NCBI GenBank assembly: GCA_033065855.1
Contig: JAVXUO010002747.1
Location: 605,668 to 669,667 of the forward strand
Length of the DNA: 64,000 nucleotides
Direction of reading: 5' to 3'
DNA from: Escallonia rubra
Lineage: Eukaryota > Streptophyta > Magnoliopsida > Escalloniales > Escalloniaceae
Under the pieces are notes generated by a model that was not told where the DNA came from, did no database searches, and saw only the letters and a list, made by a program, of their open reading frames with translations. Below, piece after piece: positions 1 to 64,000 of the stretch (positions are counted from its first letter, which is position 1; each line of letters starts with the position of its first letter). A program made the translations under genes and the position numbers.

Positions 1-2022
1 TATATTTAATAGTTCTGATTTAGTTTGGGAGCATCTGTCTGAAAGTTCACAGCATTGACTCTAAAAGAGTAAGAAGGTTCGTAGATGCACCAATTGCAGG
101 GAATCAATGAGTCATCACATGTCCTTGAAGCTTTACTAGAGGGTAGTTGAACTGAAATGGATCCCCTGCTTTTGAGTGTATAACAATAGGGGTGCTGATG
201 GCCGTTAAATGACTTCTAGTGACAAAAGCTACAAAAACTTGTTGCATAAAGCGATTCTTCGCGTTTCTATAATGATTTTGAGCTTTTTGGTTGCTAAAAG
301 CCTCTTTAGCTACCAACGGCATTCTTGCTGTTATATCCCAGTTGCAGGGGTTTTGGATTATAGGTTAGTATAGCAACCTGAATTATATAGGAATTGGTTT
401 GGTTTATGGCCAAAAGGTTTTCACAGCCCTTTATAGATCTTGAGAAAGCACAAGACAAGGTTCAAGGAAAATCATGGGATGGGTCATTGTAAAATGAAGA
501 AGTGCCTTATAAGTATGTTGATGTCATGGTGGTCCTAACTAGTTTAAGAAATACTGATTCCAGCTGCAAGTTTGACGAGCCTATGAATGCTATACGAGCC
601 GATGGTCATGGGGGTAGGCCATTTTCTAAAGATATCACTTAATTGATGAAACAGGAGTTCTGGATAAGAACCTTTTTAATCCAAGGGGCTTAGGTTGAGT
701 TGGACTAAGACATGGTAATTGTAACTAAGGCAACGGGGAGAATGTGTAGTAAACAGGGATGGTAAAGAGCTGCTAGGAGGAAAATTGCTCATATTCTTGA
801 TCGATGTTACAAAAGCAAGTAGAGGTTGATGACTTGTTATGATTTTGAATGTGAGCTATTAAGAAGAAACAAACATGTAAGTTGCCTTCGTCCCTAACCA
901 ACAATGGAATTGGTGGGTAAATTTTGAACTTGCTTAGTGTGACAAAACCATAAGGCTCTAAATACAAAAGGCGTTTTGGCCTCGCACTCCTTATCAAAGC
1001 AACCGCTTTGTAGGCCAAAATATTGACTCAATATTCATCAGTTGTAAACTGTTTATCTGTGTTCCCCTTCACTGGTACTTAGTGGAACACATAATTAACT
1101 AGGCGACAATAGTAGCATAAGGCATCTCACTCAAGATAAAGTGTTCAGTTGGTGCACTATGACCTGGCTGTTACATGTTCGGTGGAGTAGCACAAGAAGT
1201 TCATAATCATCTGCACCTGGGCGTGCTTATCCCTGAAGGGCGTGGAAAGTTATGGCTGAACACGTTATTTGCTAAATCTTTTGGTTGTAAACTAATCCTG
1301 CTCTTTCTTTGGTATAAGAGCTCAACTTTTTCACCCCTCACCCCCTCCCTCCTTTCCATAGGGGGAAAAAAACCTCAACATATGAGTTTAGCTAAAACGC
1401 GGTTCCTAAGGTAGATGGGGGCCTCACGTTGAAGGATAGAGTGAGAGACATGGGCGTTCCCTGCTACCATTGGGAGGCAAGTCAAGGACCAATAGTTAAG
1501 ATGGTTCTTACAGTTCAATGTAGGCGTTTGGATGCCGATTGATGAAAGGAAAAGAGGTATCGATATTTGGAGTCCAACATGAGTAGAATTGTGAAGTTAG
1601 ACTTCATACAATTTTGGTGCTTAGCTATAGACAGGTGGAGTTTAGTCATGTACCACTTTGCTTTAATCTTTAATTTTAGATACTCATGACATGAAAGTTC
1701 AATTACTTTGGTGAATAACTCATCCACATGTTCCTTCTCGTAAGAAGTAGCCATGAGATTTTTGAAAGCTGTGCGATTTTGTTAGTACATGTTCAATTCA
1801 TTGCCTCATTATGAACATCTTTAACAGTTCCAGTTTCGAAGAATTGGTAAAAGGTTGAATTTCAGTCTGTCTTCTCAAATAATCTATTTACCTTCACACA
1901 GTACAAATATTTCTGTGTAGGCATCTTCATGTAATAAAGAGTTTTATAGTTTCATCCGACCGTCTTGTTCCTTCCTCTGCCTGATCGGGTTATGTGATTT
2001 TACTCCATTTATTTCATTTCAG
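1..2022 (+). other. Upstream intron sequence of the tryptophan synthase alpha gene
   Basis: The first recognisable exon of the tryptophan synthase gene begins at 2023 after a good acceptor (ATTTCAG). It starts in mid-codon, two bases in, so at least one exon must precede it. I found no tryptophan synthase exon in 1-2022, so this stretch is best read as part of a long intron, with the 5' exons beyond the left edge. Apart from the LINE remnant at 430-600 it holds only short, unconvincing reading frames. Confidence 0.55.
430..600 (+). pseudogene. Decayed LINE-type reverse transcriptase fragment
   Basis: Reading from 430, the frame gives FIDLEKAQDKV, then a stop at 490-492, then EEVPYKYVDVM. This matches the order and spacing of the plant LINE reverse transcriptase block usually seen as IDLEKAYDRVPRE followed by VPxKYVxVIKDMY. 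The in-frame stop and loss of the downstream HQGSALSPYLF block show it is dead. It probably lies in a tryptophan synthase intron in the same orientation. The call rests on motif similarity over about 40 residues. Confidence 0.55.
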
Positions 2023-5000
2023 GACTCGTGGTCCCGGATGTACCTCTGGAGGAAACTGAGATCTTAAGAAAGGAAGCTGTTAAAAATAACATCGAATTGG
2101 TGGGTTCTGCTGCATATATTTCTTAAGAATGTCATTAACTTTATCGCAGATCAATGAGTTAGAGAGGGCAGCCAAAAGAGAATTGAGTTCAAACAAGAAA
2201 GAGAAAAAAACGAATCAGGCCATTATTATTCCCATGTATGAATACTGGCAAACATTTTTTACCTGCAGAATTTATATGAATGGTTAGGAAGCTATTTTTA
2301 TATGTTCATATGTCCTCTTCCGTTTACAAGCCCCCTTTGCGATTGAGATTGTGCTTCTATCCTTATGTGATAATCTCTAAAAAGCTAGTTAAGTGCTCCA
2401 TATTCAACTTTTTTTTGAAAGAGATAACTGGTCTCTTTCAACATGAAATAGTGGCGTGGCGTCCCTTCCAATGCTGTATGAGTTTCAATCCAGTAACTAC
2501 TCCTGAGTGTTGTTTATTCAAGAAAAAAACCACATAAAGTAGGGAGTTATTGAGAAGAATCCATTGAAGAAACTGGGGGTTGTTGGACAAGAATCGCCAA
2601 AATAGATATCAGGAAAAATCTTTGAAGCTGCTTCACTAATATCCACTACATGATTTCCTTTGTGTGTTTTATTTCTTCACTTGATGGCTCTAAAAGTAAC
2701 ATATCCTCATAAAGGCAAGAGTGGCATGGGTAAGTAGCGGTTAATACTGTTACTACCTAAAAAGAAGTCTCTATTTTATGTTTCCTTTTTAGCCCATAAT
2801 ATTGTCACTGTGCTCTTATATCATCGTTAATCTGTAAGGACCATCTATCCTTTTCACTGCAATCGTGGTTTTATTTGGCTGTGTTCTTGTATTATTGGTC
2901 GCTTACTTTTTCTTGTCATTGCACTTTAGGTACTGCTCACAACGCCCACTACTCCAAAAGATCGCATGAAAGCCATTACTGAAGCGTCACAGGGGTTTGT
3001 GTACCTTGTGAGCTTCGTACATTTACTTTGATAAGGGAATACCATTTTTTGGTTGGTTTATTTTTTGGTCATGTTTTGTCTTGACTTATTTGCATTTCGA
3101 AATTTACGACATGCCCACTATCCTTTGCTTTATTTTCTTAAATATTCATGTGCGAAGATATGCTCAGGACGTGACAGTCGTATGTACTCTGTACTTATGC
3201 TGGCGACTTCATATTGAGTTTGTTAGATCTATACACCTTCGTGTAACACATCCAGTTATGATGGTATACTGTAGTTGCCACTCTTCTGTCTTTCTTACAC
3301 TGCAACTTTGGCTGCGAGGCCAGAAGCAGATTTGACCTTTTCTTCACTAATTGTATTAGGTGGAGAGTGGAAGGAAATTATTGGTAAGGAAAAGAAGATC
3401 TCTCTGAGACTTTAGAATCTCATCCAGGCTTAGGAGTTCACCCATGAAAAGAGAGCAAGGTAGAAGGAATTATTATAGTTTAATCCTTTGATTGTTTATA
3501 CGAAGTTCTCTTATCCAAGAGACAAATGCCAACTTGTGCCTTCAGGGCACACATTAAGCATAAGACACCGGCTAAGTCACCGGTTTGTCGAGCCGGAGCG
3601 GGAGCAAGAGCGAAAGCAGGAGCTTGAGAGGGAACTAAGTTGACATGTATTTAGTAGTCTGTGCGTGAAAGCACGGAGGGAGATCTGGAGGATTGTCCTT
3701 GGAAGGATTTGGTGACCTTGGACAGGAGACATTCTAACCCAATTACATGTAGTGTGCATAATTAAGAAGCATTAACAAAAGTGTATGCTATTTGCAGGGT
3801 ATAGTAAACGATGTAAGTGCAATTAACAAGGCATCGTGTAATACGTTGCCATCTACGAGGCCTCGATGGCTAGGGATGAGACCAAAAACAAAAGATGAAC
3901 AGAAGAAGAGAAGAGAGGATAGATATGACTTGCGTAGAGCCCATATATATACACAAACCCATACATGCACTAATATACATTTACACATATATAGGTATGC
4001 ACACACCACACACACACACATATTATAATTATTCCTATGTATACTTAGATTTAAAGGGGCCATCTGATTCCATGATCTCGTGATAGACTTACAGATTTAG
4101 CAAAATCATGCTATACGTAGCTAATGTTTCTAATATTTTGAGTAGAACCATTGGAGAAAAATAAGAATTACATTGGAGAACAGAACCGTAAAGATTTCCC
4201 CCCCCCCCCCGCAAAATCATGCTATACGTAGCTAATGTTTCTAATATTTTGAGTAGAACCATTGGAGAAAAATAAGAATTACATTGGAGAACAGAACCGT
4301 AAAGATTTCCCCCCCCCCCCCCACAAAGTTGCAATTAATTGAGATTATTCCCTAATGCCGTGCATGGGCACGTGAAAGGTTGTGATTGCATCATTTTGTG
4401 ATTTTATTCACTTTGTTTTTGCGGGGATAGAGAAAATCAAATCAGGGTTCTATAGCAAATATTTTATTTGTATAGTTTGCCTGTGGTGTATAATGGATAT
4501 TCTTGCGTGCTTGAAACATTTTCCACATTTTTTGCAGGGATGTTAAGCAAGAGGAATAATGGTTGAACAAATTCCTTTCAAGTTTTTATATATTTATTCC
4601 TGAACCTTGATAATTGTCTTTTTTAAATAGGTGAGCTCAATTGGAGTTACTGGTGCTCGTGCATCTGTAAGCGGAAAGGTTGAAACTCTCCTGCAGGAAA
4701 TTAAAGAGGTATGTTGTCTTGTTACGGTATCCCTGAAGATGTTCGAAACGACTTTTACTTTTCATTTGGATTAGAAGTTGAAAAGCAAATGTAAATGCGT
4801 GAATTTTACTACAGTTTTACAATGAATCACCTGCAAACTCTTTTGGTGGGGACCTCTATCTAGACTCTACTCGTTCTTTCGATCAAAGAAAGGAAGATGT
4901 GAACCCCATCTGCTGTACCAAACTATGATTAACACCTAGGTCCCTCTTCTGGTTTAAATCTCCTGTAGACTAACCGGAAACAAAAGCAAAAGAAACAGAA

Positions 5001-6172
5001 TTTCAAAGGCAGATTTCACCTTCCAAGGTTATTTTAACATAAAAAATATTAAATCATTCGCTTGGGTTAGTACTTAACGGGTTTCTGCAATTGCTTGAGG
5101 CCTTTGAAGCCACATGCATTATTCAGATAGGTGTTATGTTTGAAATTTCTACATTACGAGTTGCATAATTGCATGGCTTCTACAAACAATGAAAGCATTA
5201 CCCTATCAATATGCTGCTCACATCAGCAGCACCACCACAGATGGTTGGCAGTGCCAACCACCATATCATTGCGGAGATCTCCACTACCCTCGTGCTCAGC
5301 AGTGACAGCGCACCACGCCATCAGATTTATTGCCACCTAAACACATATATTGTAATTATTGTTGCAACGCAATCATCACAATGTCTCATGTTGATACTAA
5401 AAGTGCCAAAAGGGTGTGGAATGTGGCACCCCCTCCCAATCCAGTCATGTCCTGAAAGGATATCTTCCGACCACCCACCAGCCTCATGCCTGGAGATCCC
5501 TTTGATAATATAATACCTTTCTAGTCTCATACTGATCTTATAGAACTTCACCCCAAACCCACTAAAGAAGTGGCAACTTCTATCTTTCAGCACTTGAATT
5601 GTGCAAAATTGGAAGTTAACTGGGGTCACACAGTTTTTAGATAGCGGAATATGAAATCTATATTCAGAGAAGTAGCAGAATTTGTAGTAATGTCAAGGGA
5701 AATATAAATCCACTTCTTTGAAGAACCAAATGCTATATAATGGTTGGGAAGAGGCTATAATTGTTTGATTTTTTTGGATCTGTATAAACTGGTTTGTGGA
5801 AACACAGTTCTATAGATCCTTTTACGTCTCAAAATCGAGATCTGTTTACTTGGACTAAGCCATTTTTTCTCAGGCAACAAATAAGCCGGTGGCAGTTGGC
5901 TTTGGCATTTCGAACCCGGAGCATGTAAAGCAGGTTAGTCTTGAATGAACCTTGGCGAGTACAGATTTTGAGATTCCGGAAAAGCCAAAACACTTGATGA
6001 AAACCACTTATCTACTACTGATCTTACGCGATTTCAGGTGGCAGGATGGGGAGCTGATGGTGTCATTGTTGGTAGCGCAATGGTGAAATTGCTAGGTGAT
6101 GCAAAATCCCCTCGAGAAGTGTTGAAAGACTTGGAAGTCTTTACCAAATCTATGAAATCTGCACTGGCATGA
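2023..6172 (+). CDS. TSA1: Tryptophan synthase alpha chain, 3' portion (five exons)
   Basis: This is the C-terminal part of the alpha subunit, which cleaves indole-3-glycerol phosphate to indole and glyceraldehyde-3-phosphate, normally in the plastid and together with the beta subunit. Exons: 2023-2099, 2930-3007, 4631-4708, 5874-5933, 6038-6172 (TGA stop); all junctions are GT-AG and the frame stays open (about 142 residues). Landmarks in order are [43 protein letters not shown] and [17 protein letters not shown]. The GFGIS and [10 protein letters not shown] loops are the phosphate-binding part of the TIM barrel. The N-terminal half with the catalytic Glu and Asp, and any transit peptide, lie outside the window. 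A paralogous indole-synthesising lyase (IGL/BX1 type) cannot be excluded from this half alone. Confidence 0.93.
4100..4322 (+). repeat. Perfect 111-bp tandem duplication ending in poly-C, in a TSA intron
   Basis: Two consecutive copies (4100-4210 and 4211-4322) each start GCAAAATCATG and end in a run of 13 or 14 C. Apart from the C-run length I see no differences, so the duplication is either very recent or an assembly artefact at the homopolymer. Confidence 0.9.
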
Positions 6173-6212
6173 TATCTCACTTCTATCTCCTGTAGTTTTT
6201 TCATGTTGAGAT

Positions 6213-6233
6213 GGGGGGGGGGGGGGGGGGGGG
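6213..6233 (+). repeat. Poly-G tract (21 G) just downstream of the TSA stop
   Basis: A run of 21 G begins 41 bases after the stop codon, so it probably lies in the 3' UTR. Its true length is uncertain because sequencers miscount such runs. Confidence 0.9.
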
Positions 6234-6460
6234 TTGAAGATCAAGTCAAAACCGCTGACTCTGCATTTCGAACTTCTGCGCGCGCAGAATGTAAGATTAC
6301 CATAAATTGTTGTTGTTCAATACTCAATAGCATCTCTCAGCTTATAAAAAGATTTCAATCCATTCTGGGTAGTTGATATGGGTGCTCGCCTAGGATCAAT
6401 TATGTCCCCATCAACATATGTTGTACTAGAGTAACCCATATGCGGAGGATCTTCGTCGCG

Positions 6461-6712
6461 TCATTTGTGAATGACGTTTGGGAAACGATAGAGTTCCCCT
6501 AAAGATGATACCTCCGTCGTCCTCTGTCGTTTGCGCTTTTCATGAATAGCTTCATGAATTCTGGTCAAATCATAAATGTTAGTAACTCCATTATTTTTCT
6601 GTTTTGCCATGGAAAAAGCTCTCCTCCGTAAAGATAGAAGTCCCAGCAGCGACATTAAACTGTGCCCTTCCCCTTTTTTGCTGGGTGTACACACCCTCGG
6701 ATAGTTGCACAT
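6461..6712 (-). CDS. Possible small hypothetical protein downstream of TSA
   Basis: An 83-codon open frame, convergent with the tryptophan synthase gene. From an internal Met it contains the varied, non-repetitive segment NNGVTNIYDLTRIHEAIHEK and a basic stretch KRKRQR. I do not recognise it and see no splice-linked partner exon. It could be a gene fragment or chance; it is listed because its composition is more protein-like than the other short frames nearby. Confidence 0.2.
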   Translation of the reverse strand: MCNYPRVCTPSKKGEGHSLMSLLGLLSLRRRAFSMAKQKNNGVTNIYDLTRIHEAIHEKRKRQRTTEVSSLGELYRFPNVIHK

Positions 6713-6989
6713 GCTGGTGAGAGTTGAGATGATAGTGTTAGAGTGGGCAGTAAGGTGATCAAGAGAGGAGGAAGAAGAAATGGATTTCTGAAGCCCTTGG
6801 GACTAAATGTCTTTTGATACATGGAGAAGCTTGTTAAATTAATATCCTTCCCATCTATTTTCTTCTTAGCTACTTAACTTAATTGTAATAATTCCTTAAA
6901 AGTTTCCATCAAATTCTCAACTTTAGTTCGCATATAGTACAGTACACTCAAGGATATCTGCTCGCAAATGAACTTTGAAGTCTCTAATT

Positions 6990-7886
6990 GGGACGATACC
7001 ACTTTAGTCCCTCAAACTGCTGCCTTTTTTAAATAGTCCAAGAACTCCACGTTCGTTAAAATAGTTGTTGTATTTTGCTCAGCTTCTAAATTGGTTCCTC
7101 TATTATCCTTTTCGAGAAAAACGTAGGATAGTTTTGTCCTTTGAAATAGTTTCCTTCCTCCTTTTTCTTCACCCCCTTCAATTGCCACACCACCACCACC
7201 AGCAGATCAAACTTCTTCAAAGCTTACCTGCACAACCCTTGGCAAGAACTCCACAACTTTTATCTTTAGCCGCCACCACTGCACCACCATTCTGATTGCC
7301 ACAACGACCACCACCTTACTCTCCATAGTAGTATTGGATTGATGTGGACGACGTAACCTTTTGGGTAATGGGTTGTGGTCAGTAACAGACCTGGCAGCGT
7401 CGACAAGGTGGCATTAGAGTGGTGACGATTGCGGGCACCGGTGGTAGGTGGGGTGATTGTTGGCGGTGAGGTGACGACATTGTAAGGGTGACGAGGTGGT
7501 GATGGTGTTAGCGTTGAGGGTAATGAGGCCTGTTGGTAATGATGGTGAGTTGGGTGATTGTTGGGCAATGGGGAGTATAGTGAAGGGTCGATGGTGGTTG
7601 CGATTCTACTGAGCAGCATTACAATGGGAGAGAGAAGAAATAACACATTTAAGCTAGGAAAATGGGAGGAGGGAAATATTGTCCCCAAATCTTTAACAGA
7701 AAATGTCACACGTGGACCAAAATAAAGGAAGTGAATAATACAAAGGACTTGCGAGAGAAAATAGAAGTATATGGACTATTTAAAAAATGTGAGGAGAAAA
7801 TTGAAGAAGCTGATTCAACTACGGAAACCGATATTTTCAAAAATGAACTGAGAGGATAGTTTGAGGGGCTAAACCAATATTATCCC
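6990..7886. mobile_element. Non-autonomous Mutator-like TIR element, about 0.9 kb
   Basis: The left end reads GGGACGATACC followed by TTTAGTCCCTCAAACT. The right end, reverse-complemented, reads GGGATAATATTGG followed by TTTAGCCCCTCAAACT. A second matching block (AAATAGTCCA) sits further in on both sides. The flanks TCTCTAATT (6981-6989) and TATCTAACT (7887-7895) agree at 7 of 9 positions, fitting the 9-bp target duplication of Mutator-like elements. The interior is low-complexity GGT/CCA-rich sequence with no transposase. Confidence 0.65.
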
Positions 7887-8484
7887 TATCTAACTTGTTG
7901 CACCCGAAAAGAATACCGAGCCTTGTAAACAATCTACATCAAATTGCTTCCTAGTCGATTGTCTGGTCAATTTCAAGCTCAATCTTGGTTGACCTGCTCT
8001 TGCCCGTGACGTAGCTTGTATAAGCTGCTCTTCCCCTTTTCTTTTTAGTTAGTTAGATTTTCATTATACCAACATCATCCAAAGTGAACGAAAAGAACCA
8101 ACTCATGAAGTATAATCACACCATGTTTGGTTTCTCTAAGGTATTAAGAGCAGAGGCGAATTCAGAAAGTCTAATCGGTCAGTGTCAAAAAAGAATAAAA
8201 AATTAATGGCTAACATAAAAAAATTCAGAAGGTTCAAGTTCACATAAAATATGAATAATAAAAAATACATTATAATTAGCGTCACTATTGAATACGCTAA
8301 AAACAAAATAGATTGCTCAATTTGACTACTCATAATATATTTTTGCTATGCATAGTGATTTATTTAACTTGTTAAAGTTAGTCAATAATAAATTACTAAT
8401 TTTGCATAAAAAACTTAACTCTTACTCTATAGATGTATTACTAATGTGATTATCAATTTTATGAGTATGTTAGTCACGTATAAA

Positions 8485-9606
8485 TAGGGTTGTAAATGAA
8501 CCGAGTTGTTCACGAATAGCTCACTGTTCGTTCTCTCAGAAACTCGTTCATATAATAGGTGAACCGAACACGAACACAATTTTAGGGCTCGCTTATTAAA
8601 CGAGCCGAGCTTGAACATGATGATGTTCGTTTATTAATGTTCGTGAACAAGAGAGCTCATTAACTTAACGAGTTAAACACGAGTCGAGCCTTATAAACGA
8701 ACACATGTTCGCTTACACGCGCAACAGTCAAAAACCCGGGAAGCCGTGCCCCCCCCCCCCTTCATAACTTCAGTATTCAGGTACGCATCAACATCGCCCA
8801 CGCTGCCGGCGAGAGCATCGCCCACTCTGCCGGCCAGATCACCGTCCATGATGTCTCCTTTACTCATATACTCGAACAATCAAAACAATCTCTACCCCCA
8901 TCTCTCATCACAAAGCACATCGCCGTCGAGAGCACCGCCTATACCGACGGCCAAACCACTGGTCACACCGCAGGCCAGTCCATCCCCAAATCAGGCCAAG
9001 GATCCACAAACGGGAGCTGTTTCTCCTCACAACCCGAGTCCTCTGATCACTGATGCCTCTCTTTCTCTTGTCACACATACAGACACGCCTCTCTCCTTTC
9101 ACCTTTCTGGCTCTCTCTCTCTCGTCACACACACACACAACATGCTCTCACCATCTCTCACTCACACACACAAACACCATCACACATTACAGATCTACAA
9201 CGGATCCATGACAACTTCCAATCCCACGCCGCAGCCATTGAAGATCGCATATCTGAAGTCGAATCTCCAATTCCGTTCAATATCACTAATTGGTCAACGG
9301 AGGGTCTAGATCCAGAGTCAATTCTAGTACGGGCTGTAGAATGGTGGTCGAAATTGGTTTCAGGTCTGTACATTGTGGTTCAATCTTCAGTTCTTGAATG
9401 GATTTTGAAGTTTGAACTCGGTTTGCGTATTTAGACGAACGAGCCGAGCCGAGCCCGAGTTCAGTGGCGACGAACTCGAGCCGAGTTCAAACATCAACAT
9501 TCGTGCTTTTAGAGAACACGAGCCGAGCCCAAACAGATCTGAAAATATACGAACCGAGTTCGAACACATCCTTGTTCGGCTCGAACTCGGTTCGTATACA
9601 GCCCTA
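8485..9606. mobile_element. Non-autonomous hAT-like element, about 1.1 kb
   Basis: The termini are TAGGGTTGTAAATGAACCGA on the left and, reverse-complemented, TAGGGCTGTATACGAACCGA on the right. The subterminal regions are filled with many short GAACGAG/CGAGCCGAG motifs in both orientations, typical of transposase-binding arrays. The flanks CGTATAAA (8477-8484) and TGTATAAG (9607-9614) share six of eight bases, fitting a diverged 8-bp hAT target duplication. The interior encodes only a Pro/Ser/Thr/His-rich low-complexity frame (8746-9309), probably not a protein gene. Confidence 0.7.
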
Positions 9607-9782
9607 TGTATAAGTTAACAAACTATAAAAATTTAAAATAAAAAATAACTAACCTTAATTTATTCTTGTCTTTTTGTAATCTCGAGATTTAGAATTTAGG
9701 ATTTGGAAGAACGAAGATAGAACAAGAAAATGACAAAGACAAATACTTTGACAAGGTACAAAGAGTGAAAAACACAACAATA

Positions 9783-10316
9783 ATTATTTACCTATCTTAT
9801 CTTTTTTTGGATCTCTCTGACAATGAATTCACCACCGTCTTCATTGTTGTTACCGTCGCATTACTTTTACTTTCACCATCGACATCACTACTGCTGCCAC
9901 CACCGGCACCACTACTGCCACCATTACCATCGGCGCCACCAGTATTGCCACCACCACCGTCGTTGCCGTTGCCACCACTACTGCCACCACCACTGCTGCC
10001 GCCACCACTGTCGCCCGCCACCACTACTGTCACCACCATCGTTGTAGTTGCTGCCATTACTGCCACCATTATCGCCGCCGCCATCACCACTACTGCCAAC
10101 ACAACCACCACGGTTGCCGCCATTTCTATTGCTGCTAGCACTACTGCCACCACCGCTGTCGCAACCGGCATCACTTGACCGCCACCAGTTACACCTCAAT
10201 ACCACCGCCACCATCATCAGTGTCATCACTTGACCCCCCACCACTTCATTGTTGATGTCGCTACCTTGTGTGGTGTCGCCACCATCACCACCATGTGATG
10301 GTACTAGCACACTTGA
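9783..10316. repeat. CCA/CCG-rich low-complexity module, copy 1
   Basis: A block of imperfect GCCACCACT-like triplets bounded on the left by AATTATTTACCTATCTTA and TGGATCTCTC and on the right by GGTACTAGCACACTTGA. The same left and right boundaries enclose the similar block at 18206-18876 in the GCN5 gene, so this is a dispersed repeat and not merely a local microsatellite. Long open frames on both strands follow from the triplet composition and are not genes. Confidence 0.75.
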
Positions 10317-10547
10317 TTGCCTTTATAGGAGTGATGTCGATGGTGACTTCTTATCTTCAGGAAATTACAAAAAGGAAGCCTACAAAATGAATAATTTTCA
10401 TGATATAACTTTTTCTTAGGAAAAAATACACTCAATATCCATGAGGTTTGAGTTTAATACACTCAATAAGGGAATTCAAATTTTTTTTTTCCGCGTTTGC
10501 TAGTGTTATATTTTTAGTTAAAATGACTTAATTGCCTTTATAGGAGT
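10316..10547 (+). repeat. 17-bp exact direct repeat flanking about 200 bp
   Basis: ATTGCCTTTATAGGAGT occurs at 10316-10332 and again at 10531-10547. The first copy overlaps the end of the CCA-rich module. It may record a small duplication or insertion. Confidence 0.7.
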
Positions 10548-11354
10548 AACGAACTTTGAAATGTTAACCAGAAGTTATTGTATAAACCACAAACCATCCC
10601 ACCTCCCACCACGGGCAACCCACCTCCCCTCCCCCCAAACCACCAACCTACACACACTTGTGGCGCACACGCACCCACCCACCCACAGCACACAACGCCC
10701 CCACACTTGAGCACGTTGTTGTCGCACGCACGACACAGTACATGTACACTACCTATGCACACCGGCAGAAGGTGGGAGCGCTGGTGGTGGAAGGGGAAGG
10801 AAGTGGGGAGTTATACCACTCAATAGTTGCAAATTTAGCCCAAAAAGGTGCCTGCACCTAAAGTTTAGTAGCAAATGGAAAAGTATTAAAAAGAATGTCA
10901 CCAAAACATGTAGCAAAATATCCATTTCCGCAAAGGGGATGGGAGGTAGTTGCTCCAACGAGGAGCCAAAAACTAATTAAGCCAGAAAATAAATTGAGAT
11001 GAAGAAAGTTTTGGAATGAAGTTTAAGGCCTTAGCAGGTCTAGCACCTCAATCTCCGCTACAAACCCACAAGAAGAAGCTTCCAATATTGACCCTTAGAC
11101 TTTGTAGGCAGTTTAGTCCTTGAACTTTGAAACTCGAAACGTCGCTGCCACTTGTTCAAGGAAATATTTACAGCGTAATTGAACATCTAAACTTGATCCA
11201 GAACAACCAGAACTCACATATATATCGATATAATTCGTATAAAATCAGCCCATACTGGACAAATTGTAGACAAAATATTTCTAAAATGTACTGCAACTTC
11301 CTACCGATAGAAAAAAAGAGAAGTTTATCGTTCAATTGCACGTATCTAATTTTG
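10548..11354. other. Spacer downstream of GCN5, no gene seen
   Basis: A CCCACC-rich stretch (10590-10700) is followed by AT-rich sequence. Fragments resembling degenerate TIR-element ends appear (GGACCAAA/TAGTCCTTGAA-like text near 11090-11130). The 3' UTR of GCN5 probably occupies its right part. Confidence 0.4.
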
Positions 11355-20364
<9,010 letters not shown>

Positions 20365-20521
20365 GTTTCTTCGATCTGATTGCTTAGGTTTCTGTCCAAA
20401 TTACCGGAATTATGGGTTTTGCAGGGAAAGGAGACACGGCTTAATCACGATGTCTGTAATTTGTTGCATTTGCCCATGTTACCCGACAAAATTACGATTT
20501 TGGTACTTGAATGGCAGCATC

Positions 20522-20827
20522 GATGGGCCAATTAAAAGTCTTGTCCGGCCCATATATATACAATTTCCGGGCTTTTTATGGACCAGTGGCGATCACAACC
20601 CAGCCCACCCACTCATTGTCCCACCCTGGGCCGATTAAGTATTATCCGGCCCATATAATACAATAACAGATTTGGTCTTTGTAATCAGGGCCTTATATGG
20701 ACCGTTCTAGAGGTTAGTGTTATAAGTTACAACCCAACCCAATTAATTTACACTCAAACCTAACACAACCCACCCATTTTGCCACTCCCAAACAATACCC
20801 ATATGAAACACCAAAAAGTATTGGGCC
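20522..20827 (-). promoter_or_regulatory. Cluster of Site II-like (TGGGCC/GGCCCA) motifs upstream of GCN5
   Basis: TGGGCC or its complement occurs at 20524-20529, 20547-20552, 20627-20632, 20648-20653 and 20822-20827, beginning 160 bp upstream of the GCN5 start codon. Site II elements of this form bind TCP-family factors and are common in promoters of growth-related plant genes. The spacing and number make chance unlikely, but their use here is inferred. TATATATA at 20553-20560 lies next to one motif. Confidence 0.5.
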
Positions 20828-22354
20828 TGTGTGATTTGTATCCAAGAGATGCTACAAGAAATTCCACCAAACTTTTCTAACGATAGTCCCAGCCAATAAA
20901 GTTTATCAAGGACAGTTTGGTATCACTAGAGTTTTTAATTGTCAAGTTCTTGAGTTCGATTAGTCTCTTTGTATTTTAGTGTAAATTATAGTTTTGCAAT
21001 CTATTATTTTGTGTACTTTGGATGGCGCTGATTTGTGTCGGAAACGTGTAATGGAAAACTTGCATGTGTTAGAAAATGTTAAAGCATGATTAGTACGTTC
21101 ATGGACTCAATATGTTTGAGTTTAAGCTTTTGAAAAGTTGGTAGAGAATAAACTCGACAATTTATACCATGCTTTGACTTTAACATGGAACCAAACTATT
21201 TGAAAATGTGCCACTCTAAATGAGATTCACTTTTGAGGAAATATCTTTGAAAAGAGTAGCAGTAGTACGTAATATACTTCATTAGTTGCATTGAATTTTC
21301 TTCTTTGACTATTCACACAATCTTAACATGTATTTAGTAAATATAAATATTGACTTTACTCATTATTATGATCCTAAGTTGACTTGTCAAACAATTGTTA
21401 TTTAAGTATATTATTGTTATTTAAGTTAGATTTAGTGTTTGCGTGTACTAAAATCTATCCTTGGATTTTACAAAAAGTCAAAAGGAGAAATTCCAATAAA
21501 ACGGAAGGAGTACATGACTTTTTAAATAACACCACATGAAAATGTAATCTAGTACTTACACATGCTGAATTTATCCCATAATTTTTGCAGAGGAAATTGC
21601 TAGTTCCACCTCATTATTTGTCACTAAAAAATGCACTTCAGTGACAATAATAACTTTAGAGCAACAAATAAGAGGTGTAATAGCATACAAGAAGGTGAAA
21701 ATAACATTCTCCCTTTTGCAAATTTTTTGGCTTAACACCTCATTGATTAAGATTTAGCTTTAAAACAGAAATATGTCAAAAATTGCATTGCTCAACAATT
21801 TCTAAATGAACTGACCTTGCCCGACTACCTTAATTTTACATGATAATTAAGACACATCAATGAGCAAATCTTATTTCTTTCAGTGGAGCGTCTATTTGCA
21901 CACTGTTGTTCTTGTTCATGTCCTTATTCGTCGCTAAAATGTGTATCAGAGATCATTCAATAAACCCGATACAAATAAAGTATAGATGAACATATACAAG
22001 GGTATAAGAATAGATATTCGCTTCTTTTAAGCACTACTCAAACTCGTGTATATTAGTTTAGTGACCATTTTCATACTTGTAGTGGTTGAGCTACAGCTCT
22101 AACCCATCGCCTTTCGGCTTTCGCTAAATGAGCTTTGGTCCTCACGAGGTTACGAGTTTACAAAACGTTGGCCCGTGCACAAGTACAGGATTACAAAATA
22201 AGGTCAGGCTCGACTCACTGCACCTGCAAATGAAAATATAAAAATTTGTACACAAATTCTTTCTATTTTTCCCGAGGTAACCTAGGAGATTATACCATAT
22301 AAAAAGCAGTTTTCATGCACAACATAAGGAAATGCTTTCAGCAAGCTTGCGTGT

Positions 22355-22358
<4 letters not shown>
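20828..22358. other. AT-rich spacer, no gene seen
   Basis: Between GCN5 and the 172-aa gene, I see only AT-rich sequence with short frames and no confident repeat structure. Confidence 0.5.

Positions 22359-22410
<52 letters not shown>
22359..22410 (+). repeat. (AG)n microsatellite
   Basis: About 26 AG units with one interruption near 22401. It directly adjoins the 110-bp tandem array and lies downstream of the 172-aa gene, probably in its 3' UTR. Confidence 0.9.
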
Positions 22411-22412
<2 letters not shown>

Positions 22413-22850
22413 TCTACCCAAGTTCTTGACTAAAGAGATCACAAAGCTCAACGAAGCATGTAAATGAAGGAAAAGGAAGCCAACATAGGCCTCTGGTTTA
22501 CGGACAATCACTCGGAGTAAAAATCGACCCAAGTTCTTGACTAAAGAGATTACAAAGCTCAACAAAGCATGTAAATGAAGGAAAAGGAAGCCAACATAGG
22601 CCTCCGGTTCACGGACAATCAGTAATAGTAAAATCCACCAAGTTCATTATTAAAGAGATCACGAAGTTCAGAAAGGCATGTAAATGAAGGAAAAGGAAGC
22701 CAACATAGGCCTCTGGTTCACGGACAATCAGTAACAACAAAATCGACCCAAGTTCTTGACAATAGAGATTCCAAAGTTCAACAAAGCATGTAAATGAAGG
22801 AAAAGGAAGCCAACATAGGCCTCTGGTTCGCGGACAATCAGAAATAGTAG
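22411..22850 (-). repeat. Four-copy 110-bp tandem array overlapping a stop codon
   Basis: The word AAGTTC at the start of each unit recurs at about 22420, 22531, 22640 and 22750, giving periods of 111, 109 and 110. Every unit carries GCATGTAAATGAAGG, AAAAGGAAGCCAACATAGGC and CGGACAATCA. The last CGGACAATCA contains the stop codon (complement of TCA at 22838-22840) of the minus-strand gene. The array therefore forms most of its 3' flank. Confidence 0.9.
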
Positions 22851-25243
22851 TATTCATCTCTCTTCAGCATCTTGAACAGGGAAGATCTAGGATCTGGTTT
22901 TCTTGATGAACTACGGGTTCTCTTCCTCCCGGCTTCAGTGGTGCTCCTGTTACTCGACTCCAGCTGCGGGTGGTTAATGGCTTTAATCATGAGAGCCGGT
23001 GTTGTCGTCCTGCCTGCATTGCTGGACGGAGAAGCATCGACTAATGGTTGTTGATACCTGTTGTTTCATGTGTAGTATACAAACGATTCTTAAGGGGCAA
23101 ACTCAAAGACAAAATTGTCAGTCATTCAATATCTAAGCAAGCAAAATGGACAAATATCACTGCTGTGGTTGTACACCTCTTTGATTGAATAAACAAAAGA
23201 AGCCTCAAACAAACCAATTTGCATGCTCTTTTCTTTTCATTTTAAAATATTGATATCCATTATCTCTTAAGGGAAACCATGTTCAAAGATTTAGCATCTA
23301 AATCAATCTGGACTTGAGATATATTAAATTCAATCTTTTTACCTAGGCATTACAGGCTCTGTCGGTGACAGATATTCTGCAGAGTTTTCTGCTTCCGCCT
23401 TTTCCAAGTGTTCATCTTCAAATATTATCTGCAAAGAACAAGTCTTTACATTATACTTCACATCATGACTGCAATGAGTCCATGAAGAAACACCCCCCCA
23501 CCCCAAAAAAAAAAAATAATAACCCACCCACCAGGAAAAAAGGAAAGGGACACCTTGTGAAGCAAAACAGTAATTTCTGTGCCGTGAAAACCCCAGTAGC
23601 TTAAGATGTCACATGAGACATCTATTTGACCAAACTCTCACAATGCTGAAATACCAGAGGTAGTCTAACCTGAGGTGGTCCAGTACTTATATCAGAGCGC
23701 CATGTTGGACTCATGCAACTCTCTTCTTTCTTCACTCCCTTCCAATAGATTTAAGAGGTCATTCATTGTAATGCGGAAAAATAAAAACCTAACATGAACT
23801 TTTAAGAATCAGCAAAAATGATTCAGTTCACTTACTCCATCTATTACTGCAGCAGGCAAATGATCATGGGCTTCATCACTTTCTTCATTGTGGATGTTAG
23901 CTTCAACAAATAGCCCTCCGCATGGTGAAGTAGAATCTTTGTCTTATGTACCAAAAAAACACAGAATAAAAGATCGTGCAGACATTGCAAGGGGAAGTAA
24001 TTACGTAAAGTTTTTGGGGCAAATTATTTATAGATCAAAGTGATATAAGAAAAGCAAGCTCTCCCTTTTTGGGATCCAATATTACCAACCAATAGTGCGT
24101 ACACCAGCATGAACTTTCACGAAGATGTTCGCATGATAGACGAGGAAGATTTGCATGTATAGCGCAGACAATAAACAACAAAAATGCAATTCAAATGGGA
24201 TCAGTAATTACTCCAACAAGTTCCATATAGGCGAAATAGTGCACAAAAGCATGAATAGATTCTCTTACAAGTACCAAAGCCTAACTTAATTGAGTTGATA
24301 TAACATTAACCTGAATGAATATTAAGAGTCAAGAAAGAATATTATTTACATAACAAATGATGATGTGTTAAATACTGTCGTGCTTATTCCTTATTAGCAT
24401 ATGTAAACTGTAAAGGAAGTATAAAGAAGTCTGGCTATTTGCACTATACAAAACTGCATTGATGTGTCAAAATTAATCCCTATCATATACTAATTCTAAA
24501 GTTGCATTTACCATCTCTAAAAGACTAACTTCAATTATAAAAGATTAACTTTACAAACTGGCTTTCAGCAGTCACAGACTTTTCTTTCTTAATCTTAAAA
24601 CTCCTATTCAGAGTATAAGAAATCATCGGTATGGATCTGGTGTTTCTCTTGCCAACCATTCAGAAAGTAATGCTAATTAAACCACGTAAACTAATATCCT
24701 TTTGATCATTCTCACGTCATGTTATCCCGTCTTTTCTCCCCTGCATATGGGAGGAGTCATTTTGTTCTAAAAAAGTATATATTTAAACACGTTGTTTTAG
24801 GGTACCAAGCTGCCTGAGCAAAAACCCTTGTTGCCTGAGCAAACAGTGAATGCACAACTGCACTTTGTGCTGCTGTCATTGTGCAACTGCTCTGGCAGCA
24901 AGTAAAATGCTTTGTCTTTTTGGGTATCCTCGTTCCAATACCAAATAATGGATTGAATTTTCATAACTCGTATCTTATTCGATGTTGTTTAATCTATATG
25001 GTTAGATCTAGATGTTAACCAAAAGTTGCTCAGAAACTTCAAAAAAATATTTGATCTGCAATGACATGTTAAAAAAAAAGATGAAATGATCACAGCAACA
25101 CAGAAAGAAAAGAAGAAAAAAAAAACTGTTCAAAATAAAGATCCAACATAAAACTAAAAACCAAAGAGAGCCTCATCCTTATAAGAATGGATCACTTTAA
25201 TCTCACCTCCAAGTTTGCCTTCAACCTTCTTTGAGTAACTCAT
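22838..25243 (-). CDS. Unrecognised 172-aa protein, five exons
   Basis: Exons: 25243-25207, 23942-23836, 23738-23670, 23428-23343, 23057-22838. All junctions are GT-AG and the frame is continuous (519 nt), which supports a real gene. The protein begins MSYSKKVEGKLGDKDS, has an acidic middle (NIHNEESDEAHDH; EDEHLEKAEAENSAEY) and a distinctive SPTWRSDISTGPPQ. It ends in a basic, Ser-rich tail (GRKRTRSSSRKP, LFKMLKRDEYYYF) that could be a nuclear localisation signal. There is no signal peptide, membrane segment or enzyme motif. I cannot assign a family. It looks like a small regulatory or nuclear protein, but that is inference. The last codons and stop overlap the tandem array, and a decayed copy of exon 1 lies near 32.06 kb. 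Confidence 0.75.
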
Positions 25244-25594
25244 TCTCAAGCAAAATCTGAAACCTTAAACAGAAAAGAGTTAATTTATCATCAAAACGTA
25301 TTACAAGGCTAACTTTGCAGTGATGGGGAAAGAAAACCATCAAATCAAAGTGCAGATTAAACGATTTTTTTTTTTTTTTAATATTTCAAAGATGAGAACC
25401 TGATGAAACCCTAGATGAATTGAGGTTTGAACTGATTGACTACAATGCAGTTGGTTAAAGAATGGTTTTATAGGAGAAAATCACAACTCAGATTACATAA
25501 ATCACTTGACACCTGTGCTTAGATTCCATCCTACCTATCCTCATTAATGGACAACAGCCAGTAATACGTAATTATTACTTTCCGAATTTGGAAG

Positions 25595-25798
25595 GTGCAT
25601 TTCTTCGACAACAAAGAAATATGGTGTCAATTTGTCAGTTACGTCGAGAAAGTATCTCTTCAACATAAACAACATTCTAGAGTGAATGAAGACATTGCTG
25701 ATGACTTTTCAAGCCAACTGAATATTATTTGCAAATTAGTAGACCTTGATGAGGGTGGAGTTGAGGAAAATGGAACTGATTCAAACTGTATGAAGTGA
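25595..25798 (+). CDS. Orphan 67-codon open frame, possible gene fragment
   Basis: The frame includes FVSYVEKVSLQHKQHSRVNE, DDFSSQLNIICKLVDLDEGG and ends NGTDSNCMK. Its amino-acid mix is protein-like and not repetitive, and it continues open upstream of the Met for a few codons. I do not recognise it and see no companion exons. It lies about 350 bp upstream of the divergently placed 172-aa gene. It may be a relic or chance. Confidence 0.2.
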   Translation: MHFFDNKEIWCQFVSYVEKVSLQHKQHSRVNEDIADDFSSQLNIICKLVDLDEGGVEENGTDSNCMK

Positions 25799-28700
25799 GT
25801 GGCATTTTTAAAAGTTTATAAGGGTAACAATCTTTTTCGTTTTTTGACAAATGTTATGTGCTATTAAACGGCCGGACGGCAAAACATCAACCATCTCTGT
25901 AGGGTGAGGAACTGTTCAAGAAAAGAGCAGAGGCCTCATGGGACACTAGAAACCCGTTGCTGCCCAACAAAAAGTAGATAAAAGTAGGAACTTAACCCTT
26001 GAGATGAACAATCAAATACCTTCAACCACCCTTCTGTTTCTCTTTTCATAAGCACCAAAATTAGAAGACTCCAGGAAATCTGAACATTTGCCTTCTTCCT
26101 TATGTTTTCTTTATCAGAAGTAAATTCCATTCGATTATCTTAATGTTCCTCCATATCCTACTTAGGCCCATTCCGCATACATTGTGCACAAGCTTCTAAT
26201 AAGCATTCCATTTTCCAGTACATTTTGCTCTGAGCTAAAAATAACATGATTTAATGCAGGTAAGAGCTTCTTATTGCAATATTTCTTCTTGTTGTTTAAC
26301 TATATAGACCTTCTATAAAGGTTCACTCCATGAACAATCATCTGCTTATCAAGCCTACTCATGCTGTTCATAAACTTGACCTATTATAATTACGTGCCCG
26401 ACAAGGTTCGTCAAAAACTGATTCTATATTTGGATGCATATAAGCTCAACTAATTGCAGTCTGTCCTCATAACTACTAGTTTATTACTTAAGAAACAGGC
26501 ATATCCTGTTCAATAATATGGCACCGACATGCATTTAATGTAGATAAATCATCACTAGACGACAATCTTGTTTAAACTCCCGCCCAGAAAATTACACAAA
26601 TGGCATATGCATGCAACAAGTACGTGCATGGACATAGCATGCATAGTGGGAGGGCTTCTACGGCTTATGCAAATAGAACTCGAATGGCATATTCAATATC
26701 ATTTGAAAACAAGATAGGGTCTTTGTTTTTTATGTTAACTGTTACTGGCTTTTAACAAGAAAGGCAAAGCACCAATAAGCTTGGTGTTAATCTTGAAAAA
26801 GTGGAGCAAGAGAGGGACTTAAACATATATACCAAGTACGTGAGTAAGTTCTATACTTAAATGTTAAAGCAGGATCTGAAAAATTACTCTCTCGGAGTAA
26901 CCATTCATGTCTACTTTTATGGAGTGAAGAACTACTACAACACCACACTTGAAGGTTCATTGGAGCTACAAGCACAAATTTCCTTTCAATCTACCACTAC
27001 AATGTCTGAACTATTATTGCTTACGCTGTTCTAATCTTTTGAGAGGTGAATTTACAATTTTGACGTAAAAATATTCATGTCATGACAATTCTCTCTTAAA
27101 TTGAAGATAATTGAATGGGAGATCTTCTGCTTGGCCATAGTTTTAGTCATCACCCAACCACTTCTCACCAAGCTTACTAGGGTTTAGTTTTACTTATCTA
27201 AGTGGTTGATCGGATAATGTACAGAATCTGCGCATGTAAATGCACAAGCGAAAAAGAGAGAAAGTTTACCAAATTTTTTTTTAAAAACAGAAGCATGTAA
27301 CTGCCAAGGGTTCAAGATTGAATCCCCTAGGTCAAGAAGTGGTTCAATAGTAATTTCAAGCCGTGAACAGATGATTCTGCAGAGCATCACCTAACACCAC
27401 TCTCTGATACGCCTTTAAAGTCTTTCTTCCCATGATGATTATGGCTGATCATGATGTTCGACAAGCAATGAAGGTTTAGCATGCAGGTGAAAAACATTTC
27501 CATCTCCAACGCCCATCTCTAAAGAAAAACTAGAAGCCGACGTTGGCTTCCTTTGTTTCTGCGAGCAAAATGAGTAAGTTCTCAGACGATTCATTACCAA
27601 CATGTAAAAAATGTTAACCAATGAGAAGAGGCTACAAACCCCTCATTAGTCATACCATTGCCAGTGAATCAAATCATTTAAAAGTCATAGAAAGTAAGAG
27701 TCAAAGGTTCAATATCAGGCGAAATGTTGTTATCTCTTTGATCCAAACAATATTATGTTCTTTATTCAGATTTGAGATTATTCCCATACAAAATAGCAAT
27801 CCATGAACTAAGTGTATGGTTGGTTTGAGCATATATTTAGGGTAAAGTTGGCAATCGAGACTTCAAAGGTATATTCTCTTCTTTCAGGTAAATATATGTG
27901 AGAAATTCGACATGGTTTATCATATCGATATCTCAAGTCTTCGACTGAATACATCTTTTAGACGAAGACTGGTGTCGCACAGGAGCCATATCTAGCTATG
28001 CTTGAAGAACTTTTGCATTTTAAAATCCCATGTTCTCAACCATCTTGTCCAGCTTAATTCGCCTCCAAGAAAAGGAGGTTTTGTTAAAGTGATGAAGGAG
28101 TTCACATATATCACAAAGTCAGGTCAACCCAAAGTGTCAATAAAAAATTCATATATTTTGGCAGACATTCATCTAATGTTAAAAAAAGGATGCCAAGATA
28201 TTCCGATGGATTATGACGATCAGTAATAACAGCTCTTAACTTTCCAACTAGTATTTGGTTTGGTCGTTGAACAAATGCATTAATCATACAAATAAAAGTT
28301 GAACCACCTTGATTAACCCTCCACCCTACTTTAAACAGGTCTATACAATCTTACTATGGATGATACTTTGCTGTCTTTTCTTTTGAGTCTTCTCAATGGG
28401 ATCGGGTTGGGGCGTCAAGCACTCCAACTTAATCACTGCTGAAAATTAGATTATCCATTGAGTGGATGCCTAACAAGAGATTGCATGTATTTCATACTCA
28501 ACAAGAGAAAGTCTTTATGATAGCAAGGTTCTTGACTGCAACAAATAGTGGGGATAAATTACCAACTACAGAAGTAGAAAACTTTTAATCCAGATTATTC
28601 ACGCTCAAGGTTTCAATAGTAAATAACTAATTGCAACACATTAAGTTCAGGATGATTCGTTTTACTTAGGCACTCCATGAGCAATATCAAAAATCTCAAC

Positions 28701-30394
28701 AGGGTTCAGAGGTGCTGTATTCTCTTAAGGCTTTCATTCCCTCTTCCTGTGTGTATTCACGCATTCCATCTTCAAAAAGAATAAAGGGCTTTCCAATTAC
28801 TTAGAGGAGACATTAAACACAAAAAGATTATGCCTTTCAAATTAGAGCCATCCTTCAGGACTGTGAAGAACCTTAAAGGGTAAAACATAAAACCCCACCC
28901 CTCGCACGCAAAAAAAAAAAAAAAAACAGACACAGACGCACTGACAGTGAAGCGAAATAATTTGGTGCTTATGCCATTTTCACGAAATTGGCATGTCACT
29001 GAATATTCAGGGGTAGTCCAGATCCGACGAAACCCTGCATAGGTATTAGGTCACACAACCTTCTTATTTCAGCAAGGCACTTTCTTTAATCACTCCTTGC
29101 ATATGAAATAAAGAAACTCGTAGCTAGCTAGGTCATTAGTAGTACTATCATTGGTATCATGAACTTCTAAGGATCAGCTGAAATAATTCACTTGACCCAT
29201 CTTTTGCTATAGCAGGCAAACAGCCAACATTTTCAGCTTTTTTCCTAGTGGGTAATCTCTTCAACAACAGCCCTTAACGTGCCGAATTGGACTCTATGGG
29301 TCTCATTCAGATAAAAAGTTAGCAAGGGAAAGCTATATCTATACATATACATATACACAAACATCTGAGGTATTCACGCCATTAACAGTTTCAGGGAGAA
29401 ATTAAAGAAATGCATTAAGTTTTGCAAGCTGTGCACGTTCTCGTTGTCAAATGATTAATACACTTTAAGGCCCTGATTACAAGCAAAAAAGAAAAGTAAA
29501 AACAAAAAACACGGGATAGGGTGGGAGGTATGTTCAACAGGTAAAATATGACAATGGTCTAAGAGAGTAAGTAGTGTTGTAAGAATTTTAAGGTAACGGA
29601 ACTCAGTTGAGAAGGGTTTAGGATGTTATGTCTCAACGCACTGCTTTCAGATTTTCTGCTACACATCCGTATGCATTTGATGCAAAAAGTGTCATTTGAT
29701 CTATGTTGCATAAAAAGCTTGGCCATATGAGCATCAAATCAGATCGTGTCTTCATATCGATTGAAGTGTCAAGAGATTTACATCTTTACCAAAAACCTAG
29801 ATATATAATAAGTCTTTGTATAATTTCTAGAACAAAGAGGTCATCCATAAACAGAACAGCCCAAGTGATCCAGGCATCTAGTATTTTCTCAGCTTATGAT
29901 ATCAAAAAAAGCATCTGAACAATTAGTCCTGAAAGCTCAGCGGATGGCATTCTTCAGGTGATTTATAACATGAAGTCATAGTGCATAATTAGTTTATATT
30001 TAGAGATCTGTTAGTCCCTTGTTTTAAGGAAAAAAAAAGATTAACATAAACATCCAAAGGGGGAAAGAACTAAAATGAAGTCTCAACAAGCAAATGATCT
30101 TATGATTTGTGCACCTTTCTTCCGGCCATATCTCCTTATAATAAGTAGAGCACCCTGAACAAAAAAAATTCTACCCGCATCACATCTCTAAAATCATGCT
30201 CATACCTCTCTTATAAGAGAAAAAGAGTCGATTCAGCAAGAATACTCAAACACTGTTTTGAGTATTGCCTTCACCTATTTTCACGTCACTCTTTATCAAT
30301 CATGTGAAATTGGAGCCTTATACAAACTTTTCACTTTTCATGTATGAATACGTAGGCTATATCTTCGATACATCGCATAACCAGACATAAGCTA
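25799..30394. other. Long AT-rich spacer, no gene seen
   Basis: Only short frames and scattered poly-A/T tracts appear (for example a 16-A run near 28911). A stretch at 29703-29742 translates as LHKKLGHMSIKS, faintly like the copia pre-integrase motif WHxRLGHMS, but nothing around it supports an element. Confidence 0.4.
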
Positions 30395-30690
30395 TATGTT
30401 AAGCATGATAACAATGTTGGTCCCGTTCTCTAGCAGCTTGTGCATCCGATTGCGCAATGCTTAGGGTTCAATACGGCTTGCATTTGGTCCCATTCATATA
30501 TTCCAATCGGTTCTGTTTGCGTGTGCACTTGGTGGTTCTGCAGGTGATTTCTTCCTCGTTAATTTGTCTCCACGTGCAATGGAGGCCTTGCACGTGAGAG
30601 GGAATTTGAGCATGATATAATATTGTTGGGTCCACTCTCTAACAACTTAAGCTTTTAAAGCAACTGGTATCTTAACATAATATAACGTTT
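30395..30690 (+). mobile_element. LTR-retrotransposon fragment
   Basis: The text TTGGGTCCACTCTCTAACAA then CTTAAGCTTTTAAAGCAACT and GGTATCTTAACA resembles the end of many plant LTRs. A related phrase, GTTGGTCCCGTTCTCTAGCA, starts about 200 bp to the left, suggesting two partial direct repeats. No coding region or primer-binding site is evident, so this is a remnant. Confidence 0.35.
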
Positions 30691-31301
30691 GAAAGGGGAC
30701 CATCTGAAAATTTTGAACAGTGTCAATATCACATTAGTGATATTGACAGAATGAAACTGTAATCTATCTCATGACTGCATATTAACAACCACACTACCAT
30801 GAATCTCCATCTTACTGTTGATAAGTAACAAGTTTATAAAAGAAAATGCACAAAAAGGGCAACCATTATACGTGCAGGGTCTAAATACCAGCTTAAAACA
30901 TCGTCAGACGCACAGAAAGAGCAACAAGCCGACCAATCCCCATTAACCCTTTAGTTTTTCCCACTGGCCAAACATCATAAATAATGGAAAATCAAGCTTT
31001 TGTCAACTCTATGAGAGGGATCCGCTTCTTCACCAATCTTGCAAAATAATTGAAAGCTTTGTCCTCCGTACCCTCAAAAAACAGCTCCAACAAACTGCTG
31101 AAGCTATCCACGACATCAATGATCAGCATCATTGTCTCTGCCGAATCAGCATTATACACTAGGAACTTTTATATGCACCTTGGTCTGAATTTAGCCAAGT
31201 GCATACACTGCCGAATCAGCATTAGAGTCTGACAAGGTTAAGTTTGGGACATAGGGACGATGTTAAGATGGGGGAAAGTGGGGAGGAGGGGGAGGCGGGA
31301 A

Positions 31302-31400
31302 ATTGTAACACCCGGTCTCACATGAGATATGTGGGAGCCTATAAGACCCTGACCAAATAACTCGGGAGTACATACTTGGCTAGTCGGGTTGGATTAACAA
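31302..31400 (+). mobile_element. Diverged LTR fragment related to the TRIM at 63480
   Basis: TAACACCCGGTCTCACATGA, GATATGTGGGAGCC and TACATACTTGGCTAG follow the same order as TGACATCCCACATAAGATAT and TACCTACTTGGCTAG in the TRIM terminal repeat at 63815-63952. It looks like a solo or truncated copy of the same or a sister family. Confidence 0.45.
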
Positions 31401-32039
31401 TTACTCTATGTTGAAGTTCTATACAAGCAAAGTAAAAGGCATCAACTAGTCCAGTTGATTTTATACTACATCTAAAAAGAAAGAATCAAGATCAGTTATC
31501 ATGTACGGAGTGCACGCAATCCATGTCAATTCATTTATTATAAACATATCCGGGAGTTTGCATTATATACAAGCATTAATTACTCCTATACAAGAAAACT
31601 GCACCACATGGGACCAAATACTGCATTTATAACCAGTACAGTTATAAGAAAGAAAATGGCAAGTGATCAGACTACATTCCAGATCCATCATTTCTGTGGA
31701 GTGTTAAGCGATCCTCTCATGGATCTAACATATTACTTGAAGATCATTGTGCCAGTCTAATTTTTACTCTTCTCTTGTGAGTTTTGCAAGGGAAGGGTTA
31801 CGCTAAACAAGAAAACAACAGGTAACACTTTGTTCTAATACCAGATCATAGACCGGATACTCATTGCTGTAAAATATACGATCAAGGTGTCAGCCAAAAG
31901 TTCTTTATTAAACATCCTTGAATACATAATAAAATGTAGAAAAGCACACATGTATAGAAAGAATTATAAAACCTAAGCAAAGATAAAAAGATGCACCAAA
32001 AAAGTAAACCAAAGATACATGGTTTAATGACTTTGATCT

Positions 32040-32370
32040 TATCAGTGAATGCTCAAAGTCTCACCTCTGAACTTGCTCTCAACCTTCTTCAGTGGGTATA
32101 TAGAAGTAAAATCTGATACCGTAAACATTACCTGTAAAAACTCATCAAACAAGTAGACAGTCTAATTTTCAGAAGAAAAAAAAAAAAACTAACCAGATCA
32201 ATGTAATTCAAAATTGAGAAAAATGAAGGTGAAATTCAAGGATGATGACCTGATGCTTTGGGGTATGAAGCTAGTTGATTTGAGAATCTCACGTATATGT
32301 GATTGGCCAAAATTATGACAATCCCGGGCATACTTGTTACATGGCATGTCGTGCTTAGATTCTTTTACTG
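32040..32370 (-). pseudogene. Decayed copy of the 5' end of the 172-aa gene
   Basis: On the minus strand, GAAGAAGGTTGAGAGCAAGT then a GGTGAGA donor-like end matches exon 1 of the gene at 25243-25207 (AAAGAAGGTTGAAGGCAAAC then GGTGAGA). Upstream landmarks also recur in order: ATCAGATTTT, a CCTGATG-containing block, and GTGCTTAGATTC. The start codon position now reads ATA. No later exons were found nearby, so this is a duplicated promoter plus first exon that no longer encodes the protein. Confidence 0.5.
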
Positions 32371-34310
32371 TGGTACAATGTTGTCATGTAAGTGAATTTC
32401 TTCAAAAGAGAAAAAGAAAATGTTCTCTAGATCAGTGAAATTAAAGGAGACGCTGATGTTGACTTCCGAAGTAAATTGGGAATTTGATCATACCTCTGCC
32501 CATATCAATAGTCTTGCATTCAAAATATCTTGAGAAGCTTGAGCTTGAAGTAAGTTCTGTTCAATTAAACGCGATTGTATTAATTCGTAAAGACGCCACA
32601 ATGTGACATGTCATAGGAAACGAAAGGACTATGAAGAAAAAGGAAATAATTCAAGCATAATGGAAAGAGAATCATTTGAACTGTGAACAATGCAGTAATT
32701 AGTAACCCTAGTTGTGTAATATATCCTTCCTGGTCGGAGATTTCTATATCAGAGTCACTTCCATCTCAATTTTCTTATCTACCTATCTCCAAATAGGTAG
32801 TGCAAAAGGACTTCTATAGCAAGTAACAACTTTGTACTTGGAAATTTTTACTAGTTAGTCACGATTTCAGCCTCTATTTCAACCATCAAACAATGATACG
32901 CGTTGCAGTTGACAATTTTCATGACGCAATACTTATTATATATCATTGATTGATTCCCTATGCTCAACTACATCATCATGCAATAATCTTTCATAAATAC
33001 ACGTTGCATGATCAATTCTGTGCTGCTCATCAAATTTATTCATTTAGCACAATACTCGCCTTATTAAATTATTCAAGTACTTAGACAAAAACGATCTTAT
33101 TGGGATGGATATGACTCGCCATTGTTAGCTATCATCCTCAATCGTCGTAGATATCACTTGAAAATGAAAAAAAAAAAAAGAACATATCAACTGATAAGCC
33201 TTGACAAACGCCAAATAAATAAACATTAGAGGGCTATTATCACGACACGAACTTTTGGTAGCTCACAAGGCTAGTGCAGTGATTGCATGCACGGACAACA
33301 CGCAGAACTACAGAGTTTCCAATAAAATATTGGTGTGACATCCAAATTCAAATTATTTATGTTCACAAACGCAGTTTGAAGAATCTAAAAGGGCCTAAGG
33401 GGAAATGTCAATTACAGCGCCAGAGGGAGGGGGAGCATAGGTGGGCAAGTGACTTCCTCCACTCTTGTGAAATATTCCTTTTTTCCTACTCCTAATTGCA
33501 CATGTCCATTGCATTTAAGGAAATTATCACTCTTCTGCCCAGTTTGATTCACACACAAAGACAAAATCAAGACCGCAATGATAAATGCGTTCCAGTTTTT
33601 ACCACTTACACTCAATCGAACGATTCTTATAATTGTGACCCTTTAATATGCTTCTTGGAGACACTAATAGATGTTCAGAGACAAAGTAGAGTATAGTTAT
33701 TATAAGGTGGAGTACATGCAAAGGATGCGTTAGGCACTTCATGCTTTTCCCATATTCATTCAAGTGCGTTTTCCCGGTGATAGAGTGAAAACATTATCAT
33801 GTTAATATTTAAAACCTTTCTGAATAATATTTATACTTACAAACTTCCAGTTTACGGCGGTCAATTATAAATATTCAGAGGCCAAAGGTGAGTAATAGTG
33901 AACATTGCTTGATGTTTCGTGCTCTGGATGATAATCAATCCAACTAACCAACTGCTACTCTGAAGAGCCCATTTAAGCAACCTAGAAGTAGGTCGATCGC
34001 AAAAATTGCAAAACACATGCGTTTGGTTAGGTCATGTAACTCATCATTGGGTGTCTATTTCCAATTAACAATCAAGGTTTTTTCCAAAATGAGGTGCGCT
34101 AGTTAATTAGAGAAGTATGGAACTAACATTGCTTTGACATTACCCAAATCCAGTACTGCTTTGGCAACAGCAACTCCCACCATCGAAGATACAGAAGAAA
34201 ATGGAGCACAAAACAAGCTCTTCTTCTTCAACCAAAATACACAGGACTTATACAAAAAATCTGGCAGAGTACAAAAGAAAAAGGAAGATAATAAACGCAG
34301 GTAGCTAATT

Positions 34311-34664
34311 TTACCGCGGAAGGGGGCGAAATGGATACTTCACGAGATGAAGCAACAAACATGGCGATTGTTTGTGGCGGTGCCGGGACTTTTGCTTGAC
34401 ATTGATGAACAAAGCCATGCTCTTCCTCAGCTTCCATGGACTACTGCTACTAATGGTGGTCGAGGACGGGGGTGAAACGCTGAAGGCATTCGACCTCGAA
34501 CTCTCCGGCCAGCGGGAAGAAGGAGATTGAGGTTGTGTGAGTGGGCCGACATTGTGACCCAAGAGGCCCAAAAGGTTTTGCAGTAGACCATAGAGGCCCA
34601 AAGGAAGAATAAAAGAAGAGTTCCCAGCATTGGTCCATTTCGGTAGCCCCGCACCGATCCGCAA
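34311..34664 (-). CDS. Hypothetical 117-codon open frame
   Basis: The longest frame in this spacer, starting MRIGAGLPKWTNAGNSS and rich in Ser, Pro, Leu and basic residues. Two overlapping frames of 75 codons run in other phases, which weakens the case. No domain, signal or partner exon is recognised. Confidence 0.15.
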   Translation of the reverse strand: MRIGAGLPKWTNAGNSSFILPLGLYGLLQNLLGLLGHNVGPLTQPQSPSSRWPESSRSNAFSVSPPSSTTISSSSPWKLRKSMALFINVKQKSRHRHKQSPCLLLHLVKYPFRPLPR

Positions 34665-34978
34665 AAAGAATGATCATAGAGTATTAAAGTATTAGATTAG
34701 ATTTTTATCATGTTCCATAATATTTGATCGTGTCTGACATGTACGCTTATTTAGAATATGAATCATATAAAATGAATTTTTAAAACTATTCCAAGAGAGA
34801 GAAAGATGAGAGATGAAGAAAGTGGGCCAAAAGAGAACAAGTGAGTTCTCGAATGATTAATTGTAGAAAGATAAAATAGAATACAATAAGTGTAAAAAGC
34901 GTTAACGTGAAAAAAGACTTAGATTCTTAATTTTGGGATAGTTTAATAAAAAAATATGATCAATTTTTTAGGATTTTA

Positions 34979-36106
34979 GGATTAATTACACTCATTGTCC
35001 CTAAGGTCCTCTGACCTAACAGAATATCCAAATACATAACGGAATGATCAAAACGGGACGATATTGCCCATAAGTAGAATTGTATTTCCTAGTTTGCCCA
35101 GGAAAATCAATCATTTCTTCTCAAAATCTTCTCCCTCACCCCGTCGCTGCCGCTCCCACCCTCCATCCCTCCGCTGCCGTCCCCCTCCCTTCCCCCATCC
35201 CATCTAATTCAATTACAGAACATCCCCTTAAATAACACAAATAGTACAAACCCAGTAATCTCAACCGTCAATTTCTTCTCTTCCACCACCACTTGCCTCG
35301 TCGACTTCTCGCAAAAGGTCGCAAAAATTTCACAAGGCCAGAATCGTATGTTGCGGCAGTGGCTCACAGTGGGGGTGAGTGGGTAAGGGTGGGGCTAGGT
35401 GAGTGGGTAACCTGGTTATAGTGGCGATGACGGGGGGTGGCTGGATCTGGCGGCGGCGGGGTAAACGGGGCTGCCATGAGTGGTTGAAGTGATGCCTGAC
35501 GAGGTGGGAGAGGGAGGGCGAGGGTGGGTGGGTGGGTGGGGCTATGAGGGGGCAGCAGCGGCATAGGTTAGGGGAACGGGGCGGTGGCAGCGACGTAAGT
35601 TAGGGGTTAGGGAAGAATAAAAATTATGGTAGAGCTCTGTGGGTTGAGGAAGGCGGCGTGGCGTGGGGTGGGGTGAGCAATGAGAATTAGGATTTTCCCT
35701 TTTTTTATATAAAGAAGGTATTTTAAGGAAATTAAAAATCATATATTAAGAAATACAATATTTTGAAATAGAAAATTTGGATAAAGATAGAATTAGAATT
35801 TCAAATCTTAATTTGGAAATTAGGTTTTAAAATCTTTATATAGTATATACCATTTGAAACCCTAATTTTTCAAATTGGGTTTTGGTATCTTAATTTGAAA
35901 GTATATTGTACAAGGGTAGTATTGTCATTTTAAAAATATGTATTGATAACATCATGAAAAAAGTACACTTTTTAAATGCATACTCGACAGATTGACACAT
36001 GCGTTATCTTTTTAATGTTTGTGGTCATGGTCTGTTATCTTTTGAAACTTGATATTTTTTTATTATAATTTTACCCTAATCTCAAAGATATAGGTGTAAA
36101 TAATCC
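34979..36106. mobile_element. Probable TIR element, about 1.1 kb
   Basis: The left end reads GGATTAATTACACTCATTGT followed by CCCTAAGG. The right end, reverse-complemented, reads GGATTATTTACACCTATATC. The interior has a GC-rich, low-complexity strip (35140-35690) and AT-rich arms, with no transposase. The 9-bp flanks AGGATTTTA and ATTTTTTTA agree at 6 of 9 positions, so a target duplication is only suggestive. Confidence 0.45.
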
Positions 36107-36672
36107 ATTTTTTTAAAACGGATGGAGTACTATATAATATACTATTACGCACTAACTCAACAAATTATTTCTACGATAATTTAACTTGTCAAGTTATATT
36201 TATTTTATCTATAAATATTCCTTTCTATTCTATTTCATGTTTATATGTACCGCGGTCGATCCTAGGATTTTATGAAGATCAGTGAGGAAAGGACAGTGAA
36301 AAAGATGGAGTATTAGTCACAGTTTCGGGTTCTTTTTTGGCTAGTTCCTTGGTTCTTCTTGAAGTTCTTATAAAGTCATATTTTAATGCTTATTTTTTTG
36401 TTTTGAAAATGATCAGAATTGTAGTTTATATAGCCCCGTTTGTATGTGAATTCAAACTCTGGACCTTAAGGTTATTCCTTAAAGACTTTTATCACTTCAC
36501 TCACCCCTAAGGGTTCATATCTTAGAACATGAACATGGGATACAATCACCACTATATTTGAACCTTAGAAGTTTCCTATTTATACAAAAGTACAATCATG
36601 TCATTGTCTTTGGACCACTTGGAAATTCTTTATTGGTTAGCTATTTAAAAAATTAATAATCGCACTCCACTT

Positions 36673-37508
36673 TTAATAATTTACACTAGGTGTTCCTAAC
36701 TTTGCAATTTTAATACACTTGCTACTCCACTTGGTTGCATGTTTCAAAAATCCAAAAATATCACTGCTATCATCAACTTACTGAATTAATCAACTTCCAA
36801 AATCAAGATCACCACCACCCACAACCCAGACTTCCATCCCCACTACCCATTATTACACTAACATCAACGAATCTCTTATACACCATTGCCAGTTCCCGCA
36901 ACTCTGCACGCATGCGAGTGCACACATACGCACACGCACACAAATGGGCGAAATGTAGGTCGGTGTTGGCGAGGAAAAGGGCAGAAAGGGGAACTTAGTA
37001 TAAATCAATTCCACATTGGTTGTTGATGGGGATTTCAATTGGCCCAACATGCTTAGTTAACTAATATGATTGTGAAGCGTTTTGACGACGACTGTTAGAG
37101 ATTTGATGGATGGTGGTAGTTGGCAGTCTCGGCAGTGGTGGTTGAGGACTTGGATCGCGCGGTTAAATGTCAAAGAAGAGTTTTGGGGTCTTTTTTCTGG
37201 TTAAGGTTGATCTGCCACTGCTGATCGCTATGATTGTTGGCGATGATCAATCATTTGGTAAGTTTGCGATGGTTTTGTGGCAGTGGGACTATTTGGTGGT
37301 GGCGGTCTATGGCGTGTTTGTGATGAGTGTTGTGGTTATGGGATAGAGTTTGAAAGTAGTTTTTGAAAAGTGTCAAACATTTGAAAATCCGATAGTGTAA
37401 CACTGTCCACCAAAAGATATTAGTAAGAGGTGTTAGTATAATTTTCTAAAAGAGGGGTAGCAAGTGAATTAAGACATGAAGTTAGGGTACCAAGTGTAAT
37501 TTACCCTC
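36673..37508. mobile_element. TIR element, about 0.8 kb
   Basis: The left end reads AATTTACACTAGGTGTTCCT then ATACACTTGCTACTCC. The right end, reverse-complemented, reads AAATTACACTTGGTACCCTA then ATTCACTTGCTACCCC. The matching text extends over about 55 bp in two consecutive TACACT-type modules. The interior contains GGTGGT/CCACC-rich sequence and no transposase. No target duplication was recognised. Confidence 0.6.
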
Positions 37509-38126
37509 CTATATTCAATATCAGCCCCTCCAAGACCAGCTGCAGTAGACCAATTGAACTAAGCCTAGCTGTAGCAATGCTGCGAGCAGAAAAAGTCTGA
37601 CATACCATGCAGTTTCTATTCATTTTTTCCTTTACTTATCAGACATGAACTAAGCAAAACTTGAAAATTATAGCTTCTTCCTCGAAGCATACTTTTTAAA
37701 AGAACTTTCCCCTCCCCCACCCCAGAAAAAAGAAGAAGGAAGAAATAGGGGAAGGAAAGAAAGTATCACTGGCTGTATAAAACAGTATTGAATCCGGCCC
37801 AATTTTTAATCACTGCATGATTCAATAATGTCGATTTAAGTTACTGTCCACTGATACACATTTTACTGTAAATTCTATAACTAACAAATGGTCATGGTAT
37901 AAACCATTTGAATTGCTACAGTTACAAACAGCTCCGGAGCTACCGATCCTCGGTTGATCCTTCGTCTCTCCACAAGCAACCGATCCTTGGTCTCTCCGCA
38001 AGCCAGAAGTCTTATATAATGTATCGAGACCCCAAAAGTCCATTGCCCAGCGCGCCTTGCGTATAAAAAGGAAAAGCACGCCAAGGAAGCTGAACAAAAA
38101 GAAAGCATAAGCAGTAAAACATCTAC

Positions 38127-41100
38127 CTATTCTGATCTCCGCCGATCTTTCGGGTTGTTGTACACGGGTAACAGCCACCGGGGACTATGTTTCCTCCTCC
38201 CATAACACCGCCAATAAAGCACCAATAGCATCACCATAGAACCGATTGGAATGGCCCATCTGTCTCAACAATGAAAATAAGATACATGAGCACTGCTCAT
38301 CACAAAAGAATCCAAGACAGTATCAGAATCCTCCTATATATTCAGTTTTAGTTCGGTTTTCAATTTCAACTCAAGGTTAGCAAATTAGCTCCTGCTAAAG
38401 TCTTCTACATTTAAAAAGTGACTTTTTTCCATTTAATTTGAAAAAACAGTATGAGAACCAAATAAAGCATGTGTTATGTCTAATAGGGATAGGTTTGAGT
38501 ACAAAATGGACTCATGCTTTTAACAAGACGACAACACTCATTTCCCATTAAAACACATTTTTTGCAGCACTAAGTTACCTTATGAGCCATACTCTCACAC
38601 AAGAATTCCGTTTGATCCATAATCTCATGAAACATTACCTTATTAGGCATACAATCTTATGATCACATGAAGCCAAGATGCTAAAAAATATAATTACCTG
38701 TCCAAATCAAGGATAGGGCTGTAAACAAGTGTCTCCCAAGTTGCTACAATAAAATGCCAAACTGGGTTGTAATAGAGAGATTCCGCTGACCAAAACATCC
38801 TCGTATAAGTCTCTAAGAAGATAAAGAGTATCCATGCCCCAATTTCAATCAGAATGAACTTTATGACAAACCGGCCCAGCACCACCATGACAAGGGAGAA
38901 GGCCACCAACCAATTGAAGAGCCTGTGGTTATATTCTTTGATAAAAAGAGATTTTGACTTCCCCATCATCTGCAGATTTGAAGTTTGGGTGAGACAAGCA
39001 TCTTCGTTTGTGACATTTAAATGTACTTATCTACAAAAACAGACTTCTTACGCATAAATATGAAACTTGGAAATATGATTTCGTTCCAATGCGGTGAGAA
39101 TACTACCCATCACTAGATCACAGCAAAATTGACTCGAAACTTCAATAACCAATTATCAAGAATTAAGCTGCATGAACTGCAATTAGCAACTACAATACCC
39201 TCGCATAACTTGCAATAGCTAGGCTACCAGGTAAAGTTACAATAACCAACTACTTCTCAGTTGATAGTTACAGGATACTGATCCTACAGCCATTCTCTCC
39301 AATGACACAAATCCTCTCGGGTCACAGAGTTATTTAGTCCTAGTTTGTTCCCATCTTTCAACATTAAGTACCTCGAGTTAGTCATTGGCGTAGCTTCTAG
39401 ATTTATAGCCTGTTTTGGGATGATCTGCCCATAGAATGAAAATTTGAAGGAAAAAGAGAACATGTTAAAAGTATGCCAACCTTCATCATCCGCTGTTCAT
39501 AGCTGGCTTTAGAAGGTCCAACACACTCCTTCTCGAAACTCTGGTTGCACAGGAGGAAACCTGCATTAAATTTTGCCATGGAAGGAAGTCTAAGGACTTG
39601 AAGCTGATCCATTTTGTCCTCGCATCTAATATACAGTGCCTCACACAGCTTTGAAGACCGATATTCATTTGCCATAATGGAATTCTTGTACACCTGCAGA
39701 AAGTCTCCAATAAGCAAGAATTTGACAACTCAATAGTACTAAGGTAGGCCAAATATTACCTTCTCAATTTCTTCATCCAGCTTTTCAACTGATTTCTTCG
39801 CATGATGGCGACCAAAATGTTGCTCATCAAAAGCCTTCATAGCCTCTTCTCTAGAACCTTCATGGGCTATTTGCAGAGACTGCTCAGAGAGAGGTAAAAC
39901 CAATTTAGCCATCATATCGGTGTATATTTTCAGACAGCGCTCCAGAATACCCTTATTAAAAACCTCCACAAGAGAGCCCGTGGATGGAATCTCTCCCTTA
40001 TTCAGGGCTTCAAGAATCTGAAATCGAAGCTTAATGTTAAAGAGAGAACGTACAGGAGAAAGGCATATTTCAAGTGCTCTCCTTCCCACTCACTTCCTTA
40101 GTCTAGTGCACACGCATGTACACACATAGATAATGATAAATGCACCCCAAAATGAATCAAGGGATTACATAAATGTGTCACATAAGAAGCCCATAGATTT
40201 TCCGAAGTAGTTTGAGGGTCTGAAACCAAAAATACTTGGGGAATATGTAAAACTACCTGCTCCAAGAAAGACACGAACTCCTTTCCATTTAGAGCTTTAC
40301 CCTGCACGATCTTTGGACGGATAACAGATGCAACGAGTTCTTTCAATAGGTCCCTCTTCTTCACATAAAATGGGTCAAGCTCGCCATCCTTCATGTCACA
40401 AAGCTTTGTCCGCTGGAGATGAGGCTGTTTGAAGGGTCGGACTGCGCTATTAGATCATTCTGAGACAAATTTTGCTAGCATGTGTTTGCCAATTCCCACA
40501 AAATAGTAAAATACAAAGCAGATCACCATAAGGGCGTTAAATAGATTCCAAGAGAATCAGATTTTAATTCCCGTAATCATACGCCTCTTGCCTTCTCTTG
40601 GAATCCTTTGATCTAGTGAGTTATTCACAGTTGCAATGGTTTGGAAAATTTAAAGGCATCTGTTATCATAATTCGTTGAGCTTAAGCCTCAGTCAAGGTA
40701 AAACGTACTTATTGGCCAACACAACATGATAATACGATAATAATTCATGTGTGAACATCGACAACAGTAACAATGGCTCTTTTGACATAGTCAAATCCTC
40801 ACCAGCCACCAAAATGTGATAAACATATCCATCAATATAAGAGGGCTTTCTACCCTTCTCTACATAACTAACAATTAGTCTAAATCCCAAATTCTCTCCT
40901 TGTTAATCGTCGTGAGGTCCATGCAAGAAAAGAACAATGTTTTAGCCCATGCCAAAACATGTAAAAACGTCATTCTGATCAGTTCTTAATGCTTGAAGAT
41001 TAAATGATGTGGTGTCATTTGTCTTTAGATTAACAAGTCATTTTCAAGTAAACTAGGAATATAGCGAATCTGACTGTGTCAAACATCAATATTAAATATT

Positions 41101-44100
41101 GCCTGATGGAAAGCATGTTCAACACTTCTCATGCACCCATGCAAAGTCAGGTCCAAGAAAACCATTCATAACTTTTTCATGTCCGCGTTATATTGTTTGG
41201 AGTATTTCTTACTCATGGACAGCGGACATGCTATCCGGCCAGACATGGAATAGAATTTAGTGGCTACCTTAGAAGTATAAAACAGAAGAATCATTAAACT
41301 GGAAAAAGCAAACCCATACTTGCGGTAAGCTAAAGGCTGTGCTATTATCACCCATAATAGCCAATGAATCGCGGATCTGGTTAACCTGCTCGAAGTAACA
41401 AGGAAACAATAAGATGAACTATTATAGTAACAATGTCATAATGATCACGTTCTAGGGAGAGGACAGTACCTGGGCTATATTCTTGTCACCTGTGGCAATA
41501 AAAAGCACCTACAAATCAACCTGTGTTCTATAGTGTAGTATAATTATAATTGGTTTAACCCAGCCTGAACATGGATACAGGTAGGAGAAAAACTAACCGT
41601 CGGAATTAGGGACGTGTCGAAGAGCTTCATCTATCATTTCTTGCACGGATTTCCCTTCTGCAAAACGCCAAAATTAAAGTGAAATAATGAAGAATGGAGA
41701 TGCCCCTTGCCAAGAACATCTCTCATGTCAAAAACCAGAATAAACTTAGGCTACAAATGATGTTACTATGCTGAAAGACGATGAATTGGTTCTAAGGAAC
41801 CAGAAAACATAGCCAATGAGATGTAATAGCAGTTTACAGCCATTGACTAAACTACGTCTATTTACAAAATTTCAGCTTTATGTGTGGTAAATCATCATTA
41901 AGAAATTATGAAACCAGGTCGCTCTATAAATTCTCAGAGACTATTCCAAGAAATGATCTGAACTTACGTAAGAAATCACGCTGTATAAGCCACAGGAGCT
42001 TAGCCGGTTCAAAGGCAACATCTTGCCCCTGCAAGAATATCCAGGTTCACTCAATCATATGCACAACCAAACTAGACTTATAACTCACTTTTTTTTTTTT
42101 CTGTTTCCCTCTTGGTGTCTCTCACTTAAGAAAGAGATGTGAGGGCCTTCGTTACAAGAAGATACATCAGGAGCAAATGCGATTTAAATATTACCTTCAC
42201 TCTGTGCATCACATACAAGAAACACAAAAAACATGAGACACGTCAGAGTCAGGAGCCAAAATGGAAGCTGAAAAACAAGAATCGGAAAGAAACATTATGT
42301 AAAAGCAACTACATGAAATAAAATAAGTTGCCCGAGCCCCAGATTACAGACCTTCCATAGAACTCTTCAGCAAGCTCAACTGCAAATGACAACCGTGATA
42401 TGTCTGCTTCACGAATCTAAAAATGAAATATGGCTAACATATTAGTAGTCCAGGATATATACCACCTTCTCTCTGTAATACAGGCAGCAGGAGGTACCTA
42501 GAGGTGAATATCAATGCCCGTCGATCCACAAGTAAGATAAAGAAGTAAAACATTAACTCCTTCAATTTAATGAATTATGTTTTATGAGTAGCTCTCATGA
42601 GACCAAGTGAGAGCTAAGCTAAAGTTTGTGCATATTCTTTTGGAGCTAATACTAAGTTACAGTCATAAACCATGACAGTGACTACAATGGCTGAGTGGCA
42701 AGCATAGCTTGAGTGAAGCACTTTGTTGTGAATCATTCTACCTTGAAAGACACTTCAATTTTACTCAATGCAATGGAGATTTAATAACCAGCTATTTTGT
42801 CAAGCTGCCAGCCATGGCACGGGATAATTTTGGAGAGGAAGCTACCTAGCTTAATAGTAAAACCAAAGACGACTTTCTAACTACAATTATTTTCCGAGTT
42901 AATTTGAATTTAATTCTGCCAAGTGTCACCTGCAGAGAGTGTAAACACCAAAAGTGCTCCCATAACAAATTAGTTTAGATAGTGTAAACACCAAAAGTGC
43001 TCCCATAACAGAATAGTTTATGATGGCTTTCTCTTGTATTACTGCATTATAGATACTCTCCATATCATAAGAACAAATCCCTCAGCCCAAAATGTTTGAC
43101 CCACCACAACCTACCACTAAACTATGGAAAAATGATTCACAAACGCCTTCTCTTCCTATCTTACAACCCAGGTAGATGATGAATGATTCATGGACATCAC
43201 AAATTTCCATCTTCTAACATAGCTGTCTAGTCCGCATGATGTTTAACCAAAATGAAATAAATAAATGAAAAAGCTACAAGCAGAGCGACAAACCGTCTCA
43301 GGTAAGTTATAGATAAGCACAGAACTCAGAACTGTTGCCAGAGCAAATATCCTGCAATACCAAGAATCAGATGAGAGTGCACAGCTATTTGCAAGCATAA
43401 AAGGAGCTGGGAATAATTCACGACTTCAAGATCACCTATCGTCGTATACATTTGACTTCCCAATACTTTCAAAACCCTCAGTATCAAGGTACAATACAGA
43501 AGTCTTTACTCCATCCACATCCATTTCAAGTGGAGTTCCCCATACCCATATTCCTGGAAGAAACACATAGTGGATTTCTTAGGGATATCTAAATAAGTAT
43601 AACTGTGCAGATCCATGGCATTGTGAAGATAACCCTGCATCTACCTTTTGTTTTAGTATCACGCATGTGCCCAACGCCAAAACCTGCAAAGTTCAAACTT
43701 CATGGATGAGAAAACCACTGTCTATGCACATTACATAGAAGTAGTTCTGAACGCCAAATCGAACTAGCAGTGTTGGAAGCACACCTTCGTCACAAGACAG
43801 AGACAGAAGCTGATTAAGCAGAAATGATTTCCCAGAGCGATATGGGCCAATCACCTGATAAGACGACCGCGTAAACCTGGATTAGTAAAAATTAGGTATT
43901 CCACATGTGCACCACGAAAATTTGGGGCTATTGTGGAAGTAGAGGATAATGAGGTAAACCAGAAAAGGAAGCATAATCAGTTAAATTCTATCCTAAAGTA
44001 GAGAAGACGTGGAAACAAGGTCAAGCAGAATAATACTTTGTATGTTGTTCTAGAGCTAAAAAGCAAAAAGTAAGTCGTGGACTCTGCTTGGTTTGCTTTA

Positions 44101-46183
44101 GACAAAAATTCTTTTTGTGAATTAAGTTAATAAGGAGAAGTTTACAAAATACAGAAAAATGATTTTTGATGTAACCGTTTGCCTGGCAGAAATGTTGAGA
44201 TGAGCCCAAACATTGTGTTATCAAAAGTTACAATTTTTTTAACCATATAGAAAAAGTTCACCTGTTCCCCAAAGACAGGTTTAGAAAACCCAAACAGGCA
44301 GACACCAAGTAACAAAGAAATTGTGAATAACATATTTTTAAGAATATGTTCCAGAAATTGATCCTGAAACTGCAAACAAATGATACTGAATAGCCTCTAA
44401 AATTTTTTTAGGTGCTACTGGGTATTGATCTCAAGCTTACAGCAACAGCTGAAATAGGAGTAGTTATTCTCTCAATTGCCTCCAATCCTGCCCTTGAAAG
44501 ACGAAGTTTTGTATGACCAGGGTCAGGTTCTACAATAGGAAACCTGTAAAAAGAGAAAAGAAGCATAAGCACCTTACACATGTATTACCTAAAATTCAAA
44601 TATATATACTTGCATTTATACCTGGCTATGTCTACTTATCAAACATTGCTGTTATTAATTGTTGATAGAAAGATAAAAACAACGCCATTATGAAAGAGTA
44701 GTGATATTTTTGTATGTGAACCATACTTACATGCCCTTGCTGAGTTCTTTTCCTCTTTATATTTATAATGTTATGTCAATGTCGTGCCATCTCTGTATCT
44801 CTTTCTATGTCAATGCTTCATATACCATAATAGTGGTTGCTCTCTATTAGTTGACACTCGACAGTTGTAACTCTTGCATCAGAGCTATGAAGGGTATAGC
44901 ATACGGTTAAAATGTTACCTCCACTAACTCTTGAGCATCCAGGCCAAAAAGTGAAGTTAAATACTAATTAGTTGATGAGGTACTGCGCAGCTTAAAAACA
45001 AAAACAAGCCTATTCTTGGTCCGGTAAACAGTCTATTCAAATTGGTCCTAAGTCCTTCAACTACTACTTTCTACGTTAGTTGCTGACTGAAAAAACAGAA
45101 CAGAAACAGCATTAGTCGCCATAAAAAACAATAGCTTTTCTGTTGTTCATGCAGATAGCATAATCTCAAGTCTGAAGTTTCTCAGGTAATTTGTGCCTTA
45201 CATCGTAAAACAAAAGTTTATTTCTTTTGTAATCCCAAAAACAAGGCCTTAACAAGAGAGCTCAAACCCTAAAGAGCATTCCAGTTCATAAATCCAAATT
45301 GGGAGATAAGATTGCGAAGCTCAAATGCTATACCCCTAAGCTTCAGAGATTGAAAATGTGCATTTACTGATACAATCAAACGTCAAAGACCATACACTTC
45401 ATGTGATAAAAACAAGAATAGGATCAATGCAGCAAGGCCCTCAAGAGATTCTAATCCTTTGGCAGTCATAGACAATTATTCAGCTTGTCTTACTCCTAAT
45501 CTAAATGTTTCCTAGAACCCAATCCTTGAATTCGTCACTGCTAAACTAACATCGTATTCATAGCCGACTATTGTACATCTTAACATTGGGCAACAACATA
45601 ACGTAGGAACCACTGAGTCATGAACTTGATACTGGGACTGTGCTCTTCATATCCACTGCATTAGTGCCCTTCTAGAATTGCATAAGGTATCGCCTACCAA
45701 AAGTACGACTTATATTCTCTCCTATTTGTCTACATCATCACCTTATTTAGCAAGGCCTCAACCCCATAAAATTTCATGCTACGTCATCCACCTAAGAAGG
45801 ACCTGCAATTATCCAATACGCAGACATGCTGTCTTCAGAACTATAAAAAAGTTCATTGGTCTTGTTGGCTAGCGACTTCCTGTGTACTTAAGTAATAAAC
45901 CACATTGCATATCAAATATATCACAAAACACAATCAACCTAACAGCAAATTATGAGGGGAAAAAAAACCCGAGTCAGCTTTATTGTTTTCTTGTAATTAC
46001 ATAGACCTGAATGTCAAGTTCAAACTCGATGACTACGCAAGATGGCAGCTTATAAAGCATGCATCCTATATACTGAATTAAAACAACTTACGCTTGATGA
46101 AGATTCTCAATTGAGAAGGACCCAGATGCGAATAAGCAAATAAAGACCGAAAATACAGCGACCCGAACCGAAATCTCCACCAT
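38127..46183 (-). CDS. GBPL: Guanylate-binding-protein-like GTPase, complete, 16 exons
   Basis: Exons: 46183-46092, 44543-44441, 43854-43785, 43683-43645, 43553-43436, 43351-43294, 42416-42348, 42028-41968, 41657-41598, 41489-41470, 41385-41320, 40424-40257, 40017-39760, 39693-39481, 38969-38698, 38259-38127; 1800 nt, 599 residues, frame continuous. A hydrophobic signal peptide opens the protein (MVEISVRVAVFSVFICLF). The dynamin-like GTPase domain has P-loop GPYRSGKS (68-75), G3 motif DTEG (125-128) and an RD-type base motif in LIQRDF (R200, D201). A helical region follows. Hydrophobic segments at about 482-520 and 557-575 suggest membrane anchoring. Length and layout fit the short plant GBPL type (Arabidopsis At2g38840 class), not the long coiled-coil GBPL3. 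Exon 10 is only 20 nt. An endomembrane site is inferred from the signal and anchors. Confidence 0.92.
42938..43023 (+). repeat. Two-copy 43-bp tandem repeat in GBPL intron 6
   Basis: AGTGTAAACACCAAAAGTGC followed by TCCCATAACA begins at 42938 and again at 42981, with only minor differences after the core. Confidence 0.85.
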
Positions 46184-47082
46184 TGATCTGAGCAGAAAAG
46201 GAAGTTATCTTGCAAATGCGGTGCAGTCACGAGCGGTTGTAAGGAACTGCAGGCAATGCGATGCCGTTAGACTGCAACAAATACGAGAAAAGACTGGTTT
46301 TGACGACATGGGGAAGATGGAAAGTGGGGATCTCAAGAAGCCATGGCCGAGGGTGCAGGTTAAGAATCATGGACACTGGTTTTCTTGACGTTGCCCAGAT
46401 TGGAGAAAACCCCAAAAGATGATTTTACGGTTAGAAGAAAGGGAGTCAAAAAGGTAAAGAATGAAAGATTGATCGAATTCTGGCTGAGAGATTTGGAGAG
46501 AGAAGGATTGTTCAGTCAGATCCGTCAGAAGAAACAACGGCAAGAAAACGCAGGTTGTGGGGGTATTCTTGTCAATTGAACACTAGTTTACTGTTTTGGG
46601 GAAGATATATATGTAGTTTTCAAACGAGGGTCCTGATGATGCTTGGAAGACTATTCAAAGAGTTGCTAAAATGGGGCAAGTCAATTTGTCTTGCGATATT
46701 TCGAATGGTAAGAAGATATTTGCAATTTTTTGTGTAATGATAATTAACGGTCACTATATATTTTTTTTTTAAACTTTTTTACTAACACTTTTAAAAAAAT
46801 ATCTAGTAATACTTTTTTAATGTCACTAAATAAAAATAACTAAAAATATTTAACGACAAATAATTGTTTCTATAGAAAGGGTTATGGATATTTTCTTACC
46901 ATTCGGATAGTGGTAAAAACTTTTTTTTTAAATAGTCTTCTATACATAAAGGTTTTGTTTATGTCAAAAAATAAAATAAAAGACAAAAACAATCCTAAAT
47001 TTTCAAGTTCATCTCCCACCCAAATATGTATCAAGAGGTTTTATCATTTAGTCAACTCCTAAACTCCTGAGGGTGTACCCTT
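46184..47082. other. Upstream flank of the GBPL gene
   Basis: Probable 5' UTR and promoter of the minus-strand gene followed by AT-rich sequence with several T-runs. No reading frame here is convincing. Confidence 0.35.
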
Positions 47083-47500
47083 CCATAAAAGTCATGATAT
47101 GATTATTTTTTCCTACATTTTCTATTTTGTTGATGAATTTTAGGTTTACTTGGTACATATCAATGGATTCACATGACGATGACGATGGAGGGAAAAAACG
47201 CTCGTATGAGTTTTCGTGCACACGTATGTCAAAGATAGTTGTTGGATCATGTCAAATCACTGTATTAAAGCGTTTCTAACCCAAATTATCACTCCTACCA
47301 TAAAAGTCGTGTGAAGATTATTTTTTGCCACGTGATGAATTGGGGGTTTACTTGGTCTATTTCAACGGGTTCACAAGAGTGATGATAGAGGGAGAGAACG
47401 TTGTCCATCGTCGATGTTGTATGAGTATTCAAACACCTTCTTGAAGATAATTGTTGCTTCATGACATATTACCGGATTAAATCATGTCTCACTCACCCGA
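47083..47500 (+). repeat. Two-copy diverged tandem repeat, period about 215 bp
   Basis: CCATAAAAGTC starts at 47083 and at 47298. Each is followed by GATTATTTTTT, TGATGAATT, GTTTACTTGGT and a GATGATAG/GATGACGATGGAGGG block. The copies differ at many positions, so the duplication is old. Confidence 0.6.
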
Positions 47501-50101
47501 ACTCTTTGTAGTGAACAAATTTTTAGTTGCACCTCCAAGGACAATATAGGCAAAATCAACAGTTTTTTTTTATTCATCTCGTCATCTCTAACATTGTAAA
47601 ACTAGTTCTATGTCGTTCAAAATCTCCCATAAATTTTTACTGACTAGCAAGTCAAATAACATTAGTGGTCATGTTCTTTCAAGATCTTAAATTTTGTGAA
47701 ATGACTCCAAAATTTTGTATATATATCGAAAATAGCGTTGAAACAACTTTCTCTGCTTGGGCATGGTTTGGAGGCTTAAGCATTTCCATAAATGGAAACA
47801 ATAGAAGACACCCCAACCCAACTATTGTATTGGGCTTGGCTTGATATTGCAAGTCTTATTGGTCTTATTCTTAGGGCTGCAACTTGAGCTGGGTGAGAAT
47901 GGACTTTAACCAACCCAGCTCAAATACACACAACCTTTAACCCATCAAGCCCAACTATTTTACAAAATGTGTTGGTCTGAGTTGGGTCATTGTTAGAATG
48001 AATTAAATTGGGTTAAGCCCAATAAAATCACACTAACCCATTCTAACCCAAACAAAAAAACAAAGTCAATCAAAAATTCTCCTTCCCTGACTATCGGCAG
48101 AGGCGGCAACCGATTTCCCCAATTTCCCGAAATCAATTTATAGGGTTCTAACTCTAGTCGGACTGCCAACCCACCGTCCTCTCATTTAATTGATTTTACA
48201 CGTGTTCAATTCAGTTGAATATAATGCAACTCATGATATTTTAACATCCTTTGTCAGGACAGGTGTGAACCATCTTGTTTAAGTCTGTTACCTTCTCTAA
48301 TTATTGAAAAGTTATATTATATTGGAGCTTCTGTTTGCCGCAAAAGTTCTATTATAACCATGTGCATTAAACAATATAAGTCTGAGCTTAAACATCAGCA
48401 CCAATTTTTTTTTTTTTTTTTACTTTGGTCCGTTGTCACAAACTGGTTGTGAGGCAGTCTAGCGTAAGGAGGCGCATAATTTAAACGCTAGACTATATAG
48501 CAGCTTGTAATTCCATAACTTAACTGCATAAGATTTTGCACCCACCATATAACATTGACTAAAAACAAAGACGCGAGAGTCTCGTTTAAATGTAGTCGGA
48601 TCATATCCGTGTGGAAATGTCTCACGTCCGTGACACTTTCTTCCGCCCCTGAATTGCTTGAGAAAATGACGCTCCATATCATGGTCATTAAAGATTCCAG
48701 TTGACAATATTTAATACTTTGTAATTTGCATTACCTCGAGACGTATGTAAATAACCTGAAAAGGCTATGTGAACAACTGAACATTAATATTTCCCTGTTC
48801 TTATCCTCTCTTCCAACTACATTTGAGAGGTGTTTATGGTTCCCGGCTCTCTCCCTCATCAAAACAAGGTCTTCCCTACCCGACAACCACCCTTTAAGTA
48901 TGCTTACGCATTTAACAGATATAAACCATCCATAAGCGATTTGTTCACCCTCTAGGTGATTGATTATCGTGTACATACACCATCTCTTTGTCTTAAAATA
49001 AGTATTCTTTTCGACTGGCCACACAACTTTAAAAGAACTACATAGTATATGACTGGAATACATGACCGTAGTAACTTGTTATATTTTCACTTCTATCGTA
49101 TTAATGACGTTGGATGCAAATTTTTTTGTGTTCTAATGGTTACTGTGACTAACTTTCAACATCAAGGAGAATGATTGAGAAAATGGTACTAATGAGTGCA
49201 TAAGTTTTCAATTAAGATAGTTATTGGAACAGCTAAAAAACAAGAAACCTCAGTACGTATTTAAGAATGAAGGCCGGAGTATATGTTTGTCTTTCTTACG
49301 AACGCTAAGCCTCATAAACTGTAAAAAATTGATTAGTATATGTTTGCCACTCAAAGTGTCTTAAAAAAAAGACGTTTGTCATTTGCATTATACTCTCAAC
49401 ATTACATTTCAAAAAAATAAGTAAAAACACTAGAACATGTAACTAGCAGATCTTTAGTGGAATAGCTGAAATATAAGTGGCCATTTGCAGTCACCTGATC
49501 TTTAAGCTATTGTTTTAATTTCAATGACATTTATCACGAACATTGCATGCATGTGGAGAAAAACTAGTGAATTTTCTTTTGGTACACATCATTATTCATT
49601 TCAAGTTCGAAACAAATACATCATAATTCCTGGAATGTACCACAATTTCTTACTTTACAACGTTAACAAATAAAATTGTAAAGAAATCAGCTACCTTGAA
49701 TTCTTTTGGTCTTGTTCCATACTCCACATAAGCTGTAATTCTGGGGGCGGAAACAACTTGCTTTGTAACGCACTAATAGCTACGTTGTCTCTAAACTGAT
49801 ACAAGGCTTCAATTATCTCACCTAGTAACAACTAGAGGTACAATTTTCATTAAAAAGTGAAGGCTAACAACCTTAACCGGTACATGTGAGAAATGCTTTC
49901 TAGGTTTAGTTGCCTGTGAGAGCTTACTAGTCTTGTAACTGATTCTTTGTTTTTGAAATGCAATTGTACATTGCATGAACAAAAAAAAAAAAAACCCGGT
50001 ACCAAACGTGTAAACGTTCTATCCACAAAAAAGACCAATCCTAAAAGTGTAATAAATTATTTTCCAGTTTTGTCAAATTTCTTTTAAGCTCTTAAAGAGT
50101 T
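47501..50101. other. Spacer upstream of GBPL, no gene seen
   Basis: AT-rich sequence with poly-T tracts. It contains the source block (47658-47871) for the collapsed duplication at 58277-58492 and a stretch rich in AACCCA/TTGGGT words near 47880-48060. No coding exon was recognised. Confidence 0.4.
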
Positions 50102-50109
50102 GTTGCACC

Positions 50110-51052
50110 TAAGAATGGCAATGGGGCGGGTCGGATGCGGATTTCACAATATCCGAACCCGCCCCGGCAGCACAAACATGTCACTCCGCCCCGCCCCGCC
50201 CCGCCATCGGGTCAAGGGATGGGAATACCATCCCCGATCTGGTGGTCTATAAGAAAATCCCGCCCCTGCCCCGATCCGCCCCGAAGCAACGAAGAATGAC
50301 CGTATGAAAGTTATGCACCCAGAAACCTACACCCACACCCCCCATCCCCTTCACCATATACACAACTGCATAGACCCGCACACACACAGACAAACCATTG
50401 GCGCACTACCAACCACCGGCGCATAATTAACCACCACCATCGCACGATCTACCGACCACCACAGCGACCAGTCATTAACACAACACCCACCGCACAGTTT
50501 TGTAGAAACGAACCAAGTCCTTCTTGGTTTGAAGGGGCTGAAATCTCCTGTTGCGGGCTGAAATCTTCAATAACAGTTGATAATGGGTAGGAATCTGGTG
50601 GTACGACGAATTTCATTTCATCTTCTCTGTTGATTATGTTCAAATTGGGAAGAAGATTCGCTTAGTCTGTAGCCTTGGGTGATTGAAGGGGTTTATTCAC
50701 ATCCTGATTCTAAGGCAAAGGAAGACTGCAGAGCGGGGAAGGCGGCGTGAAAAGAGAGAAAAAGATAGGGAGGAGAAAAATAGTTAGGGTTTTATCCACA
50801 CATTATATATAATTGGAGATCAATGGCTGAGATTGCACATGATTATATGTAGGGTTAGGATAAAAACTAGTATTATATAACATGCGGGTCGGGTACAGGG
50901 CGGATTAGACTAATACCAAATCCGACCCGCACCGCTGCGGGTTTAATTTTTTAAAACCATACCCGCCCCACGCTCCGGTCAAAGTAAAAAATAACCCGCT
51001 CCTAACGGGGTGGGGCGGAATTCTGCGGGTTCGGATTTTTTTGCCATCCCTA
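50110..51052. mobile_element. Non-autonomous hAT element with perfect 8-bp target duplication
   Basis: The termini are TAAGAATGGCAATGGGGCGG on the left and, reverse-complemented, TAGGGATGGCAAAAAAATCC on the right. Both are followed by subterminal CGGGT/CCGCCCC motifs. The element is flanked by identical GTTGCACC at 50102-50109 and 51053-51060, the 8-bp duplication expected of hAT elements. It is 943 bp long with no transposase frame. Confidence 0.85.
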
Positions 51053-51364
51053 GTTGCACCTATAAACCTACGCAAAAAAACTGAACTCTATAAAGACAAT
51101 AAATTTTTTTTAAGGTGCCGTGCTCAAGGTTCCCATTATTATGGAGTATTTATCGCTATTACAGAATTGTACATGCCATTTTTGTGTCATAAAAAGGTTT
51201 ATATTAGAAACTATTTTAGTGTTTTAGACATGTGACATTCACATCATAATAAAAATAACCTTGCTATTTTGTGGAAATTCGTCCTCTTTTAGTATGAATA
51301 AAGTGAGGAAGAATTAGGATATTATTATAACTAAAAGAAACATTAGAGACATAAGTGCTACATG

Positions 51365-52581
51365 CAGGGCGGAACCAGGAATTTTTTTTCAGGGGGTGTA
51401 ACAATTATATCGAATTCATAATATTTTTTTATTAAAATAATATTAAAAACAAATTATATAGTGATAACAGTGAAGCCAAGGTGGCTAAAAATGAAGCTCA
51501 AATAACTCCACCTTTACTTCAATATTTAATTTTGTTTCACATACCATTAGGAATTTATTTCTTGTTTAGAGTTTTTATAAGGTTTGCTGCCTAATAAGTC
51601 AGATCTATTGATGTAGTAAAGTGCTAAAAGGTTGTGAAGTTATAATGCCTTGTTTACTAAAAGGGTGCCAGTCGTCTTACAGTTTGCATCTTAGTCGGCT
51701 AATCTTAATTGTAGTTTTGAGAGTCTTTTTTTAATTTTATTGTAAGACTTCCGCCGTTGTTGTAGTACACAGTTACAAGTCCTATCATGTATTTAAATGC
51801 GAAACGTCTTAAAGTTGGTACCTTAATAAGCTAATCTTAATATTATTTTTAAGAGTTGTTCTTGTATTTTCTTGTAACACTTCCACCACTTAAGTATTAT
51901 GTATTTACGACTTTTATTATGTAATTACATGTTATGATATATTGATATGATACCGTGATCATACGGTACAATAGAGAATAAAAAATTTCTTTTTTAGTTC
52001 TTTTCCTTTTTGTTAGTGCACTTGTTTGTCTTTTATTTTCATTATTAAATTTTCTTAGTCGGCAACAGTAATAATCAATTAGCATAATTATGATTGTGAA
52101 TTTGTGATAACAATAATTTTACAATACAGTGTACCTAAAAAGTTATATACCAAATACAGTGTACCACAAGTCCACAAGCAGTCGAAGACTCGAAGCAGCA
52201 GCAGGGAGCCTCGTCAGTGTCGTCGCGGCGTCGCCAGAGCGGCTTCAGTCGCGGTCACAGATAAGGGTGAGGCCGTGAGGGGCCAAATATGGTCGGATTC
52301 GGAGTAGCCGAGTAGCAGTCGAATTCTCAAAGAGCAGAGCCTCGTCGGCCGTCGTCGTGGTAATCGCTACCTGAGCGACTTCAGTCGCGGTCACCGGCAG
52401 GGGCCAGATCTGGTCGGAGTAGCTCAGTCCACTGGCGGTCACTCACGGAGTCACAACGGTAAGAGAGAGAGAGCGAGACTGCCGAGTGTGGGTCTCGGGG
52501 AACGGGGTCTCGGTGCGATTCCCAAAAAATATATATCTATTTCAAAAGTTTAGGGGGTGTCACCACGTAGGTCCGCCCTTG
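51365..52581. mobile_element. Non-autonomous hAT-like element, 1.2 kb, with GC-rich core
   Basis: The left end reads CAGGGCGGAACCAGG then CAGGGGGTGT. The right end, reverse-complemented, reads CAAGGGCGGACCTACG then ACACCCCCT. The flanks GCTACATG (51357-51364) and GCTTCATG (52582-52589) match at 7 of 8 positions. The right half is GC-rich (52170-52500) and contains two diverged copies of a roughly 100-bp segment sharing GCAGAGCCTCGTC/GGAGCCTCGTC and GACTTCAGTCGCGGTCAC. This GC-rich part may be a captured or ancestral promoter/leader, which is inference. Confidence 0.75.
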
Positions 52582-52589
52582 GCTTCATG

Positions 52590-53916
52590 ATCCCCATATC
52601 TGAGAGTCTCTAACTTTGTTCTAATTTACCTGTTTAGCTATATTGCACATTGTGGATGCAAATAAAGCCTTTTGTAAGATCTAACGATGCTTTGAAGTAA
52701 TAAAAATATTTTGGATCGTTTTGCCCCCTTGTTGAATTTACTCTTTATGTGTTGTTTATTGTTATGTTGCTTATAAAAACATGGTTGGTGGACTCTACTT
52801 ATAAGTGACAAGACGAGTGCTACACACATTTTCTTTATGCTATCAAGGGTCGCCGTGTGCCATACACCGTTTCCTTGTATCATCAAGGATCACCGTGTGT
52901 AACATCGAAATAAATGACGTGACCCTAATCGACAATGATACAGTGACACATAATTCAGCACTGAGATGCAGTGTACACACTGGACGTGTGGTGATGGGCT
53001 TGACATTAATTCCACAGTACCTTCTTGTTTCCTAATTTATATATGTGATTGCCAGTCCAAACAAATTCCACACGCATAAGAGCTGAAACGAAGCAACGTT
53101 GGCATGTTATTCAGCAAAAGCTGCATCCATAAATTGGCTATGTTCAGAATATGAGTTTTATGAAAAGGACGAAAGGTGGAAAGCGTGCAAATACGCCCTT
53201 GTCTCACTCTTTTCCAAGAACACTTGGACTATTGACTCATCGCATCTGAGATAGACGCTTGAATGTTTTGACACTTACGGAGTATTTTTCTTTTATCCTA
53301 AAGGGATCAGCAAAACCATAAAGAGACAACACATCAAGAGTTCCACGTACAAAACGAGATTATGAATCAACTACATTTGTTATTTGCTACATAGAGACGC
53401 TTTGTCAAACCAAACTCTGATCTTCATGGCTACGAAGGGAGTAACAAAATGAACACATGATCGACAAATCTTCCATTAACACACCGATCCCCATAGGAAA
53501 ACAAGCAAAAGCCTCAAAATCTTGAAAAGGGTAACTCTAATCAGGAGACGTACGTAACACATCAATTCGTCGAACAATGCCGGGAAAAACAAATCTAAAG
53601 CTACTGGGATGGAAGGATGGGGAGATAGGGAGAGCTAGACAGGAAGGGGAAGTATACATGTAGATGCACATGCACCCCAAAAGCATGTAGGATGTTTTTT
53701 TAGTAAGAGAATGCAAAGAGAAGTAAGAAAAAACAGTAATTATTTCCTAAAAAAGAACATTGAGGCATAAGAAAAATAGAATTAACGATAATAGAAAAAA
53801 CGTGAAACTTGGGCACAGGAGCGTAATAAATACTAGTACTTCAATTGGTAAGCCATGCATTACTATGCACAATCTTCCCTCTATTATAAGAACAGCAGTA
53901 AAGCTCACTACTGTCC
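52590..53916. other. Spacer upstream of the KCS gene
   Basis: No gene seen. A short tandem repeat lies at about 52832-52910 (ATCAAGGGTCGCCGTGTG and ATCAAGGATCACCGTGTG). The 3' part must include the KCS promoter, but I see no convincing TATA box or epidermal L1 box. Confidence 0.4.
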
Positions 53917-56651
53917 TTGTGGTTTGAAAGATTTCTGGAACTCACCATAGAACTTGAATCACACTGCATGCAATTTTCTATCATCATGCCCATCCTCAAC
54001 TTCACTTGTTCTATCATCATCATGCCTATCCTCAACTTCACTTTGACATTCATCTCAGAGTTTTACAGGAACTACCCCAAGCTTGCAGTAACACTGGCAC
54101 TCTCGTGCTTAACCCTATTGTCACGTTTTCTCATGAACCAGCGCTCGCGCAAAGTTTTCCTCGTAGATTTCACGTGTTATAAGCCTCCGGTGACTCAAAT
54201 GTGCCGTAGAGAAGTAACGTTGGAGCGCGTTAGGCTCTATGTTAATGCTTCAGAGGAGACGTTGGATTTTATGAAGAAGACTATGGAGAGTTCAGGACTG
54301 GGCGACTCCACATACTTGCCGGAGGCTTTACTGAGGGAGCCTCCAAATCCATGCATGAAAGAGGCGAGGAAAGAGGCAGAAATGGCGATGTTCGGATCCA
54401 TCGATACGCTGTTGGAGAAAACAAGTGTCCAGTGTAAGGAGATAGGGATATTAATTGTTAACTGCTGCATTTTCAATGCGGTACCATCTCTTTCCAGCAT
54501 GATTGTGAATAGGTACAAGCTGAGGGAGGATGTCATAAGCTATAATCTAAGTGGAATGGGATGCAGTGCCGGAGTTTTGGCTATAGGCTTTGCCAAACAG
54601 CTCCTCCAGGTTATTTGCTAACTCTTATCTCCTCAGATTTCAAAGAAAACATGAGTGTTTTGGCCGTGGTGGAGCCAGAAATGTTGAGCGGGTTGGAAAC
54701 TTGAATTTTTTTTATTCCTAAACTCACGTCCTAATATGCTTGTCCACTTCCAAACTAGCAAAGGTTCAATTTCATGGAATTAAGTTCACTTCTAAACTAT
54801 TGGTACAGTGGAATTCAATGTTGAATTCCCTTGGTTCTGTCAACTTGGCTCAAGCTGGAACTCAATAGAAAATTTGGGGTGTTAAAGTTCCAATTGTTAC
54901 TACTAAATATGCAAAATATAAGTTCCACACAGAGATCTCACTATGAAAATCGTTGTCGTGACATTTGAGTGTTAAAAAACAAACAAGGAGTGCACCGTGA
55001 AATTGCCTCAGGCAAACAAGCAGCACTTCAGCTCGATTCAGGGCATCTCAAAAACAAAATAGAAAAACCTTCTTTTGTGCATTACCAATCGAGGGAAGCA
55101 ATTTTTATCCCAAAGCCACCACACGGTGGGCTTGACTTTATTGGATCTTACGCTAAACGTGGACCGACCTGTGGAGGAAGAGGAGAAAACAGGTAAGGGC
55201 AGAGGCGAATAATTAATGTAGTGTAGCAGTCAGAGCCCAAAGGCGGTGTGCTCTGTTGGCTTCTAAAGTGTAAACTGTGGTAAAATACATTAATTTTATG
55301 TCTTTTTTTATTTGAAGTTTGAAGTTTTTTTTTTGTGTGTTTATTTGTATAAGTGTACTTTAACATGTAAGATAACTAAAAAAAATATCTCCTTTAAATA
55401 TTTTTAAAAATTTTAGGTGGACATTTTTATCATTATAAATAAAATATACCACATAAGAGGAAAAAAATTGGAGGAGCAGGTGGGCACCGGCCAACCTGTG
55501 CCACCCACTAGCTCCGCCACTAGTTTTGGCACTTGATCTTGAAGACAGAAGCACAATTTTCGGTTGTAGCCAGCTACAATTTTAGAATGCAATACCAATG
55601 CTCTCAGTATAACCGTTTTTGATAGGCATATGATTCTAATTTCTACGGGCTTCATGACACATGCTCCGGCTCCAGCTCTCTGAGCCTGTCTTGTTGGAAG
55701 TTACATCTGATTCAACGTAGTTTGAAAATGAGCTCAATGAGATTCATACCATTTTACACAAAAGATTGAGTTCTTTATTTCTTTTATTTACTACTTGGGA
55801 TTAACCGTAAATTTTTGCTAATGATTGTATAACAAAATTATGTTCAATAGGTGCATCATAACTCTTACGCTCTAGTCGTGAGTACGGAAAATATCACCGA
55901 AAATTGCTACGTAGGGAATGACCGGTCAAATATCCTAACCAACTGCTTCTTCCGCGTTGGTGGGGCTGCCATCCTCCTCTCAAACCGACCATCCGATCGT
56001 GGGTCATCAAAGTACCAGCTCACACAGACTGTCCAAATTAACACGGCGAGTTCTGACCGTTCATACAACTGCATCTTCCAGGACGAAGATCTAGAAGGAC
56101 ACGTTGGGGTGACCATCAACAAGGATCTTCTAGTCGCAGCCAACAAGGCCATAAAATCCAACGTGACCATACTCGGTTCCATGATCCTTCCGGTATCCGA
56201 TAAGCTTCTCTGTCTTGCAAACTACACAATGAGACGCCTCAACCTGGGAAAACTCAAGCCGTCCAGTCCTGATTTCAAGAGGGCTGTTGATCACCTTTGT
56301 GCACATGTTGGCGGGAAACCAGTGCTGGACGAAGTGGAGAGGAACCTAGGGTTTAATGATGCATACATGGAAGCTTCAAGGATGACACTCTACAGATTTG
56401 GCAACACTTCTAGTAGCTCAGTGTGGTATGAGTTAGCCTATTCTGAGGCTAAGGGGAGGGTCCAAAAGGGTGATCGTGTGTGGCAGATTCAGTATGGATC
56501 TGGCTTCAAGTGTAGCAGTGCAGTTTGGCGTGCATTGAGGAACATTGATTACGATAAGACGAATCCATGGAGCGAGGAGATTGACGAGTTTCCGGTGCAC
56601 CCGGACAACAGCGATGAAGCCTTCCCTTTCAGTTTTGAACCCTCCAAGTAA
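53917..56651 (+). CDS. KCS: 3-ketoacyl-CoA synthase, complete, two exons
   Basis: This FAE1-type condensing enzyme adds malonyl-CoA to acyl-CoA in the first step of very-long-chain fatty acid elongation at the ER, feeding waxes, cutin/suberin, sphingolipids or seed lipids. Exons 53917-54609 and 55851-56651 join in frame at CAG/GTG (497 residues from the first Met; in-frame starts at 53968, 53986 and 54022 are also possible). A hydrophobic N-terminus precedes VFLVDFTCYKPP. The active-site Cys is in GMGCSAG (C216), the His in HLCAHVGGK (H383) and the Asn in RFGNTSSSS (N416); the end has WQIQYGSGFKC. All three catalytic residues are present, so it should be active. The N-terminus contains a duplicated IIMPILNFT. 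I cannot assign a KCS number. Confidence 0.93.
55201..55525. mobile_element. Possible short hAT-like insertion in the KCS intron
   Basis: The left edge CAGAGGCGAATAATTA and the reverse-complemented right edge TAGTGGCGGAGCTAGTGG resemble the GGCG-type ends of plant hAT derivatives. I saw no convincing 8-bp duplication. Confidence 0.3.
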
Positions 56652-56729
56652 CCATGGCTATGGTTATGGTAATTGCAATTTTCCTGGACATCAAGCTTTT
56701 TCGCTAGCAAAGTTACTTCTTTCGCTCGC

Positions 56730-57206
56730 AGTATAAAACTGGAATAAAAAGAATCATTAAACTAGAAAAGGCAAACCCATACTTGCGGTAAGCTAAAGGC
56801 TGTGCTATGATATGGCCCATAATAGCCAACGAATTGCGGATCTGGTTAACCTGCTGAAAGTAACAAGGAAACAATAACATGAACTATTATAAAAACAATG
56901 TCATACTGATCACGACCTAGGGAGAGGACAGTACCTGGTCTATATTTTTGTTTACCTACGGCAAGAAAAAGCACCTACAAATCAACCTCAGAATTAGGAA
57001 GATATCGAAGAGCTTCAACTATCATTTCTTGCACAGTTTTTGCTTCCGTAAAATGCCAAAACCGAAGTGAACTAAATGGGGCATCTCCCCTCGCCAAAAC
57101 ATCTCTCGTGTCAAGCCAGAATAAACTTAGGCTACACCATTATGTTTTTATGTTGAAAGACGATGAATTGCTTTTGAAGGAACCAGAAAACATAGGCAAT
57201 GAGATG
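56730..57206 (-). pseudogene. Truncated copy of GBPL exons 9-11 and introns
   Basis: This block matches 41274-41823 in the same orientation, from AGTATAAAAC through AATGAGATG. It includes recognisable copies of exons 11 (about 56782-56849), 10 and 9. The exon 11 copy has a net 2-base insertion after ATTATGGG, and the exon 10 copy carries substitutions. It begins 79 bp after the KCS stop. It cannot make a functional protein. Confidence 0.85.
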
Positions 57207-57858
57207 ATTCGGCCCCGTTTGACACTCTTTCTTTTTTTGCTCTTTTTTGGCCCAGTTTTAAAAATTTTCAAAAGTCCAACAAAACTGGGGTGTTTGGTTG
57301 AGTTTCGGTTTTTAAAAAGGGTCCAAGATTTTAAAAACTGAGCCCATTTGCTCTTTTCTCTTTGGAAACCCATTTTCACCCGGGGGCTGAGGAAGGGATT
57401 AATGAGGTCTTGGCTACAAGCCTCACTAGCAACAGAATTGCATGTTTTCTTTGCTGGGTATAAAACCCACTTAAATTAGGTTTCTTTGTCATCTCTTTCA
57501 CCTGGTTTGCTCGATCAGCGGCACCTCTTCCCAACTGACTCCACAGCCCACCGTGTCCATCGCCTCCACCGGACATCAGCGGCTCCACCACTCCACCTCT
57601 TCCCACTGTGACTTGCAACGCTTTTCGGCCTCTCTCTCTATCTCTCTCCCCCCGTCCCGATTAACAATTCTCCATTAACGATTCTGTGATTATAGAAAAC
57701 ATAATTGGGTGATTGGCAGCTGTTGAGCGATTGGCGGTAGATGTAGACGTGGGAGTGTAGACGTCCGTCTACACTCGCGGGTCGTGGGTGGCCGGCGATG
57801 CTGGGCTGTCGAAGAGAGGCGCCGCGGCGCGGATGTATGCCTGGTGGCGATTCTCAAG
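57207..57858. other. Unrelated insert between duplicated blocks 1 and 2
   Basis: It begins CGGCCCCGTTTGACACTC-like text resembling transposon ends and contains inverted runs (TTTTAAAAATTTTCAAAAG and GGGTCCAAGATTTTAAAAAC). It occupies the place of about 3 kb of GBPL sequence missing from the copy. Confidence 0.35.
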
Positions 57859-57913
57859 TAGGGATGGCAATGGGGTGGGTCAGATGCGATCTTATAAGAT
57901 CCGCACCCGCCCC
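57859..57913 (+). mobile_element. Left-end fragment of a hAT element
   Basis: TAGGGATGGCAATGGGGTGG followed by a GGTCAGATGCG block and CCGCACCCGCCCC matches the terminus of the complete element at 50110-51052. It is cut off abruptly where duplicated block 2 begins. Confidence 0.7.
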
Positions 57914-58276
57914 GTTGTAACTCTTGCATCAGAGCTGTGAAGGGGAGAGCATATGGTTCAAAATTCAAATATTACCTCCTCTAACTCCTAAGCATCCAGG
58001 CCAAAAAGTGAAGAAAGTTGACGAGGTACTGCACAAAAGACCGTAAGAAACAGAAACAAAACTATTCTTGGTCCCATTAACTGTCTATTCAAAATTTTGT
58101 CCTAAGCCCTTCAACAGTTCAACTACTATTTTCTATGTTAGTTACTAACCAAAAAAAAAAGGACCTCCGAAGGATCAGAAACAGCATTAGTGGCCATCAG
58201 GTACAACAGCTTTTCTGTTGTTTGTGCAGATAGCATAACCTCAAGTCTGAAGGTTCTCAGTTTATTTGAGCTTTAT
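57914..58276. repeat. Duplicated block 2, copy of GBPL intron 1 sequence (44874-45200)
   Basis: It starts GTTGTAACTCTTGCATCAGA in both places, with shared GCATCCAGGCCAAAAAGTGA, CAGCTTTTCTGTTGTTTGTG-type text and CAGATAGCATAA. Orientation matches the source. Small indels and substitutions show it is not recent. Confidence 0.85.
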
Positions 58277-58492
58277 AACATTAGTGGTCATGTTCCTTCA
58301 AGATCTTATAATTTGTGAAATGAGTCTGAAATTTTGTAGATCGAAAATAGGGATGAAGCGACTCTCTCTGCTTGGGCATGGTTTGGAGGCTTAAGCATTT
58401 CCATAAATGGAAACAATAGAAGACACCCCAAGTCCAACGCAACTATTATATTGGGCTTCGCTTGATATTGCAAGTGTTATTGGTCTTATTCT
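58277..58492. repeat. Duplicated block 3, copy of sequence upstream of GBPL (47658-47871)
   Basis: Both begin AACATTAGTGGTCATGTTC and contain CTGCTTGGGCATGGTTTGGA and GGCTTAAGCATTTCCATAAA, ending at GGTCTTATTCT. It directly abuts block 2. Confidence 0.85.
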
Positions 58493-58543
58493 CAAAGAAA
58501 GAGGCCCACCAGATTTATCAAGGCTGCGGTTGTTTAACGACTC

Positions 58544-59642
58544 GGGAGAATAACAGTAGCAAATCTTAATTTTAGATACCCATGACTGGTGAAATATTGA
58601 AATTCATATTTTCGCCAAAATTTTGAAAGTCCTGCTCACCGATTTCTGCCATCAATACATTTTCATTTCTATTTCTCATTCCCATTCTTCACCTCTATCT
58701 TCCTTCTCTTTTCTCTTTCATTTTCACTATTACTGGAAAATATAAAAACTGGTATCCACAGCCTTTATTTTAATTTACAGCCTCCCCAGCCTCCCCCGTT
58801 ACTATTGGCTCTTCTTCTTCTTCCTCATTCAATGACTCTCTCAAGCTTCGCACCATTAAACTCACTCCCACCAGTTATCTACCTACAGTGACAAACTCAG
58901 TTTCTTCTACTTAAGTCACATGAACGTAAGATTTATTGCTTTGATACAACTTACCACACCAATAAATTAGTAATAACGGATAAAAAATGGTATAGTCGAT
59001 ATATGTAGAATGTTAAGATTTTTGTTCTTCGCAATATCTAACTGTGATCTACTAGTACATCCTCTAAATATAATGACTCCCAAGAGGAATGAGATTAATA
59101 AAACACATCCGACTATTATTCAACACATATTCTGCAGTGATATTAACTTTTCCATGGCATTTTGAAATTCAAAGTAAGTTTCTCTTGACAAAGTAGTGAC
59201 GGACTCTACACGGGATGATCTTGTGATTTTTGTGTCACGATAGGTTTAGATATTAACATTTGAATTGTAATCCTTGGATGGCAATTTGGATCAAGATACT
59301 GCGGTCCAGTGTTCATTTGATACTATGGTTCTCATTATGCTTTTGGTTTATAAGAGTCACATGTGTGGCGAAACGATATGAGAAACTTGATTTCGGTTTT
59401 TAGAGGCTTAGAATTGAGTAGCTTTTGTGATGATTACGTTGATTTTTTTCTTTGATTTTATTTTGGTGGATACAGCACAAAGGGGAGCATGGAAACTCTT
59501 ACAATTCATAGACAATACACCTTCGTGTCCAAATCTATTCAAAGTTGGTGAGCGAAATTTTCAAAATTTTGTGAAAATTTAAATTTAAATATTTCACTAA
59601 CCATAATTATTAAAAATTAAGATTAACTATTGTTATTTTCGC
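58544..59642. mobile_element. TIR element, about 1.1 kb, with about 100-bp inverted ends
   Basis: The left arm has AATAACAGTAGC, ATCTTAATTTT, GGTGAAATATT and AAAATTTTGAAAG then GCTCACC. The reverse-complemented right arm has AATAACAATAG, ATCTTAATTTT, AGTGAAATATT and AAAATTTTGAAAA then GCTCACC, in the same order. No target duplication or transposase was found. It starts about 50 bp after duplicated block 3. Confidence 0.6.
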
Positions 59643-60162
59643 ATGATCACTTTGCTGAATTGACAAGATCTATATGGTAGTCTAACATCACTTATGCAGG
59701 TGACGTGACGTTAGACAACCATTGAATATTTTTTCGTTGTCAACGGAATTGAAGCACTACAACAAACAATAGCAACTAGTGATTTGTGGTACACACGATG
59801 CATTTGCTGGATAAGATAAATGGTCAAAGTGTTTCTTTTTTAATTCTTACCCAAATTCAAGGAGCTAAGGGAGGTTGGATTTTAGGGATTTTGCATGATA
59901 GAAATGGGGGATGTGGTGTTGTTTTACAGATTTAATTTGTTTGATATTATTGAATTTAATACACTATAATGAGGTGATTTAAAATAATAAAGTAGGGATA
60001 AAATTAGAAGCATATGAAAGGCTTTACCCATACCGCTGCTTTCTCTTTGTAATAGTATATAGATAGATATCCATATAGTTGCATGCGTTTTCTTATTGAT
60101 GAGGTCAAGTAGCCGTCTTACACTGCCTTTCTTTGCCATCGTTTTAAGCAACAAAATATAAA

Positions 60163-61581
60163 GGGATAACTAGCGAATGACCCCCCGTACTATACACGGT
60201 GTGCGATTCCCCCCCCCCCCACTTACAGAATTGGGCACCTTAGACGAAAACCGTTAAATTTAACAGCGCGTGGTCAACACGCGTTGACTAACGATTGTTT
60301 TTTGTAAATGACATTTTTACCCATTCTGTTAGGGGTAATTACTAATGCCCCCATGTACTATATACGGTATGCGATTTCTCCCCCCCCACGTCAAACATAA
60401 CCACTTAACCCCCCACACTTACGAAAAATTGGGTACTTTAGACGGGTCTGTTATGAATATTCATGAAATGACCAAAATACCCTTATTTGCTTTCCCTATT
60501 TAAGTTTAATACCATTCTTTCGACTTCTTTTTCTCTCCTCTCAGACTTTTTACTCAATCCCACATGCACACACTCCACGCACACCCAGCACACACACACA
60601 CACACTCCACTCACACCCAGCACACAGACGCGCATCCACTGCAAACATACACACACGCTGCTCGCTTGCTGCTGTGGTGGCAATGTCATCACGAATCTGG
60701 TGCAGCCTCATCGGCGTGTAGCCGGTCATGGTGGTCATGGGACGCTGCTTGGCGCGATGTTGCGGATTGGGGTGGCACGACGACGGAGGTTAGACCTGCG
60801 ATTTGGGGACGTGGTCGTCAATCGTGGTGGCAGGGATCTGGACGGATGTGCGGCAATCAGAAGTCGATAGCCTGTGTCTGTGGGGATAGATGTTACCGGT
60901 GTTGATTGAGTCGGTCGGTTGGTGGCCGATGAAGAAGCCCCACTGGCTTGCAGACGCAAAGCCGTGGGAAATGGCAGAGATGAGGCAACTCATGACGATG
61001 TGTAGCCGGACAGTATAAAGTTGGGGGAGTTGGCCGGAGTGGTGGTTACTGTGACGCTGATCATGGTAGTTGTTGCGCCGGTGATATACCAACGACAATC
61101 GTGGTTCCTTTTTTTTTTGTGTAACTCCCTGGTGGTCGGAGAAAAAGACCAGTGGTTGTGCTCAGTGAATCACCAATTGTAGCAGGGTTGACCAGATGAG
61201 GAGGTGCAAATTACGTCAATCCCTTGTTTGCGGTGAATCTAGTAGCGCAGAATGGGGTGGGGGACTGGTCTGACGGGTGTGGGGGGGAAGGAAGGTGGGG
61301 AGGGTCATGGGCAAAATTGTCATTTAAATTTAACGGTTTTCATCTAAGGTGCCCAATTTCTGTAAGTGTAAGGCGGTTTAGTGGTTAATTTTGAAGTTGA
61401 GGGAGAGAAATTACACACCGTGTATAGTACAGGGGGTCGTTAGCTAATAAGGAAATAAGTGTATTTTGGTCATTTCACGCTATTCATAACGGACCCATCT
61501 AAGGTGCCCATTTTCTGTAACTGTGGAGGGGGGCAAATCGCACAACTTGTAAAGTAGAGGGGGTCATTTGCTATTTAACCC
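60163..61581. mobile_element. Mutator-like element with double, interleaved termini and perfect 9-bp TSD
   Basis: The outer ends are GGGATAACTAGCGAATGACC and, reverse-complemented, GGGTTAAATAGCAAATGACC. They are flanked by identical AAATATAAA at 60154-60162 and 61582-61590. A second pair of related ends lies inside (left from about 60332, right ending about 61450). The interior (about 60490-61300) is low complexity with ACAC and GGTGG-rich parts, without transposase. The 9-bp duplication points to the Mutator superfamily. Confidence 0.8.
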
Positions 61582-61797
61582 AAATATAAAAGGTTTGCTT
61601 TATTTCTTCTCATTAAATGAGATTAGTTTGTGGCGGAAGAGTCCGAGGCCCTGCCATATTTTGGGCCACTCACTACTTAATCTTGGTGTAGTACCCTCGG
61701 ACCTCTCGATTTGGGTTCTTAACATTGTTAGTAAGTATAATATTTTTGAACCATTTTAGGTTGGGGTGAAATTACATGCGTGTCCAACGACTCTAAT

Positions 61798-62643
61798 AGC
61801 CTGTTTGCGAGTTTTTGGAGGAGAGAAATAAAAGAAAGGAAGATAAAGGAATACAATTTTCCTTCCTCTTGTTTGTGAGTTTAAAAGAGAAAGGAAAACA
61901 TAATTCCTTTCTCTTATTTGTGAGTTTAGAAGAAAAGAAAAGAAAAGATACAACATCACATATACACCCTTATACAACAGTGTGTTAGACTTTAAAGTAT
62001 GGTCCTAACTAATAATATAATTCAGACGGAAAAAAAAATGGTCATTAAGGACATCACAAAAAGTCAATAGCATAATAATATATTAAGTCTCACATCACCG
62101 CTTAATGCCACAATAAAAACACACACAAACTAGTCATGAGTTGACTTCAAACATCTGACCATTCAAATCTAATTAGTGTCTAATCAAAAGCATAACAATC
62201 AGTCATAAGTCAACTCTAACACCCAAATATCCTATCAGCCACAATATGAACCTCTCGAGTGGACAACCAAATAAATTCCTCGGCCTTTTGAGATTCTTAT
62301 CTGAGATTGTAGGAGATGAAGCTAGCCACCACTTCTGTTTGTTTGTCATAAATGGTATGATCAGGTATTTTTTAAGAAGCCAAAGTCATTAAAAATGCAG
62401 TCATCATAATCTCATTGTTAGTATGGGCATTGTTAAAATATTACTTATGCGAGTTTCCTTTTCTCTCCGTTGCTTCCTAATTTTGGGAGGTAAGATTTAA
62501 AGACAAAAGAAGCCCAAACTTTTCTCCCTTTTATCTTCTTTTCTCTCCTTAAAAAAACTTAGAAACTAGAGAGAATGGAGAAAATGAGCTACTTTCCTTT
62601 CTATTCATCTCTTTCTCTCTTAAAAAAAACTCACAAATAGGCT
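61798..62643. mobile_element. TIR element, about 0.85 kb
   Basis: The left end reads AGCCTGTTTGCGAGTTTTTG. The right end, reverse-complemented, reads AGCCTATTTGTGAGTTTTTT. Internal GAGAAAGGAAA/TTTCCTTTCTC segments extend the inverted symmetry. No target duplication was recognised. Confidence 0.55.
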
Positions 62644-62759
62644 GTAAAAATTATCAAATACATCTTTTTAATGGACGAAATACAATTGGTGTTTGATATT
62701 AAGGGACGACTTTGTCCCTTTGTTTGTCTTAAACTTTCCTTCGTTTTCTAATAGTAAAC

Positions 62760-63356
62760 ACCCCACCCCCTCAATCCCGATCTTCATCAGTCGCTAACCA
62801 CTAACCCTACAAAGATCTACACAACACCCCTTCTCGGTCTTCACTCACCGTCATCGTACCCTGCTCTATCTTGGTGTGGATACCTACCAGGATCAGGCCA
62901 CTGTAAATGCTCACAACTACTACCTATTCAGTTGCAGCCCATGCCCCCTGTTTCTCTCTCTCTCTCTCGCCGTCTTTTGACCCTTCTCCTTGGCCCCCCC
63001 TCCGTATTCGGTCCTTGAACTCTCTCTCTCCCTCTTTTTCTACCCCTCTCTCTCTGTCTCTGTCCACTCCCTTTTCTTGTCGCTGCGGCCACTACCACAC
63101 CAAGCATCGACACAACCACCATCAACCCACACCCCGTTCCACTGCCACCCATTACCATCGCTCAATGCCATTGCTGCCACTACCTCTTATGCCATTGCCA
63201 TCACTGATTGCACCTACCACCACTACAACACAATACACCCACCATCGTCTTACCTCCACCATGAATTGTCTGCTTTACCGCTCCTTCCATGGAACAACTA
63301 AAATTGTTTACCGCTGCTTTACCGTTGGTCGTCTAATCACCATTGTCATTTTGTAG
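62760..63356 (+). repeat. CT- and CCA-rich low-complexity block
   Basis: Runs of CTCTCTCT and ACCACCA-type triplets produce long Ser/Pro/His/Thr frames on both strands. The style resembles the cores of the TIR elements in this window, but I did not find matching ends. Confidence 0.5.
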
Positions 63357-63479
63357 GGATTATGAACTAATTAAAAACAACTAAAATGGCCAGTTGAATC
63401 CATATCCAATTTAACCCACACATCACATGAATAAATCATATAAGAACAATTACCATTTGATCGAAGTATCCTTTGAATA

Positions 63480-63952
63480 TGTGATATCCCATATCAGATG
63501 TGGAAAAGCATGAGATTGCCTTGTAAGTACCTATTTGGCTAGCCTTTTTTAGGGAGACATTGCCCTGTGGTGGGGCAGTGGGTCGAGTCATTACAGATGG
63601 TATCAGAGCCGACTCTCGAAAGCTCCGCTTGAGCTATCCAGTCGAGTTGCCGATGGTTGACGGAAACGAATGTAAGCCCTGGTATACCCCACATCAAGGA
63701 TGGTTGGGGCAACAAAGAGTGAGCCATGTATATCCCACGTTTGTTAGAAATGAAGATTATGGGCTATGTGTGATCGAGTCCCAGAGAGGATATTAAGGCA
63801 CAAGGAGAGGAGTTTGTGACATCCCACATAAGATATGAGGTATTATGAGATTGCTTTACAAGACCTTGTCAAGAAACTCATAAGTACCTACTTGGCTAGC
63901 CTTTTTAAGGGAGGCATTGCCCTGTGGTAGGCCTGTGGACCAGGTCGTTACA
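63480..63952 (+). mobile_element. Complete TRIM retrotransposon (miniature LTR element)
   Basis: Direct terminal repeats of 116 bp (63480-63595) and 138 bp (63815-63952) both start TG and end TTACA. They share TACCTA(T/C)TTGGCTAGCC and GGCATTGCCCTGTGG-type text. Two bases after the first repeat is TGGTATCAGAGCC (63598-63610), the usual plant primer-binding site for initiator Met tRNA. A purine tract AAGGAGAGGAG (63802-63812) precedes the second repeat. The internal region is about 220 bp with no gag or pol, so it must depend on other elements. No clear 5-bp target duplication is visible. Confidence 0.85.
63598..63610 (+). promoter_or_regulatory. Primer-binding site of the TRIM (Met-tRNA type)
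   Basis: TGGTATCAGAGCC is complementary to the 3' end of initiator methionine tRNA and is the most common plant retrotransposon primer site. Confidence 0.85.
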
Positions 63953-64000
63953 AATTAATTAAAATATACACCAACTTTAGTTTTGGATTTAAGGTGGAGG

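Follow-up and report, generated by a model that had tools for sequence, protein, structure and literature searches.

A mobile Mutator-like element with doubled, interleaved ends, probably formed from two members of one family by inverted nesting

The window, the whole 64,000-nucleotide stretch analysed here (C2120:605668–669667, from a genome searched over 566 Mb), holds a 1419-bp element at 60163–61581. A perfect 9-bp duplication, AAATATAAA, lies on both flanks, a coincidence far beyond chance and just where the sequence-only reading had placed it, around the outermost pair of ends. The parts of the locus are as follows.

60154–60162, no strand: left 9-bp target duplication AAATATAAA, read from the window; also found at the same insertion in L009, on contig C2121
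60163–60331, + strand: outer-left end, made of a core at 60163–60246 (of the inner flavour in this copy) and an A subterminal part at 60247–60331
60332–60494, + strand: inner-left end, a core starting GGGGTAATTA followed by a B subterminal part; its start is the first base of the putative nested unit
60495–61305, no strand: non-coding body (cargo) of the putative nested unit, matching the body of the relative L066, reversed relative to the outer A end
61306–61450, − strand: inner-right end, an A subterminal part and an inner-flavour core whose first ~7 bases are missing at the junction
61451–61581, − strand: outer-right end, a B subterminal part at 61451–61495 and an outer-flavour core at 61496–61581
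61582–61590, no strand: right 9-bp target duplication AAATATAAA, read from the window

Each of the four ends consists of a core of about 110 bp, alike in all four, and a subterminal part of type A (GAAAACCGTTAAATTTAA...) or type B (GGGTCYGTTATGAATA...ATGACCAAAATAC). Read inward, the left side carries A and then B and the right side B and then A, giving the order A B ... A' B'. An inverted-repeat search of the window element bears out this interleaving, which had been proposed from the letters alone: A pairs with A (60229–60263 with 61324–61358, 97%) and B with B (60426–60459 with 61481–61514, 85%; 60464–60492 with 61449–61477, 93%). The core comes in two flavours, outer and inner. Matched by core flavour, the ends of most copies pair as a nest, outer to outer and inner to inner; the window copy has a core of the inner flavour at its outer-left end.

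A spacer of about 28 bp (ACTTCAAATTTAAGCACTAAACC...), which in other copies sits between a C-tract and CACTTACAG, is missing from the two outer ends of the window copy (at 60212 and 61525). The spacer was considered as a marker of end type and rejected, the other copies showing its loss to be common to the outer ends of the window copy and of L009. Loss of the same spacer at both outer ends fits homogenisation of those ends. L009 itself (C2121:7467–10094) is the same insertion with the same flanks, 97% identical, and represents a haplotig, an allele or an overlapping contig end.

With the window element as query, 286 matches were returned from the genome (the best 40 of 916 first-look candidates were scored), and 39 matched places other than the window were fetched for end mapping. 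Two ends facing each way were present in 38 of the 39, the exception (L036) having no outer right end. The full A,B/B,A order was found in 27 of the 39, while in 11 (L037–L047) the inner-left end is cut before its B part; an 'A' label first given to this cut end was a classifier artefact, and the end is now left unclassified. Genome-wide motif searches allowing up to two mismatches gave 215 B sites, 311 A sites and 413 inner-core sites. Places were sampled from about the first 100 matches listed per motif (12, 16, 16 and 14 places), so that the census is a biased sample. Among the later 14 places both ends were in view in 10, all of them A/B; L095, L098 and L102 are incomplete, and L093 keeps its outer B subterminal part, with the core replaced by unrelated sequence.

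Fetched copies and motif-found places together gave 90 classified end groups. Subfamily 1 (30 of 90) has the A B ... A' B' order with outer-flavour outer ends, subfamily 2 (16 of 90) a cut inner-left end and subfamily 3 (21 of 90) a single inner end, also cut; there were in addition three window-type groups, three free two-ended groups and a remainder of single or incomplete types. We set aside four haplotig-like duplicates (L009 of the window copy, L029 of L027, L044 of L040 and L069 of L061), leaving a non-redundant set of 76 elements with ends on both sides in view. Two places have a more complex structure. L078 is longer, at 2.1 kb: part of its body is duplicated internally, and it carries a remnant of a fifth end. 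L018 (1985–3370) has a composite followed by a second element facing the opposite way, which has a 23-bp flank, ATTTGGAATTGAGCATTTTTTGT, on both its sides and no 9-bp duplication of its own.

The target duplications identify the pair of ends that moves. Around the outermost pair, a perfect 9-bp duplication was present in 57 of the 76 non-redundant elements, and one with at most one mismatch in 66; control positions shifted outward by 25–70 bp gave 0 of 296 perfect and 2 of 296 with at most one mismatch. For the 49 elements with at least two ends per side we found no 9-bp duplication, one mismatch allowed, around the inner pair (0 of 49), around the outer-left/inner-right pair (0 of 49) or around the inner-left/outer-right pair (0 of 49). 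The composite, not a lone insertion, is the mobile entity: it sits at dozens of unrelated places, and at each of them it has a duplication of its own on the outside. It transposes as a whole unit and has done so in many copies, as the sequence-only reading had supposed of the hybrid unit. Its proposed search for further copies with this end order succeeded many times over, with 9-bp duplications outside only; the outcome it would have counted against itself, a lone window copy with separate A and B duplications, did not emerge from the copy census.

Subfamilies 2 and 3, in which the inner ends are damaged or missing, are likewise multi-copy with perfect duplications, and along subfamily 1 conservation does not peak at the inner ends. 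That subfamilies have spread despite damage to their inner ends suggests that doubled ends are dispensable for amplification in the window-element family.

The census also clarifies what A and B are. Five free two-ended relatives (L066, L077, L087, L097 and L103), all that were found in this biased sample, each pair an A end with a B end. Four are flanked by perfect 9-bp duplications (TTAAGGATT in L066, TTCAATAAA in L077, TTGAAATAA in L087 and ATATAAGTA in L097), and the duplication of L103 is imperfect, with two mismatches in nine. Among the outermost pairs of the 76 elements, 74 are A/B and none is B/B. The sole A/A pair (L036) is one by detected ends only, its outer right end being gone and unrelated sequence standing in its place; L083, the 76th outermost pair, combines an A end with an unclassified other end and has a perfect duplication. 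Because the five free relatives carry A on one side and B on the other, A and B mark the two ends of a single family. The bodies of the free members differ: L077, L087 and L097 share part of theirs, L103 shares stretches with L066, and the body of L066 is shared with the composite.

This last match gives the composite its structure. Positions 459–1434 of L066, read from A to B, match the composite consensus from 1135 back to 202, that is, reversed, at 80.4% over 996 bp; the inner unit is thus collinear with a free member and inverted. As L066 carries the body reversed, the composite can be read as outer A, [inner B – body – inner A], outer B, and appears to be one member inverted inside another of the same family. 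Inverted nesting would yield the A B ... A' B' order from polarity alone, with no need for the mixing of families. At about 80% likeness, L066 is best taken as a relative of the composite, not its progenitor.

Comparison of A ends is consistent with this arrangement. Pairs of free members are alike to 231–400 bp from the end (400 being the maximum compared), whereas each free member and the composite are alike only to 195–206 bp; the shorter likeness suggests that the nested unit interrupts its host's A end. On the left the nested unit is complete down to its first base; on the right about 7 bases are gone, and it joins B sequence across a junction with few shared bases (TTA). Of 80 groups, 74 could be read at the right junction, and 73 of these have one form, L052 being shorter; at the left junction 52 of 80 could be read, with CTGTTA in 45 and variants in 7. 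These shared junction forms point to a single founding event for the composite.

We consider the best explanation, with a probability of about 0.82, to be a non-autonomous Mutator-like element made from two members by inverted nesting, whose outer pair of ends moves the whole. One member would have landed, inverted, some 201 bp into the A end of a second. A single deletion would then have taken away the opening ~7 bases of the nested member's A end, the duplication that flanked this member and what remained of the host body, reaching to about 157 bp from the host's B end. The A B ... A' B' product would keep a functional outer A/B pair and transpose as a unit, so that 9-bp duplications lie outermost only, with the inner ends as passengers; the transposase that mobilises it would be a MULE enzyme acting in trans. 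We infer an insertion and a single later deletion because together they explain the interruption of the A end, the intact left end and the ~7 bases missing at the right. The proposal is weakened by the lack of a duplication flanking the inner unit, so that the insertion step is not directly seen, and none of the elements examined is a free outer parent whose body is uninterrupted.

The main rival holds that an A/B-ended member copied a whole relative as cargo during repair, in the manner of a Pack-MULE, which would leave the same final anatomy. Cargo exchange is common in this family, the free members holding different bodies between the same ends and subfamily 3 consisting of the composite's right side with new cargo at the left; the right junction, with only TTA shared, resembles a repair joint, and the inner duplication is absent. 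Against it, the left junction lies precisely at base 1 of the nested end and interrupts A sequence that the free members share further in, a form that is simpler under insertion. We regard such a capture as possible but a good deal less probable than nesting by insertion.

A chimera of an A/A and a B/B family, formed by recombination or terminal capture as the sequence-only reading proposed, draws on the difference between A and B beyond the core and on the interleaved subterminal pairing. The five free members are nevertheless A/B, as are both nested levels of the composite, and the simple A-A and B-B elements that this idea calls for did not appear: there was no B/B and no intact A/A element among the 76. 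We therefore judge this origin very unlikely. In-place duplication of ends by replication slippage, with later rearrangement, seems less probable still. Such duplication does occur, since L074 (2156–2475) has a tandem pair of outer A ends on one of its sides, but slippage predicts A A ... B B where the composite has A B ... A' B', and the inner ends are those of a complete inverted member that has a body of its own. As for two separate insertions overlapping at this one site, for which nothing speaks beyond the presence of four ends, the copy census refutes them: the same four-ended unit recurs at dozens of unrelated places, each copy with a separate duplication on the outside.

If the composite did form from two members by inverted nesting and then moved by its outer pair, the cores show how the two pairs of ends have fared since. 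The outer cores align over about 114 bp in most of the 39 copies. Within copies, outer cores are 93.2% alike (about 77 bp compared) and inner cores 83.9% (48 elements); between copies, over 300 random pairs, outer-left and outer-right cores are 91.8% alike and inner-left and inner-right cores 83.9%. In a core tree, several of whose deep supports are modest, outer-left and outer-right cores are intermixed, while the inner-left ends fall in a single clade with 33 members (support 0.907) and the inner-right ends in another group; the two ends of L066 fall beside the inner-left clade, at a weak support of 0.295. With L066 as the root, a tree of the inner unit has L052 and L078 as its earliest branches and the window copy as the next; all three carry an inner-flavour core at their outer-left end. 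The outer-left core was probably overwritten later from the outer-right core, the ends in use having been homogenised and the buried ends not.

The genome abounds in MULE transposase domains: a profile search with PF10551 (MULE transposase) gave 3309 first-look candidates, and the best 150, which were scored, all exceeded the cut-off; many of the matches listed have near-identical scores and open frames of 777–783 codons. At L060 a MULE transposase domain and an outer B end lie about 6 kb apart, and a matching left end that would make it an autonomous partner was sought there and not found. No coding element with the window family's ends was found among the examined loci, and three frames from L066 and L087 had no Pfam match at E 0.01. 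At L050, L059, L064 and other subfamily 3 loci, new GC-rich sequence, possibly gene-derived, adjoins the left A end and may represent cargo exchange in progress.

The window element shows two structural features of TIR-type MULEs, a duplication of 9–11 bp and long TIRs (about 100 bp or more). It also has an external and an internal TIR per side, all of 50 bp or more and less than 600 bp apart (the window ends lie at 60163, 60332, 61450 and 61581), a duplication on the outside only and several copies at different sites. It is thus a tandem-TIR MULE in the sense of Ferguson and Jiang (2012; PMC3310237), one whose distinguishable ends record its formation. In the available text of that paper, such elements are described from tomato, Arabidopsis, rice and maize; their origin, by slippage, recombination, nested insertion or acquisition, is left open, and the absent inner duplication is taken as evidence against nested insertion. 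As described there, they resemble ours in having two similar long tandem ends per side, a 9–11-bp duplication outside only, several copies, no autonomy and a similar size (their peak is at 1300–1400 bp). In the same text their ends are not reported as left and right types, whereas the window family has A/B polarity, and this polarity and a free member with a reversed body point here to inverted self-nesting. Elements with one extra end are seen there as poor movers; here subfamilies 2 (16 groups) and 3 (21 groups) have amplified.

Like Pack-MULEs, the free members of the window family hold unrelated bodies between the same ends; the composite differs in that its cargo is apparently another member of its own family. 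In rice coding-MULEs with a nested Os0548 MITE (PMC3903597, as far as its available text describes them), host and nested DNA element amplify as a unit, as here, but the nested element is an unrelated MITE, where ours would be of the same family, inverted and with four related ends. The open-access papers searched yielded PMC3310237 and PMC3903597 on tandem TIRs, and no description of an inverted self-nested end order. If the left and right ends of an element are distinguishable, their order records the event: slippage predicts A A ... B B, and inverted nesting A B ... A' B'. The window family shows the second of these orders, and its free members serve for comparison, so that inverted nesting within an element's own family, followed by joint spread, would be one way in which double-ended elements can arise. 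More tentatively, and at slightly less than even odds, we suggest as a general matter that tandem-TIR MULEs can arise by inverse self-nesting and that homogenisation acts on the pair of ends used for transposition; if so, the buried ends of such elements are a molecular fossil, and homogenisation of their cores is a readout of the ends that the transposase uses.
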